From positions 255,280 to 319,279 of the forward strand of contig NZ_CP134981.1 of the NCBI RefSeq assembly GCF_039360445.1: 64,000 nt of DNA, in the 5' to 3' direction. The notes beneath the pieces were generated by a model. It saw nothing but the letters and a program-made list of their open reading frames with translations, did no database searches and was not told the DNA's origin. A program made the translations under genes and the position numbers. Origin of the DNA: Buchnera aphidicola (Periphyllus koelreuteriae) (GTDB lineage: Bacteria; Pseudomonadota; Gammaproteobacteria; Enterobacterales; Enterobacteriaceae). This document shows positions 1-64,000 of the stretch, piece after piece (position 1 is the stretch's first letter; the number at the start of each line of letters is the position of its first letter).

Positions 1-14
1 TTTAAAAAATTTTA

Positions 15-1460
15 TTAAAATATTACTTTTAAAATACGATTAGTATTAGTATTTCCAGGAATTCCTTTGATATCTCCTTGAGTAATTATAACTATATCAT
101 TTAATTGTAAATAACTATTATTATATAATATTTTTATTGCTTCTTTTGCAGCTTCTAAACCTTCTTTATGTGTATCAAAAAATACAGGAATAACACCTCT
201 ATATAAAGAAGTTAAATTTAATGTTTTTTTATTTTTTGATAATGCAAAAATAGGAAGACCAGAACTAATTCTAGATGTAATTAATGGAGTATTTCCAGAT
301 TCTGTCATTGTAATTATTGCTTTAACTCCTTTTAAATGATTAGCTGAATACATAGCAGACATAGAAATAATTTCTTCAATATTATTAAATGACATATTAA
401 TTCTATATCTTGAAATATTTATACTTGGAACTTTTTCTGCCCCTTTGCATACTTTAGACATTATTCTTACTGTTTCTACTGGATTTTTTCCAGAAGCAGT
501 TTCTGAAGATAACATTACCGCATCACTTCCATCTAATACAGCATTTGAGACATCCATAACTTCTGCTCTAGTTGGAATAGGATTAACAATCATAGATTCC
601 ATCATTTGAGTAGCTGTTATTACAACTCTATTTAATTGACGAGCTTTTCTAATAAGTTTTTTTTGCATACCTGCTAATTCAGGATACCCAATCTCAATTC
701 CTAAATCACCTCTTGCAACCATTATTGCATCTGAAGATAATATAATTTCTTCTATCACTTTATCTGTTTTAACGGATTCAGCACGTTCTAATTTAGCAAT
801 AATTTTTGCTGAACTTCCTGCTTTAATCATTAATTCTCTTGCAATTTTTAAGTCTTTTGAAGATTTTGGAAAAGAAACAGCTAAATAATCTACATTAATT
901 TTAGAAGCAATTAATATATCTCTTTTATCTTTATTAGTAATAGATCCTGCATTTAACCCTCCTCCTAATTTATTAATTCCTTGGTTATTTTTTAAAACAC
1001 CACCTATTAAAACTTTTGTTTCAACTTTTAATTTTTTAACATTTAACACTTTTATTTGAATTTTTCCATCATCTAATAATAAAATATCATTTACAGATAT
1101 ATCATTAGGTAAATTTTTATAATTAAATCCTACTTTTTTTGTATTTCCTAATTTATTTTTATAAAAATAATCTAATAAAAAAAAATCTCCTTTTTTTAGA
1201 AATATTTTATTTTTTTTAAATTTTGAAATTCTAATTTTTGGACCTTGTAAATCTCCTAAAATAGCTACATTACTTTTAGTTTTTTTAATAATTTTTTTTG
1301 CTTTTTTTATTCTAATAATATGTTCTTCTGAAGTTCCATGAGAAAAATTTATTCGTAAAACATTTGCTCCAGATAAAATAATTTTTTTTAATACTTTACT
1401 TGAATCTGTTGATGGTCCAAGAGTTACAACAATTTTTGTTCTTCTAATTCGTTTTAACAT
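15..1460 (-). CDS. pykA: Pyruvate kinase (type II, PykA)
   Basis: Converts phosphoenolpyruvate and ADP to pyruvate and ATP, the last step of glycolysis, in the cytosol. The 481-residue protein has the length of E. coli PykA and shows TKIVVTLGP at the N terminus, then [11 protein letters not shown], the active-site block TATQMMESM, and a complete C-terminal allosteric domain ending [10 protein letters not shown] start it at the ATG at 1458-1460 ([11 protein letters not shown]). The frame is open 47 codons further upstream, but that stretch is low-complexity Ile/Asn/Tyr/Lys with no family similarity. It is divergent from zwf; the regulator gene hexR, which lies between them in E. coli, is absent. 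Confidence 0.96.
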
Positions 1461-1784
1461 ATTTTTTCCTAAATATTTATTGTATTCTTTTAAATATATT
1501 AATTTTAAATATAATATAAACAAATTTTTTATAATTAAATAAAAATTTATATTATTTTTATATATAAAATAATTTATATTATATATGAGTATATAATTCA
1601 AAATTTATTAATTAATTTAAATATATTATAAAAAAATAATTATTATATAGTAAATATAATAATTTTTATTTTTATATAAAATATGAACAAAAATAATAAA
1701 ATTTTTATATATTATATAATATGATTTACTTAAAAAGTAGTTTTGATATAAGAATATTTATACTTTAATAAATAGGATATTATA
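1461..1784. other. Divergent spacer pykA/zwf, hexR absent
   Basis: This 324-bp gene-free stretch must hold the promoters of both pykA (minus) and zwf (plus). I see no open frame of significance. It holds a 10-bp inverted repeat with a 7-nt loop at 1638-1664 and, upstream of zwf, a TTGATA element near 1742. In E. coli the hexR repressor gene occupies this place; nothing resembling it remains. The operator has not been identified. Confidence 0.6.
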
Positions 1785-3254
1785 GTGTTTGATAAAAAAA
1801 TTAAAAAATATGATTTAATAATTTTTGGAACAAAAGGTGATTTAGCAAGAAGAAAGTTATTTCCTGCTTTATATCAATTAGAAAAATTATTAAAATTATA
1901 TAAAAATACAAGAATTATTGGAATTGGAAGAGCTAATTGGACTCAAAAAAAATATAAAAAAATAATTAAAAATTCAATCGAAAATTTTTCTAATATTAAA
2001 ATAAAAAAAAAAATATGGATAAAATTTAGTTCTAGATTATATTTTTGTAATATTGATGTAAATAATATATCAGATTTTTATAAATTAAAAAAAATTTTAA
2101 TAAAATCAAATAAAATGAGAATTTATTATTTTGCGATACCTCAAAATACTTTTAAAAATATTTTTAAAGGATTAAAAAAAATAAATTGTAATACTTCATC
2201 TGATAGAATTATTTTAGAAAAACCTATTGGAAATTCTTTAAACACATCAAAAAAAATTAATAATCAAGTAGGAAAAAACTTCAATGAAAAACAAATTTTT
2301 AGAATAGATCATTATTTAGGAAAAGAAACAATTTTAAATTTAATATCTTTAAAATTTTCTAATTCTATTTTTTTTACAAATTGGAACAATACTACAATAG
2401 ATCATGTTCAAATTACAATAGCTGAAAAAGTAGGAATAGAAGGAAGATGGAGTTATTTTGATAAAACTGGACAAATGAGAGATATGATTCAAAATCATTT
2501 ATTACAAATATTATCTATTTTAACAATGTCTACTCCTATTAATCTTGAATCAGATAATATTAGAAATGAAAAATTAAAAATTTTAAAATCGTTAAGAATA
2601 ATAAATGATAAAAATATTAATAGAAAAACTGTGAGGGGGCAATATACATCTGGATTAATTGATAAAAAAGAAATACCAGCATATATTAATGAAATAGATG
2701 CAGTTAAAAATAGTAATACAGAAACTTTTGTATCTATTAAAGCTAATATAGATAATTCTCAATGGTATGGGGTTCCTTTTTATTTAAGAACTGGAAAAAG
2801 ATTACCAATTAAACATTCTGAAATTGTTATTTATTTTAAAAATAATAATAATAATTTATTTTATAAAACAAAAAAATTACCATTAAATAAAATTGTTATT
2901 CGATTACAACCAAATGAAGGATTAGATATTTTTATTATTAACAAAATACCTAAATTAGATTCAAAATATAAATTAAAAGAAATAAAATTAAATTTTAATT
3001 ATAATAAAAGTTTTAAAAAATATAGATTATATGATGCTTATGAAAGATTATTATTAGAAAGTTTTTTTGGATCTCAATCATTATTTGTTCGAAGAGATGA
3101 AATAGAAGCATCATGGAAATGGATAGATTCTATTATTAATTCTTGGAAAAAAAATAATTCTAAATTAGAATTATATAAAGCAGGAACATGGGGACCTAAA
3201 TCTTCAGAAAATCTTTTAAAAAAAGATGGAAGAGAATGGAATAAAATTAATTAA
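1785..3254 (+). CDS. zwf: Glucose-6-phosphate 1-dehydrogenase
   Basis: Oxidises glucose 6-phosphate to 6-phosphogluconolactone with NADP+, the entry to the oxidative pentose phosphate pathway. The 489-residue protein is close to the E. coli length of 491. It shows the N-terminal nucleotide-binding segment FGTKGDLARRKLFPALYQ, the catalytic RIDHYLGKE motif near residue 180, RTGKRLP, and the conserved end AGTWGP. Translation begins at a GTG preceded by TAGGAT; the next in-frame ATGs lie inside the conserved domain. It stands alone between divergent pykA and htpX. Together with rpiA (60.7 kb) it suggests a working pentose phosphate route. Confidence 0.96.
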   Translation: MFDKKIKKYDLIIFGTKGDLARRKLFPALYQLEKLLKLYKNTRIIGIGRANWTQKKYKKIIKNSIENFSNIKIKKKIWIKFSSRLYFCNIDVNNISDFYKLKKILIKSNKMRIYYFAIPQNTFKNIFKGLKKINCNTSSDRIILEKPIGNSLNTSKKINNQVGKNFNEKQIFRIDHYLGKETILNLISLKFSNSIFFTNWNNTTIDHVQITIAEKVGIEGRWSYFDKTGQMRDMIQNHLLQILSILTMSTPINLESDNIRNEKLKILKSLRIINDKNINRKTVRGQYTSGLIDKKEIPAYINEIDAVKNSNTETFVSIKANIDNSQWYGVPFYLRTGKRLPIKHSEIVIYFKNNNNNLFYKTKKLPLNKIVIRLQPNEGLDIFIINKIPKLDSKYKLKEIKLNFNYNKSFKKYRLYDAYERLLLESFFGSQSLFVRRDEIEASWKWIDSIINSWKKNNSKLELYKAGTWGPKSSENLLKKDGREWNKIN

Positions 3255-3429
3255 ATTATATTGAATTCATAATAAAATATGTTATAAAATTATACATTTA
3301 ATAAAATTTAATATAAAAATTTTTATTAATTTTAAAATTATTATTTAAAATAAAAATTATGTATTTATAAAATTTTTAATATAAAAATAAAATTTGTTCT
3401 ATTAAATTATTTTAAACAAAGGATAATAA

Positions 3430-4311
3430 ATGATTCGAGTGTTATTATTTTTATTAACAAATTTAGCAGTAACAATTATTTTATGTATATTATCTTTTTT
3501 TATTGGAATACAAAATCATAATCTTTACATGTTTATTATTTCAACATTTATATTTGGATTTAGTGGATCATTTATCTCTCTTTTATTATCAAAAAAAATA
3601 GCTCTTCTTTCTATTAAATCTTATATAATTAAAAATCCAAGAAATAAAACAGAAAAATGGTTATTAAAATTTATAGAAAAACAAGCAAAAAAATTAGAAA
3701 TTAATACTCCTGAATTAACTATATATACATCTAATGATATAAATGCTTTTGCAACTGGACCAACAAAAAACTCTTCTTTAATTGCATTATCAGATAAATT
3801 AATAGATGTAATGAATAAAAATGAAATTAAAGCAGTTATTTCTCATGAAATTACTCATATTTCTAATGGAGATATGGTAACTATGACTTTAATTCAAGGA
3901 ATAGTAAATACATTTGTAATTTTTTTATCAAAAGGAATTGCTTATATTATATCTTATATTTTTTCAGATAATAAAAATAACGGAAATATTTTTATAAAAA
4001 ATAATATTATTACTTTAATTTTAACATTATTTTTAGAAATTTTATTTGGAACTTTATCAAATTGTATTACAATGTGGTTTTCTAGAAAAAGAGAATTTTA
4101 TGCTGATGCTGGATCAGCAAAAATTGTTGGAAAAAAACATATGATTTCTGCATTAAAAACAATAAATAATCATGTACAAACTTTTATAAAAGAAGAAAAT
4201 CTTGCTACATTATCTATTCATGGAAAAAATAAAAAATTTTTAAATTTATTTATGTCTCATCCAACTATAAAAAATAGAATTAAAGCTTTAAATAATAAAA
4301 CATATATGTAA
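3430..4311 (+). CDS. htpX: Membrane zinc metalloprotease HtpX
   Basis: M48-family inner-membrane protease that takes part in quality control of membrane proteins alongside FtsH. It is 293 residues, exactly the E. coli length. Two N-terminal membrane segments (about 4-27 and 33-55) are followed by the zinc site HEITH at 139-143 and the downstream glutamate in REFYAD (Glu222), then two further hydrophobic segments around 155-177 and 192-212. All catalytic ligands are present, so it should be active. An AAAGGA ribosome-binding site precedes the ATG. A 17-bp hairpin follows the stop. Confidence 0.95.
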   Translation: MIRVLLFLLTNLAVTIILCILSFFIGIQNHNLYMFIISTFIFGFSGSFISLLLSKKIALLSIKSYIIKNPRNKTEKWLLKFIEKQAKKLEINTPELTIYTSNDINAFATGPTKNSSLIALSDKLIDVMNKNEIKAVISHEITHISNGDMVTMTLIQGIVNTFVIFLSKGIAYIISYIFSDNKNNGNIFIKNNIITLILTLFLEILFGTLSNCITMWFSRKREFYADAGSAKIVGKKHMISALKTINNHVQTFIKEENLATLSIHGKNKKFLNLFMSHPTIKNRIKALNNKTYM

Positions 4312-4323
4312 AGATATTTTATC

Positions 4324-4360
4324 TTCATAAAAGAAAATAACTATTATTTTCTTTTATGAA
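4324..4360 (+). terminator. 17-bp A/T-rich hairpin after htpX
   Basis: Arms at 4324-4340 and 4344-4360 are perfectly complementary (17 bp) around a 3-nt loop CTA. It starts 13 bp after the htpX stop and is the likely 3' end of the htpX transcript, although the T-tract that follows is poor. Two direct copies of a 16-bp sequence (4360-4375 and 4381-4396, period 21) follow at once. Confidence 0.65.
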
Positions 4361-4602
4361 ATTTATTAATTAATTATTCTAATTTATTAATTAATTTAGT
4401 AATAATGTTAAACATTGTTTTTTATTTCAAAATCCTCTATGATAGAATAATTAATATTTTTATATAAATTTTATTTTTAAAAATTAAATTATTTTAAAAA
4501 TCAATAAAATATAAAATATATTATAAAATAAAATTTTTTAATATCTTCTATGTAAATAATATATATTTATGTAATACAAATTTTTTTTCAAGGAAATTTT
4601 AA

Positions 4603-4812
4603 ATGTCAAAGATTAAAGGCCAAGTAAAATGGTTTAATGAAGCAAAAGGTTTTGGATTTATCACTCCTGAAGATGGTAGTAAAGATGTTTTTGTTCATTT
4701 TTCTTCTATTCAAGGAGAAGGATTTAAAACTTTAGCTGAAGGTCAAAATGTAGAATTTGAAATTCAAGAAGGTCAAAAAGGCCCATCTGCTATAAATGTT
4801 TTTTCAATATAA
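4603..4812 (+). CDS. cspC: Cold-shock domain protein CspC
   Basis: Small single-stranded nucleic-acid-binding protein that acts as an RNA chaperone and transcription antiterminator. It is 69 residues, one OB-fold, with RNP1 (KGFGFI) and RNP2 (VFVHF) intact. The start [18 protein letters not shown] and the segment [17 protein letters not shown] fit CspC somewhat better than its paralogue CspE. Its codons are visibly less A/T-extreme than those of its neighbours, which fits strong purifying selection and high expression rather than transfer. AAGGA lies about 10 nt before the ATG, and a GC-containing terminator follows. Confidence 0.95.
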
Positions 4813-4870
4813 TAAAAATTATTTATTTAAATTTTATTAAAAATTTTTATAAACATTGAAAATTTTTAAA

Positions 4871-4898
4871 AAAACCTCTGTTCAGAATACGGAGGTTT
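4871..4898 (+). terminator. Rho-independent terminator after cspC
   Basis: An AAACCTC arm pairs with GAGGTTT around a short loop, with one more near-pair inside. It begins about 60 bp after the cspC stop and is followed by an A/T-rich tail. It is one of the few hairpins in the window with a G/C core, fitting a strongly expressed single-gene unit. Confidence 0.75.
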
Positions 4899-5057
4899 AA
4901 AAATAAATTTTTTAAAAGCCAATGTTAACAAAAAAAAAACTATTAATTTTATTATAAAATATTATTTTATAAAAAATTTTATAAAAATTTAAAATTTTTA
5001 AAAATATTTTTTTATTATTAAATATAATATAATTAAATATAAATTTTTTCCTATTTT

Positions 5058-6650
5058 ATGGAGAATTTAATGGGATTTACTTTAAACCCGTCAGCTTGGA
5101 CTGGTTTATTAGCATTAATAATTATTGAAATAGTATTAGGGATGGATAATATAATTTTTTTAACTATATTAGTTAAAAAATTACATCCTAAACAAAGAAA
5201 AAAAGCTAAAAATATTGGTCTAATTTTATCTCTTTTTATTAGAATATCTTTTCTTTCATTAATATCATGGTCTACATCTCTTACTAATCCTTTTTATTCT
5301 AATCAATATATTACTCTCTCTGTCAGAGAAGTTATTTTTCTTACAGGAGGAATTTTTTTATCTTTTGTTTCATTATTAGAATTAAATGATAAATTATGTA
5401 ATAGACATGTTAAAGAAAATAAAAAAAAAAATTATTCAAATTTTTGGTTAACAATTTGTCAAATAGTTATAATGGATTCAATTTTTTCTTTAGATTCAAT
5501 AATTACAGCAATTGGAATAGCAAATAATATAATTGTTATGACTTTAGCAATTATAATATCTATGTGTTTTATGTTATACGTTTTAAAATCAATAAAAAAA
5601 TTTATTCATAAATATAAAGCAATAGTTGTTTTATGTTTAGGTTTTTTATTAATGATTGGAATGAGTTTAATATTAGAAGTATTAGGTTTTTATATTCCTA
5701 AAACATATTTATATACAGCTATTGGATTTTCAATATTTATAGAAGTATTTAATCAACTTTCAAAATATAATTTTTTATTATATCAATATACTAGACCAAT
5801 TCGAACAAGAGTTTTAGAAAAATTTTTACAAATTATTAAAATAGAAAAACAAAAAACTAAACATATTAAAAACGAAAAAAAAAATAAAAAATATTTTTCA
5901 AAAGAATATAGTAATTTTAAAAAAGAAGAAAAATATATGATTTATAGCCTTTTAAATTTAGCTATTAGATCAATTAAAAGTATGATGACTCCAAGAATAG
6001 AAATTTCATGGATTAATATTAATAAACCTATTAATGAAATAAAAAAAAAACTTTTAGATACTCCTCATAGTTTATTTCCTATTTGTAAAGGAGAATTAGA
6101 TAAAATTATTGGAGTAGTAAGAGCAAAAGAATTGTTATTTATTATAGAAAATAATAAAAATATTTTAAATTTTGTATCTAAAAACAAACCAATTATTATT
6201 TTAGAAACATTAAATCCTATAAATTTATTAAAAATATTAAAAAAATCAAAAGGAAATATTATTATTGTAATAAATAAATTTAATATAGTTCAAGGTTTAA
6301 TTACTCCTTTAGATTTTTTAAAAGCTATTGCTGGAGATTTTCCAGATGCAGATGAAACTCCAGATATTATTAAAGAAAAAAATAGTTGGTTAGTAAAAGG
6401 AAGTACAGATTTACATTCATTAAAACAATTTTTAAACATAAAAAATTTTTTTAAAGTTCAAACAACTCATGCTTCTATAGCAGGTCTTTTAATTGAAACA
6501 AAAGGAGAAATTCCTTCTAAAGGAGATATTATTAAAATTTCTTCATTAAATTTTAAAATTATTAAAGTTACAAATTATACAATTAATTTAATTCGAATTA
6601 CAAAAAAAAATAAAAAAAAAAAGAAAAATAAAACAAAGAGAATAAAATAA
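5058..6650 (+). CDS. yoaE: TerC-family membrane protein with CBS and CorC domains (YoaE)
   Basis: Inner-membrane protein of the TerC/Alx superfamily fused to a cytosolic CBS pair and a CorC_HlyC domain; 530 residues, close to E. coli YoaE (518). Roughly seven membrane segments fill residues 1-240, with the family motif EIVLGMDNIIF and a second acidic motif DSIFSLDSIITAIG. The soluble part contains MMTPRIEISW, HSLFPICKGELDKIIG and FPDADETPDII. The substrate is not established; metal-ion export has been shown for relatives. The start may instead be the ATG at 5070: GGAG at 5060-5063 is well placed for it but overlaps the codon at 5058. Confidence 0.9.
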   Translation: MENLMGFTLNPSAWTGLLALIIIEIVLGMDNIIFLTILVKKLHPKQRKKAKNIGLILSLFIRISFLSLISWSTSLTNPFYSNQYITLSVREVIFLTGGIFLSFVSLLELNDKLCNRHVKENKKKNYSNFWLTICQIVIMDSIFSLDSIITAIGIANNIIVMTLAIIISMCFMLYVLKSIKKFIHKYKAIVVLCLGFLLMIGMSLILEVLGFYIPKTYLYTAIGFSIFIEVFNQLSKYNFLLYQYTRPIRTRVLEKFLQIIKIEKQKTKHIKNEKKNKKYFSKEYSNFKKEEKYMIYSLLNLAIRSIKSMMTPRIEISWININKPINEIKKKLLDTPHSLFPICKGELDKIIGVVRAKELLFIIENNKNILNFVSKNKPIIILETLNPINLLKILKKSKGNIIIVINKFNIVQGLITPLDFLKAIAGDFPDADETPDIIKEKNSWLVKGSTDLHSLKQFLNIKNFFKVQTTHASIAGLLIETKGEIPSKGDIIKISSLNFKIIKVTNYTINLIRITKKNKKKKKNKTKRIK

Positions 6651-6667
6651 ATATTCAAAAATAAACC

Positions 6668-6704
6668 TATAATTTATTCATAAATTTTATATGAATAAAT
6701 TATA
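6668..6704 (+). terminator. 15-bp hairpin between yoaE and tsaB
   Basis: Arms at 6668-6682 and 6690-6704 are perfectly complementary over 15 bp, with a 7-nt loop. It lies 17 bp after the yoaE stop and 32 bp before the tsaB start. The tail is A-rich rather than T-rich, so it may protect an mRNA 3' end rather than terminate on its own. Confidence 0.55.
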
Positions 6705-6736
6705 AAAAATATTTTCTCATAATTAAAAATTAATAT

Positions 6737-7387
6737 ATGAAATTACTTACTTTTTATAATTCTAAAAAAATTTGTTCAGTTGCTATAAAATATAATAATA
6801 AAATAGATTATATTTATGAATTTTCAGAAAAAAATAATCATTCAATAATTTTATTAATGATTAATAAAATTTTATTAAAAAATTTTATATCTTTAAAAGA
6901 TATTAATTATATTGCTTTTTCTAAAGGACCAGGATCTTTTACAGGAATTAGAATTGCTATTATAATTGCTCGAGGACTATCTATTGGATTAAATATTCCA
7001 TTAATTGGTATATCTACATTAAAAATTTTCGCAGAAAAAGGTAAACATATAACTAAAAAAAATAAATTTTTAATTATAACAAAAGCTAATAAAACAAATA
7101 TTTATTTTGGAAAATATATTTATAAAAAAAATAATATTTTTTTAATAAATAAAGAAAAATTTATATCAATTCAATTAGCTTTGTGTAAAATAAAAAAATT
7201 AAAAAATTGGATTATTATAAAAAATTTTAATTCTATAAAATTTAACTCTATAAAAAATATAAAAATATTAAATATAAAAAATATTAATGCGTTAGATATT
7301 ATTCCTATAGCATTACGATATATTAAATTTAAAAGATATAAAAAAAAAATAATTGTTCCAAATTATTTACAAAATAAAATAATTTAA
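6737..7387 (+). CDS. tsaB: tRNA threonylcarbamoyladenosine protein TsaB
   Basis: Partner of TsaD and TsaE in making the t6A37 modification of ANN-decoding tRNAs in the cytosol. It is 216 residues against 231 in E. coli. The N-terminal ASKHA fold is clear, with KGPGSFTGIRIA near residue 65 and the GLNIPLIGISTL segment. The C-terminal half is much diverged and Lys/Ile rich but keeps the IPIALRYIKF tail. TsaB is a non-catalytic activator, so drift there is tolerable. It converges with minE, leaving only 33 bp. Confidence 0.9.
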   Translation: MKLLTFYNSKKICSVAIKYNNKIDYIYEFSEKNNHSIILLMINKILLKNFISLKDINYIAFSKGPGSFTGIRIAIIIARGLSIGLNIPLIGISTLKIFAEKGKHITKKNKFLIITKANKTNIYFGKYIYKKNNIFLINKEKFISIQLALCKIKKLKNWIIIKNFNSIKFNSIKNIKILNIKNINALDIIPIALRYIKFKRYKKKIIVPNYLQNKII

Positions 7388-7420
7388 AAAAAAATAATAT
7401 TTTTTAAAGAAATTAAAAAA

Positions 7421-7672
7421 TTAATCTGAAAGTTTAACATTCAATTCTAATATAGATATATCATTATTTTTTTGACAATATTGAATTTTAATAGATTTTT
7501 TATCAATTTTAATATACTTACAAATAACTTTTAATATTTCTTTTTTTATTTTTGGAATATAATTTGGAAAAACATTATTTTTTCTTTGTTCAGCAACAAT
7601 AATTTGTAATCTTTTTTTAGCAATAAAAGCAGTTTTTTTATTTCTAAATAAAAAAAAATTTAATAATTTCAT
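7421..7672 (-). CDS. minE: Cell-division topological specificity factor MinE
   Basis: Drives pole-to-pole oscillation of MinCD by stimulating the MinD ATPase, so confining FtsZ rings to midcell. With the start at 7672 it is 83 residues beginning MKLLNFFLFRNKKTAFIAKK, which matches the E. coli anti-MinCD helix; ICKYIKID and DISILELNVKL are conserved. An upstream in-frame ATG at 7687 would overlap minD and adds no conserved residues. GGGAG inside the last codons of minD, about 8 nt upstream, fits the 7672 start. It is last in the minC-minD-minE operon, 4 nt after minD. Confidence 0.95.
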   Translation of the reverse strand: MKLLNFFLFRNKKTAFIAKKRLQIIVAEQRKNNVFPNYIPKIKKEILKVICKYIKIDKKSIKIQYCQKNNDISILELNVKLSD

Positions 7673-7676
7673 TCTT

Positions 7677-8486
7677 TTATCTCCCAAATAAACGTTGGAA
7701 AAAATTTTTTTTCTTTTTTATAAATTTAAATGGAATATTTTGTCCTAATAATCTTTTTACAACATCTTGATAAGAAACCCCTGCAATAGATTGAGTATTT
7801 AATATAATTGGAATACCTTTATTTGATGCTTTTAAAATATTTTCATCTTCTGGAATAATTCCTATTAAAGGAATTCTTAAAATATCTAAAACATCTTTAG
7901 AACTTAACATATCTCCTGAATCAACTTTTTCTAGAGAATATCTAGTTAATAATAAACTTTCTTTGACTGGTTTTTTTTTTTCTTTTGAACGTTTAGATTT
8001 AGATGAAATTATCCCTAATATTCTATCTGAATCTCGTACAGATGAAATTTCAGGATTAGTTGTAATAATAGCTTCATCAGCAAAATATAATGCTAATACA
8101 GCTCCTCTTTCTATTCCTGCTGGAGAATCACAAATAATAAAATCAAATTTCATTTTTTTTAATTCTTTAAAAACAAAATCTACTCCTTGATAAGTTAAAG
8201 ATTCTTTATCTCTTGTTTGAGATGCTGGAAGAATAAATAGATTTTTTGTATATTTATCTTTAATTAAGGTTTGATTAATAGTTGATTCTCCTTGAATTAC
8301 ATTAATAAAATCATATACTACTCGACGTTCACAACCCATTATTAAATCTAAATTTCTTAACCCTACATCAAAATCAATAACAACTGTTTTTTTTCCATAT
8401 TGAGCTAAACCAGTAGAAATAGATGCACTTGATGTAGTTTTTCCAACTCCTCCTTTTCCAGATGTAATAACAATAATACGTGTCAT
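7677..8486 (-). CDS. minD: Septum site-determining ATPase MinD
   Basis: Membrane-cycling ATPase that recruits MinC and is displaced by MinE. It is 269 residues (E. coli 270). The deviant Walker A GKGGVGKT is at residues 10-17, VIDFDVGLRNLD follows, and the C-terminal amphipathic membrane-targeting helix ends FFQRLFGR. All hallmarks needed for dimerisation and membrane binding are present. It is the middle gene of minCDE, with 36 bp to minC and 4 bp to minE, and is one of the best-conserved proteins in the window. Confidence 0.97.
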   Translation of the reverse strand: MTRIIVITSGKGGVGKTTSSASISTGLAQYGKKTVVIDFDVGLRNLDLIMGCERRVVYDFINVIQGESTINQTLIKDKYTKNLFILPASQTRDKESLTYQGVDFVFKELKKMKFDFIICDSPAGIERGAVLALYFADEAIITTNPEISSVRDSDRILGIISSKSKRSKEKKKPVKESLLLTRYSLEKVDSGDMLSSKDVLDILRIPLIGIIPEDENILKASNKGIPIILNTQSIAGVSYQDVVKRLLGQNIPFKFIKKKKNFFQRLFGR

Positions 8487-8522
8487 ATTTAATATTTCCT
8501 TTAATATAAATATTGATATAAA

Positions 8523-9188
8523 TTATAATTTTTTTATTTGAACTACACCATTTTTTAAATATATTTGAGCAGATTTATTTAATATATTTTTTGGTATAGA
8601 ATCCATAAGACAATATTCTCCAGAAATTGATAATAATTCAGAAAATAACTTTGTACTAAAAATTTTTCTAGTATTATCTCCATTAGCTCCTGCTAAAGCT
8701 CTTCCACTTAATTTTCCATAAACATGAATATTTCCATCTGCAATAATTTCTGCTCCTTCATTTACATTATTTGTAATAATTAAATCTGATTTTTTTGCAT
8801 AAATTGTTTGACCAGAATGAATAGTATTTTTATAAAAAATACTTTTATAAAATTTTTTTTTAAATTTTATTTTTTTTTCTTTAATTAAACTTTTTGTATT
8901 TGAAAACACAGGAAAACCTGAATCTATAATTTTTTTTTTTAAACTTAAATTAAAACATTCACTTATTCCTAAAATAATAAAATTATTTTTCAGAATTATT
9001 TTTTTTAATTTATTCCAATTTAACTCTCTTTTAAAAAAAGATAAATTTATAATAATTGGTGCATTATTAAAAAAACTAGGAGATTCATTAATTTTTTTTT
9101 TTAATGCATAATTTATTAATTCTAATTTATCACTTTTTAAATATAGAACTAAAGTTGTAAAAATATTTCCTTGAAATTTAATTGGCAT
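8523..9188 (-). CDS. minC: Septum site-determining protein MinC
   Basis: FtsZ-polymerisation inhibitor placed by MinD. It is 221 residues (E. coli 231). The N-terminal FtsZ-binding domain (about 1-105) is heavily diverged; the C-terminal beta-helix domain is clear, with SGQTIYAKKSDLIITNNVN, the turn SGRALAGANGDN, and the MinD-contact region LLSISGEYCLMDSIP. It is the first gene of the min operon. The 193-bp spacer to divergent rsmC must hold both promoters. Confidence 0.94.
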   Translation of the reverse strand: MPIKFQGNIFTTLVLYLKSDKLELINYALKKKINESPSFFNNAPIIINLSFFKRELNWNKLKKIILKNNFIILGISECFNLSLKKKIIDSGFPVFSNTKSLIKEKKIKFKKKFYKSIFYKNTIHSGQTIYAKKSDLIITNNVNEGAEIIADGNIHVYGKLSGRALAGANGDNTRKIFSTKLFSELLSISGEYCLMDSIPKNILNKSAQIYLKNGVVQIKKL

Positions 9189-9381
9189 ATGTATTTTTTT
9201 TAAATTTATATTTTTTTTTAAAATTTTTTATATAATAATATTTTATATTTTAATAAATATGATAATTTTTTATAAAATATTTTTTATTTTAAATAATATT
9301 CATAAAAAAAAATAATATTTATAGTGATTTAAATAAAATAAAATATAAAAAAATAAATTTTTTTATAAGGAGAAAATTTTT

Positions 9382-10398
9382 TTGAAATTAAGTAATTCAA
9401 GTAAATTAATTTTAAATATTAAACATATTTTTTATAATAAAAAAGTTTTATTTTCAGGAAATATACAAGATTCATTACCTGAAATTTTAAAAACACAAAA
9501 CAGCGGAGTTCATATTCAAAAATATCATTTTTTAAAATATTTAAAAAATATTAATAAAAAAAAATTATTCATTAATTTTTTAATTAAAAAAAAAATAATA
9601 AAAAATTATAATACAATTATTTATTTTTTTTCAAAAAATAAAAAAGAATCATATTTTCAATTAAAAAATATTACATCCATTATTAAAAAAAAATCAAAAA
9701 TTTTTCTTGTTGGAGAAAATAAAAGTGGAATTAATAGTTTTATTAATTTGTTTAATAAAAAATTTAATTTTAAAAAATTAAATTATGGAAAAAAATGTGT
9801 CATTTATTATACAATAATTAAACAAAATAATATTTTTATTTTAGAAAATTTTTATAAAATACATTATTTTAATAATATTAAAATTCAATTTTTACCAGGA
9901 GTATTTGGATATAAAAAACTTGATGAAGGAAGTAAATTTTTAATATCAACATTCTCTAAAAATACAATATTTAATAAAAAAATTCTTGATTTATGTTCTG
10001 GATCTGGTTTTTTATCAATTTTATTATTAAAATTTAATAAAACAAATAAAATTACTTTATCTGATAGTTGTTTAAAATCCATTCAATGTTGTAAAAAGAA
10101 TTTCAAAATAAATAAATTAAAAGGAAAATTTAAAATCAGTGATTTATATTTAAATATCAATAAAAAATTTGATTTAATTATTTCTAATCCCCCTCTTCAT
10201 GACAATTTAAAAAAAACATTTTTTTTATTAAAAAGAATTATTAATGAATCTATTTTTTATTTAAAAAAAAAAGGAGAATTAAGAATAGTAATTAATAAAT
10301 TTTTTTCAAATTCTAAAAATTTAAAATATATTTTTAAAAAATTTAATATTTTAAAAAAAAATAAAAATTTTATAATTTATCAAAAATTTAAAACATAA
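9382..10398 (+). CDS. rsmC: 16S rRNA m2G1207 methyltransferase RsmC
   Basis: SAM-dependent methyltransferase acting on G1207 of 16S rRNA in the small subunit. It is 338 residues (E. coli 343). The N-terminal pseudo-methyltransferase half is degraded to a Lys/Asn-rich sequence. The catalytic half is clear: LPGVFGYKKLDEGSKFL, the SAM loop LDLCSGSGFLS and the catalytic NPPLHD (NPPFHD in E. coli), then GELRIVINKF. Translation begins at TTG (9382) preceded by AAGGAGA eight nucleotides upstream; no better ATG exists before the conserved part. Confidence 0.9.
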   Translation: MKLSNSSKLILNIKHIFYNKKVLFSGNIQDSLPEILKTQNSGVHIQKYHFLKYLKNINKKKLFINFLIKKKIIKNYNTIIYFFSKNKKESYFQLKNITSIIKKKSKIFLVGENKSGINSFINLFNKKFNFKKLNYGKKCVIYYTIIKQNNIFILENFYKIHYFNNIKIQFLPGVFGYKKLDEGSKFLISTFSKNTIFNKKILDLCSGSGFLSILLLKFNKTNKITLSDSCLKSIQCCKKNFKINKLKGKFKISDLYLNINKKFDLIISNPPLHDNLKKTFFLLKRIINESIFYLKKKGELRIVINKFFSNSKNLKYIFKKFNILKKNKNFIIYQKFKT

Positions 10399-10422
10399 AA
10401 TTATTAATAAAATTTATTTTAT

Positions 10423-10508
10423 TACCCGAAGCGGGACTCGAACCCACAAAGTTATAAATAACCGAGGGATTTTAAGTCCCTTGTGTCTACCAATTTCACC
10501 ATTCGGGC
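10423..10508 (-). tRNA. leuZ: tRNA-Leu (anticodon UAA)
   Basis: An 86-nt class II tRNA with a long variable arm. The acceptor GCCCGAA pairs with TTCGGGT, with a G1-U72 wobble as in E. coli leuZ; the anticodon loop is CTTAAAA and the discriminator is A. No CCA is encoded. It lies 21 nt after tRNA-Cys in the same direction, the cysT-leuZ order of E. coli without glyW. Confidence 0.97.
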
Positions 10509-10529
10509 TTATTTTTTATAAATTTTATA

Positions 10530-10602
10530 AGGCGCACCTCGGAATCGAACCGAGTTATACGGATTTGCAATCCGCTGCATAATGCCAATCTGCCAATGCA
10601 CC
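10530..10602 (-). tRNA. cysT: tRNA-Cys (anticodon GCA)
   Basis: A 73-nt cloverleaf. The acceptor GGTGCAT pairs with GTGCGCC, discriminator U as expected for Cys, anticodon loop TTGCAAA, and T arm CTCGG-TTCGATT-CCGAG. First gene of a two-tRNA unit with tRNA-Leu(UAA). Confidence 0.96.
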
Positions 10603-10644
10603 AAAAATATAATTTTTAAAAATTTAAAATTTATATAACTTATA

Positions 10645-10672
10645 TATATAATAAATAACATTATAATGTCAA
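10645..10672 (-). promoter_or_regulatory. Sigma-70 promoter for tRNA-Cys/tRNA-Leu
   Basis: On the minus strand a perfect -35 TTGACA (10667-10672) is followed, after a 16-nt spacer, by a -10 TATATA (10645-10650). The tRNA-Cys 5' end is 43 nt downstream. One of only a few consensus -35 boxes in this A/T-rich window. Confidence 0.7.
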
Positions 10673-10778
10673 TACATCTTTTAAAAAATTTTTTTTATAG
10701 ATATTTTAAATTATATTTTATATAAGTATTTATTTAAAAATTCAAATATATATATAAAATAAAAATAAAAAAAAATAT

Positions 10779-10798
10779 AAAAAAAAAAAAAAAAAAAA
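10779..10798 (+). repeat. A20 homopolymer
   Basis: An uninterrupted run of 20 A in the spacer upstream of tRNA-Ser(UGA). It is far longer than any run tolerated inside the coding regions here. Confidence 0.9.
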
Positions 10799-10905
10799 TA
10801 AACTTTACATTAATATAATTAATATATTATTATATATTCAATTTATTTTTTTAAAAATTTAATCAAATAAAAATATTTTTAAAAAAATATTTTTTTATAA
10901 AATTT

Positions 10906-10990
10906 GGAGGGATGGCCGAGTGGTTTAAGGCAGCGGTCTTGAAAACCGCCGATGAGAAATTATCCGAGAGTTCGAATCCCTCTCCCTCCA
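10906..10990 (+). tRNA. serT: tRNA-Ser (anticodon UGA)
   Basis: An 85-nt class II tRNA. GGAGGGA pairs with TCCCTCC, the anticodon loop is CTTGAAA with GCGGT/ACCGC stem, and the long variable arm is present. Oddities: the T stem GAGAG/CCCTC has an A-C mismatch at the fourth pair, and the base after the acceptor (discriminator) is A rather than the G seen in E. coli serine tRNAs. No encoded CCA. Confidence 0.95.
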
Positions 10991-11123
10991 AAAAATTTAT
11001 TAAATTTTTTATTTAAAAAAATATTATATTTTTTTAAATTTTATCTTTATAATAAATTTTATTTCATTCCTAGAAAAAAAATAAATTAATTAAAAATTAA
11101 AACAATAATTAATATTTAAATAT

Positions 11124-12011
11124 TTAAAACTGAAATGTTTTTAATAAAATATTAGGTATAATATTTTTAAAATTCCATGTAAAATTAAAATTTATAGAAT
11201 GAATATCATTATATTGAAAAGAATCACTTGTAAAATTATATATCTTTTTTTTGTATTCAACTCTAGAAGATAAATGATTATTTATTTTATATTCTATACC
11301 TGCACTCCATATAGGAAATAAATTATTTCTAATAAAATATCTTGGATTTGTTTGATAATTAATATCTAAAATATTATATAAATTGTAAGATAATCCAGCA
11401 CTTCCATATAAATCTATTTTTTGAGTTACTGGAATTGTCAATTTTGTTGCAAATTCTATATTTGGTTGAGGATAAACAGTATATTTCTTAAAGGTAAAAT
11501 GAGAAGCATCATAACTTCTTTTTTTAATAGGTTTAATATGTGTATTTTTGTTAGAAATAGGATGTTTAGGTTTTTTTACTTGTTCTACAGGATATAATCT
11601 ATCAACTAATGGATTTTTTCTTCTTTCTTTTTCTTTATTTAATTTACTTTCTTTAGATTCTTGTTCATCTACATTTTTAAAATACAATGTGTTTGAATTA
11701 TGATTTTTTTCATCATCATTTATAGAATTTAATTTTATAGGAAAACTTACAAAAGGATTATTATAACTTAATTCAAATGAAAAATATTTATTTTTTCTAT
11801 AACCCATAAATAATCCAAATGAAGATTGTTTCCAAGAATTTTTATATGAATCACTTACGTTTAATAAATCAATCCAAGTAGCATTATTTGGTTGTACAAG
11901 AATACTACTAGATCCAATATAAAATGGATTAAAAGGAATTTCATTTTCTGCTTGAGCTGTTGAAATACTACTACCCAATAAAAGAGAAAGAAAAATTAAT
12001 TTATGTTTCAT
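11124..12011 (-). CDS. ompA: OmpA-like outer-membrane beta-barrel with long loop insertion
   Basis: An outer-membrane barrel of 295 residues. A signal peptide with cleavage after STAQA (residue 21) is followed by barrel strands matching E. coli OmpA: FYIGSSSILVQ, FGLFMGYRKNKYFSFELSY, then FATKLTIPVTQKIDLYGSAG and WSAGIEYKINNHLSSRVEYK, with a C-terminal Phe. The periplasmic peptidoglycan-binding domain is missing altogether. Between the third and fourth strands (about residues 92-178) there is an 85-residue, Lys/Glu/Asn/Pro-rich segment where E. coli has a loop of some 15 residues. Monocistronic. Confidence 0.8.
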   Translation of the reverse strand: MKHKLIFLSLLLGSSISTAQAENEIPFNPFYIGSSSILVQPNNATWIDLLNVSDSYKNSWKQSSFGLFMGYRKNKYFSFELSYNNPFVSFPIKLNSINDDEKNHNSNTLYFKNVDEQESKESKLNKEKERRKNPLVDRLYPVEQVKKPKHPISNKNTHIKPIKKRSYDASHFTFKKYTVYPQPNIEFATKLTIPVTQKIDLYGSAGLSYNLYNILDINYQTNPRYFIRNNLFPIWSAGIEYKINNHLSSRVEYKKKIYNFTSDSFQYNDIHSINFNFTWNFKNIIPNILLKTFQF

Positions 12012-12444
12012 ATTTATACTCTCCGCATTTTATAAATTATTTCAGATTGATAAATTTATAATATATCATTTTATAATAAAATTTTTAAAAAATTTATAAA
12101 TAAAATATTTTTTAAATATAAATTTAATTTATTTTTTTTTTTATAAAAATAATAATTTTAAAATATTATAAAATAAATGTTAAAATAATAAAAGAACAAA
12201 TAAAATTTTATAAAATTTTTTTTTTAAAATTAAAAAAATAAATCAATCATATTAATAATTTTTTTTAAAAAACTCTTAACTATAAATAAAATAATTTATT
12301 TTATAAAAAAAATTTTAAATCTATATAAAAAATATCTATTAAATTTTTTTAAAAAAAAGTATAATGTTAATATAAATACTTTAAAACTTATTTTTTAAAA
12401 AATGTTTTAAAGTAAATATTTTATAAATTATTATAAAACTTTCA
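12012..12444. other. Divergent spacer ompA/flgD, former flagellar genes
   Basis: A 433-bp A/T-rich gene-free stretch between ompA (minus) and flgD (plus). In related Buchnera the flg cluster begins here. I see no recognisable coding remnant. It holds an 11-bp inverted repeat (12377-12387 with 12404-12414) just before flgD. Confidence 0.55.
12377..12414 (+). promoter_or_regulatory. Leader hairpin upstream of flgD
   Basis: TACTTTAAAAC pairs perfectly with GTTTTAAAGTA (11 bp). The 16-nt loop is itself nearly self-complementary, so the fold could extend. It ends 30 nt before the flgD ATG. It may be a control element or the relic terminator of a lost upstream flagellar gene. Confidence 0.4.
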
Positions 12445-13146
12445 ATGGGTTTTAAAAAAATGAATAATTCTATTAAAAACAATTCTATTTTAAATACTAT
12501 TAACTGTAACAAAAATATATACAATAAAAATTTAAACAAAAAAAATTTAGATAATAATATAAAAAATAATTTTTTAAATATTATCTTAAATAAAATAAAA
12601 AATAATAATTATGATTATAGTGTTTTAAAAAATAATTGCACATTAAATTCAAATAATTTTAAAAATATAAAAAAATTATATAATGATGAAAATAGAATAG
12701 ATACATTTAAAGATGATAATGAAACAACTGATTATTCTTCTTTACTTCATAAAACAGTTATGATTGAAACATCAGAAGTTATTCTAACAAATCCAATTGT
12801 AGTTGGAGTAAATATTCCTAGAGATGCAGAAGATCTTCGATTAGTTATTTCAGATGATAATAGAAATATTATTTTTTCAAAAGATTTAGGCCCTGCATGT
12901 AAAGGAGAAAATATATATTCTATTGATAGAAACGAAATTGATAAAAAATATTATAGTTTAAACGACATTTTTCCTTCAGTATATAATTTTACAATAGTTG
13001 CAAAAAATCAATATGAAATTGTTCCATCTACATGTTTTAGTTCAGCTAAAATTATAGGAGTGATTGAATCTCATAATAATTTATTATTAAATTTAGGTCC
13101 TTTAGGATTATGTCCGTTTACTAATATGGTTAAAATATTGAAATAA
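12445..13146 (+). CDS. flgD: Flagellar hook-capping protein FlgD, isolated
   Basis: FlgD caps the growing hook and is exported by the flagellar type III apparatus. The protein is 233 residues. The C-terminal part matches the FlgD tudor/fibronectin region: PIVVGVNIPRDAEDLRLVIS, the central IIFSKDLGPACKGENIYSID, SVYNFTIVAKN, and the end LLNLGPLGLCPFTNMVKIL. The N terminus is Asn/Lys rich but keeps FLNIILNKIKNNNYD where E. coli has FLTLLVAQLKNQDP. No other flagellar gene flanks it. Start at 12445, with a possible second ATG at 12460. Identification rests on the pattern of conserved positions and on the place of the flg cluster next to rne. Confidence 0.75.
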   Translation: MGFKKMNNSIKNNSILNTINCNKNIYNKNLNKKNLDNNIKNNFLNIILNKIKNNNYDYSVLKNNCTLNSNNFKNIKKLYNDENRIDTFKDDNETTDYSSLLHKTVMIETSEVILTNPIVVGVNIPRDAEDLRLVISDDNRNIIFSKDLGPACKGENIYSIDRNEIDKKYYSLNDIFPSVYNFTIVAKNQYEIVPSTCFSSAKIIGVIESHNNLLLNLGPLGLCPFTNMVKILK

Positions 13147-13256
13147 AAATATAAATTTTTATATATTAAATAATAAAATTTTTTAGAAATGTAAAAAAAT
13201 TTTTATTTTATATAATAAATAATTTATACAAAAAAATTTAGTTTTTTAATTTATAA

Positions 13257-13301
13257 AAATAACCTATTTTATTTAAATATATTAAATTTTATAGGTTATT
13301 T
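13257..13301. terminator. 11-bp hairpin after flgD
   Basis: AATAACCTAT and ATAGGTTATT plus one outer A-T pair form an 11-bp stem with a 23-nt loop, about 110 bp after the flgD stop. It is a plausible terminator in the convergent spacer. Confidence 0.5.
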
Positions 13302-13366
13302 AATTTAAGGAAATAATTAAAATAAAATATTAAAAATTTTTTATTTTTATATTAATTAATATTAAT

Positions 13367-13411
13367 AATTATTTTTTTTAAAATTTTATTATAATTTTAA
13401 AAAAAATAATT
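13367..13411. terminator. 19-bp perfect A/T-only hairpin near the rne 3' end
   Basis: Arms 13367-13385 and 13393-13411 pair without mismatch over 19 bp, around a 7-nt loop. It lies about 95 bp beyond the rne stop (minus strand). It may end rne and flgD transcripts from both sides. Confidence 0.5.
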
Positions 13412-13506
13412 TATATATAAAAAATAATTATTATTACTTTAATTTAAATAAGTATTATTTAAATTAATAAAAATTAAATATATAAAATTTTAAAAAACAA
13501 TTAAAT

Positions 13507-14673
13507 TTAATAAAATTTATTACATTTGTTACAAATTTTTTTAATATCTAAAAAATTATTATAAAGTTTTTGTCTAGATATCTCTAATAATCCAAATTTA
13601 GATATTTTTCCAATTTTAATTTTAGAAAATTCATTTCTAGATAATTTTTTAAAATAATTTTCAATTTTTTTTATATTTTTTTTATTAGACATATTAATAA
13701 AATCTATAATAATTATTCCTCCTAAATCTCGTATTCTTAATTGTTTAATAATTTCAAATATAGATTCAAAATTTGTATTAAAAGCTGTTTCTTCTAAATT
13801 TTTTCCTTTATTTGAATGACATGAATTAATATCAATAACTGTTAATGCTTCTGTATAATCAATTGTAAAACAAGCTCCTGAAGAGAGAAAAACTTTTCTT
13901 TTAAATATATTTAAAATTTGAAAATTAATTTTATAAAAATTAAAAATTTTTATATTATTTTTAAAAATTTTTATTTTTTTTAAAATTTTTTTTTCTTTAA
14001 AAAAAAATAAAAGTTTTTTTATTTTATTAAAAAATAATTTATTATTAATAATAATTTCATTAATATTATAAATAATGATATTTCTTATGATAAATAAAAC
14101 AATATTTTTATTATTATTTATTTTAATAGGAAATATTTTTTTTTTTTTTTTTATAATCTTCAAATTTTTTATTTGAAAATCACAATCTAATTGAATATCA
14201 TTAATAGTTTTTTTTTTTGCAGAAGTTCGTAATATAATTCCCATATTAATTGGAATTTTTAACTTTAAAAGAATTTTTTTTAAATTTTTTCTATATTTCC
14301 CAACAATTTTTTTAGAAATTTTTTTTATATCAGGTTTATTAAGAATTAAAATAGAATATAAACCAAAAAATTTAATAAAAGTAGTTACTAAAGAACATTT
14401 ATTTTGATGTTCTTCTTTTAAAATCTGTATTAATATATTTTTTTTTAAATTTTTATTAAAAATATTTTTAAATGGTAAAAATCCATATTTATTTTCTCCA
14501 TAATCTATAAAAACAGCATTTAAACTATTTTCTATAGATTTAATTTTTCCAATATAAATATTATTTTTTTTATTTATATCTAAATTTTTTACAAAAAAAT
14601 TATATAAATCTTTATTATAAACAATTGCAATTTCTATATTTTTTTTTACAACATTAATTAACATTCTTCTCAT
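13507..14673 (-). CDS. rne: RNase E, catalytic core only
   Basis: Endoribonuclease that starts mRNA decay and processes tRNA and rRNA precursors. Only 388 residues remain, against 1061 in E. coli. The S1 domain (IYIGKIKSIENSLNAVFIDYG), 5'-sensor region and DNase I-like fold are present, with the two metal-binding aspartates in VIDINS (Asp281) and IIIDFINM (Asp324). The protein stops four residues after the Zn-link CNKC (381-384). The small domain and the membrane-anchor and degradosome scaffold are gone, with no open frame downstream to suggest a frameshift. Divergent from rluC, as in E. coli. Confidence 0.93.
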   Translation of the reverse strand: MRRMLINVVKKNIEIAIVYNKDLYNFFVKNLDINKKNNIYIGKIKSIENSLNAVFIDYGENKYGFLPFKNIFNKNLKKNILIQILKEEHQNKCSLVTTFIKFFGLYSILILNKPDIKKISKKIVGKYRKNLKKILLKLKIPINMGIILRTSAKKKTINDIQLDCDFQIKNLKIIKKKKKIFPIKINNNKNIVLFIIRNIIIYNINEIIINNKLFFNKIKKLLFFFKEKKILKKIKIFKNNIKIFNFYKINFQILNIFKRKVFLSSGACFTIDYTEALTVIDINSCHSNKGKNLEETAFNTNFESIFEIIKQLRIRDLGGIIIIDFINMSNKKNIKKIENYFKKLSRNEFSKIKIGKISKFGLLEISRQKLYNNFLDIKKICNKCNKFY

Positions 14674-14788
14674 AAAAATAAACTCTTTTTTTATTATAAT
14701 AAAATTAATAAATTAAATATTAATATAGATATTTTAATATTCATTTTAAAATTAATTTTTATAAAAATTATATAATTAGGTAATTTCA

Positions 14789-15733
14789 ATGAATTTAAAA
14801 AAAACAAAAGTATTTTATGAAATAATTAATAAATTTTCAGAAAAACAAAGAATTGATAATTTTCTTATGAAAAAATTTAAAAAAATTCCAAAAAGTAAAT
14901 TATATAATATTATAAGAAAAGGTAGAATAAGAATTAATAAAAAAAGAGTAAAAGCAAAATACAAATTAAATATTGGTGATATAATTAGAATTCCTCCATT
15001 AAAAATTTATAATATTAAAAATAAAAAAATAAAAATCAATACAATTCAAAAAAAAATATTAAATAATATTTTATATGAAGATAAAATTATTTTAATTCTA
15101 AACAAACCATCTGGATTATCTGTTCATGGTGGTAGTGGAATTCATTGTGGAATTATAGAAAGTCTTAGAATACTAAGGCCTTTAGATAAATATTTAGAAT
15201 TAATACATAGATTAGATCGTTTTACTTCTGGTATATTAATGATTGCAAAAAAAAAGTCATCTTTAATTTATTTTCATAAACAATTTAGAAAAAAAAATAT
15301 TGAAAAAAAATATATTTCTATTGTCCATGGAAAATGTTTATTTAAAAATAAAGTAATTACTGCTTCATTAAGTAAAAAAAATATATTAAAAAAAAAAAAA
15401 ATGGTATTTATAGATAAAAATGGTAAAAAATCTCAAACTATTTTAAAAACATTAAAAACAAATAATTTATATTCTTTAATTTCAATAAAACCAAAAACTG
15501 GAAGAACACATCAAATTAGAGTTCATTCTTCTATAATAGGTCATCCAATATTGTTTGATAATAGATATGGAAATAATAAATTAGATAAAAAATTTATATA
15601 TAAAAAAATTAAAAAAAATCTTTTTTTACATTCGAAAAAAATATCTTTTATTCATCCAATATATAAAAAAAAAATGGATATTATTGCTCCATTAAATAAA
15701 AATTTTAAAAAAATTATAAAATTATTATTTTAA
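14789..15733 (+). CDS. rluC: 23S rRNA pseudouridine synthase RluC
   Basis: Makes pseudouridines 955, 2504 and 2580 of 23S rRNA in E. coli. It is 314 residues (E. coli 319). An N-terminal S4 RNA-binding domain (KSKLYNIIRKGRIRINKKR) leads into the RluA-family catalytic domain with the catalytic Asp in HRLDRFTSG and the GRTHQIRVH motif. It is distinguished from rluD (55.4 kb) by its position beside rne and rpmF. First gene of the rluC-rpmF-fabD-fabG-acpP run. Confidence 0.94.
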   Translation: MNLKKTKVFYEIINKFSEKQRIDNFLMKKFKKIPKSKLYNIIRKGRIRINKKRVKAKYKLNIGDIIRIPPLKIYNIKNKKIKINTIQKKILNNILYEDKIILILNKPSGLSVHGGSGIHCGIIESLRILRPLDKYLELIHRLDRFTSGILMIAKKKSSLIYFHKQFRKKNIEKKYISIVHGKCLFKNKVITASLSKKNILKKKKMVFIDKNGKKSQTILKTLKTNNLYSLISIKPKTGRTHQIRVHSSIIGHPILFDNRYGNNKLDKKFIYKKIKKNLFLHSKKISFIHPIYKKKMDIIAPLNKNFKKIIKLLF

Positions 15734-15819
15734 AAATTTAAAAAAAAATTACTACTTGAATAATTTTATAATTTATATATATAATAGTTATAAAATACTA
15801 GTAATATTAAGGAAAAAAA

Positions 15820-15990
15820 ATGGCTGTTCAAAAAAGTAAACCAACACGTTCTAAAAGAGGAATGCGTCGATCACATGATTCATTAAAAAAAAAATTAAAT
15901 TTAATTTCTATTGATAAAAAAACAAAAGAAACACATATTAGACATCACATGACAAAAAAAGGATATTATAAAGGTAAAAAAATTATTTAA
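15820..15990 (+). CDS. rpmF: Ribosomal protein L32
   Basis: A 56-residue large-subunit protein (E. coli 57). The start [20 protein letters not shown] is nearly identical to the family consensus, and [13 protein letters not shown] is the conserved C-terminal end. AAGG sits about 8 nt before the ATG. E. coli has maf and yceD upstream and plsX and fabH downstream; here fabD follows directly after 23 bp. Confidence 0.97.
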
Positions 15991-16013
15991 AAAAATATAT
16001 TAAAAATAAATTT

Positions 16014-16904
16014 ATGATAAAATTTGCTATGATTTTTCCAGGACAAGGAAATCAAGATATAAGAATAATAAAAAAACTATATAATAATTACTCTATAATA
16101 AAAAAAACATTTGATAAAGCATCAGAATATTTAAAATATAATATTAAAGAAAAAATTTTTAAAAAAAAAATAAATAATACTGTAACATCACAAATTGAAA
16201 TTTTAATTATTTCAATTGCATTATTTAATTTATGGAAAGAAATAATAGGAATTAATCCAAAAATTATGACAGGTCATAGTTTAGGTCAATATTCTGTATA
16301 TGTATGTAGTAAAATATTAAAATTTTCTGATGCAATTAAAATAGTTAAATATAGAGAAAAAATTATGAAAAAAAAACAAGGTTGCATGAATGTAATTATT
16401 GGACTAAAAAAAAAAAATATTATAAAAATATGCAAAAATTTTTTATTAAAAAAAAAAATTTCTATTGCTTGTATAAATTCAAAAAAACAAATAATTATTA
16501 CTGGAAAAAAAAAATATGTTTATCAAGCTTCTTTAAAATTAAAAAAATTTGGAGCAAAATATATTATTGATTTACCAATAAAAACTATTTCTCATTGTTC
16601 TTCTATAAAAAAAATAAAAAATTTATTATTAAAAAAATGTCAAAATATTTCTTTTAATAATCCTAAATTTTTAATTTTAGATAGTGTTAAAATAAAATTT
16701 ATAAATAATTCTATAAAAATAAAAAATTATTTAATAAATCAATTATGTCATACAATTCAATGGAAAAAAACAATTGATTTTATATTATTAAATAACATTA
16801 AATATTTTTTAGAAATTAATTCATCTAATATTTTAAATAAATTAAATCAAAATAAAATAAATTATTTTCCTTTAAATATAAAAAATATATTTAATTTAAA
16901 ATAA
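16014..16904 (+). CDS. fabD: Malonyl-CoA:ACP transacylase FabD
   Basis: Transfers malonyl from CoA to acyl carrier protein, supplying fatty acid elongation. It is 296 residues (E. coli 309). IFPGQGNQ begins the oxyanion-hole region, the nucleophile Ser lies in GHSLGQYS (E. coli GHSLGEYS), Arg in KYREKIM, His in ISHCSSIK and Gln in HTIQWKK, so all catalytic positions are kept. Several in-frame A10-A12 runs occur, including one of 12 A near 16406. It is followed 6 bp later by fabG. Confidence 0.94.
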   Translation: MIKFAMIFPGQGNQDIRIIKKLYNNYSIIKKTFDKASEYLKYNIKEKIFKKKINNTVTSQIEILIISIALFNLWKEIIGINPKIMTGHSLGQYSVYVCSKILKFSDAIKIVKYREKIMKKKQGCMNVIIGLKKKNIIKICKNFLLKKKISIACINSKKQIIITGKKKYVYQASLKLKKFGAKYIIDLPIKTISHCSSIKKIKNLLLKKCQNISFNNPKFLILDSVKIKFINNSIKIKNYLINQLCHTIQWKKTIDFILLNNIKYFLEINSSNILNKLNQNKINYFPLNIKNIFNLK

Positions 16905-16910
16905 AAAAAT

Positions 16911-17645
16911 ATGATAATGAATAAAAAATATGTTTTAATTACAGGAGCTAGAAGTGGTATAGGAAAATCTATTTTAAAAAAATTTTTAAAAAAAAAATAT
17001 ATCATAATAGGAACTTCTAGAAGTCAATATGGAGTAAAAAAAATAAAAAATTTAGTAAAAAATAATGGTTTTAGTATAAAATTAAATGTTAATCATCCTA
17101 ATTCAATCAAATCATTTTTAAATTTTATACAAAAAAAAATAAAAAACATAGATATATTAATTAATAATATTGGATATTTATCAGATAATTTAATTACAAA
17201 CATATCTAAAAAAAAATGGAATAAAGTAATCAATATTAATTTAAATTCTGTATTTTATATTTCAAAAATAATAATAAAAAAAATGATTAAAAATCGTTAT
17301 GGAAGAATTATAAATATAGGATCATTAGTTGGGCATATAGGAAATGCTGGTCAAATTAATTATTCTGCTTCAAAATCAGCTTTAATTGGTTTTACTAAAT
17401 CTTTAGCATTAGAAGTAGCTAGTAGAGGAATTACAGTAAATTTAGTTTCTCCTGGATTTATAAAAACAAATATGTTAAAAAAACTTACTTCTATTCAATT
17501 AAAAAAATGTTTAAAAAAAATTCCAATGAGAAAATTTGGAAAACCAAAAGATGTTTCTAATTTAGTAAAATTTTTATCTTTAAAAAAATCATCATATATT
17601 ACTGGGCAAACATTTCATGTAAATGGAGGAATTTGTTTTTTATAA
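16911..17645 (+). CDS. fabG: 3-oxoacyl-ACP reductase FabG
   Basis: NADPH-dependent short-chain dehydrogenase of the fatty acid elongation cycle. It is 244 residues, equal to E. coli. The cofactor loop TGARSGIG, the NNIG motif (NNAG in E. coli), catalytic Ser in IGSLVGH, the Tyr/Lys pair in YSASKSALIG, and the C-terminal YITGQTFHVNGG are all present. The ATG at 16911 gives MIMNKKYVLITG; the ATG at 16917 aligns equally well with the E. coli start. It sits between fabD and acpP with short gaps. Confidence 0.95.
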   Translation: MIMNKKYVLITGARSGIGKSILKKFLKKKYIIIGTSRSQYGVKKIKNLVKNNGFSIKLNVNHPNSIKSFLNFIQKKIKNIDILINNIGYLSDNLITNISKKKWNKVININLNSVFYISKIIIKKMIKNRYGRIINIGSLVGHIGNAGQINYSASKSALIGFTKSLALEVASRGITVNLVSPGFIKTNMLKKLTSIQLKKCLKKIPMRKFGKPKDVSNLVKFLSLKKSSYITGQTFHVNGGICFL

Positions 17646-17670
17646 AACATTTTAAAAATTAAGGAATTTT

Positions 17671-17910
17671 ATGAATATAAAAAAAAAAGTAAAAAAAATA
17701 ATTCGTAAATGTTTATCTTATAAAAAAAAAATAAAAAATAAACATTTTTTTAAAACAGATTTAAATGCTGATTCTTTAGATATGATTGAAATTATTATGT
17801 CAATAGAAGAAAAATTTTCTATTAATATTTCAGATAAAGAATCTTCAAAAATTAATACAATAAAAAATTTAATTAAATTAATTAAAATAAAATTAATTAA
17901 AAAACAATAA
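17671..17910 (+). CDS. acpP: Acyl carrier protein
   Basis: Carries growing acyl chains on a 4'-phosphopantetheine attached to Ser of the DSL motif, here LNADSLDMIEIIM. It is 79 residues (E. coli 78). The core (FKTDLNADSLD, IEEKFSINISDKE) is conserved, while the first helix is unusually Lys rich for an acidic protein. AAGG precedes the ATG. Last gene of the fab run; a 113-bp spacer separates it from tmk, and fabF does not follow. Confidence 0.95.
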   Translation: MNIKKKVKKIIRKCLSYKKKIKNKHFFKTDLNADSLDMIEIIMSIEEKFSINISDKESSKINTIKNLIKLIKIKLIKKQ

Positions 17911-18023
17911 TTTTTTTTTAATTTTTTTATAAAAAATAAAAATTATATATTATGTTAATATAAAATACAAAAAATAAATTTTATAAATAATTTCAATTAA
18001 AATATTTTTGTATAAAAATTTCT

Positions 18024-18659
18024 ATGAAAAAAAATAAATTTATAGTTGTAGAGGGAATGGAAGGATCTGGAAAAACTACTGCATGTAAAAAAATAAAAAA
18101 AATTCTTTTATCAAAAATGATTAAAAACGTTATCATAGTCAGACAACCAGGAAGTACATTTATTTCTGAAAAAATCCGATCATTAATTAAATCTGATTAT
18201 AAACATGAAAAATTAAATAAATATTCTGAATTATTATTGTTATATTCTGCTCGTTTTCAATTATTAAAAAATATCATTCAACCACAATTAAAAAAAGGAA
18301 ACTGGATTATTTCAGATAGACATAATTTATCTTCCATTGCTTATCAAAGAGGAGGTCAAGGAATTCAAAACTCTTTAATAAAAAAATTAATTAAAATTAC
18401 AAATAAATTTGCTAAACCTGATTTAACAATTTTTTTTGATGTGAATCAAAAAATTGGATTAAAACGAATTTCATTTCGTTCAAAATTAGATAGAATAGAA
18501 AAAAAATCATATCTTTTTTTTTCTAAAGTAAGAAAATATTATTTAAAATATATATCATTAGAATCAAAAAAAATAATAATTAATGCAAATTTAAATTTAA
18601 AAATAGTGAATAAAGTTCTTAAAAAAAAATTAAATCATTGGTTAAAAAATATTAAATGA
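18024..18659 (+). CDS. tmk: Thymidylate kinase
   Basis: Phosphorylates dTMP to dTDP for DNA synthesis. It is 211 residues (E. coli 213). The P-loop GMEGSGKTTA is at about 10-19, VRQPGST follows, the base-binding SDRHNLSSIAYQRGG is intact, and the lid contains KLDRIE. Its last four bases overlap the holB start (ATGA), implying translational coupling, as in E. coli. Confidence 0.95.
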   Translation: MKKNKFIVVEGMEGSGKTTACKKIKKILLSKMIKNVIIVRQPGSTFISEKIRSLIKSDYKHEKLNKYSELLLLYSARFQLLKNIIQPQLKKGNWIISDRHNLSSIAYQRGGQGIQNSLIKKLIKITNKFAKPDLTIFFDVNQKIGLKRISFRSKLDRIEKKSYLFFSKVRKYYLKYISLESKKIIINANLNLKIVNKVLKKKLNHWLKNIK

Positions 18660-19636
18660 AAATATATCCATGGTTAAAAAAAACATATAAAATTATTATT
18701 AATCAATTTATAAAAAAAAAATTACATCATGCAATAATGATTCGATCTACAATAAAAATAGGATCATCACAATTAATCTATTTATTATGTAAAAAAATTG
18801 TATGTATTGAATCAAATAATTTATTTAGTTGCAATACTTGTCATAATTGTACATTAATAAATTCTAAAAATTATCCAGATCTTTATATTTTAATTCCTGA
18901 AATAAATAAAAAAACAATTGGTATTGAAGTAATTAAAAAATGTATAGAAAAAATTCAAAATACTTCAACTCTGGAAAAAAATACAATTATTTGGATTCCT
19001 AAAATTCATTTATTAACGGAATCCGCAATAAACTCATTATTAAAAATATTAGAAGATCCTCCAAAAAAAACAATATTTATATTAGATTATTATAATTCTT
19101 TTAAATTGAAAAAAACTTTTAAAAGTAGATGTATAATTTATGATATTTTTCCTCCGTCAGAAAAAATTGGAATATCTTGGCTAAAAAAAAAAATAAAAAA
19201 AAAGAAAAAAAATTTATTTATATCTTTACGTTTATCAGAAAATTCACCTATTTTAGCAAAAAAAATACTTAAAAATTCAAATTGGAAAGAAAGAAAAAAA
19301 TTTTTTAAACAAATTAAAAAATCAATAAAAGAAAAAAATTTATTTAAATTAATTAAATTTTTTAAAAAAAATTTATTAAAAAAAATTTATTGGATATATA
19401 CATTAATATTAGATTCTATTAAATATCATTATTATAAAAATTCTAAATTAATAAACCTTGATCAAAAAAAATTAATAAAAATTTTAAATAAAAAAAATGA
19501 TCTTAAAAATTTATATCTTATAATTGATATCTGGAAAAAATGTTTTTTTTATTCAAAAAATATACCTAATGTCAATAAAGAATTTATTTTATTAGAACCA
19601 TTAATAAAATGGGAAAAAATATTTAAATTTTTATAA
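18656..19636 (+). CDS. holB: DNA polymerase III delta' subunit
   Basis: Clamp-loader subunit that helps place the beta clamp on DNA. It is 326 residues (E. coli 334). The four-cysteine zinc module is readable (KKIVCIESNN, then SCNTCHNC), followed by the AAA+ segment IWIPKIHLLTESAINSLLKI and EDPPKKTIFIL. No Walker A is present, as is normal for delta'. The C-terminal domain is diverged and Lys rich. The start overlaps tmk. Confidence 0.93.
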   Translation: MKIYPWLKKTYKIIINQFIKKKLHHAIMIRSTIKIGSSQLIYLLCKKIVCIESNNLFSCNTCHNCTLINSKNYPDLYILIPEINKKTIGIEVIKKCIEKIQNTSTLEKNTIIWIPKIHLLTESAINSLLKILEDPPKKTIFILDYYNSFKLKKTFKSRCIIYDIFPPSEKIGISWLKKKIKKKKKNLFISLRLSENSPILAKKILKNSNWKERKKFFKQIKKSIKEKNLFKLIKFFKKNLLKKIYWIYTLILDSIKYHYYKNSKLINLDQKKLIKILNKKNDLKNLYLIIDIWKKCFFYSKNIPNVNKEFILLEPLIKWEKIFKFL

Positions 19637-19667
19637 TTAATTTATTTCAAATTTAGGAGAAAAAAAT

Positions 19668-20453
19668 ATGTTTTTAATAGATTCACATTGTCATCTTGAT
19701 AAATTAAATTTTAATAAAAACAAATTATCAAAAATACTTAAAAAAGCATACTCTAATAAAGTTAAAATAATATTATCAATTTCTATATCACTTAACAATT
19801 TCAAAAAAATAAAAAAATTATTAAAAAATAATAAATATAAAATTTTTTATTCATGTGGAATTCATCCATTACATATAAAAAACAAAAAAAATATATTTAA
19901 AAAATTATATAAATATTCTAAAAACGAAAAAGTTATTGCAATAGGAGAAACAGGATTAGATTATTTTTATTCAAAAAATAATATATTAGAACAAAAATAC
20001 TTTTTTTCTAAACATATAGAATTAAGTAAAAAACTTAATAAACCAATTATTATTCATTCAAGAAATTCAGGAAAAGATATAATTAAAATTTTAAAAAAAA
20101 ATGAATCTCATAAATTAAAAGGAATATTACATTCTTTTAATGATAATTTAAAAATTGCATTACAACTTTTAGATATGAATTTTTATATATCTTTTTCTGG
20201 AATGATTACATTTAAAAATTCTAAAGCATTACAATCAATAATTAAAAATATACCCTTAAATAGATTACTCTTAGAAACAGATTCTCCTTATTTAACACCT
20301 GAGCCTTATAGAGGTAAGGAAAATCAACCTTCCTATATATACTATATTGCAAAATATATTTCTAATTTACTTAAAATAGATATAGAAGAATTAAGTTATA
20401 TTACTAAAAAAAATTTCTTTAAATTGTTTAAATTAAATAAATTAAAAAAATAA
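19668..20453 (+). CDS. ycfH: TatD-family metal-dependent hydrolase YcfH
   Basis: TIM-barrel metal-dependent hydrolase of the TatD family, thought to act as a DNase. It is 261 residues (E. coli YcfH 265). The metal ligands are in place: IDSHCHLD at the N terminus, IGETGLDYF, IIHSRNSG, the SF-preceding His in GILHSF, and ETDSPYLTPEPYRGKENQP near the C terminus. The tmk-holB-ycfH-ptsG order copies E. coli. AGGAG precedes the ATG. The physiological substrate is unknown. Confidence 0.93.
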   Translation: MFLIDSHCHLDKLNFNKNKLSKILKKAYSNKVKIILSISISLNNFKKIKKLLKNNKYKIFYSCGIHPLHIKNKKNIFKKLYKYSKNEKVIAIGETGLDYFYSKNNILEQKYFFSKHIELSKKLNKPIIIHSRNSGKDIIKILKKNESHKLKGILHSFNDNLKIALQLLDMNFYISFSGMITFKNSKALQSIIKNIPLNRLLLETDSPYLTPEPYRGKENQPSYIYYIAKYISNLLKIDIEELSYITKKNFFKLFKLNKLKK

Positions 20454-20458
20454 ATTCA

Positions 20459-20476
20459 TTTTTTTTTTTTTTTTTT
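20459..20476 (+). repeat. T18 homopolymer
   Basis: An uninterrupted run of 18 T in the 60-bp gap between ycfH and ptsG, directly followed by seven A. It could weaken read-through into ptsG or form a short T/A hairpin. Confidence 0.85.
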
Positions 20477-20513
20477 AAAAAAATTAAATATCTATTTAAA
20501 AATCGAGGAAATT

Positions 20514-21947
20514 ATGTTTCAAAATATGTTTGCTAATTTACAAAAAGTTGGAAAATCATTAATGCTTCCAGTTTCAGTTTTACCTATTGCTGGAATTTTA
20601 TTAGGGATAGGATCAGCTAATTTTCATTTTATTCCAAATTTTATTTTAAAAATTATGTCAGAAACTGGTGGATCAATTTTTTATAATATGCCTCTTATTT
20701 TTTCTATTGGAGTAGCATTAGGTTTTACAAAAAATGATGGAGTAGCAGCGTTAGCTGCTGTAATTTCATATAATATAATGATAAAAACATCTAATTTAAT
20801 GTTTCCATTTTTTTTAAATCATTCATTTTTTTTAATTAATAATTCTATTAAAAATATAAATGATACAGGAATAATAGGAGGAATATTATCTGGAACTCTT
20901 TCATCTTATTTATTTAATAAATTTTATAAAATTCAATTACCAGAATATTTAGGTTTTTTTTCAGGAAAAAGATTTGTTCCTATTATTTCTGGTTTATCTT
21001 CTATAATATTGGGATTAATTTTATCTTTTATATGGCCTCCTATAGGATATATCATACAAAAATTTTCAATTTGGTCTGCATATCAAAATCCAATAATTGC
21101 TTTTGGAATTTATGGATTAGTTGAAAGATCTCTCGTTCCATTTGGACTTCATCATATTTGGAATGTTCCATTTCAAATGCAAATTGGAGAATATATAAAT
21201 AATGCAGGACAAGTGTTTCATGGAGATATAGCAAGATATATGGCTGGAGATTCTCAAGCTGGAAAATTATCAGGAGGTTTTCTTTTTAAAATGTATGGAT
21301 TACCAGGAGCAGCATTAGCTATTTGGAAAACAGCAAAAAAAGAAAATAAGGCAAAAGTAGGAGGAATAATGTTATCAGCTGCTCTTACAGCTTTTTTAAC
21401 AGGAATTACAGAACCAATTGAATTTGCTTTTCTTTTTGTATCTCCTATTTTATATTTTATACATTCAATACTTGCAGGTTTATCTTTTTCTATATGTATT
21501 TTATTAAATATGAGAGCTGGAACAAGTTTTTCTCATGGATTAGTTGATTTTATTTTATTAAGTGGTCATGGTAATCGATTATGGTTGTTTCCAATTATTG
21601 GAATTTTTTATTTATTATTATATTATATTATATTTTATTTTTTTATATTAAAATTTAATTTAAAAACTATTGGAAGAGAAAAAAAAATACAAACTAAATC
21701 AAATAATAATATTATAAATAAAATTCCAAAAATTGTTAAATATTTAGGAGGAAAAAAAAATATTTCTAGTATTGACGCATGTATAACAAGATTAAGAATA
21801 ACAGTATATAATTCTTCAATAGTTAATCAAAAAAAAATAAAATCATTAGGTGCATCAGGAGTATTTATTTCAGGTTTAGGAATTCAAATTGTATTTGGAA
21901 CCCAATCAGATAATATTAAAACATTAATAGATAATTATATAAAATAA
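20514..21947 (+). CDS. ptsG: PTS glucose-specific EIICB component
   Basis: Imports and phosphorylates glucose. It is 477 residues, the E. coli length. The IIC membrane domain (about 1-385) has the start [20 protein letters not shown], the segment [10 protein letters not shown] and [12 protein letters not shown]. The IIB domain follows, with the phosphorylated Cys in [10 protein letters not shown] near residue 420. Phosphate must come from Crr, HPr and EI encoded elsewhere. The GAGGAAATT ribosome-binding site is strong. Probably the main sugar entry for the cell. Confidence 0.97.
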
Positions 21948-21977
21948 ATTATTTTTTTAAATAAAGGATAAAAAGAT

Positions 21978-22319
21978 ATGAATATTGAAAATATTTTTGA
22001 AAAAATATTAAAAAAAAAAATTCCATCAAAAATAATTTATCAAAATAAAAAAATAACTGCATTCAAAGATATTTCTCCAAAAGCACCAGTTCATATAATA
22101 ATTATTCCTAACAAATTTATTAAAAATCTTAATTATATTAATAAAAAAAATTCAAATATATTAAGTGAAATGATTTGTGCATCAGTAAAAATAGCAAAAA
22201 ATAAAAAAATTAATAAATCAGGATATAGAATTATTATTAATTGTAACAAAGATGGAAGACAAAAAATACAATATTTACATATGCATTTAATTGGAGGGAA
22301 AAAATTAAATAAATTTTAA
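21978..22319 (+). CDS. hinT: HIT-family purine nucleoside phosphoramidase HinT
   Basis: Hydrolyses adenosine phosphoramidates. It is 113 residues (E. coli 119). [20 protein letters not shown] and [16 protein letters not shown] match the family. The HIT motif reads Y99-L-H101-M-H103-L, so the first of the three histidines is Tyr, whereas the nucleophile (middle His) and last His are kept. The C-terminal tail is shortened. It follows ptsG by 30 bp, with AAAGGA ahead of its ATG. Confidence 0.93.
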
Positions 22320-22328
22320 AAAAATAAT

Positions 22329-22362
22329 TAGTTTGTAAGAAAAATAAATTTCTTACAAACTA
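22329..22362. terminator. 14-bp hairpin between hinT and the porin gene
   Basis: TAGTTTGTAAGAAA pairs with TTTCTTACAAACTA over 14 bp around a 6-nt loop. It is placed between convergent genes. The T-rich tail is on the minus-strand side, so it is best suited to ending porin transcription. Confidence 0.75.
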
Positions 22363-22486
22363 TACAAAAAAAAATTTATAAAATTAATTATTAATATTAT
22401 ATAAATATAATTTTTTTAATTAATTTAATTTATAATAATTATAATGCAAAAAAATAAATTAAACATAAAATTTCTTTATATTTAAA

Positions 22487-23626
22487 TTAAAAAATATACA
22501 TTATTCCTGTTCCAATTGAATTATTTACATCATCAAAATAATTTTTTTTCTCAGAAAAATATTTATTGTTTTTAAATAAACTATATTTATAATGAATATT
22601 TAAAACAAAATTTTTATTAAAATTATAAGTTAATATAAAATTAAGATGATTATTTAAAGTATCAGATTTAGATATTTTATGATAATCACCATTAGTTATT
22701 GCTTTACCAAAAGATTTTATATATCCCATTGATGCCTTAAATCCATTTCTAAAATCATAATTTCCAGACACTTCAATTGAATCTAAAATTTTATATTTTT
22801 TATCATATTTTTGAAAATTTCTTTCAATATTTTTAGAATGACAATAAAATCCTGAAACCATTGAATTTTTAAAAGAATAATAACAACCTAGAGCATATGA
22901 TTTTACAAAATCACATGCTTTGTTTAAGTGATTTTGTTCATTATACGGACTTATTTCTGTTGAACCAATTATTTTAAAACCATATATACTATTATATTGT
23001 AGAGCTGCTCCCCAAGAATCATTATATATTTTTTTTATATTTGATTTATCATTTCTACAATAATTGTGATGTTGTAAAACAAGATCAAAACCATCTAAAT
23101 ACCCTGAAAAGTTTTTATTTTTATAAGTAAGAACATCATCTGTGCGACCTAGTAAAAAATTGTCGTCTTTATGAAATATAATACTTTCTGTATTATCAAA
23201 AAATTTATTAGTAAATTGTTTAGAGTAATAAGTTATTCCATAATTTCTTCCATAATCAATACTTCCCCATTTACCAAAATCTAAACCAACATAAGATAAA
23301 TTAATATTGTTTTTATTAAAACTATTTGAAATATTTTCATTATAAGATGAAGAAAATTTTGGATTATATTCAACATGCATATATCCAGATATAAATTTAT
23401 TAATATAAGATTTACTCACAATTCCAATTTTTAAATTTGTATAATTTCCTATTGAATGAAAAGCAAATGGATTGGAAGTATATGAATAAAAATATAATGG
23501 ATTAACATTACCATATAAATTTATTGTTTGACCATTTTCATTATATATTTCTTTTGCATTAATAGATGAAACAGAAGAAGATAATAATAAAGGAAATAAT
23601 ATAGCTAAAGATTTTCGATTGATCAT
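22487..23626 (-). CDS. ompF: OmpF/OmpC-like general porin
   Basis: A trimeric outer-membrane diffusion channel of 379 residues. A signal peptide with cleavage after INA (residue 24) is followed by the porin start GQTINLYGNVNPLYFYSY, then the strand WGSIDYGRNYGITYY, DVLTYKNKNFSGYLDGFDLVLQ-type strands and the C-terminal FVLNIHYKYSLFKN with a final Phe. The constriction loop L3 lacks the PEFGG motif and contains IIFHKDD instead. It sits next to asnS as ompF does in E. coli. A 25-bp palindrome lies in its upstream spacer. Confidence 0.88.
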   Translation of the reverse strand: MINRKSLAILFPLLLSSSVSSINAKEIYNENGQTINLYGNVNPLYFYSYTSNPFAFHSIGNYTNLKIGIVSKSYINKFISGYMHVEYNPKFSSSYNENISNSFNKNNINLSYVGLDFGKWGSIDYGRNYGITYYSKQFTNKFFDNTESIIFHKDDNFLLGRTDDVLTYKNKNFSGYLDGFDLVLQHHNYCRNDKSNIKKIYNDSWGAALQYNSIYGFKIIGSTEISPYNEQNHLNKACDFVKSYALGCYYSFKNSMVSGFYCHSKNIERNFQKYDKKYKILDSIEVSGNYDFRNGFKASMGYIKSFGKAITNGDYHKISKSDTLNNHLNFILTYNFNKNFVLNIHYKYSLFKNNKYFSEKKNYFDDVNNSIGTGIMYIF

Positions 23627-23708
23627 AATAATTTATATTACCTTATTAGAAAAATAATATTTAAATATAGAAATTTTTTAATTTATTATTGATATAAAAT
23701 TTTTTATT

Positions 23709-23759
23709 ATATTAATTTAAAATTAATATTTTTAAAAAATATTAATTTTAAATTAATAT
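23709..23759. repeat. 51-nt perfect A/T-only palindrome (25-bp arms)
   Basis: Arms 23709-23733 and 23735-23759 are perfectly complementary over 25 positions around a single central A. It lies between the end of asnS and the start of the porin gene, both minus strand, so it could end asnS mRNA or fold in the porin leader. It is the longest perfect hairpin I found. Confidence 0.85.
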
Positions 23760-23799
23760 TTTAAATAAAATTTTTTTAAAAAATAAATCTAAAAAAAAT

Positions 23800-25185
23800 T
23801 TAAAAATTTGCATTATTAATAGTTCTTGGAAAAGGAATAACATCTTTAATATTTTTAATTCCTGTAACATACATAATAAATCTCTCTAAACCTAATCCAA
23901 ATCCAGAATGAGGAACAGTTCCATAAAATCTTAAATCTCTATACCATTTATAATCATTAATATTAAGTTTTAATTCTAATATTCTTTTATCTAAATAATT
24001 TATTCGTTCTTCTCTTTGTGAACCACCTATAATTTCTCCAATTTCAGGAAATAAAATATCTAATGCTGCAACAGTTTTTTTATCTTTATTTACTCTCATA
24101 TAAAATGGTTTTAATTTTTTAGGATAATTTATTATAATTATTGGTGATTTAAAATATTTATCTACTAAAAATTTTTCATGATCTGTTGTTAATTCATCTC
24201 CATAACAAATTTTATCTTTAAAAATTTTTTTTTGTTTATTTAAAATATTTATTGCTAAATCATAAGTAATTTTTAACATTTTAGATTTTAAAAAAACCTT
24301 TAATTTATTAATCAGATTAGAATTAATATTTTTATTAAAAAATAATAAATCATTTTTATTATTTTTTAAAATAAAACTTATAACATATTTTAACATTTTT
24401 TCAATTATTTTAATAATTTCATTTAAATTTTTAAAAGCTACTTCTACTTCTAACATCCAAAACTCAGATAAATGACGAGTAGTATTAGATTTTTCTGCTC
24501 TAAATATTGGACCAAAAGTATAAACTTTAGATAATGCACATGCATATGCTTCAATAGTTAATTGACCAGATACAGTTAAATAAACGTCTTTTCCAAAAAA
24601 TTTATTATTTTTATTTAAAGATTTATTTAAATTATTTTTTAAATTTGATATGTTAAACATATCTCCAGCTCCTTCTGCATTTAAAGAAGTAATAATTGGA
24701 GAAGATACTAAATAATAATTATTTTTATTAAAAAATTTATGAAAAGCATAAAAAATATTACTTCTTATTCTAGAAATAGATCCAATTATATGTGTTCTTG
24801 GTCGTAAATGTGCATATTTTCTTAAATGTTCCATAGTATGTTTTTTAGAAGACATAGGATAAGAATCTGGATGACTAACCAATCCTAAAATTTTACATTT
24901 TAAAACTTGAATTTCAAACTTATTTTTTTTATTTATCTTATAAACTAATTTTCCTTTAATAGAAATTGAACAACCAGGAATAATTTTTAAAAATGAATCT
25001 TTAAAATTAATAAATTCTGTTGTAAAAACTAATTGCAAAGTTTGAATACATGAACCATCATAAATATCAACAAAAAATAATTTTTTTTTTGAACTTCTTT
25101 TATTTTTCACCCAACCATTAATTTTAATTATAGAATTATTTTTTATTGTATTATTAATAATATCTTTTATTGATATACTTTTCAT
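23800..25185 (-). CDS. asnS: Asparaginyl-tRNA synthetase
   Basis: Class IIb synthetase charging tRNA-Asn. It is 461 residues (E. coli 466). An N-terminal OB anticodon-binding domain (INGWVKNKRSSKKKLFF) leads into the catalytic domain with LRPRTHIIGSISRIRS (motif 1 region), FRAEKSNTTRHLSEFWMLEVE-type motif 2, and GLGLERFIM (motif 3). It ends PFPRTINNANF. The insert between motifs 2 and 3 is Lys/Asn rich and drifted. Upstream, 25293-25312 is a perfect 20-nt palindrome. Confidence 0.96.
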   Translation of the reverse strand: MKSISIKDIINNTIKNNSIIKINGWVKNKRSSKKKLFFVDIYDGSCIQTLQLVFTTEFINFKDSFLKIIPGCSISIKGKLVYKINKKNKFEIQVLKCKILGLVSHPDSYPMSSKKHTMEHLRKYAHLRPRTHIIGSISRIRSNIFYAFHKFFNKNNYYLVSSPIITSLNAEGAGDMFNISNLKNNLNKSLNKNNKFFGKDVYLTVSGQLTIEAYACALSKVYTFGPIFRAEKSNTTRHLSEFWMLEVEVAFKNLNEIIKIIEKMLKYVISFILKNNKNDLLFFNKNINSNLINKLKVFLKSKMLKITYDLAINILNKQKKIFKDKICYGDELTTDHEKFLVDKYFKSPIIIINYPKKLKPFYMRVNKDKKTVAALDILFPEIGEIIGGSQREERINYLDKRILELKLNINDYKWYRDLRFYGTVPHSGFGLGLERFIMYVTGIKNIKDVIPFPRTINNANF

Positions 25186-25335
25186 AAAAATTTCCTTTAT
25201 AAAAATATTTATAAAAAAAAATATGTATTTTTTAAAAAAATTTATTTTTTAATAGAATTATATATTAAAATTTTAATTTGTAAAATAAATCAAAATTATA
25301 AATTTATAATTTATTTTATAAAAATAAAAAAATTA

Positions 25336-26295
25336 TTATTTTAAAAAATTATTTTTAAAAATATTTTTATTTTTATAACATTTTTTAGAACAAAAAGACT
25401 TATATAATTTTGAACATGAAATACATTGTATAAATAAAAGATTACATTTTGGATTCATACAATTAATATAATAATCTGATTTATTTTTACATTGATAACA
25501 AGTTGATAAAATATCTTTAGAAATCGTTTCATTCATCCTAAAATCAAAAACAAAATTTTTTCCTAAAAATTTTATTGGAATATTATTTTTAATACAATCA
25601 TTAAAATAACCAATAATTCCTCCATAAATTTGATAAACATTATTATATCCATTAATATTCATTAAATAAGCTGTTTTTTCACATCTAATTCCACCGGTAC
25701 AATAAATTACTATTTTATTATTTTTATACATATAAATATAATTAAATATATTTTTTAATACATTTTTAAATGTCATTGAATTAATTGAAATAGCATTTTT
25801 AAAATGACCAATTTTATATTCATAATAATTTCTAATATCTAAAAAAATTGTTTTTTTATCATCTAAAAAATTATTTACATCTTTTGAAAATAAATATTTT
25901 TTATTAAATTTATTTTTTATAAAATTTAATTTTATATTATCAGCAACAAGTTGTTTTTTAATTTTTACTTTTAATTTAAAAAAAGCTTGTTTAATATTAT
26001 TTATTCCAATATTTATATAAATATCTTTTAAATTTTTATCAATAATATTTAAATATTTTTTCATTTTATAAAAAAACTTTTTTAAAATACTACCTTGAAC
26101 ATTAATTCCTTCATGAGAAATATAAATTCTTCCAAAAATACTTAATTTATTAAAATATCTTTCAATTTTATTTTTAATTTTTTTTACATTTTTTATATAA
26201 AAATATTTATAAAAAGAAAAATTAATTCTAATATAATAATTTATATCTTTATTTTTAAATTTCTTATCATTAATAAAATTAACTATGCTAAACAT
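25336..26295 (-). CDS. trhO: tRNA uridine-5 hydroxylase TrhO (rhodanese family)
   Basis: Oxygen-dependent hydroxylation of U34 in tRNA, an early step to cmo5U or mo5U. It is 319 residues (E. coli 350). The N-terminal acylphosphatase-like domain includes GRIYISHEGINVQG. The rhodanese domain has LDIRNYYEYKIGHF and the active-site loop IYCTGGIRCEKTAYLM. The C terminus keeps a cysteine cluster (CYQCKNKSDYYINCMNPKC). Formerly yceA. It is 79 bp downstream of valS on the same strand. Confidence 0.93.
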   Translation of the reverse strand: MFSIVNFINDKKFKNKDINYYIRINFSFYKYFYIKNVKKIKNKIERYFNKLSIFGRIYISHEGINVQGSILKKFFYKMKKYLNIIDKNLKDIYINIGINNIKQAFFKLKVKIKKQLVADNIKLNFIKNKFNKKYLFSKDVNNFLDDKKTIFLDIRNYYEYKIGHFKNAISINSMTFKNVLKNIFNYIYMYKNNKIVIYCTGGIRCEKTAYLMNINGYNNVYQIYGGIIGYFNDCIKNNIPIKFLGKNFVFDFRMNETISKDILSTCYQCKNKSDYYINCMNPKCNLLFIQCISCSKLYKSFCSKKCYKNKNIFKNNFLK

Positions 26296-26374
26296 AAATT
26301 TATTTCCATTAGTTTAAAAAAATATATAAAACAAATTCAATAAATATTTTTTTTAAATAAGAAATATTAAAATT

Positions 26375-29245
26375 TTATAAAATTTCTATTAATTTTTTAT
26401 AATCTGTTAAATTATTTAATTTTTGTTTTAAATTTCTTAATTTATTTATTTCTTTTTTTACAACATTATTTGGTGCATTTTTTAAAAATTTTATATTAGA
26501 AGTAATTTTTTTTAAAATATTAATTTTTATTTTACATGCTTTTATTTTTTTTAATAATTTTATAAATTCATATTTTTTATTAATAATTCCTTTAATTGGA
26601 ATTAATATTTCAAAACTTCCAATATTTCTAATAATTGAAATCTTTAAAATACTATTATATTTTTTAGAAAAAATTTTAATTTTTTTTAAAAACATTATAT
26701 TTTTTATAAAAATTTTATTTTTTTTAATAAAAAATATAGTATTTTTATTAAAATTTTTTAAAAATATTGAAATCTTTTTATTATATTTTATTTTTAAAAA
26801 ATTTCTAACTGATCGTAACTCAATAAAAATATTTTTAAAAATTTTCATTTTTTTTATAGATTGTAAATTTATATTATTTTTATTATATTTTGGAAATTTT
26901 TGTTTAACAATACTTTCTATAATATTATTTTTTTTTAAACATTGTATTTTTTTCCAAATATATTCAGTAATAAAAGGAATAATTGGATGAGATAATTTTA
27001 ATAATATTTCTAATATATAAATTAATATTTTTTTAGAATTATTTATTTCACATATTTTTCCTGTTTTAAAAATAGATTTAGATATTTCTAAATACCAATC
27101 ACAAAAATTATTCCAAATAAAATCATGAATTAAATTTGATATTATATCAAATCTATATTTTTTAATATATATTACATATTTTTTAATTAAAATATTTAAT
27201 TTTGTAATAATCCATTTATCAAAAAATGATAATTTATTTATTGATATTTTTTTTATTATTTCATATTCTGTAATATATTTAAAAATAAAACGACTAGCAT
27301 TCCATAATTTATTACAGAAATTTCTATATCCTTTTAAACGATTCATATCCCAAAAAATATTTCTAGAATTATTAGATAATGCTGCACATGTAAATCGAAC
27401 AGAATCTGCTCCAAAAGATTCAATTCCATTTGGAAAATTTTTATAAATATTTTTTAAAATTTTAGAAAATTTGTTAGAATTTTTTTCTAATTTATAAGTT
27501 TTATTATAAATTAATTGTTTTAAATTTATTCCATCAATTAAATCAATTGGATTTAAAATGTTTCCTTTTGATTTAGACATTTTCTGTCCTTTTTCATCAC
27601 GAATTAAACCAGTAATATATATTTTTTTAAAAGGAATTTGATGTATTCCATTTTTTTTTTTTAAAATTCGTATTGTTAACATAATCATTCGAGAAATCCA
27701 AAAAAATATTATATCAAATCCACTAATAATTATATTAGTTGGATGAAACATTTTTAATTCTTTAGATTTTTTTGGCCAACCTAAAGTTAAAAATGTCCAT
27801 AAACTTGAAGAAAACCAAGTATCTAAAACATTTTTATCTCTTTTTAAATAAAAATTTTTATTTAAATTATATTTTTTTCTTATTTTATTTTTACTTTTTC
27901 CAACATAAATTTTATTATTTTTATCATACCATACAGGAATTTTATGACCCCACCATAACTGTCTAGAAATACACCAATCTTGTATATTATTCATCCAAGA
28001 TAAATACATATTTTGATATTTTTTTGGAAAAAATACAATGTTTTTATTTTTTACTTCCAAAATAGCTCTTTTAGATAAAGATGAAGTTTTTAAAAACCAT
28101 TGATTTGTTAACATTGGTTCAATAATCGTATTGCTTCTATCACCAAAAGGAACAAAAGAATTTATATATTCTTTTTTTTTTAAAAAATTATACTTCTTTA
28201 AAAATTTTATAATTTTTTTTCTAGAATCAAATCGATTTAACATATGAAATTTTTTTGGAATCTCTATATTATCTATATTTTGTTTTTTTCCTTTATGATC
28301 ATATATTGATATTTTTTTTTTTATATTTCCATTTTTTGAAAATATTTTTATCATTGATAAAGAATGTTTAATGCCTATTTTATAATCAAAAAAATCATGA
28401 GCTGGAGTTATTTTAACGCATCCTGTTCCTTTTTTTATTTTAATTTCATAATCAAAAATAATAGGTATTATTCTATTAATAATAGGTACAATCACATGCC
28501 ATCCAAAACATTTAATATATCTTTTATCTTTTGGATTAATAGCAATAGCAACATCTCCAAAAATTGTTTCTGGTCTTGTTGTAGCAACAATAATATAATT
28601 TTTTTTATTTAAAATATTTTTTTTACTAGAAAAAAAATATTTAATATACCACATTGTTGTTTTAACATTTTTATTATTAACTTCCAAATCTGAAATAACT
28701 GTTTGTAAATGAATATCCCAATTAACAATAGTTTTTTTTTTATAAATTAAACCTTTATTATATAGAATAATAAATGATTTTTTTACTCCTTTAGATATTT
28801 TTGGATCTAAAGTAAATTTCTCTCTCGACCAATCTATTGAATTTCCTAAACGTTTCATTTGATAAAATATTTTTTTTTTGCATTTATTAACCCAATTCCA
28901 TGTTTTTTTTATAAAATATTTTTTTTTATAATCTTTTCTTGTTTTTCCGTTTTTTTTTAAAATTTTTTTTTCAATTAACAATTGAGTAGCAATCCCAGCA
29001 TGATCTGTTCCAACTTGAAATAAAGTATTTTTTCCTTTCATCCGATTAAAACGTATTAATATATCCATAATTGTTTGTTGAAAAGCATGACCCATATGTA
29101 AAATTCCAGTTACATTAGGAGGAGGCATAATAATACAAAAAGATTTTTTATTAGATTTTTTTTTAGAAACTTTAAAAAATTTTTTTTTTTCCCAAAATTT
29201 ATATAGTTTCTCTTCAATTAATTTAGGATTATAATTTTTTTTCAT
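26375..29245 (-). CDS. valS: Valyl-tRNA synthetase
   Basis: Class Ia synthetase with editing domain. It is 956 residues (E. coli 951), the longest protein in the window. The start KNYNPKLIEEKLYKFWEKK, HIGH-type MPPPNVTGILHMGHA, editing-domain TTRPETIFGDVAIAINP, the KMSKS loop KGQKMSKSKGN, and a C-terminal coiled-coil with VVKKEINKLRNLKQKLNN are all present. Despite many A/T runs the frame is unbroken. E. coli has holC and pepA upstream of valS; neither is present here. Confidence 0.97.
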   Translation of the reverse strand: MKKNYNPKLIEEKLYKFWEKKKFFKVSKKKSNKKSFCIIMPPPNVTGILHMGHAFQQTIMDILIRFNRMKGKNTLFQVGTDHAGIATQLLIEKKILKKNGKTRKDYKKKYFIKKTWNWVNKCKKKIFYQMKRLGNSIDWSREKFTLDPKISKGVKKSFIILYNKGLIYKKKTIVNWDIHLQTVISDLEVNNKNVKTTMWYIKYFFSSKKNILNKKNYIIVATTRPETIFGDVAIAINPKDKRYIKCFGWHVIVPIINRIIPIIFDYEIKIKKGTGCVKITPAHDFFDYKIGIKHSLSMIKIFSKNGNIKKKISIYDHKGKKQNIDNIEIPKKFHMLNRFDSRKKIIKFLKKYNFLKKKEYINSFVPFGDRSNTIIEPMLTNQWFLKTSSLSKRAILEVKNKNIVFFPKKYQNMYLSWMNNIQDWCISRQLWWGHKIPVWYDKNNKIYVGKSKNKIRKKYNLNKNFYLKRDKNVLDTWFSSSLWTFLTLGWPKKSKELKMFHPTNIIISGFDIIFFWISRMIMLTIRILKKKNGIHQIPFKKIYITGLIRDEKGQKMSKSKGNILNPIDLIDGINLKQLIYNKTYKLEKNSNKFSKILKNIYKNFPNGIESFGADSVRFTCAALSNNSRNIFWDMNRLKGYRNFCNKLWNASRFIFKYITEYEIIKKISINKLSFFDKWIITKLNILIKKYVIYIKKYRFDIISNLIHDFIWNNFCDWYLEISKSIFKTGKICEINNSKKILIYILEILLKLSHPIIPFITEYIWKKIQCLKKNNIIESIVKQKFPKYNKNNINLQSIKKMKIFKNIFIELRSVRNFLKIKYNKKISIFLKNFNKNTIFFIKKNKIFIKNIMFLKKIKIFSKKYNSILKISIIRNIGSFEILIPIKGIINKKYEFIKLLKKIKACKIKINILKKITSNIKFLKNAPNNVVKKEINKLRNLKQKLNNLTDYKKLIEIL

Positions 29246-30109
29246 ATAATTTTAATAATATAAGTTGTATAAAAATTTTTAATATAATTTTAAAGATAAT
29301 TTAGAAATTTTAAAAAATAAAAAATATATAAAAAATTTATTTTTTTTATTAATATTTTAAAAAATATTTATTATATTTTTTATAATTTTAAAATATATAT
29401 CCTAAAAATTATATTTTGATAAAATATATTTAAATTTTTTAAAAAATAAATTATTATAGATAATTTATTATTATAAAAATAATAAAAAAATAAATTTAAA
29501 AAAAAAATAATAAAAAAATTAATAAAAATTAATAATATAAATAAAAATTTTTATATAAAATTTATTAAAATAAATTATATATATTATATAATATTAATTT
29601 TTTTTTAAAATCTATATTTAATATTTTAATTTTTTTTAATAAAATAATTTTAAAAAATTTTTTAAATATACAAAATTAAATAAAATTTAAAATATTAAAT
29701 TAAATATTTTTTATATTTTAAATTTTATTTAATTTTTTCTTATTTAATATATATAAAAATATTAAAAAAAAGAAATTTTTATTTATATATTTTTTCTTCT
29801 TTTAATATTAAAATAAATATAATAATTATTTATTTTATACTATATAATCTAATAAAAAATAAAATTTTTATTAAAAAAAATCATATTTTTTTATTTATTT
29901 TTTTTAAAAACATCATAAAATGTTTATTTTTTTAAAAATTAAAATGTTATAATTATATTATTATAAAATATTATATATTTTCTTTAAAAAAAAATTATTT
30001 AATTAAATTATAAAAATAATTTAATTATTTTTTTTAATATTAAAAAAATAAAAAATAAAAATATAAAAAAATAATTTTTTATATAATATAAATTATTTAT
30101 AGGAACAAA
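29246..30109. other. 864-bp gene-free spacer valS/argI
   Basis: The longest non-coding stretch of the window, between divergent valS and argI. It is almost purely A and T. No frame on either strand carries recognisable protein sequence. It contains a perfect 24-bp inverted repeat at 29672-29736. By E. coli order holC and pepA would lie here, so it is probably the remains of pepA erased beyond recognition, plus both promoters. Confidence 0.6.
29672..29736. repeat. 24-bp perfect inverted repeat in the valS/argI spacer
   Basis: Positions 29672-29695 pair perfectly with 29713-29736; the spacer between the arms is 17 nt. Only A and T are involved. It stands roughly midway in the 864-bp gene-free stretch, over 370 bp from either gene start. 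Confidence 0.85.
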
Positions 30110-31114
30110 ATGAATCCATTTTATTTACGAAATTTTTTAAAATTAAATGATTTTAATAAAAAAGATATTTTATTTTTATTAAATTTTTCAAAAAAAATAA
30201 AATTTAAAAAATCAATTAATAAAGAAAAAAAATTTTTAAAAAATAAAAAAATTGTTTTAATTTTTGAAAAAGAATCAACACGAACTAGATGTTCATTTGA
30301 AGCTGCATCTTTTGATCAAGGAGCTCATACAACATATTTAGGCCCTGGTAGTACACATTTAGGATATAAAGAATCTATTGAAGATACAGCTGAAACTTTA
30401 GGAAAAATATATGATGGAATATTATATAGAGGACATGAACATAAAAAAATAAAAAAAATAGCAAAATTTTCTAAAATACCAGTATGGAACGGATTAACTA
30501 ATACATATCATCCTACTCAAATTTTATCTGATTTATTAACGATTAAAGAAATTTTTCCAAATAAAAAAATTAATCAAATTAAAATATCATATATTGGTGA
30601 TTCAAAAAATAATATTTCACATTCTCTTTTAGAAGCAGCAAATTTATTAAATTTTAAATTATCTTTAATTTCACCTAAAGAATATCTACCAAAGAAAAAA
30701 ACTTTAAAAAAATATTTAAATATTAAAAATAATGTTCTTTTAACAGATAATATTGAACAAGGAATATATAAAACAGATATAATATATACAGATGTTTGGA
30801 TTTCTATGGGAGAAAAAATAGAACAACAAGAAGAAAAAATTAATAAATTAAAATTTTATCAAGTAAATGAAAAAATTTTATATCTTTCAAAAAATCCTTG
30901 TGTAAAAGTTTTTCACTGTCTTCCATCATTGCATAATAATAAAACAAAATTTGGAAAAAATATAATAAAAAAATTTAATTTAAAAAATGGAGTAGAAATT
31001 ACAAATAATGTTTTTAATTCTAATAAAAAAATTATTTTTTTACAATCATCAAATCGTTTACATGTTGTGAAATCTTTAATAATAAATAGTTTAATTCAAA
31101 AAACTAATTTATGA
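30110..31114 (+). CDS. argI: Ornithine carbamoyltransferase
   Basis: Forms citrulline from ornithine and carbamoyl phosphate in arginine synthesis. It is 334 residues (E. coli ArgI 334). The carbamoyl-phosphate motif EKESTRTRCSFEAASFDQGA, YRGHEHKK, the HPTQ box in TYHPTQILSDL, YTDVWISMGE and the ornithine/active-site HCLPS (HCLPA in E. coli) are present. AGGAACAA precedes the ATG. Arginine is a nutrient the aphid host cannot make in full, so retention fits a provisioning role. Confidence 0.97.
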   Translation: MNPFYLRNFLKLNDFNKKDILFLLNFSKKIKFKKSINKEKKFLKNKKIVLIFEKESTRTRCSFEAASFDQGAHTTYLGPGSTHLGYKESIEDTAETLGKIYDGILYRGHEHKKIKKIAKFSKIPVWNGLTNTYHPTQILSDLLTIKEIFPNKKINQIKISYIGDSKNNISHSLLEAANLLNFKLSLISPKEYLPKKKTLKKYLNIKNNVLLTDNIEQGIYKTDIIYTDVWISMGEKIEQQEEKINKLKFYQVNEKILYLSKNPCVKVFHCLPSLHNNKTKFGKNIIKKFNLKNGVEITNNVFNSNKKIIFLQSSNRLHVVKSLIINSLIQKTNL

Positions 31115-31204
31115 AAATATTTTTATTTAAAATAATAAAATATATAAAATTTTATAATAAAAAAATATATTATTTTTAAAAAATTTTTAAATAAATAAGA
31201 TATT

Positions 31205-31606
31205 ATGAAAAATAAAAAATATATTATGAAAATTTATACAAAAAAAGCTCCTAAACCAATAGGACCTTATTCACAAGCTATAAAAACAAAAAATTTATTA
31301 ATGATTTCAGGTCAAATTCCAATTCATGTAAATTCAAAAAAAATTCCAAAAAAAATATATGATCAAACTATATTAGTATTAAATAATATTAAAGAAATAA
31401 TAAAAAAAACAGATTTTAAAATAAAAAATATAATAAAAACAACAATTTTTACTACTAATTTAAATAAAATTAAAATAATTAATAGTGCTTATAAAAAATT
31501 TTTTAAAAATAAATTATTAATATTTCCAGCTCGATCTTGTATAGAGGTATCTAAATTACCAAAAAATGTAAAAATTGAAATCGAAGCAATAGTTTATAAA
31601 AAATAA
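31205..31606 (+). CDS. ridA: Enamine/imine deaminase RidA
   Basis: Hydrolyses reactive 2-aminoacrylate released by PLP enzymes, including those of branched-chain amino acid synthesis. It is 133 residues including a short N-terminal extension; the ATG at 31226 (MKIYTKKAPKPIGPYSQA) would give 126, nearer the E. coli 128. SGQIPIHVNSKK, FPARSCIEVSKLPKNVKIEIE and the catalytic Arg in PARS are conserved. The argI-ridA order matches E. coli. Confidence 0.95.
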   Translation: MKNKKYIMKIYTKKAPKPIGPYSQAIKTKNLLMISGQIPIHVNSKKIPKKIYDQTILVLNNIKEIIKKTDFKIKNIIKTTIFTTNLNKIKIINSAYKKFFKNKLLIFPARSCIEVSKLPKNVKIEIEAIVYKK

Positions 31607-31612
31607 TTTATT

Positions 31613-31655
31613 AAAGAGTGCACGAATTTTATAATATTAATACTGTGCGCTCTTT
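31613..31655. terminator. Bidirectional terminator between ridA and deaD
   Basis: AAAGAGTGCAC pairs with GTGCGCTCTTT (11 bp with one G-T) around a 21-nt loop, followed by TTTAATTTT. It starts 7 bp after the ridA stop between convergent genes; a T-rich tail is available on both strands. Confidence 0.8.
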
Positions 31656-31693
31656 AATTTTAAAAAAATTTGTATAAATTTTTATCTAAAAAT

Positions 31694-33511
31694 TTATTTT
31701 TTTAACTTCAATTTATTTAATCTATTTTTATTTTTATTAAATTTTGATTTTTTTAAATAAATTTTTTTATTTTTAGAAATTAGAGAGGAATTTTTTTTAT
31801 AAAAAATATTTTTAGAACGACGTTTAATAAATTTAGATTTATTTATTCGTTTACAATAATTAAATAATTTTAAATGAATAAATTTATTAAAAATTTTTGT
31901 ATTTTTAAATTTTTCTAAAAGTTTTTTTTTAATTAATTTTTTTGGTAATTCAATTGTTGAATAAGAAGAAAAAATCCGTATATTTCCAATATCTCTATTA
32001 GTAAGATCACCTTCATTTGCTATTGCTCCAACAATATGTCTTACTTCAATTTTGTCTTCTCTACCTAATTCTATTTTATAAATATCCATATTATTGTTTT
32101 TTTTAAATCTTGAACTAAATGTATTATTTTTATATCCTAAATTTTTTGAAATATTTTGTCTATTATATCTATTTTGAAAATTTTTAATAACTTTATCTTT
32201 TTTAACAATTAATACTCGTTCACCTTGAGCCATTTTTAAAAGTGCTGCTGCTAAATCTTCAAGACTTACAGATTTTTCTAAATGAATTTTAGGTAATAAA
32301 AGTTTATATTCTTTTAAATCTTTACTATTTAATTCTATTTTAATTTTTTTAGAAAAATTTTTTAAACGACTTTGACTTAATAAATCTGAATTAGGCAATA
32401 TTACTTCTTGAATTGGTTGCTTTATCATTCTTTCAATATTTTTTAATAATCTTACTTCTCGATATTCAACAAACATTAAAGCTTTACCTTTTCTTCCAGC
32501 TCTACCTGTTCTTCCTATTCTATGAATATATGATTCAGAATCCATTGGAATATCATAATTAATAACAAAACTAATACGATCTACATCTAGACCACGAGCT
32601 GCAACATCTGTTGCAATTAATATATCTAATTTTCCATTTTTTAATCTATCTAAAGTTTTTTCACGTAAAGATTGATTCATATCTCCATTTAATGCAGCAC
32701 AATTATATCCGTTTTTTTCTAATACTTCTGAAATTTCTACTGTAGAATTTTTTGTTCGTACAAAAATTATTGTAGCAGAAAAATTTTCTGTTTCTAAAAA
32801 TCTAATTAAACCATCAGTTTTTTTACCATAAACTAACCAATAATTTTGATTAATATCTGGTCTATTTGTAATATTAGATTGTATTCGAATTTCTTTTGGT
32901 TTTTTCATAAACCGACGAGAAATTCGTCTAATTGCTTCTGGCATAGTTGCAGAAAACAGAGCTGTTTGACGAGATTTTGGAATTGTAGATAAAATATTTT
33001 CTACATCTTCTATAAATCCCATACGTAGCATTTCATCAGCTTCATCTAAAATTAATGTTTTTAATTTAGATAAATTTAAGGTTTTTCGTTTTAAATGATC
33101 TAATAATCTTCCAGGTGTTCCAACAACAATATGAGGACCTCTTCTTAAAGAATTTAATTGTAACTCATATCTTTGTCCTCCATATAATGCTAATACATGA
33201 ATATTTGGAAGATATTTTGAAAATTGAGAAAAAGATTTAGAAACTTGAATAGCTAATTCTCTTGTTGGTGTTAAAACTAAAATTTGAGGAATTTTTAATG
33301 ATACTTTAATGTTATTTAATAGAGGTAAACAAAAAGCAGCTGTTTTTCCACTTCCAGTTTGAGCCATCCCTAAAACATCATTTTTATTTAATAAATATGG
33401 TATACATTTCTCTTGAATAGGAGAGGGTTTTTTATAACCTAATTCATCTAAAACTTTTAAAATTGAATTATTTAATCCAAAAATTGAAAAATTATTTTTT
33501 ATCAAACTCAT
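31694..33511 (-). CDS. deaD: DEAD-box RNA helicase DeaD (CsdA)
   Basis: ATP-dependent RNA helicase for ribosome assembly and mRNA turnover at low temperature. From the ATG at 33511 ([14 protein letters not shown]) it is 605 residues (E. coli 629). Q motif [44 protein letters not shown], and [11 protein letters not shown] are intact, then the DeaD dimerisation and RNA-binding regions with [13 protein letters not shown]. The E. coli Arg/Gly-rich tail is replaced by a Lys/Asn/Arg-rich tail. ATGs at 33520 and 33529 are possible starts, but GAGG at 33524-33527 is too close to them. Confidence 0.95.
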
Positions 33512-33856
33512 GTAAAACATGCACCTCATTTAATTAACGAAAGAGGGCCAGTCTACATAATTAATGATAAATATTTTTATTATATTCATTGAAAAAGTGT
33601 CAACTGGCTGAAAATATATTGTGTAAAATTTATATTTAAATAAATTATTTTTTCATTTAATTAAAAATTAAAAATTATAAAAATAATAAATTTATATATA
33701 AAAAATTTAAAATATAACTGTATTTAAAAAAAATATTTATTTTTTAAAGATTAACATAAAAATAAAATAATATAAAACTCAAATTTTCATAAAAAATAGA
33801 ATTATAAAATTCTATTTTTTAATAAATATTATAAAATTAATTTTAAAAAAATAATT
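33512..33856. promoter_or_regulatory. deaD leader and promoter region
   Basis: A 345-bp spacer between pnp and deaD, both minus strand. It holds the pnp terminator (33791-33820). Nearer deaD there is a G/C-rich inverted repeat, GCCAGT at 33547-33552 against ACTGGC at 33603-33608. A consensus -35 TTGACA (33598-33603, minus) overlaps the far arm; a TATAAT lies only 13 nt beyond it, so the -10 assignment is doubtful. In E. coli nlpI sits here; it is absent. Confidence 0.45.
33791..33820 (-). terminator. Rho-independent terminator after pnp
   Basis: AAAAAATAGAATT and AATTCTATTTTTT form a perfect 13-bp stem with a 4-nt loop, 37 bp after the pnp stop. On the minus strand the arm ends in six T. It separates the nusA-to-pnp unit from deaD. 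Confidence 0.8.
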
Positions 33857-35935
33857 TTATATTTCTTTCATACTTAATCTTAGTCTTTTTTGTCTATCTA
33901 CATCTAATACTTTAACATTTACAAATTGATCTAATTTTAAATAATTTGAAACTTTATCTATATGTTTATTTGAAATTTGAGAAATATGAACTAAACCTTC
34001 TTTACCTGAACCAATAGAAACAAAAGCTCCAAAATCAACTATTCTAGTTACTTTTCCTATATATATTTTTCCAATTTCTATTTCTGATGTAATTTCTTTA
34101 ATTCTTTTTATTGCATTTAATGCTTTTTTTTCAATTATGGCAGAAATTTTAACAGTTCCATTATCTTCAATTTCTATAGTTGTTCCGGTTTCTTCAGTTA
34201 ACATTCTAATAACTGCTCCTCCTTTTCCTATAACATCTTTTATTTTTTCAGGATTAATTTTAATAATGTGTACTCGAGGAGCAAACTTAGAAATTTCTTT
34301 TTTTGGAACATTAATTGTTTCAGACATAATTTTTAAAATTTTTAAAATAGCGATTTGTGCTTTTTTTAAAGATAATTGAATTATTTCATATGTTATACCT
34401 TCAACTTTCATATCCATTTGTAAAGCTGTAATTCCTATTTTACTTCCAGAAACTTTAAAATCCATATCTCCAAAATAATCTTCATCTCCTAAAATATCTG
34501 TAAGAATAACATAATTTTCTTTTTCTTTAATTAATCCCATAGCAATTCCAGCAATTGGTTCTTTAATTGGAACTCCTGCATCCATTAAAGCTAATGAAGC
34601 TCCACAAACTGATGCCATTGAAGAAGAACCATTAGATTCAGTAATTTCAGATACAATACGAATTGTATAAGGAAAAGAATGAATACATGGCATAACAGAT
34701 AAAATACTTTTTTTTGCTAATCTTCCATGTCCAACTTCTCTACGTTTAGGAGAGTTCATAATTCCAATTTCACCAACAGAATAAGGAGGAAAATTATAAT
34801 GAAACAAAAAACTATCTGTTTTATCCCCTAATAATTCATCTAAATTTTGAGCATCTCTAGATGTTCCTAAAGTAACTGATACTAAAGATTGCGTTTCTCC
34901 TCGTGTAAATAAAGAAGATCCATGAGTACGTTTTAATAAACCAGTTTTAATATTTATTTTTCTAATATCATCTTTATTTCTTCCATCTATTCTTAAATTA
35001 TTAATTAATATATTTTTTCTTACAATTTTTCTTTCAATTTTGGAAAAAATTTTATTTAATTCTAAAATATTTAAATCTAAATTATCTAATAATAAATTAT
35101 TAATTAATAAATCTTTATATTTTTGTAATTTTTTATTTCTTTTTTTTTTATTTGAAATTAAATATATTTTTTTAATTGAATTTTTTGAAATTTTAAAAAT
35201 TTTTTTATAAAATTTTTTATTTATTACATTAGAATCCTGACTCCAAATTTTTTTTTTAATAGAAAATAATAGATTTTTCATATTTTTTATTAATTTTTTT
35301 TGTTTTTTAAAACCATATAAAATTGCATTAAATATAATATTTTTATTTAATTGATCAGATTCTGATTCTATCATTAAAATGTTTTTATCTGTTCCCGAAA
35401 TAATTAAATCTAATTTACTAAATTTCATTTCATCCGTTGTTGGATTTAAAACATATTTATCTTTTATATAACCTACTCGAGCTGCACCAATAATATCTTT
35501 TATAGGTATTCCAGAAATATATAATGCAGCAGAAACACCAATCATAGATACAATATCAGGATTAATTTTTGGATTTAATGAAACAACAGTAGCAATTACT
35601 TGAACTTCATGAAAAAAATCTTTAGGAAATAATGGTCTAATTGGTCGATCTATTAATCTTCCAATCAAAATTTCATTTTCACTAGGTCTACCTTCTCTTC
35701 TAAAAAAACCACCTGGTATTCTTCCAGCAGCATAAGTTCTTTCTTGATAATTTACTGTTAATGGTAAAAAATTTTTATCAGATTTAGAATTTTTATGACC
35801 AACAACTGTTACAAGAACTGAAGTATCTTCTATACTAATCATTATTGAAGATGTTGCTTGTCTTGCAATTAATCCAGTTTCTAAAACAACAGTATGACAA
35901 CCATATTTAAATTTAAATACAAGCGGATTAAGCAA
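33857..35935 (-). CDS. pnp: Polynucleotide phosphorylase
   Basis: Phosphorolytic 3'-5' exoribonuclease, trimeric, cytosolic. It is 692 residues (E. coli 711). Two RNase PH domains are clear ([16 protein letters not shown] and [14 protein letters not shown], catalytic Asp region [16 protein letters not shown]), then a KH domain ([18 protein letters not shown]) and an S1 domain ([19 protein letters not shown]). The tail that binds RNase E in E. coli is missing, consistent with loss of the RNase E scaffold in this genome. The linker around 210-290 is diverged. Confidence 0.97.
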
Positions 35936-36074
35936 AGTAAATATCCTTAAGATAATAAATTAAAAAAATTTTCTATTTAAAGTGTTTTGATTAAATATAA
36001 TAAAAATAAAAAAATATAAAATTTATTTTCAATTAAAAAAAAAATATAAATCCTCCCACTTTTTTTATATTTTT

Positions 36075-36110
36075 AAATTTTAAAATATTTAAAAAATATT
36101 TTTAAAATTT
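36075..36110 (-). terminator. Hairpin between rpsO and pnp
   Basis: A 16-nt arm (36075-36090) pairs with 36094-36110 with a single bulged T and a 3-nt loop. In E. coli this spacer holds the rpsO terminator and the RNase III site that controls pnp. About 25 bp further on (minus strand) is GTGGGAGGA, a strong Shine-Dalgarno-like string with no start codon at a proper distance. Confidence 0.5.
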
Positions 36111-36146
36111 TTTATATCTTTTTAGTTTTTATATTTTTTTAAAAAA

Positions 36147-36410
36147 TTATCTACGAATCTTTAAATTTTTAATTATATAATTATATTTTAAAATAGATTT
36201 TTTCTTTAAATAATCTAATAATTTTCTACGTTTTGAAACCATTTTTAATAAACCTCGACGACTAGAATAATCTTTTTTATGTTCAGAAAAATGTTTTTGT
36301 AAATCATTTATTTTGTTTGTTAAAATAGCGATTTGAACTTCAGATTTTCCACTATTGATTTTATTGTTTCCATATTTAGAAATTATGTCTACTGTCTTTA
36401 AAATTTTCAT
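36147..36410 (-). CDS. rpsO: Ribosomal protein S15
   Basis: Primary 16S rRNA-binding protein of the small subunit. It is 87 residues (E. coli 89). [37 protein letters not shown] and [13 protein letters not shown] are near identical to the family. It sits between truB and pnp as in E. coli, inside the nusA-infB-rbfA-truB-rpsO-pnp block. Confidence 0.97.
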
Positions 36411-36488
36411 ATTAATATAATCTCTTATAAAGAAAATTGATGTGTATTAAATTTATTTTTTTTATATATATTTTATTTTTAAATTTGT

Positions 36489-37424
36489 TTATTTATAAAA
36501 ATTTATTAATTTATGAGGAAATAAATAGTTTTTTTTATTTAATTTACCTATTCCAATAAATTTTTTATTTTTATTAATTATACAAACTAAACAAGGATTT
36601 AATTTATTAATTAATTTTATTGATCTTCCATTTTTTAGAAATAATAAATTTTGTTTAGATACATAAACTTTTGGAAAATGCGGAAATAAAGATAATATAG
36701 GAATAAAAAAATTTTTTATTTTATTTAAAAATATTTTAAAATTATTTTTAAAATATTTTTTTTTTAAAAAATTTAACTGATCTAATGTAATAGATAAAGA
36801 ACTTGAAAATGAAGAAATTTTTATTCGTCTTAAAAAAATAACATGAGCTCCGCATTTTAAAAGTTTACCTAAATCATTTATAATAGATCGAATATATGTT
36901 CCAGATGAGCATAAAATATCTAATTCAATAATATTTTCTTTTATATATAAACTTTTTATTTTATAAACATTTATAAATCTACTACCTATAGGAACCGAAA
37001 TACCTTTTCTTGCATATTTATATAATGGAATACCTTTATATTTTATTGCAGAATATATTGGAGGAGTTTGAGATATTACTCCTCTAAAATTATCTAATGC
37101 TAATTTATATTCCTTAGAATTAAATTGAATTTTATAAGAATTAATAATTTTTCCATAAGAATCAGCAGTAGATGTTTCTTCTCCTAATTTAGCAATAACT
37201 CTATACTTTTTATCAGATTTAATTAAATATTCTGCAAATTTTGTAGCTTCTCCTAAACAAATTGGAAGAATTCCAGTTGCTAAAGGATCTAAAGATCCAG
37301 TATGACCTGCTTTTTTAATTTCAAATATTTTTTTTGTTATTTGCAAAGCTTTATTTGAAGAAATTCCAGTCGGTTTATCTAATAAAATAATACCGTGAAT
37401 ATTTCTTACTTGAGTAAAAAACAT
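36489..37424 (-). CDS. truB: tRNA pseudouridine-55 synthase TruB
   Basis: Makes pseudouridine 55 in the T loop of nearly all tRNAs. It is 311 residues (E. coli 314). The catalytic Asp lies in GHTGSLDPLATGILP near residue 48; GEATKFAEYL, TPPIYSAIKYKG and the CSSGTYIRSIINDLG motif follow. The C-terminal PUA-like region is retained but weak. 31 bp after rbfA, likely co-transcribed. Confidence 0.96.
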   Translation of the reverse strand: MFFTQVRNIHGIILLDKPTGISSNKALQITKKIFEIKKAGHTGSLDPLATGILPICLGEATKFAEYLIKSDKKYRVIAKLGEETSTADSYGKIINSYKIQFNSKEYKLALDNFRGVISQTPPIYSAIKYKGIPLYKYARKGISVPIGSRFINVYKIKSLYIKENIIELDILCSSGTYIRSIINDLGKLLKCGAHVIFLRRIKISSFSSSLSITLDQLNFLKKKYFKNNFKIFLNKIKNFFIPILSLFPHFPKVYVSKQNLLFLKNGRSIKLINKLNPCLVCIINKNKKFIGIGKLNKKNYLFPHKLINFYK

Positions 37425-37455
37425 TCATAAACCTCATCTAAAAATTTTTTCATTA

Positions 37456-37800
37456 TTATAAATTTTTTAATAAATTAGATATTTTTTTACCTTCTAATAA
37501 AGAAAAATCATTAACAAAAGTTAATTTTGGAACTTTTCTTAAATTTAATCTTTTACTTAATAAAAATCTAATATAAGATGAAGAACTATTTAATATATCT
37601 AAAGATAAATTTTGTATTTTTTTTTCCTGATTAAAGGAAACATAAATTTTAGCATAAGAATAATCTTTAGATAATACTACATCTAAAATTGTAGATAATT
37701 TATTAAATTTTGGATTATTTATTGAATTCTGAATAATATAAGAAACTTCTTTTTTTATTTCATTAGATATTCTAACTAATTTATAAATATTTTTATACAC
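37456..37800 (-). CDS. rbfA: Ribosome-binding factor A
   Basis: Late 30S maturation factor binding near helix 1 of 16S rRNA. It is 114 residues (E. coli 133), with the C-terminal tail shortened. RISNEIKKEVSYIIQNSINNP, VLSKDYSYAKIYVSF and LNLRKVPKLTFVNDFSLLEG show the KH-like fold. It follows infB by 36 bp. Confidence 0.93.
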   Translation of the reverse strand: MYKNIYKLVRISNEIKKEVSYIIQNSINNPKFNKLSTILDVVLSKDYSYAKIYVSFNQEKKIQNLSLDILNSSSSYIRFLLSKRLNLRKVPKLTFVNDFSLLEGKKISNLLKNL

Positions 37801-37836
37801 TATATTTACCTAAAATAATTTTATATTTTTTATAAA

Positions 37837-39996
37837 CTATATTCTTTTCATTTGTATAATTTTATAAACTTCTATTATATCATTAACACGAATATCGTTA
37901 TAGTTCTTTATCCCTATACCGCATTCAATTCCACTTCTTACTTTTTTTACGTCTTCTTTAAAACGTCTAATAGATTCTAGTTCTCCTTCATAAACTACAA
38001 TATCATTTCGTAAAACTTTTACTGGGCTATTTCTTTTAATAACTCCTTCAGTTACCATGCAACCCGCAACAAATCCAAATTTTGGAGATTTAAATATACT
38101 TCTTACAGATACAATTCCTGATATTTTTTGTTTATATTTAGGAGATAACATTCCATAAATTGATGATTTAATATCATTTATTAAAGAATAAATAACAGAA
38201 TAATATCTTAAATCTATGTTTTCTTTTTCAATAATTTTTTTTGATAAAGAATCTGCTCTAACATTAAATCCAATAATAATAGCATTTAAAGAATTAGCTA
38301 AAGAAGCATCTGTTTCATTAATTCGACCTACACCTTCACTTAATATTTTTATCTTTATTTCCTTATGAGATAATTTTCTAATAGAATGAGATATGGCTTC
38401 TAACGAACCTTTTGAATTAGATTTTAAAATAATATTTAATGTTGTAACATTTTTTTTATTAATTTCTTTAAATAAATTCTCTAAATTTATTTTTTTTTGT
38501 TTAGAAAAAATTGTTTGTTGTATTTTTTCTTTTCTATATAAAGATACATTACGAGCTTGTCTTTCATTTTTTACTACTGTTAAAATATCACCAGATACAG
38601 GCAAACCAGATAATCCTAAAATTTCAACTGGAATTGATGGAGTAATTTTTAAAATTTCATTTTTATTTTCATCTTTTATAGATTTTATTTTTCCATATTC
38701 TAAACCACATAAAACAATATCACCTTTTTTTAATTGACCTTCTTTAATAATTATATAAGCAACAGGTCCTCTTCCTTTATCTAAAAAAGATTCTAAAACT
38801 ACACCAGTTGCCATTCCAGTATAAGGTACAGATAATTCTAAAACTTCAGATTGCAACAATATATTTTTTAATAAATTATTTATTCCTTTTTTTAATTTCA
38901 CTGAAATATAAACAAAAATATTTTCTCCACCTAATGTTTCAGGTAATATATTATATTTCATTAAATCATCTTGAATTTTATTTATATTTGAATTTATTTT
39001 ATCAATTTTATTTATTGCAACTATTATTGGAGCTTTAACTAATTGAGCATGTTTAATTGCTTCTATAGTTTGTGGCATAACACCATCATCAGCAGCAATA
39101 ACTAACACTACAATATCTGTTATTTTCGCTCCTTTGTTACGCATAGAAGAAAAAGCTGAATGTCCTGGAGTATCAAGAAAAGTTATTTTTTTATTTTTTA
39201 TTTCAACATAATAAGCTCCTAAACTTTGAGTAATTCCACCTTCTTCTTTAAAAGCTATAGAAGTTTTTCTAATACAATCTAATAAAGATGTTTTTCCGTG
39301 ATCAACATGTCCCATAATAGCAACAATAGGAGGTCTCAAAAAACATTTTTTATTTTTAATATCTCTATCTTTCATAATATTTTTTTCTAATTCATTTGTA
39401 TGAATTATATTTATATCAAAACCCATTTCTTCTGAAATTAACTGAGAAAGATCTAAATCTAATATTTGATTTTTAGAAAGAGTTATTCCAGAATTTATCA
39501 TTTTTTTTATTACTTTAGAACTTTTAATTCTCATTTTATTAGATAATTGAAAAACTGTCATATTTTTAAAAATATTTATTTTTTTATTAATATTATCTTT
39601 AGGTTTATTAAAAACTTGCTTTAAAAAATTTTTTTTATTATTTTTTAAATTATTTTGATATTTATTTTTTTGAATAAATTGTCTATATTTTGAATTTTTT
39701 AAAACATTAAATTTTTTTGATAAAAATTTTTTTTTAATATTTTTTTTTAAAGTTATGTTTTTATTTAATTTGTTAGTATTAAAAAATTTTTTTTGTGTAT
39801 TAATATTTTTTGAATTTATATTTTTATTTAAAAGAATAGTATTTTTTTTTTTTAAAAATTTTTTTTTAAATAATGTATTTTTTTTATTTAAATTTTCTTT
39901 TGAAATAGAATTTTTTTTAGAAGTAAATGTTTCTACTTTATTTTTTTTCAAATTATTATATTTTTTTTTATCTTTTATAAAATTATTTTTTCTCAT
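37837..39996 (-). CDS. infB: Translation initiation factor IF-2
   Basis: GTPase that brings fMet-tRNA to the 30S subunit and promotes subunit joining. It is 719 residues (E. coli 890). The long N-terminal region is reduced to a Lys/Asn-rich stretch (1-145), followed by the small IF2-N motif [16 protein letters not shown]. The G domain carries GHVDHGKT (229-236), DTPGHSAF and AINKIDK; domains II-IV follow, ending with the fMet-tRNA-binding C2 domain. Core length and motifs are complete. Confidence 0.97.
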
Positions 39997-40211
39997 ATTT
40001 TTTCTTATTTTTTATTTTAAATATAAAATATATTTGTGTTTAAAATTTTAAATAATTTTAATAAATATTTATTTTATTTAAAAAAAAATTCAAAAAATTT
40101 TTTTATAAAAAAAATAAATATATTTTTTTTATATATTATTTTAATATTTATTTTACATGTATTTATTTTTAATTCCAAACAAAATTAAAAAGACTAATTT
40201 AAAAATTATAT

Positions 40212-41693
40212 TTATTTATTAAACCAACATATATTTCTAGCGGACATAATTAATTCTCCTGAAAGTTTTTTATTTAATTCTTGAATATCAATTAAATCTT
40301 CAATACTTTGATTTGATAATTCTTCTAAAGTAAATATTTTTTTTTTAAATAGTTGTAATGCAATATTATCATTCATTCCATTTAAATTTAATAAATCTTC
40401 ATTTAAAACATAACGTATTTTAGATCGTTTTTTATTTAATAAAAAAATAGAACGCGAATTTTTAATATTTTTTTTAACTTTTTTAAATAATTTTTTATCA
40501 GAATTTAATATTTTTAAAAGTTTTTTATCAGAAATTAAAAATAATTCTTTAATTGAAGAAATATTTTTTGAAAATAACATTTCAAAAACAGTTTTATCAA
40601 TTTTAAAATTTTTTTTAAACAAATTATATAAAAAATATTTTTCTTGTTTTTTTTTATTTTTAAATTCATCTTCAGTCATAACATTTAACTCCCATTTACT
40701 TAAAATAGAAGCTAACTTAACATTTTGACCATTTCTTCCAATAGCTTGAGCTAAATTTTTTAAATCTACTGTAATATCTATAAAATTTTTTTTTTTATTC
40801 ACAATAATTGATAAAACTTCTGCAGGAGCCATAGAATTAACAACAAATTTTAAAATATTTTTGTCCCATAAAACAATATCAATTTTTTCTCCAAATAATT
40901 CATTTGATACAGCTTGAACTCTGGCACCTCTCATTCCTACACAAGCACCTACAGGATCAATTTTTTTATCATTAGTTTTAACTGCAATTTTTGATCTAGA
41001 ACCAGGGTCTCTTGCAATTTCTTTAATTTCAATAATTCCTTCTCCTATTTCAGGAACTTCAATTTTTAATAACTCAGTTAACATTTCAGATCTAGAACGA
41101 CTTAAAAGTAATTTAGAATTATTTTTTTTAGATTGAATACAATATAATATACTTTTAACTCGATCACCTAACCTAAAGTTTTCTCTAGGAAGCATTTCTT
41201 CTTTTAATAAAAAACCTTCTGCATTATCTCCTAAATCTAGGATAATATAATCGCGAGTTATTTTTTTAACGATTCCCGTATGAATTAAACCAGTTCTTTT
41301 TTTAAAATTATTAACCATAATTAATCTTTCAGCTTCTCTTACTTTTTGAATCATTACTTGTTTAGCTGTTTGAGTAGTAATTCTATCAAATTTAATAGAT
41401 TTTATTTTTTCTTCAATATAATCATTTAAATTAATGTTTTTATCTTCATGTTGAGCTGCTTCTAATGTAATTTCTTTCATTGGTTGAAAAACTTCTTTTA
41501 CTACTAACCATCTTCGATAAGTTTTAAAATTTCCATTTTTTTTATTAATTTTAACTCTAATATTAATATTTTTTTTTATTTTTTTTTTTGTTGCACTAGA
41601 CAAAGCTTGTTCTAAAGCTTTAAAAATAACTGTTTTAGGAATAGATTTTTCATTTGAAACAGATTCAATTACTTTTAAAATATCTTTTTTCAT
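40212..41693 (-). CDS. nusA: Transcription termination/antitermination factor NusA
   Basis: RNA polymerase-associated factor for pausing, termination and rRNA antitermination. It is 493 residues (E. coli 495). The N-terminal polymerase-binding domain is followed by the S1 domain ([21 protein letters not shown]), KH1 and KH2 ([33 protein letters not shown]) and two C-terminal acidic repeats. In E. coli rimP precedes it; here a terminator and tRNA-Leu precede it directly. Confidence 0.96.
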
Positions 41694-41799
41694 ATTTAAA
41701 ATACCTTAAATATTATTTTTTAAAATAATTCAATATAAATATATTATTTTTTAAAAAATATAATACTATTAAAAATAAATAACTTTAAATGAAATAATA

Positions 41800-41825
41800 A
41801 AAAACCCCGAATAAACGGGGTTTTT
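41800..41825 (-). terminator. Rho-independent terminator upstream of nusA
   Basis: AAAAACCCCG and CGGGGTTTTT form a 10-bp G/C-cored stem with a 6-nt loop and T-tracts on both sides. It lies 112 bp beyond the tRNA-Leu(GAG) 3' end on the minus strand and should end the secG-tRNA transcript. It also means that nusA needs its own promoter within about 105 bp. Confidence 0.85.
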
Positions 41826-41936
41826 AATTAAAAATAAACATAATATGATATTTTATATTTTTAAATTATTAAAATTTTATATTTTAATAAAAAATTTTTA
41901 AAATTTTTTATTAAAAATAATATTTTTTTTTTAAAA

Positions 41937-42027
41937 TACCGAGAACAGGACTCGAACCTGTATGCTTAAAATTAAAATAAGCACTACTACCTCAAAGTAG
42001 CGTGTATACCATTTTCACCATCTCGGT
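41937..42027 (-). tRNA. leuU: tRNA-Leu (anticodon GAG)
   Basis: A 91-nt class II tRNA. The acceptor ACCGAGA pairs with TCTCGGT, discriminator A; the anticodon stem CTACT/AGTAG holds the loop TTGAGGT. It lies 31 bp after secG, the secG-leuU arrangement of E. coli. metY and rimP, which follow in E. coli, are absent. Confidence 0.96.
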
Positions 42028-42058
42028 AATTATTTAAAAAAATATAAAAAAATAAATT

Positions 42059-42298
42059 TTATTCAACTCTTTCTAAAATATAATTATTAATGTTACATTG
42101 TAATATACTTAATATTAAAAAAAAAAATGAACATATAATAGTTAAACGTGTCAAAAATTCATTTTTTGTTGAAATATTAAATAAATTTTTATTATTAGTG
42201 ATATTAATATTTGATGAACCTTGAGTTTTTTGTATTAAAATTAAAAAAATTAACATTAATGAAAAAAATAAATAAATTAATAAAAAAAATGCTCGCAC
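42059..42298 (-). CDS. secG: Protein translocase subunit SecG
   Basis: Small inner-membrane subunit of the SecYEG channel. It is 79 residues against 110 in E. coli. Two membrane helices (about 3-23 and 53-72) flank a short loop with IQKTQGSSNINITNNKNLF in place of LQQGKGADMGASFG. The C-terminal tail is lost. Identification leans on the two-helix layout, the loop motif and the secG-leuU context. Confidence 0.85.
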   Translation of the reverse strand: MRAFFLLIYLFFSLMLIFLILIQKTQGSSNINITNNKNLFNISTKNEFLTRLTIICSFFFLILSILQCNINNYILERVE

Positions 42299-42501
42299 TT
42301 TTAATAATCCTATATTTAATAGTAATACTTTTAATATATAAATTATATATTTAAATTAAAAATAATTATAATTTTAAATATTAAAAAAATATTATTTAAT
42401 TATATTCTATATATCAAATAAAATTTAATAAAAAAAATAAAAAAATATATATTTTAAAGTTATAAATTTTGTAATAAATTTTTTTATTTAAAATAATTAT
42501 G

Positions 42502-44319
42502 TTATTCCATTTTAAATTTTCTATTCATTAATAAATCAATTTGATTTGTATTAATTGTTTCATATTTAATTAATGCATTTTTCATAGAATGTAAAATATC
42601 TAAATTTTTTTCTATTATTTTTCTTGCTTTTAAATAATTTATATCAATAATTTCTTTAATTTCTTGATCAATTATTTTTTTAGTATAATTTGAAAAATTA
42701 TTAGATTGTAAAGATGATCTCTCTAATAAAATTTCTTCATCACAATATAATAAAGGTCCTAATTTTTTTGAAAATCCCCATTTAATAACCATATTTTTTG
42801 CTAAATTCGTTGCTACTTTAATATCATTAGATGCTCCAGTTGAAACAAAATCTTCTCCATAAATAATTTCTTCTGCAATTCTTCCTCCATAAAGTGTAGC
42901 AATTTGACTTTCTATTTTTTTTTTACTAATGCTTAAATGATCTGTTTTAGGTAAAAAAAATGTTAAACCTAAAGCATTTCCTCTAGGAATAATTGTTACT
43001 TTATGAACTGGATCATGTTCAGGAACTAATTTTCCTACAATAGCATGACCTGCTTCATGATATGCAATATATTCTTTTTGTTCCACACTCATAATCATAG
43101 ATTTTCTTTCAGGACCCATCATAATTTTATCTTTTGCTTTTTCAAAATCATCCATTAAGACTGAAGTATGATTTCTTCTAGCAGCAAAAAGAGCTGATTC
43201 ATTAACTAAATTAGCTAAATCTGCTCCAGAAAATCCAGGCGTTCCTCTAGCTATAATTGTTGAATTAAAATCTTTAGATATTGCAATTTTTTTAACATGA
43301 ACATTTAATATTTGTTCTCTTCCTTTAATATCAGGTAATGGAACAAATACTTGACGATCAAATCTTCCTGGTCGTAATAAAGCAGGATCTAAAACATCTG
43401 GTCTATTTGTTGCTGCAATTAAAATCACTCCTTCATTTTTATCAAATCCATCCATTTCAACTAAAATTTGATTTAAAGTTTGTTCTCTTTCATCATTACC
43501 TCCACCTAATCCAGTTCCTCTTTTTCTTCCAACTGCATCAATTTCATCAATAAAAATTATACAAGGAGATAATTTTCTAGATTTTTCAAACATATCTCGA
43601 ACTCTTGAAGCTCCTACACCAATAAACATTTCTACAAAATCTGAACCAGAAATAATAAAAAAAGGAACATTTGCTTCTCCAGCTATTGCTTTTGCTAAAA
43701 GAGTTTTTCCAGTTCCTGGTTGACCAACCATTAATAATCCTTTTGGAGAAATTCCACCTAATTTTTTAAATTTCTTTGGATTTTTAAGATAATCAACTAA
43801 TTCTTTTACATCTTCTTTAGCTTCATCACATCCAGCAACATCTGAAAAAGTAGTTTTTATTTCATTTTTTTTAAATATTTTAGCTTTATTTTTTCCAAAA
43901 GACATTGCTCCTTTTCCACTTATTTGAATTTGTCTAATAAAAAAAATCCATGCAACAATCAACATTATCATAGGAAACCAAGAAATAAAAACAGACCATA
44001 AAAAACTAACTTCTTCTGAATTTTTTCCTTGAATTTTAACATTTTTTGATACAAGATGAGTTAACAAATTTGAATCATGTAAGGGAAGAAAAGTACAATA
44101 TTTACTATTATCTTTTTTAGTCACATAAATTTCTTGTCCATCAATTATAACTGAACGTATTTTTTTTTGATTAACTTCAGATAAAAAAGTTGAATAATTT
44201 ATTCTATATCGATCAAAATCATTTGAATGAAAATTTCGAAATATAGATGTAAATATAATAATAAAAATAGACCAAATGAGCATTTTTTTTACTATTTTTT
44301 TCAAGATATTAATCCTCAT
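42502..44319 (-). CDS. ftsH: ATP-dependent zinc metalloprotease FtsH
   Basis: Membrane-anchored AAA+ protease for short-lived and misassembled membrane proteins. It is 605 residues (E. coli 644). Membrane segments lie at about 14-27 and 108-128 around a periplasmic domain. Walker A is GQPGTGKT (199-206; Gln replaces the usual Pro), Walker [21 protein letters not shown], and the zinc site HEAGH. The flexible C-terminal tail is trimmed. It follows rlmE by 41 bp, the E. coli order. folP and glmM, which follow in E. coli, are missing before secG. Confidence 0.97.
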
Positions 44320-44360
44320 ATAAATTACATGATATAATAAAATAAAATATCATTAACTAA

Positions 44361-44980
44361 TTATTTTTTTATATTTTTTGCTATAACAAAAATTTCACGA
44401 GATTTTGAGCTAGAAGATTTTGGTTTATAAATTTTTACCATAGAAAAATAATTTTTAATAGACTTAATATATAAATCAAATCCATCTCCTTGAAATATTT
44501 TAGTTATAAAAATTCCATTTTTATATAAAATATTTAAAGATAAATTAAATACAATTTTACTCAAATTTATAGATCTACAAACATCAATTAAAGAATGACC
44601 TGTTATTTTTGGAGATAAATCAGACATAACTAAATTAGATTTTCTATTTCTTAAAGCATTTAAAATAGATAAATAAGTTTTTTTTTTTTTATATTTCCTT
44701 GTATAAAAATTACTTTTGGAATAGGGTTCATTAATTTTATATCACATGATATAACTGTTCCTATTTGACCAACTTTTTTTATAGCATATTGAGACCAACT
44801 TCCTGGAAAACATCCTATATCTATAACTATATTACCTAATTTAAATATATTAAATTTTTTATGTATTTCTTGAATTTTAAACCATGCTCGAGAGCGTATT
44901 TTTTTTTTATGTGATTTTTTTACATATACATCTTTAAAATGATTTCTTAACCATAATTTAGAACTAGATTTTTTTTTCAT
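44361..44980 (-). CDS. rlmE: 23S rRNA Um2552 methyltransferase RlmE, frameshifted in poly(A)
   Basis: 2'-O-methylates U2552 of 23S rRNA, a late 50S maturation step. The gene is broken after about 100 codons by a 13-A run (44678-44690, T on the plus strand): the first frame ends IKKKKLIYLF, and the second continues TYLSILNALRNRKSNLVMSD. One extra A, or two fewer, would give 206 residues (E. coli 209). All four catalytic residues survive across the halves: Lys in SRAWFKIQ, Asp in VMSDLSP, Lys in ITKIFQGDG, Glu in KSREIF; DIGCFPGSWSQ is the SAM loop. It is probably rescued by polymerase slippage. Confidence 0.88.
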
Positions 44981-45092
44981 TTTTTAATTATTTTTTTATT
45001 ATTTTTTTTATATATTTATATTATTTATTATAAAAATGTTTTTATTAGTTTAAAAAATTATATATTAAAATTTTTATTTTATAATTCATAAA

Positions 45093-45572
45093 TTATATAT
45101 ATGTTATTTTTAAAATCTTATATGTAACAGATCCAACAGGAGTTTTAATTATAGCTAAATCATTAATTTTTTTTCCAATTAACCCTCTAGCCATTGGGGA
45201 ATTAATTGAAATTAATTTTTTTTTAAAATTAGCTTCATTATCTCCAACAATTTGATAAGTATGAATACTATCAGATTGTACATTTAAAATATCAACTGTT
45301 GCTCCAAAAAAAATTTTTTTATTCATAGACATTTTAGTAACATCTATAACATTTGCATTAGATAATTGATATTCTATTTCTTGAATTTTTCTTTCACAAA
45401 AACCTTGTTCTTCTTTTGCAGCATGATATTCAGCATTTTCTTTTAAATCTCCATGAGCTCTCGCTTCAGAAATAGAAGAAATAATTTTTGGTCTTATAAT
45501 ATTTTTTAATTTATTTAATTCTTTTCTTAATTTTTTTTCACCTTTTATTGTCATTGGAATTTTATTTTTCAT
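45093..45572 (-). CDS. greA: Transcript cleavage factor GreA
   Basis: Enters the RNA polymerase secondary channel and restarts backtracked complexes by stimulating transcript cleavage. It is 159 residues (E. coli 158). The N-terminal coiled coil keeps the tip acidic pair in [24 protein letters not shown] sequence, and the C-terminal FKBP-like domain has the [13 protein letters not shown] segment. Polymerase fidelity matters here because several genes seem to depend on slippage at poly(A). Confidence 0.95.
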
Positions 45573-45810
45573 ATATAAAAACCTTAATTTTTTTTATACA
45601 AAATTATAAATAATATTATTCTTTAAAAATATTTTATTTAAAAATTTTAAATATTTTAAATATTATAAATCAATTTATAAATAAAAATAATAAATTTATT
45701 ATAATACATGATATATTAATACTATTAATTTTTAATTAATTTAAAATAATTAAAAATATAAGAACAATAAATTAAAAAATATTTTTATAAATTTAAATTT
45801 ATATTAAAAT

Positions 45811-45831
45811 AAAAAAAAAAAAAAAAAAAAA
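45811..45831 (+). repeat. A21 run abutting the ibaG start codon
   Basis: Twenty A precede the ATG and the first base of the ATG is the 21st. There is therefore no Shine-Dalgarno sequence at all in the usual window of ibaG. It is the longest homopolymer in the window. Confidence 0.9.
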
Positions 45832-46082
45832 TGAAAAACAAAATAAAAAAAATATTAATAAAAAAATTAAATTTATTTTATGTAAAAGTAAAAAAAAAAA
45901 ATAATTATTATAAAATCACAGCAGTTGGAAAAATATTTTTTAAAACAAATGAAGTTAATAGACAAAAAATAATATATTCTCCATTATTAAAATTAATTAC
46001 AAAAAAAAAAATACATGCTATTTCAATAAAAGCATATTCATTAAATGAATGGAAAAAACTTAAAAAAAATAAAAAAAAATAA
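45831..46082 (+). CDS. ibaG: BolA-family protein IbaG
   Basis: BolA-like protein, an iron-sulfur trafficking partner of monothiol glutaredoxin. It is 83 residues (E. coli 84). The fold is clear: YYKITAVGKIFFKTNEVNRQ, then IIYSPLLKLITKKKIHAISI and KAYSLNEWKK at the C terminus, matching E. coli YrbA. In E. coli it precedes murA, not far from rplU; here it leads directly into rplU-rpmA-obgE. The start lies in an A21 run without a ribosome-binding site. Confidence 0.88.
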   Translation: MKNKIKKILIKKLNLFYVKVKKKNNYYKITAVGKIFFKTNEVNRQKIIYSPLLKLITKKKIHAISIKAYSLNEWKKLKKNKKK

Positions 46083-46120
46083 TATAAAAATATAAATTTA
46101 TTAAATATGGAGAACTTCTT

Positions 46121-46444
46121 ATGTATGCAATTTTTAAAAATGGAGGAAAACAGTATAAAGTAAAAATAGGACAAATTTTAAGATTAGAAAAAATTAATTC
46201 TAATATTGGTAATATAATAAAATTTAAAAATATTTTATTCTTAAAAAAAAAGAAAAAAATATTTTTAGGAAATCCTATTTTAAAAAATGCTGTAATAAAA
46301 GCTAAAATTTTTAGCCATGGAAGAGAAAAAAAAATTAATATTATTAAATTTAATCGTCGTAAGCATTATAAAAAAAAACAAGGTCATAGACAATACTATA
46401 CTAGTATTAAAATACAAAATATTAAAATAAAAAAGGATATTTAA
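46121..46444 (+). CDS. rplU: Ribosomal protein L21
   Basis: Large-subunit protein of 107 residues (E. coli 103). [25 protein letters not shown] start, then [35 protein letters not shown] RNA-binding tail are typical. GGAGAA precedes the ATG by about 8 nt. It lies 1 bp before rpmA, so the two are certainly co-transcribed. Confidence 0.96.
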
Positions 46445-46445
46445 T

Positions 46446-46703
46446 ATGGCACATAAAAAAGCTGGTGGTTCAACAAGAAATGGACGTGATTCACATTCAA
46501 AACGATTAGGAGTTAAATGTTTTGGAGGAGAATATGTTAAATCTGGATCAATTATTGTTAAACAAAGAGGAACAAAATTTCATCCAGGAATAAATACTAA
46601 ATGCGGAAAAGATCATACAATATATTCTATAATAGATGGAATAGTTCAATTTAAAAAAAAAGGATTAAAACAAAAAAAATTTATAAATGTAATACAAAAA
46701 TAA
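46446..46703 (+). CDS. rpmA: Ribosomal protein L27
   Basis: Large-subunit protein whose N terminus reaches the peptidyl-transferase centre. It is 85 residues, the E. coli length. [40 protein letters not shown] and [16 protein letters not shown] are highly conserved. A/T pressure is mild here compared with neighbours, as expected for an essential ribosomal protein. Confidence 0.97.
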
Positions 46704-46774
46704 AAATATTATTTTAAAATATAAAATTATAAATTTATTTTTTTATAAAAAAATAAAAAAATAATTTTTTATAA

Positions 46775-47785
<1,011 letters not shown>

Positions 47786-47814
47786 ATTAATTATTTATAT
47801 AAAAAATATTTCTT

Positions 47815-47867
47815 TATACAAGTTAAAAAAATTGATTATAAAAAATTTTAATTATTTAACTTGTATA
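47815..47867. terminator. 13-bp hairpin between obgE and rpsI
   Basis: TATACAAGTTAAA pairs with TTTAACTTGTATA over 13 bp with a 27-nt loop, between convergent genes, 30 bp after the obgE stop and 17 bp after the rpsI stop. It is likely a shared bidirectional terminator. Confidence 0.7.
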
Positions 47868-47884
47868 TAATTTAATTAAAAATA

Positions 47885-48280
47885 TTATCTTTTAGAAAAT
47901 TGAGGTTTTCTTCTAGATTTTCTAAAACCAACTTTTTTTCTTTCTACTTGACGAGAGTCTCGAGTAACAAATCCAGATTTTCTTAATTCTTTTAATAAAG
48001 AATTATCATATTTTATTAATGCTCGAGCAATCCCTTGTCTTATAGCACCAGCTTGTCCTGAAATTCCACCTCCTTTAACAGTAATATAAAAATCAAATTT
48101 ATCTTTCATTTTGACTAACTTTAATGGTTGTTTAATAATCATACAAGCAGTTTTTCGACTAAAATATTCTTCTAATTTTATTTTATTAACTACTATTTTT
48201 CCATTTCCAATTTTTAAAAAAACACGAGCAGAAGAAGATTTTCTTCGACCTGTTCCATAATTATTTTGAACTGTACTCAT
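47885..48280 (-). CDS. rpsI: Ribosomal protein S9
   Basis: Small-subunit protein whose C-terminal tail contacts P-site tRNA. It is 131 residues (E. coli 130). [38 protein letters not shown] and the basic tail [18 protein letters not shown] are complete. It lies 23 bp after rplM, the universal rplM-rpsI operon. Confidence 0.97.
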
Positions 48281-48303
48281 TTTTTTATATTTACATCCTA
48301 ATT

Positions 48304-48738
48304 TTAAATTTCAAGCAATATTGGTTTTTGAGAATGATGATTATGAAATGAATCACGATAAACTTTTAATTTTTTAAAAATTAATCGACCTAAAGGTCCT
48401 TTTGGTAGCATTCCATACACAGATTTTTTTATAACTTTTTCAGGATTATTTATAATCATATCTGAAAATTTAACTTTTTTTAAACCACTAACATGTCCAG
48501 TATGTCGATAATAAATTTTTTGTTTAGTTTTTTTTCCTGTTAAACGAATTTTTGATGCATTAATTACAATTATATAATCTCCAACATCCATATATGGTGT
48601 ATAGATTTCCTTATGTTTACCTCTTAAATAATGTGATATTAAAGTACATAAACGACCTAATATTTTGTCCGTTGCATCAATAAAATACCATTTCTTTATT
48701 ATATTTTTAGAAGAAATAGAAAAACTTTTTGTATTCAT
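48304..48738 (-). CDS. rplM: Ribosomal protein L13
   Basis: Early-assembly large-subunit protein of 144 residues (E. coli 142). [51 protein letters not shown] and [20 protein letters not shown] mark it clearly. First gene of rplM-rpsI; divergent from pheA over a 242-bp spacer. Confidence 0.97.
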
Positions 48739-48846
48739 ATATATGCCTATATTAAAAAATTTTTTAAACTTTATAAAAATTTAAAAAAATACTATAATAA
48801 AAAATAATATTTATATATAAGAATAAAATATTAACATTAAAAATTA

Positions 48847-48880
48847 TTTTTATTAAAATATTTTTAATAAAAAATTTTTT
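48847..48880 (+). promoter_or_regulatory. Attenuator-like hairpin plus T6 upstream of pheA
   Basis: TTTTTATTAAAA and TTTTAATAAAAA form a perfect 12-bp stem around a 3-nt loop, with one A and then six T (48875-48880) directly after. The orientation suits termination of plus-strand transcripts, yet the only plus-strand gene nearby is pheA, which starts 100 bp downstream. E. coli pheA is attenuated; no convincing Phe-rich leader peptide is visible here. Confidence 0.4.
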
Positions 48881-48980
48881 AATCAAATAAAATAAAAAAT
48901 ATATTAATTTATATAAATTAAAATATTTTTATTTTATATTTATACAATAAAAAATAATCTATAAAAAAAATGGAAAAAAA

Positions 48981-49822
48981 ATGAAAAATAAAAAAATATT
49001 ACATTTAAGAAAAAAAATAAATATTATAAATAAATCTATTATTAATTTATTATATAAAAGAAATTTAATTTCTAAAAAAATTGTTAAAGAAAAAATTCAT
49101 AGTAATTATCCAATAAAAGATAAAAAAAGAGAAAATAAAATATTTGAAAAAATTATATATGAAGGTAAAAAATATAATCTTAAAAAAAAATATTTAATTA
49201 AAATTTTTAAGATTATTATTAAAAATTCGATAAAAACTCAAAAAAAAAAATTAAAAAAAAAAAAATTAAAATAGCATTTTTAGGACCTAAAGGATCTTAT
49301 TCTTACATTGCTGCATTAAAATATTCAAAAAAAAAAAAAAAACAATTACATGCTATTCCATGTAAAAATTTTGAAAATATTGTTAAAAAAACTAAAAAAA
49401 AAAATATTTATGCAATTTTTCCTATTAAAAATAAAATTTCTGGAATAATTGAAGAAACTAATAAAATACTTAAAAAAAATAATTTTTTTTTTATAGACAA
49501 AATAAAAATTTCAATTAATCATTGTTTAATATCAAAAAAAAAACAATCATTAAAAACTATAAAAGTTATATATAGTCATTCTCAACCTATAAAACAATGT
49601 GAATTATTTATAAATAAATTTTCTCATTGGAAAATAAAATATACAAATAGTTCATCTGATGCAATAAAAATTGTTTCAAATAATAAAAAAAATAATATTG
49701 CAGCAATAGGAAATGAAATATGTAGTAAATTAAATAATATGAAGATAATTAAAAAAAATATATCTAATTGTCATGATAATAAAACATTATTTTATATACT
49801 ATCAAAAAATAAAAAAATATAA
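48981..49822 (+). CDS. pheA: Chorismate mutase/prephenate dehydratase, frameshifted and lacking the ACT domain
   Basis: Bifunctional enzyme from chorismate to phenylpyruvate. The chorismate mutase part (48981-49274) keeps the catalytic Arg, Lys, Glu, Ser and Gln positions (LRKKI, KRNLISKKIVKEK, KKRENKIF, NSIKTQ). It stops at a TAG just after A11 and A13 runs (49240-49250, 49253-49265). From 49271 another frame carries the dehydratase for 183 residues: IAFLGPKGSYSYIAALKYS, INHCLIS, YSHSQPIKQCELFI, HWKIKYTNSSSDA. One extra A would fuse them into 280 residues (E. coli 386). The protein ends NKTLFYILSKNKKI, where the ACT regulatory domain should begin. The dehydratase ENT and TRF motifs read KNK and TLF. 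Confidence 0.88.
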
Positions 49823-49888
49823 CTATAAATTTTTTAAATAAAATATATAAAACATTCAATTACTATAAAACAATTTTGAGTATAAAAA

Positions 49889-51232
49889 ATGTTTAAAAAT
49901 TTAACTAAATGTTTTTCTAAAATTATAAATAAAATATCAAATAAAGGACGAATTACTAATGAAAATATTAAACAAACATTAAGAGAAGTAAGAATTTCAT
50001 TATTAGAAGCAGATGTTTCATTATTTATTATTAAGAAACTTATTAAAAAAATTAAAACAAAATGTATTGGAAATAAAATTAATAAATCTTTAACTCCAGG
50101 TCAAGAATTTATTAAAATAGTAAAAAAAGAATTAATATCTATTATAGGAAATAATAATTATAAAATAAAATTTTTAAAAAAAAAATTATCTATTTTTTTA
50201 ATAATAGGATTACAAGGATCAGGAAAAACAACTAGTATTGGAAAACTTGCTTATTTATTTCAAAATAATTATAAAAAAAAAATTTTAGTAGTTTCAACAG
50301 ATACAACTAGAGCTGCTGCAATTAAACAATTAAAAATTATATCTTCTCAAGTAAAAATAGATTTTTTTGATTCTAATAATCAACAAAAACCTATAGATAT
50401 AATAAACAAAGCAATAAACTATGCTAATATAAAAAAATATGATGTATTATTTATAGATACTGCTGGAAGAATGCATATTGATGTACATTTAATGAAAGAA
50501 ATAAAAAATATTTATAACTTTATTAAACCAATAGAAACAATTTTTGTAGTTGATTCAATGATAGGACAAGATTCTATAAATATCATTAAACAATTTAATA
50601 AGTTATTACCTATAACATCAATTTTTTTAACTAAAATAGATTCAAACACTAGATGTGGAATAGTATTATCAATAAAATATATTACAAATATCCCGATTAA
50701 ATTTCTAGGAAATGGAGAAAAATTTAATGATATTATAATATTTAATGGAAAACAAATAGTTTCTAAAATTCTTGGAATGGAAAATACATTTTCATTAATT
50801 AAATCTATAGAAAAAAAAGTTGATAAGAAGTACTTAAATAAATTAAATAAAAAAATAAAACAAGGAAATAAATTTAATTTAAATGATTTTTTAAAACAAA
50901 TTTATCAAATAAAAAAAATAGGAAAAATCAAAACAATATTAAATAAATTACCTTTAAATAATAATATAAAAAAAAATATTTTATTTCAAATTAATGATAA
51001 AATGTTTATAAAAATAGATTCTATAATTAAATCTATGACTATAAAAGAAAGAAAAAATCCAAAAATTATAAAATATTCAAGAAAAAAAAGAATTGCTTTA
51101 GGATCTGGAACAAATATTCAAGATATTAATAAACTTTTAAAACAATTTGAATTAATGAAAAACATAATGAAAAAAATGAAAAATGTTGGAATTATTAAAT
51201 TATTTAAAAATATAAAAAATATGATTTTTTAA
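49889..51232 (+). CDS. ffh: Signal recognition particle protein Ffh
   Basis: SRP GTPase that, with 4.5S RNA and FtsY, targets membrane proteins to SecYEG. It is 447 residues (E. coli 453). The N domain (RITNENIKQTLREVRISLLEAD) is followed by the G domain with GLQGSGKTTSIGKLA, DTTRAAAIKQL, DTAGRMHID and TKID, then the methionine-rich M domain with KSMTIKERKNPKII and GSGTNIQDINKLLKQFE. First of the ffh-rpsP-rimM-trmD-rplS run. Confidence 0.96.
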   Translation: MFKNLTKCFSKIINKISNKGRITNENIKQTLREVRISLLEADVSLFIIKKLIKKIKTKCIGNKINKSLTPGQEFIKIVKKELISIIGNNNYKIKFLKKKLSIFLIIGLQGSGKTTSIGKLAYLFQNNYKKKILVVSTDTTRAAAIKQLKIISSQVKIDFFDSNNQQKPIDIINKAINYANIKKYDVLFIDTAGRMHIDVHLMKEIKNIYNFIKPIETIFVVDSMIGQDSINIIKQFNKLLPITSIFLTKIDSNTRCGIVLSIKYITNIPIKFLGNGEKFNDIIIFNGKQIVSKILGMENTFSLIKSIEKKVDKKYLNKLNKKIKQGNKFNLNDFLKQIYQIKKIGKIKTILNKLPLNNNIKKNILFQINDKMFIKIDSIIKSMTIKERKNPKIIKYSRKKRIALGSGTNIQDINKLLKQFELMKNIMKKMKNVGIIKLFKNIKNMIF

Positions 51233-51272
51233 TATCAAATATAGAAAATAATTTTTAAGGAAAATTTAAAAT

Positions 51273-51512
51273 ATGGTAAAAATACGACTTTCTAGACATG
51301 GATCAAATAAAAAACCTTTTTATAAAATTGTTGTTACAGATAGTAGATCTTCTAGAAATGGAAAATTTATTGAAAAAATTGGATTTTTTAATCCTATTAT
51401 TAATAATAAAAATATATCTTTTCAAATAAATAAAGAAAAAATTAAATATTGGGTTTCTGTTGGAGCACAAATATCTTATAGATTAAAATACCTAATAAAA
51501 AAATATAAGTAA
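51273..51512 (+). CDS. rpsP: Ribosomal protein S16
   Basis: Small-subunit assembly protein of 79 residues (E. coli 82). MVKIRLSRHGSNKKPFYKIV and SRSSRNGKFIEKIGFFNPI are family signatures; WVSVGAQISYRLKYLIKK is near the C terminus. AAGGAAAA precedes the ATG. Only 7 bp separate it from rimM, as in E. coli. Confidence 0.97.
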   Translation: MVKIRLSRHGSNKKPFYKIVVTDSRSSRNGKFIEKIGFFNPIINNKNISFQINKEKIKYWVSVGAQISYRLKYLIKKYK

Positions 51513-51519
51513 AATTTAA

Positions 51520-52065
51520 ATGAGTTTAAAAATATTTAAAAAAATAATAATAGGAAAAATATTTTTTCCATATGGAATTTTAGGTTGGTTAAAAATTTTT
51601 TCATTCACTGAAACAAAAGAAAATATTTTTAAATATAAACCTTTATTATATTATGATAAAAAAAAAATAAAAAAATTAAAAATTCAATCTTGGAAAAATT
51701 ATAAAAATTTTTTTTTAATAAAAATAAAAAATATTAATACTAGAAATGAAGCATTTTTTTTTAAAAATAAAAAAATATTTATTTATTCTAATCAATTAAA
51801 AAAAAAATATAAAAATGAATATTATTGGCATGAAATTCTTAATTCAAAAGTTTTTGATAAAAATAAAAAATTTATTGGAATAGTAAAAGAAATAATTCGA
51901 ACGCCATCAAATGATATTTTAAAAATTACTTTAAAATCTTTCAAACAAAAAAATATAGAAAAATTAATACCATTTATTGAAAATAAAATTATAAAAAAAA
52001 TAAAAATAAAAGAAAAAAAAATAATTATTAACCAAAAAAAGGATAAATTTTTTGATAAATTTTAA
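51520..52065 (+). CDS. rimM: Ribosome maturation factor RimM
   Basis: 30S maturation factor binding S19 and the 3' domain of 16S rRNA. It is 181 residues (E. coli 182). IIIGKIFFPYGILGWLKIFSFTE marks the N-terminal barrel region, and the C-terminal PRC-barrel region has YYWHEILNSKVFD and TPSNDILKITL. The end KLIPFIENKIIKKI is conserved. Its last 14 bases overlap the TTG start of trmD, so the two are translationally coupled. Confidence 0.94.
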   Translation: MSLKIFKKIIIGKIFFPYGILGWLKIFSFTETKENIFKYKPLLYYDKKKIKKLKIQSWKNYKNFFLIKIKNINTRNEAFFFKNKKIFIYSNQLKKKYKNEYYWHEILNSKVFDKNKKFIGIVKEIIRTPSNDILKITLKSFKQKNIEKLIPFIENKIIKKIKIKEKKIIINQKKDKFFDKF

Positions 52066-52794
52066 AATACTTACAATTTTTCCAAAAATGTTTAATTCAA
52101 TTATTAATTATGGAATGATATCTAGAGCAATAAAAAAAAAATCATTAAATTAAGTATTTTAAACATTAGAAAATTTAGTAATAAAAAAAATAAAAATATA
52201 GATGATAGACCTTATGGAGGAGGTCCAGGAATGATTATGAGTTTTTTACCTTTAAAAAAAGCTATCATAAAAGCTAAAAAAAATAAAAAATGTATAGTTA
52301 TTTATTTATCTCCTCAAGGAAAAAAAATATCAAATTCAAGATTAAAAAAATTATCTAAAAAAAAAATAATTATATTAATTTGTGGAAGATATCAAGGAAT
52401 AGATCAAAGATTAATAAATAAATATGTTAATAAAGAAATATCAATTGGAAATTATATTTTAACTGGAGGAGAATTAGCTGCAATGGTTTTTATAGATAGT
52501 ATATCTAGATTTCTTCCAGGAGTAATAAAAAAAAAAAAATCTGAACATCAAGATTCTTTTTCTCATATGTTATTAGATTATCCTCATTATACAAGACCAA
52601 AAATAATAGATAATATGAAAGTTCCAAAAATTCTTTTATCAGGAAATCATAAAAAAATTAAATTATGGAGATTAAAAAAATCTATTCAACAAACATTTTT
52701 AAAAAAACCTAAATTATTAAAAAAAAAGAAATTAAAAAATATAGAAAAAAAATTTTTAAATAAATTTAAAAAAAAATTAAATAAAAAAATATAA
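52052..52794 (+). CDS. trmD: tRNA m1G37 methyltransferase TrmD, frameshifted in poly(A)
   Basis: Methylates G37 of tRNAs reading CNN and so prevents +1 slippage by the ribosome; essential in E. coli. Translation starts at TTG (52052) with AAAGGA upstream and reads [28 protein letters not shown]. The frame then fails at an A10 run (52132-52141) and hits TAA at 52151. With one more A it continues [29 protein letters not shown] and the trefoil-knot SAM site ([34 protein letters not shown]) to 247 residues (E. coli 255). The ATG at 52231 is internal, not a start. It is probably rescued by slippage. Confidence 0.9.
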
Positions 52795-52817
52795 AAATTC
52801 TAATTAAAGACAAAAAT

Positions 52818-53162
52818 ATGAAAAATATTATACACAAAATAGAAAAAAAACAAATAAAAAAAAATATACCAAAATTTAATTCAGGAGATACAATCGAAGT
52901 TAAAGTATGGGTAATGGAAGGATCTAAAAAACGTTTACAATCTTTTGAAGGAATTGTAATAGCAAAAAAAAATAGATTTTTACAATCTTCTTTTTGTGTA
53001 AGAAAAATTTCTAATGGAGAAGGTGTAGAAAGAGTGTTTCAAACTCATTCTTATAATATTAAAAAAATATTTATAAAAAGAAAAGGAAAAGTTAAAAAAT
53101 CTAAATTATATTATTTACGTAAAAAATTTGGAAAATCTGCAAGAATAAAAGAAAAAATATAA
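52818..53162 (+). CDS. rplS: Ribosomal protein L19
   Basis: Large-subunit protein at the 30S interface; 114 residues (E. coli 115). [54 protein letters not shown] and [16 protein letters not shown] are all highly conserved. It is 23 bp after trmD and last in the ffh-rplS run; a strong terminator follows. Confidence 0.97.
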
Positions 53163-53210
53163 TTCTAAATTATTATAATATATTTTTTTAAAAATTTAAA
53201 TTTATAAAAA

Positions 53211-53244
53211 ACACGCAGTCATAATAAAAAATGTGACTGCATGT
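53211..53244. terminator. Bidirectional terminator between rplS and tldD
   Basis: ACACGCAGTCA pairs with TGACTGCATGT (10 of 11 positions) around a 12-nt loop. T-rich tails follow on both strands (six T on each). It starts 48 bp after the rplS stop, between convergent genes. Confidence 0.85.
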
Positions 53245-53279
53245 ATCAAATTTTTTAATAAAAATTAATGAAAACAAAA

Positions 53280-54725
53280 TTATTTTGTACCACCAATAGT
53301 TAAATTATCTATTTTAATTGTAGGTTGACCTACACAAACTGGAATTTCTTGACCATCTTTTACACAAATACTTGATCCATTATTTATTACTAAATCATTT
53401 CCAACCATAGAAATTTTATTCATTACTGATAAACCAGATCCAATTAATGTAACATTTTTAATAGGATAAACAATTTTACCTTTTTTTATTAAATATGCTT
53501 CAGAAGTAGAAAAAACAAATTCTCCAGAAGTAATATCCACTTGCCCTCCAGTAAAATTTACCGCATAAATTCCATATTCTACACTTTCTATCATTTCTTT
53601 AAATGTTGAATTTCCAGATAACATATAAGTATTAGTCATTCTAGGTATAGGAAGATAAGCATATGATTCTCTTCTTGCGTTTCCTGTGGATATTGTGTTA
53701 GTTAATGATGCATTAAATTTATCTTGTAAATATTTTTTTAAAATTCCTTTTTTTATTAAAATATTATATTTTCCTGGAGTTCCTTCATCATCAATAGAAA
53801 TAGAACCTCTAAAATTTTTTTTTGTTCCATCATCTATTACTGTACATAAATTTGATGCTATTTTTGTATTAATTTTATTACTATAAACAGATAATTTTTT
53901 TCTATTAAAATCACCTTCTAATCCATGACCAACAGCTTCATGTAATAACACTCCTGGGCATCCTGGTCCTAATATTACAGGAAAAGACCCAGATGGAGCT
54001 TCTTTAGAAGATAAATTTAAAATAGAAATTCTAGCTGCTTCTTCAGATAAACTTCTTAAATTTGATATTCCATTTTTATTTATTTTTAAAAAATATTTAT
54101 ATGTCCCTCTTATTCCCCCGCTAGATGTTCCAATTTCTCTTTTTCCTTTATTTTCTGATAATACACTAATTCTTAAAGAAACTAATGGTCTAATATCTGC
54201 TGATAAAATACCGTCTGTTGATGCAATTAAAATATATTCATAAGATCCTGATAAACAAGCAGTAACTTTAGAAACTCTTGAATCATAATTTCTAGAAAAA
54301 AAATTTACTTGATTTAATATATTAATTTTTTTTTTATTAGAAAGAGAATATAAAGGATTTTGAAATCCATAAAAAGATTTATTATTATTTTTTATAAATT
54401 TTTCATTATTATATATTTTTTTTTTATTTAAAATATTTTTAACAGATTTGCAAATTTTTTGTAATCCTAAAATATTAATTTGATCCGTATATGCAAAACC
54501 TGTCATTTCTTTATATATTGCTCTCAAACCAATTCCTTTATTAAAATTATAAAATCCATTTTTAATAATTTTATTTTCTAATATCCAAGATTCATTCATT
54601 TTAGATTGAAAATAAATATCTGAATAATGTATTTTTTTCTCTGATATATCAGATAAAATAGAAAATATATCATTTGTACTAATATTATTTTTATATAATA
54701 TTTTGTTTTTTACTATTTTCAACAT
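53280..54725 (-). CDS. tldD: Metalloprotease subunit TldD
   Basis: Works with TldE/PmbA as a cytosolic zinc protease that trims unfolded peptides, and in E. coli matures microcin B17. It is 481 residues, equal to E. coli. The metal site is [11 protein letters not shown] (HExxxH), with [19 protein letters not shown] before it and [20 protein letters not shown] further on. No pmbA gene is in this window. Monocistronic; convergent with rplS and divergent from aroQ. Confidence 0.95.
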
Positions 54726-54892
54726 ATATACTCTCTTATAAAAAATATTTAAAAAAATTATTTTAAAATTATATTTTTTATTTAAAACAAATTTTAAATA
54801 ATATTAAACCTATATTTTATATATTGAATCTTTATATTTGTATTGTATAATATAATTTTATAAAAATTATTAAAAATTAAAAAAAATAAAAA

Positions 54893-55339
54893 ATGAAAAA
54901 AAATATTTTACTTTTAAATGGACCAAATTTAAATTTATTAGGAAATAGAGAAAAAAAAATTTATGGAAAACTTTCATTATCAAATTTATTAAAAAAATTA
55001 ATAAAATATAGTAAAAAACTTTCAATTAATTTAATACATTTACAATCTAATGCAGAACATATATTAATTGATAAAATACATAATTCTAAAAAAGATAAAA
55101 TAAATTATATTATTATTAATCCAGCTGCTTTTACACATACTAGCATTGCTTTAAGAGATGCTTTATTAGCTGTTAATATTCCATTTATTGAAATTCATAT
55201 ATCAAATATTTACGCTCGTGAAAATTTTAGAGCTCATTCTTGGTTATCAGATATTTCTAATGGAATAATTTGTGGATTAGGAGTAGATGGTTATAAATGG
55301 GCATTAAAAACAGCTATTAAAAGATTAAATTTAAAATAA
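54893..55339 (+). CDS. aroQ: 3-dehydroquinate dehydratase, type II
   Basis: Third step of the shikimate pathway, feeding chorismate to phenylalanine and other aromatics. It is 148 residues. [19 protein letters not shown] carries the catalytic Tyr of the lid, [16 protein letters not shown] and [18 protein letters not shown] carry the substrate-binding Asn and His residues. It is a type II enzyme, structurally unrelated to E. coli AroD, as is usual in Buchnera. There is no clear ribosome-binding site in the A-rich leader. Confidence 0.96.
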
Positions 55340-55386
55340 TATTTTTAAAAAAATATTAATAATTTTTTTTAATAAAATAAAATTTT

Positions 55387-56337
55387 TTATTTTTTTAAAT
55401 TTAAAATTAAATTTTGAATATCCTTTGGAAGATTTGATTTTAAAATAATTTTTTTTTTTGTTATAGGATGAATAAAAATTAATTTATAAGCATGTAAAGC
55501 TTGTCTATGAAAATTCTTGATTTGTTTAAAATATATATTTTTTTCTAATCCATAAAAAATATTTAAATTACATTTATATTTTTTATCTCCAACAATTGGA
55601 TGATTTATAGATTTTAAATGAACTCTAATTTGATGTGTTCTTCCAGTTTCTAAACGTAATTTTAATAATGTTAAATTTGAAAACTTTTTATATATTTTAT
55701 AATATGTTTTTGAAATTTTTCCTATAGAATTAACAGTCATGCATGTTCGTCTTATTTTATCTCTAATAATTGGTGAATTAATAATTCCTCCATTTGTAAC
55801 ACAACCATAAACAAGAGCTTTATATTTTCTAATAATTTCTCTTTCCTTCATCATTTTTTTTAATAAAAAATATGAAGGAACACTTTTTGCTACTATTATT
55901 AAACCAGTTGTATCTTTATCTAAACGATGAATAATTCCAGCTCTAGGTATTTTATTCATATTAATATTATAATAAAGCAAACCATTTAATAGAGTTCCTG
56001 TAGTATTCTTTAATCCTGGGTGAACAACTAACGAAGATGGTTTGTTAATAACTAATAAATAATAATCTTCATATATAATATCTAAAAATATTTTTTCAGG
56101 AATATTAAAATTTTTTTTATAAATTTCTATTTTAATTTGTAAAATATCTCCTTTAAATATTTTAAAATCTGGAGAATTAATCATAACATTATTTACATAA
56201 AGATAATTTTTTAATATATTTTTTTTAATAATACTTCTTGAATACTTAGGAAATAATTTTGATAAAACTTTATCTACTCTATAATTATTAAATTTTTTTG
56301 TAGAAATAGTTTTTTTTAAACATATTATATTAACCAT
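55387..56337 (-). CDS. rluD: 23S rRNA pseudouridine synthase RluD
   Basis: Makes pseudouridines 1911, 1915 and 1917 in helix 69 of 23S rRNA. It is 316 residues (E. coli 326). An N-terminal S4 domain (RVDKVLSKLFPKYSRSIIKK) precedes the catalytic domain with HRLDKDTTGLIIVAKS, LETGRTHQIRVHLKSINHPI and GDKKYK. This HRLDKDT form and the VHPG region (SSLVVHPGLKN) point to RluD rather than RluC. Convergent with aroQ. Confidence 0.94.
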   Translation of the reverse strand: MVNIICLKKTISTKKFNNYRVDKVLSKLFPKYSRSIIKKNILKNYLYVNNVMINSPDFKIFKGDILQIKIEIYKKNFNIPEKIFLDIIYEDYYLLVINKPSSLVVHPGLKNTTGTLLNGLLYYNINMNKIPRAGIIHRLDKDTTGLIIVAKSVPSYFLLKKMMKEREIIRKYKALVYGCVTNGGIINSPIIRDKIRRTCMTVNSIGKISKTYYKIYKKFSNLTLLKLRLETGRTHQIRVHLKSINHPIVGDKKYKCNLNIFYGLEKNIYFKQIKNFHRQALHAYKLIFIHPITKKKIILKSNLPKDIQNLILNLKK

Positions 56338-56589
56338 TAAAGAAATCCTTTTTTTATTATAAAAAATTTTTTAATATAAAATAAATATTTTAATTTTAAA
56401 ATATATAATACTTATCTTTGAACTAAATAAAAATTTTTAAAAATATATTATAATATTTATTTATTTCATTTTATATAATACGAATTGATACATAATATAA
56501 ATTTAAAAATAAAAAAAAAAAGAAAAGAATATAATATAATTATTAGTTATTATATATTTAAAAATTTTAAAAATAATCTTTGGATATAT

Positions 56590-59220
56590 ATGAATAATAC
56601 AACAGAATCTATACGTAAAAAGTTTTTAAGCTTTTTTAAAAAAAAAAATCATATAATTTATCCTAGTAGTTCATTAATAATAGAAAATGATCCATCACTT
56701 CTATTTACGAATGCAGGAATGAATCAATTTAAAAATATTTTTTTAGGATATGAAAAACCAATATATAAAAAAATTTCTAGTATACAAAATTGCATTAGAA
56801 CTGGAGGAAAACATAATGATTTAAACAATGTAGGATATACATCTAGACATCATACATTTTTTGAAATGTTAGGAAATTTTAGTTTTGGATCTTATTTTAA
56901 AAAAAAATCTATTTTATATGCATGGGAATTATTAACTTCAAAAAAATGGTTTCATATTAATGAAAATAAACTATTAGTTACAGTATATAAAAATGATATA
57001 GAAACATATAATATTTGGAAAAATATTATAGGTTTATCAAAAAATAAAATAATTCAAATAAAAGATAAAAAAAAAATAAAATATAATTCTGATAATTTTT
57101 GGAAAATGGGAAAATATGGTCCATGTGGTCCATGTACCGAAATTTTTTATGATTATGGAAAAACAAATAAAAATAAAATAATAAATTCTAAACAAATATG
57201 TAAAAAAAGATATATAGAAATATGGAATATTGTATTTATACAATATAATGAATTACCAAATCAAATTTTTGAAAAATTAAAATATCCTTCTGTAGATACA
57301 GGAATGGGATTAGAAAGAATAGCATCAATTTTACAAAATGTAGATTCAAATTATAAAATTGATATTTTTAAAAATATTATAAAAAAAATTAAAAAAATAA
57401 ATAAAATAAAAATAAATAACAAAAAATCTTTACAAGTTATTTCAGATCATATTCGATCTAGCGCATTTTTAATTTCAAATAATATCATACCTTCGAATGA
57501 ACATAGAGGATATATTTTAAGAAAAATTATTAGAAGAGCTATTATACATGGAAGAACAATTGGAATAAAAAAATGTTTTTTTTATAAATTAGTTCCAAGT
57601 TTAATTAAATATATGGGTAGTTCTGGAAAAATACTACATAAACATAAAATAAAAATTGAAAATATATTAAAAAATGAAGAAATAAAATTTTCAAATACTT
57701 TAAATAATGGATTAAAATTATTAAAAAACGAAACAAAAAAATTAAAAAATAAAAAATTAGACGGAAGTTTTGTATTTTATTTATATGATACTTTAGGTTT
57801 TCCAATCGATTTAACTCAAGATTTTTGTAAAGAAAAAAATTTTAAAATAGATACTAAAACATTAAAACAAGAACTAAAAAAAAGAAAGAAATTTTCTAAA
57901 AAACAAAATATTTATAAAAATAAAAAAATATTTATTCAAAATATAAAAAAAACTAAATTTTTAGGATATAATTTTTATAAATATAAAAGTAATATACAAT
58001 ATATTTATAAAAAGTATAAATTAGTTAAAATAATTTCTTATCCAAATAAAGGAGAAATAATTCTTGATAAAACTCCATTTTATCCAGAATCTGGAGGACA
58101 AATTGGAGATATAGGAATTATTAAATCAAAAAATGGAAAATTTAAAGTTATAAAAACTAAAAAATATGGAAATTTTATTATACATTATGGAAAAATTATT
58201 TCAGGAAAAATAGAACATAATGATATAGTATATTCAAAAATAAATATTAAAAAAAGAAAATTAATAGAAAAAAATCATACAGCCGTACATTTATTAAATT
58301 CTGCATTAAAAAAAATTTTAGGAAATCATGTGATTCAAAAAGGATCATTAGTTAAAGATAATAAAATTAGATTTGATTATTCTTATTTTAAACCTTTAAA
58401 ATTTAATAAAATAATAAAAATAGAAAATTTAGTTAATCAATTTATTAGAAAAAATAAAAAAATAAAAATTTTTAAAACAGATTTTGAAAATGCTAAAAAA
58501 AAAAATATTACTTTATTATCGAATAAAGTATATAAAAAAAATGTTAGAGTTGTTTCAATAAAACCATTTTCACAAGAATTATGCGGTGGAACTCATACAA
58601 AAAAAACAGGAAAAATTATAATATTTAAAATTCTTTCTGATAAAAGTATTTCATTTGGTATAAGAAGAATTACAGCTGTAACATATAAACAAGCTTTTTC
58701 TTTTATTCAAAAAAAAGAAAAAATAATAAAAAAAATTAAAAAAATAATACAAAATAAAAATTTAAGTATTATTTCTCAATTAAAAAAAATTATTATAGAA
58801 AAAAATAAACAATTAAAAGAAAATAAAAAAATATTAAAAAAATATATATATTTAATATCTAAAAAAATATATAAAAAAAATATTTTTATTAATAATAAAA
58901 ATTTTATTTTTAAGATATTAAAAAATGAAAATAATATATATATTAAAAAAATAATTGATCAATTACAGAAAAAATTTCAATCTATTGTTATTATTTTAAT
59001 TAATATTTCAAAAAAAATTTATTTTACAATTAAAATTAGTAAAAATTTAACAAAAAAAATTCAAGCAAATAAAATTTTATCAATAATATTTAATATAATT
59101 AACGGAAAAGGAGGAGGAAATATAAATCTTTCTGAAGGTGTAGGAGAAATTACACAATTTAATATAAAAAAAATAAATACAGTACAAAAAAAAATTATTT
59201 CTATATTAAAAAAGAATTAA
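56590..59220 (+). CDS. alaS: Alanyl-tRNA synthetase
   Basis: Class II synthetase with editing domain. It is 876 residues from the ATG at 56590 (MNNTTESIRKKFLSFF), exactly the E. coli length. The frame is open 35 codons upstream from 56485, but those residues are low-complexity and unlike AlaRS. LLFTNAGMNQFKNIFLG, GGKHNDLNNVGYT, HHTFFEMLGNFSFG, the GLERIA motif, editing site HTAVHLLNSAL and zinc-binding CGGTHTKKTG are present, then the C-Ala domain ending with GGGGN-like GKGGGNINLSEG. Confidence 0.96.
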   Translation: MNNTTESIRKKFLSFFKKKNHIIYPSSSLIIENDPSLLFTNAGMNQFKNIFLGYEKPIYKKISSIQNCIRTGGKHNDLNNVGYTSRHHTFFEMLGNFSFGSYFKKKSILYAWELLTSKKWFHINENKLLVTVYKNDIETYNIWKNIIGLSKNKIIQIKDKKKIKYNSDNFWKMGKYGPCGPCTEIFYDYGKTNKNKIINSKQICKKRYIEIWNIVFIQYNELPNQIFEKLKYPSVDTGMGLERIASILQNVDSNYKIDIFKNIIKKIKKINKIKINNKKSLQVISDHIRSSAFLISNNIIPSNEHRGYILRKIIRRAIIHGRTIGIKKCFFYKLVPSLIKYMGSSGKILHKHKIKIENILKNEEIKFSNTLNNGLKLLKNETKKLKNKKLDGSFVFYLYDTLGFPIDLTQDFCKEKNFKIDTKTLKQELKKRKKFSKKQNIYKNKKIFIQNIKKTKFLGYNFYKYKSNIQYIYKKYKLVKIISYPNKGEIILDKTPFYPESGGQIGDIGIIKSKNGKFKVIKTKKYGNFIIHYGKIISGKIEHNDIVYSKINIKKRKLIEKNHTAVHLLNSALKKILGNHVIQKGSLVKDNKIRFDYSYFKPLKFNKIIKIENLVNQFIRKNKKIKIFKTDFENAKKKNITLLSNKVYKKNVRVVSIKPFSQELCGGTHTKKTGKIIIFKILSDKSISFGIRRITAVTYKQAFSFIQKKEKIIKKIKKIIQNKNLSIISQLKKIIIEKNKQLKENKKILKKYIYLISKKIYKKNIFINNKNFIFKILKNENNIYIKKIIDQLQKKFQSIVIILINISKKIYFTIKISKNLTKKIQANKILSIIFNIINGKGGGNINLSEGVGEITQFNIKKINTVQKKIISILKKN

Positions 59221-59327
59221 AAAAAATAAATTTAGTATAAATTTAAAAAAAATAATAATAAAATAATATATAAATTTTTAAATTAAAATGAGATACTAAA
59301 TTAAAAAAAAACTTTTAAGGAAAAAAA

Positions 59328-59513
59328 ATGTTAATTTTAACAAGAAGAGTAGGAGAAACATTAGTTATAGGAGATGAAATAACCGTAACAGTATTAGGAG
59401 TTAAAGGAAATCAAGTAAGAATAGGTGTAAATGCACCAAAAGAAATTTCTGTACATAGAGAAGAAATATATCAAAAAATTCAAGCTGAAAAAAATAAAAA
59501 AATAAAAAAATAA
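59328..59513 (+). CDS. csrA: Carbon storage regulator CsrA
   Basis: Homodimeric RNA-binding regulator that blocks or stabilises mRNAs at GGA motifs. It is 61 residues, equal to E. coli. [36 protein letters not shown] and [18 protein letters not shown] are almost unchanged, including both RNA-contact regions. The alaS-csrA-serV-argV order is that of E. coli. AAGGAAAA precedes the ATG. With so few regulators left here, CsrA is one of the few global ones. Confidence 0.97.
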
Positions 59514-59566
59514 AAATAAAAAATTTTAATATTATTATATAAAATAATAAAATTAAAAATATAAAA

Positions 59567-59594
59567 TTGACTTTTAAAAACAAAAAAGTATACT
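59567..59594 (+). promoter_or_regulatory. Sigma-70 promoter for tRNA-Ser/tRNA-Arg
   Basis: -35 TTGACT (59567-59572), 16-nt spacer, -10 TATACT (59589-59594), 37 nt before the tRNA-Ser 5' end. One of the clearest promoters in the window. Confidence 0.75.
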
Positions 59595-59631
59595 ATAAAA
59601 TTATAAAAAATGGTTTTTTTAAATAATCAAA

Positions 59632-59719
59632 AGTGAGATGGCCGAGTGGTTTAAGGCGCTCCTCTGCTAAGGGAGTATGTATTAAAAATGCATCGAGGGT
59701 TCGAATCCCTCTCTCATTA
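59632..59719 (+). tRNA. serV: tRNA-Ser (anticodon GCU)
   Basis: An 88-nt class II tRNA. The acceptor AGTGAGA pairs with TCTCATT (A1-U72 and a G2-U71 wobble), the anticodon loop is CTGCTAA, a long variable arm is present, and the T arm GAGGG-TTCGAAT-CCCTC is perfect. The discriminator base is A, not the G of E. coli serV. It heads a two-tRNA unit with tRNA-Arg. Confidence 0.95.
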
Positions 59720-59778
59720 TTTATTAATTTAAATAAAAAATTAATAAATTTAATAAAATATTTTTAAAATAAAACAAC

Positions 59779-59852
59779 ACATCCGTAGCTCAGTTGGATA
59801 GAGCACTCGGCTACGAACCGAGAGGTCGTGGGTTCAAATCCTTCCGGATGTA
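59779..59852 (+). tRNA. argV: tRNA-Arg (anticodon ACG)
   Basis: A 74-nt cloverleaf. ACATCCG pairs with CGGATGT, the anticodon stem CTCGG/CCGAG holds CTACGAA, discriminator A. The T stem GTGGG/CCTTC has a T-T mismatch at the second pair and a G-T at the third. A34 needs TadA to become inosine. Confidence 0.95.
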
Positions 59853-59921
59853 AATTATATTTTGTTCTTAAAAAAATACAAAAAATTTAAAATTTATTAT
59901 CAACTTTTATTTTTTTTTATT

Positions 59922-60674
59922 ATGAAAAAATTTAAAAAAAAAATTCCAAGAATTTATTTAAAAAAAAAAATAGAAATTAATCAAAAAATATCTATTAAAA
60001 ATGAAAAAAAACATTATATTAAATCAGTTATGAGAATGAAAAAAAATGATATAATTAATATATTTAATAATACAAATTATGTTTTTAAATCAATAATTAT
60101 AAAAATAAAAAAAAAAATAATTATTAAAATAATTAAAAAAAAAATAATTAATAATGAATCAAATTTAAAAATTAATTTAGGGCAATCAATTTCAAGAAAT
60201 TCTAATATGTCATGGATTATTCAAAAATCTTCTGAACTTGGAGTGCATTCAATAACTCCAATAATATGCAAAAAATCATTTTTAAAATATAATTTAAAAA
60301 AAAAAATTAAAAAATGGAAAAAAATATCAATTTCAGCTAGTGAACAATGTGAAAGAAATTTAATAACTAAAATAAAAAAACCAATAAAATTAAAAAAATG
60401 GATTCAATCTTTAAAATCTGATAAAAATATTTTTTTTACACCAAAAAAAATAAAATATAATTCAAAATTTTTTTTAAAAAAATTTAATAAAATTAATATT
60501 TTAATAGGATCAGAAAAAGGATTATCAAAAAAAGAAATTAAATTATGTTTAAATAACAATTTTTTTCATATGAATTTAGGAAAAAGAATTTTAAGAACGG
60601 AAACAGCTTGTATCACAGCAATTTCTATTATTCAATATAAATATGGAGATTTAAATATTTTTAATAAAATTTAA
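59922..60674 (+). CDS. rsmE: 16S rRNA m3U1498 methyltransferase RsmE
   Basis: SPOUT-class methyltransferase acting on U1498 of 16S rRNA. From the ATG at 59922 (MKKFKKKIPRIYLKK) it is 250 residues (E. coli 243); an in-frame ATG at 59862 adds 20 unconserved residues. IPRIY, MRMKKNDIINIFN, QKSSELGVHSITPI, SASEQCERN, LIGSEKGLSKKEI and GKRILRTETACITA mark the knot and SAM site. It converges with rpiA at a 30-bp gap. Confidence 0.92.
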   Translation: MKKFKKKIPRIYLKKKIEINQKISIKNEKKHYIKSVMRMKKNDIINIFNNTNYVFKSIIIKIKKKIIIKIIKKKIINNESNLKINLGQSISRNSNMSWIIQKSSELGVHSITPIICKKSFLKYNLKKKIKKWKKISISASEQCERNLITKIKKPIKLKKWIQSLKSDKNIFFTPKKIKYNSKFFLKKFNKINILIGSEKGLSKKEIKLCLNNNFFHMNLGKRILRTETACITAISIIQYKYGDLNIFNKI

Positions 60675-60704
60675 TTTAATATTTTAAATTAATATCTGCA
60701 ATTA

Positions 60705-61367
60705 TTATTTTCTAAATATTGTTTTTATTTTATTTTTTTTACTTATTAATAAAATATCTGGTTTTCTTTTAGAAAATATTCCTACTGAAACTACTCCAGG
60801 TATATTATTTATTTTTTTTTCTAAAAATTTTGGATTTGATATAAATAAATTTTTAACATCTAAAATATAATTATTATTATCTGTTAAAACATTTTTTCTT
60901 TTTTCTACGATTCCTCCTAACTTTAATAATTCATATTTTACATATTTATATGCCATTGGTATTACTTCAATTGGCAATGGAAATTTTCCTAAAACATTAA
61001 CAATTTTAGTTTCATCTACAATACAAATAAATTGTTTTGCAGAAGATGCTATAATTTTTTCTCGTGTTAATGCAGCTCCTCCTCCTTTAATCATTTCCAT
61101 ATTTTTATTTATTTCATCTGCACTATCAATATATATAGGTAAAAAGTTAATATTATTTAAATAAAATATTTTTATTCCATATTTGTTTAAAATATTTGTT
61201 GTTTTTGTCGAAGAAGAAACAGCTCCTTTTATTTTATTTTTAAATTTTTTTAAATATTTTAAAAAATAAGATATAGTAGATCCAGTACCAATTCCAATAA
61301 TTTCTTTTAAAGGAATAAATTTTAAAACTTCAAAAGCAACTTTTTTTTTTAATTTTTTTAAATTCAT
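60705..61367 (-). CDS. rpiA: Ribose-5-phosphate isomerase A
   Basis: Interconverts ribose 5-phosphate and ribulose 5-phosphate, supplying nucleotide and histidine precursors. It is 220 residues (E. coli 219). GIGTGSTISYFLKYL, SSSTKTTNIL, DSADEINKNMEMIKGGGAAL (catalytic Asp and Lys/Glu segment), TREKIIASSAKQFICIVDE and IPGVVSVGIF are conserved. Together with zwf it belongs to the pentose phosphate pathway. Monocistronic. Confidence 0.96.
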   Translation of the reverse strand: MNLKKLKKKVAFEVLKFIPLKEIIGIGTGSTISYFLKYLKKFKNKIKGAVSSSTKTTNILNKYGIKIFYLNNINFLPIYIDSADEINKNMEMIKGGGAALTREKIIASSAKQFICIVDETKIVNVLGKFPLPIEVIPMAYKYVKYELLKLGGIVEKRKNVLTDNNNYILDVKNLFISNPKFLEKKINNIPGVVSVGIFSKRKPDILLISKKNKIKTIFRK

Positions 61368-61530
61368 AAAATTAATACCGTTATATTAAATAAAATTTAA
61401 AGTAATTTTTTTTATTTATTTTTTAAAATTTTTAAATAAAATATTAAAAAATAAAAAAATAAAAATTTATATTTTTATAAAAAGATTTTAAAAAGTAGTA
61501 TTAATTTCAACATTAATAATATAATAAAAA

Positions 61531-61602
61531 CTGGGGTACCTGGATTCGAACCAGGGTTGTCGGTATCAAAAACCGATGCCTTAACCTCTTGGCTATACCC
61601 CA
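61531..61602 (-). tRNA. glnU: tRNA-Gln (anticodon UUG)
   Basis: A 72-nt cloverleaf. TGGGGTA pairs with TACCCCA-type 3' strand, discriminator G, anticodon loop TTTTGAT within CGGTT/ACCG. Last of the Met-Leu-Gln tRNA run that in E. coli is metT-leuW-glnU. Its cognate synthetase gene glnS lies nearby. Confidence 0.95.
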
Positions 61603-61626
61603 AAAAAAAAAGAAATTTATAAATTT

Positions 61627-61710
61627 TACGGAAGGCGAGATTTGAACTCGCACACCACAAAAGGCGCCAGAACCTAAATCTGGTGCGTCTACCAATTTCG
61701 CCACTTCCGC
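61627..61710 (-). tRNA. leuW: tRNA-Leu (anticodon UAG)
   Basis: An 84-nt class II tRNA. GCGGAAG pairs with CTTCCGT with a G1-U72 wobble, the anticodon loop is TTTAGGT in CCAGA/TCTGG, discriminator A. It is nearly identical to E. coli leuW over the D and anticodon arms. Confidence 0.95.
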
Positions 61711-61769
61711 ATATAAATAAATTTTTTTATATTAAAAAATTATATTTATATTTTATATAAAAATATAAA

Positions 61770-61843
61770 TAGCTATAATGGGAATCGAACCCATGACCTC
61801 AGCGTTATGAGTGCTGCGCTCTAACCAACTGAGCTACATAGCT
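61770..61843 (-). tRNA. metT: tRNA-Met (anticodon CAU), elongator
   Basis: A 74-nt cloverleaf. AGCTATG pairs with TATAGCT (G-T at the last pair), anticodon loop CTCATAA, discriminator A. It resembles E. coli metT and leads the metT-leuW-glnU order, so elongator Met is preferred over lysidine-modified tRNA-Ile2. The anticodon stem CAGCA/CGCTG has an A-C mismatch next to the loop. Confidence 0.9.
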
Positions 61844-62076
61844 AAAAATTTAAAATAATTTATAATAATTAAAGAAATAAAAAAATAAAATTATTAATAT
61901 ACATAAAATTTATTTCTTATTTAAATAATATATTAACATAAATTATTTTAATTTAATATTTATAAATTTTTATTTTATATAAAATTTTAAAAATTATATC
62001 ACATTAAAAATAAAAATTATATATAAAGAATATATAATAAAATTTTATAATATATATTGTATAAAAAGGAAAAAAA

Positions 62077-63729
62077 ATGTTTAATTATAAAAAAAATAAA
62101 AATTTTATATTTAAAATAATTAATAAAGATTTAAAAAAAAAAAAAATTAAACAAGTACATACTAGATTTCCTCCAGAACCAAATGGATTTCTTCATATTG
62201 GTCATGCTAAATCTATATGTTTAAATTTTGAAATTGCCAAAATATATAATGGAAAATGTAATTTAAGATTTGATGATACTAATCCATCAACTGAAAAAAA
62301 AAATTATGTTAAATCTATAAAAAAAAATATTAAATGGATGGGATATAAATGGAATAAAAAAATTTTTTATTCTTCTCAATATTTTAAAAAAATATATAAG
62401 TATGCAATAAAATTAATTAAAAAAAAATTAGCTTATGTAGACAAATTATCTAAAAAAGAAATAAAAAAATATAGAGGAACATTAAAAAAAAAAGGAATAA
62501 ATAGTCCATATAGAAGTCAATCAATAAAAAAAAATTTATATTTATTTAAACAAATGAAAAAAGGAAAATTTAAGGATGGAGAAGCATGTTTACGAGCAAA
62601 AATAAATATGAAATCATTAAATATAACTATGAGAGATCCAGTTTTATATAGAGTAAAAAATATTCCTCATTATCGTACAAAAAATAAATGGTTTATATAT
62701 CCAACATATGACTTTGGTCATTGTATTTCAGATACTATAGAGGGTATTACTCATTCATTATGTTCACTTGAATTTTTAAATAATAATGAATTATATCAAT
62801 GGATTTTAAAAAAAATAAATATTAAAAAAAAACCAAAACAATATGAATTCTCTAGATTAAATTTAGAATATACAGTTCTTTCTAAAAGAAAATTAAAAAT
62901 ATTAGTAAAAAAAAAAATTGTTGATGGATGGAAAGATCCTAGAATGCCTACAATTTCTGGTTTAAAAAATAGAGGATACACTCCTAAATCTATTAAAAAT
63001 TTTTGTAAAAAAATTGGAATTTCTAAAAAAAATAATTTAATTGAATTATCACTCTTAGAACATTGTATAAGAAATGATTTAAATTCAAAAACACCAAGAT
63101 TTATGGCTGTACTAAATCCAATAAAAATAATAATAACTAATATATCTGATAATTATAAAAAAAAAATAATTGTACCAAATCATCCATTATATCCAAATAT
63201 TGGAACACATAAAATTTATTTTAATAAAATAATATATATTGATAAATCAGATTTTAAAGAAAATTTTAGTTCTAAATATAGAAGATTATCTTTAAACAAA
63301 GAAGTAAGATTACGATATTCATATATAATTAAAGCAATAAAAATAAAAAAAGATAATAAAGGAAACATAAAAACAATATTTTGTACATACGATAAAGATA
63401 CATTAGGAAAAAAACCAAAAAATAGAAAAGTTAAAGGAGTAATACATTGGGTTTCAAAAAAATATTCTATTCCAGCTAAATTTCAATTATTTAAACCTAT
63501 ATTTACTATTAAAAATCCAGAAAATAAAAAAAAATATTTAAAATATATTAATAAAAAATCAATTAAAATTACAAATGGATTTATAGAAAAATGCTTTTTA
63601 AAAAAAAATAAATTTAATTCTATTCAGTTTGAACGAGAAGGATATTTTATAATTAATAAAAAAAATACAATAAAAAATAAAAAAATTACATTTAATAAAA
63701 TAGTATCTTTAAAAGGAAAAAATTATTAA
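62077..63729 (+). CDS. glnS: Glutaminyl-tRNA synthetase
   Basis: Class Ib synthetase charging tRNA-Gln directly, so the amidotransferase route is not needed for glutamine. It is 550 residues (E. coli 554). HTRFPPEPNGFLHIGHAKS holds the HIGH motif (40-43), NLRFDDTNPSTEK and YDFGHCISDTIEGITHSLC follow, the KMSKS-type loop is VLSKRKL near residue 270, and two C-terminal anticodon-binding barrels follow. AAAAGGAAAA precedes the ATG. Confidence 0.96.
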   Translation: MFNYKKNKNFIFKIINKDLKKKKIKQVHTRFPPEPNGFLHIGHAKSICLNFEIAKIYNGKCNLRFDDTNPSTEKKNYVKSIKKNIKWMGYKWNKKIFYSSQYFKKIYKYAIKLIKKKLAYVDKLSKKEIKKYRGTLKKKGINSPYRSQSIKKNLYLFKQMKKGKFKDGEACLRAKINMKSLNITMRDPVLYRVKNIPHYRTKNKWFIYPTYDFGHCISDTIEGITHSLCSLEFLNNNELYQWILKKINIKKKPKQYEFSRLNLEYTVLSKRKLKILVKKKIVDGWKDPRMPTISGLKNRGYTPKSIKNFCKKIGISKKNNLIELSLLEHCIRNDLNSKTPRFMAVLNPIKIIITNISDNYKKKIIVPNHPLYPNIGTHKIYFNKIIYIDKSDFKENFSSKYRRLSLNKEVRLRYSYIIKAIKIKKDNKGNIKTIFCTYDKDTLGKKPKNRKVKGVIHWVSKKYSIPAKFQLFKPIFTIKNPENKKKYLKYINKKSIKITNGFIEKCFLKKNKFNSIQFEREGYFIINKKNTIKNKKITFNKIVSLKGKNY

Positions 63730-64000
63730 TAAATAAAATATTTTTTTTATAAAAAATTTATAAAAAAATTAAATTATTTGAAAAAATTTAAAAAATTTTT
63801 TAAAAAAAAAATGTTACAATTAAATTCTTGTAAAGAATTTAATTAAATTATTAAATATTTAATTTTAAAAATTTTATTTTGTTTTTTTTTTTTTTTTTTA
63901 TAAAAAAAATTAATATTTTTTAATATTAAATAATATATTTAAATTAATATATGTAAATAATGTAAAAATTAATAATTAAATTTAAAATTTTTAAAAATTA
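63730..64000. other. Spacer downstream of glnS
   Basis: The last 271 bp of the window hold no recognisable gene. A T18 run lies at 63882-63899. Whatever gene comes next lies outside the window. Confidence 0.6.
63882..63899 (+). repeat. T18 homopolymer
   Basis: An uninterrupted run of 18 T in the spacer after glnS, followed by ATAAAAAAAA. Like the other three runs of 18-21 bases it is outside coding sequence. Confidence 0.9.

Follow-up and report, generated by a model that had tools for sequence, protein, structure and literature searches.

In Buchnera aphidicola (Periphyllus koelreuteriae), the gene of the tRNA m1G37 methyltransferase TrmD is one base short in a tract of ten adenines, so that two frames together encode one protein. 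Our analysis suggests that it is probably a working gene with a long-lived one-base poly(A) deletion, the frame of which would be restored mainly by slippage of RNA polymerase. The deficit is found in eight of the 11 genomes of the genus and at two alternative A tracts, and the codons on both sides of the break have stayed under purifying selection.

The trmD locus and the identity of its two pieces

The window, a stretch of 64,000 nucleotides, is part of a single contig of 451,592 bp and has a G+C content of 17.6%, below the mean of 23.01% given for nine Cinara Buchnera (PMC6908640). The genome is designated G000 in the comparison of the genus. The gene order rpsP-rimM-trmD-rplS is kept at the trmD locus (Table 1), where the names rpsP and rplS are our assignments from sequence and operon order. 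The end of rimM overlaps the first 14 nucleotides of trmD. An AGGA before a TTG is also seen in trmD of the relatives G002, G003 and G007. Re-reading of the sequence placed the TTG start, the A10 tract and the TAA stop exactly where the initial annotation had described them. Its statement that one added A would give 247 residues is also correct, as the 743 nucleotides of trmD plus one base make 744, which corresponds to 247 codons and a stop. The gene has a single indel inside a homopolymer and is otherwise intact, as is characteristic of a slippage-rescued gene.

Table 1. Features of the trmD locus and of other genes in the window (positions in the window)
Feature	Position	Strand	Remarks
fabD	16014..16904		intact copy
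TatD-type nuclease	19668..20453		intact copy
rlmE	44361..44980	-	one base short at A13
pheA, chorismate mutase part	48981..49274		one base short at the junction with the dehydratase part
pheA, prephenate dehydratase part	49223..49822
rpsP	51273..51512	+	upstream of rimM
rimM	51520..52065	+	PF01782 match; stop 52063-52065
Shine-Dalgarno-like AGGA	52040..52043	+	8 nt before the trmD TTG
trmD first frame	52052..52153	+	TTG start 52052-52054, 33 codons, TAA 52151-52153
trmD second frame	52126..52794	+	residues ~27 to C terminus; first stop 52792-52794
A10 tract (site 1)	52132..52141	+	trmD frame one base short
First ATG of trmD second frame	52231..52233	+	3' of the [10 protein letters not shown] motif
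rplS	52818..53162	+	downstream of trmD

Database searches showed that both pieces belong to TrmD. The second frame matches PF01746 with an E-value of 5e-54 and exceeds the cut-offs of the equivalog models TIGR00088 (265 bits against 195) and NF000648 (258 bits against 220). The TIGR00088 match starts at model position 27, and the alignment to PDB chain 4mcb likewise starts at residue 27; therefore the two pieces abut. The [11 protein letters not shown] and the C-terminal part are present and collinear with solved TrmD, in line with the earlier reading, in which the second frame carries the former and the whole trefoil-knot SAM site. The first piece of 33 residues found no match in the Pfam search; it hits two NCBIfam TrmD models with E-values of 1e-5 and 8e-5 (25 and 22 bits), far under the equivalog cut-offs, being a fragment. 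Its matches to PDB chains are weak (best E-value 0.003), but all 17 of the 17 rows are TrmD, aligned at the N-terminal residues. By equivalog membership, the split gene is TrmD, with a predicted tRNA m1G37 methyltransferase activity. A search of the genome gave one TrmD match only, and a second trmD copy was rejected on this basis.

One-base deficits of trmD across the genus

A trmD match is present in all 11 genomes of the genus, and deficits were located in each by the nucleotide distances between fixed motifs. The gene is one base short in eight of them, namely this genome and seven of the ten relatives, and intact in G004, G006 and G009. Five genomes (G000, G001, G002, G003 and G007) have the deficit at site 1, the homologous A tract, where the motif distance up to RPYGGG is 146 nt compared to 147 nt in the other six. 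Three genomes (G005, G008 and G010) have it at site 2, another A tract about 48 codons downstream, with 95 nt from RPYGGG to YLSPQG, a distance of 96 nt in seven genomes and of 102 nt in G006. The two deficits occur together in none of the 11 genomes. The A tracts at the break measure 10, 10, 11, 13 and 10 at site 1 and 12 in each of the three genomes at site 2.

A tree based on 13,489 aligned residues, in which G005 occupies 7,739 of 14,317 alignment columns, grouped the genomes into the clades {G000, G007, G002, G003}, {G005, G008, G010} and {G004, G009}, each with 100% support, and these clades also came out of a three-protein tree, at 98-100%. One of them consists of four of the five site-1 genomes, and its deepest members are about 0.3-0.4 amino acid substitutions per site apart. 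The fifth, G001, may owe its break to one old event shared with them or to a separate hit. The gene pheA is broken at its domain junction in exactly the five site-1 genomes, and one ancestor is therefore favoured for both breaks. If the five site-1 genomes share this ancestor, trmD broke twice, and otherwise three times or more. The recurrence could partly reflect a mutational hotspot, hit repeatedly and recently, which is conceivable because the order among the three clades and G001, the deep branching of the genus, is supported at 47 and 52% only.

In a family-wide sample, a trmD match was found in 147 of 149 genomes. Besides G008, divided matches occur in G016 and in the 49%-complete G038, and trmD of G112 has an internal TGA. 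This search is blind to N-terminal breaks, G000 itself appearing whole in it, and therefore gives no count of intact genes. Among 14 trmD loci of other genera that were read fully, G016 alone is split between two long frames, and its break lies outside any homopolymer.

Selection on the split gene

The dN/dS values of trmD were calculated from 205 codons by a simple counting method, with the ragged C termini excluded, and set against medians from 30-58 neighbouring ORF pairs (Table 2). The five split pairs cover seven of the eight split genomes, G001 being in no pair, and in all five trmD lies under the neighbour median of its own pair. In these pairs purifying selection is seen on both sides of the break, the first piece contributing only 25 codons.

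Table 2. dN/dS of trmD and of neighbouring genes
Pair	trmD dN/dS	Neighbour median
G002/G003	0.163	0.227
G005/G010	0.153	0.256
G008/G010	0.198	0.279
G005/G008	0.253	0.273
G000/G007	0.250	0.344
G004/G009 (intact pair)	0.165	0.244

In addition, trmD of all eight split genomes stays open from the break to its regular end, that of G003 running off the contig end. Simulated neutral drift, usable for the two pairs G002/G003 and G000/G007 only, as in G005/G010 and G008/G010 the frame was read across site 2, added on average 9.3 and 18.9 stops, respectively, compared to none observed, and runs free of stops made up 1 of 2000 for the former and 0 of 2000 for the latter. A decayed gene in the same sisters G002 and G003, which we take to be tmk (thymidylate kinase), provides a contrast: four stops fall in its best 88-residue segment in G002 and 15 in its alignment in G003, whereas the second trmD frame has zero stops in both genomes. 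The intact trmD of G006 and of G009 each show two stops in the alignment, which were read as lying beyond their own C termini. Persistence across lineages together with purifying selection 3' of the frameshift is what marks a slippage-rescued gene, and we consider trmD to be very probably functional, the break notwithstanding.

The decayed tmk carries many stops in both sisters (in G002 at about 16300-16930 of locus L077) and is intact in the eight others compared, G005 being outside this comparison as its region is not covered.

Restoration of the reading frame

Since trmD is intact on both sides of the break, its frame is very probably restored by slipping on the A's. We propose that faithful messages would give a 33-residue stub, and that RNA polymerase would slip backwards on A10 and add one A in a minority of messages. 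Messages with the added A would then be translated into the full-length TrmD of 247 residues, which would methylate G37 of tRNA-Pro and of two tRNA-Leu. Such a minority should do, given that the cell requires much less TrmD than ribosomal proteins from this operon; E. coli contains about 40-fold less TrmD than RpsP and RplS (PMC8643618). We infer from the sequences that the frame is restored, that the polymerase does most of this and that the yield suffices.

The one-base-short sign, common to all 21 robust breaks in the census described below, is the sign that can be cured by bases added in RNA. In reporter constructs, E. coli RNA polymerase inserted bases on A runs of eight or more, and none of the poly(A) runs studied gave deletions; the same paper cites in vitro work with this polymerase in which deletions, of the wrong sign, prevailed on A11 (PMC6260861). 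An A10 tract also lies at the frameshift of Buchnera mur genes (PMC6260861). In Buchnera LSR1, homopolymers held 151 of 157 transcription insertions, and insertions became exponentially more frequent as runs lengthened to 11 (PMC5574713). For frameshifted symbiont genes, corrected transcripts of 12-50% have been given (PMC5009743). The proposal in the initial annotation that Buchnera rescues such genes by polymerase slippage holds as far as it fits the tract length and the sign and is cited for Buchnera cell-wall genes in two papers; on the other side, the LSR1 study did not detect frame-restoring transcription errors, which counts against rescue by the polymerase (PMC5574713).

An identical product of 247 residues would arise if the ribosome slipped by -1 on the AAA AAA codons of A10, with polymerase slippage being minor. 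The -1 sign of the 21 robust breaks fits this equally well, and sliding of ribosomes on poly(A) has been reported (PMC4363877). An A AAA AAA heptamer stands in the right phase at 52132-52138. Programmed -1 frameshift sites have a stimulatory structure about 5-9 nt downstream, but the tract is followed by no stem-loop at this spacing, and no conserved structure was found about 5-9 nt 3' of site 1 in the five site-1 genomes, of which four were folded singly (z of -1.34 in G000, +0.34 in G001, -0.46 in G002 and -0.91 in G007). The one conserved stem starts about 66 nt downstream in G000 and encodes the PYGGG motif; none of its six pairs has a compensatory change among the five site-1 genomes, and on account of its wrong distance and this lack it was rejected as a ribosomal stimulatory hairpin. 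Moreover, the broken tracts all have at least ten A's although seven are enough for a ribosome, an argument softened by the fact that deletions also arise in long tracts. A ribosomal origin of the restored frame seems unlikely, if quite conceivable, and slippage of the polymerase is more likely on the present sequences. The guard of TrmD against +1 slippage, which the initial annotation had brought forward, has no special bearing on the rescue of the trmD frame because the shift needed is a base added in RNA or a -1 slip.

Poly(A) frame breaks in neighbouring genes and the accuracy of the assemblies

A frameshift-aware census of the 11 genomes took in 83 gene groups from the 35-64 kb surrounding trmD, with a robust break defined by at least two references and an A run of 9 or more. 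It revealed 21 robust breaks, all one base short on A10-A14, of which eight are in trmD, six in the TatD-type nuclease, five in the dehydratase part of pheA, and one each in fabD and rlmE; five breaks at the pheA domain junction and the decayed tmk are counted outside the census total. The census left out +1 calls that had a single reference or were paired with a -1 call (among them those in trmD of G005, G009 and G010, for which the split G007 had served as reference), as well as single-reference -1 calls. Also set aside were one two-reference +1 call in group 69 of G009, the right side of which was weak (37), and two-reference -1 calls lacking an A run in group 42 of G005, G008 and G010, probably an antisense shadow.

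If the assembly had dropped one A in the homopolymer and the real trmD were intact, such undercalling would yield exactly the one-base-short sign, and the G003 contig that ends in a long poly(A) does resemble an artefact. However, compared to the 21 broken runs, 578 A runs of at least ten are in frame in neighbouring genes (counted in ORFs that reach 85% or more of their expected length and belong to groups found in seven or more genomes, with 30-52 genes per genome, and including the pheA dehydratase ORF of the junction-broken genomes). In 20,000 trials, 21 runs picked at random out of 625 were never as concentrated as those in the five genes. The gathering of the breaks in five genes, eight of them in trmD and all one base short, argues against random miscalls. 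In addition, the affected genomes follow clades, whereas random undercalling would not choose genes clade-wise, and five separate genome assemblies would all have to err at one tract. A miscall is thus a very improbable explanation of the split trmD.

A conservative count gives at least eight origins of the breaks: two in trmD, two in pheA, two in the TatD-type nuclease, as G002 has a break that its sister G003 lacks, and one each in fabD and rlmE. With all of these of one sign, a two-sided sign test gives about 0.008 by arithmetic; a deletion-biased mutation process could also produce the uniform one-base-short sign.

The other broken genes differ in their distribution. Within the stretch measured, pheA has one break in each of the ten genomes in which it was found, either at the domain junction or, in G004, G009, G005, G008 and G010, in an A10 of the dehydratase part; in the stretch of G006 its motif did not turn up. 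The TatD-type nuclease is one base short at A10-A14 in six of ten genomes (G001, G002, G004, G008, G009 and G010), and fabD is one base short at A11 in G007 only, at about 14801 of locus L074. The gene rlmE, coding for the 23S rRNA Um2552 methyltransferase FtsJ, is split in this genome and in none of the other ten of the census. In contig C3 of G003 (L018, first bases), a very long A run, probably an assembly artefact, terminates the sequence at the 3' end of trmD. The open-access text available contains no description that we could find of the pheA, TatD-type, fabD and rlmE breaks alongside trmD.

tRNA substrates, prolyl-tRNA synthetase and the possibility of gene loss

In this genome tRNA-Pro(UGG), tRNA-Leu(UAG) and tRNA-Leu(GAG) have a G directly 3' of the anticodon. 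Position 37 is A in tRNA-Arg(CCG), on which TrmD acts in E. coli; this holds here and throughout the seven genomes with a good match to this tRNA (loci L135 and L145-L150); the six relatives among them, with split or intact trmD, combine Arg A37 with Pro G37. No good match to tRNA-Arg(CCG) was found in G001, G002, G003 and G006. The prolyl-tRNA synthetase (ProRS) is without about 190 model positions in ten of the 11 genomes (loci L104-L113), a stretch that we take to be the insertion or editing domain, and G006 keeps them (L103). At the E19 position of ProRS, eight of the 11 genomes have K and the three site-2 genomes have H, C or Y, so that the residue is acidic in none; it is E in the 5-Mb family member G011. 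Lysine is generally common in such AT-rich genomes anyway. A short ProRS (G028 and G130) or K19 (G020) is also present in other genera with no visible trmD break, the short ProRS in ones with small genomes.

These changes would suit a young trmD pseudogene on its way to loss, with ProRS changed or m1G37 dispensable. According to PMC8643618, E. coli survives without trmD, and null strains recover when proS is altered, E19K being one change that restores growth of m1G37-deficient cells; contrary to the initial annotation, TrmD is thus not strictly essential there. Loss is nevertheless hard to reconcile with the absence of stops after the break in the eight split genomes (G003 ending at its contig end) and with dN/dS values as low as those of the neighbours in the five pairs tested. 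Moreover, the ProRS and tRNA-Arg changes are shared with relatives whose trmD is intact, and tRNA-Pro retains G37 in this genome and six relatives. We regard loss as highly unlikely, and the earlier view that trmD has not truly been lost is well founded in the selection on both sides of the break in five pairs and in the G37 retained by tRNA-Pro and the two tRNA-Leu. The ProRS and tRNA changes constitute at most a permissive background, because they also occur in intact-trmD relatives and do not track the break; as a cause of the split they were rejected for the same reason.

It is scarcely credible that the 33-residue stub and a restarted C-terminal protein associate as two chains with the frame left unrestored: both pieces are open and the second retains the positions after residue 27, but its first ATG, GTG or TTG is the ATG at 52231, a protein begun there would be without the [10 protein letters not shown] motif, and the site-2 genomes break elsewhere, and therefore no fixed piece boundary is used.

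Comparison with known frameshifted genes and possible significance

Programmed -1 ribosomal frameshifting of the dnaX type relies on a slippery run and a stimulatory structure and gives two products. Similarly, trmD has a slippery A run on which a -1 slip would restore the frame, but it is without a stimulatory structure at the right distance and its two frames encode one protein. Closer parallels are found among insect symbionts. In Buchnera and Blochmannia, genes with a frameshift in poly(A) are reported to be rescued by transcriptional slippage (Tamas et al. 2008, via PMC5009743 and PMC4389277). Like those genes, trmD is an otherwise intact gene of an AT-rich insect symbiont with a one-base deficit in an A-rich tract for which slippage is proposed; it differs in being trmD and in having two alternative tracts across one genus. 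In Blochmannia, ancient frameshifts in dnaX, dnaG, pth and other genes (PMC3017870) are kept by selection (Wernegreen et al. 2010, via PMC3017870 and PMC4389277). These are common to several species and were treated as functional by their authors, with no downstream erosion detected, as is the case here; compared to them, a different gene is affected, in eight of 11 genomes and at two sites. We found no description of a trmD frameshift in Buchnera in the open-access text available. What seems to be new is its occurrence in trmD, repeatedly and at two alternative sites; the kind of frameshift as such is known from Buchnera and Blochmannia.

A bolder proposal, that the one-base deficit serves as a brake on trmD expression and is not merely tolerated, appears rather improbable. 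In E. coli, a 5' mRNA structure keeps TrmD about 40-fold scarcer than the ribosomal proteins encoded on the shared message (PMC8643618). The 5' end of trmD in this genome folds more weakly than most shuffles (z of +1.0). If the brake were real, a leaky A tract near the 5' end would have replaced a structure of the E. coli type and would have been set up independently at two sites, though at only one of them in any given genome, and a low level of TrmD would be acceptable in lineages with an altered ProRS (domain loss in ten of 11, K at the E19 position in eight of 11).

The recurrence of the trmD break at two alternative tracts amounts to a natural experiment, in which split and intact relatives could be compared for the tract length of transcripts, TrmD dose and m1G37. 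This bears on the question of whether genes rescued by slippage are simply tolerated or have been turned into dose controls. Annotation pipelines may call such genes dead, and one Buchnera study excluded from its analysis any coding sequence that was frameshifted or had an internal stop (PMC9116674). Applied here, such filtering would delete trmD, a widely kept translation gene, from eight of the 11 genomes and pheA from ten.
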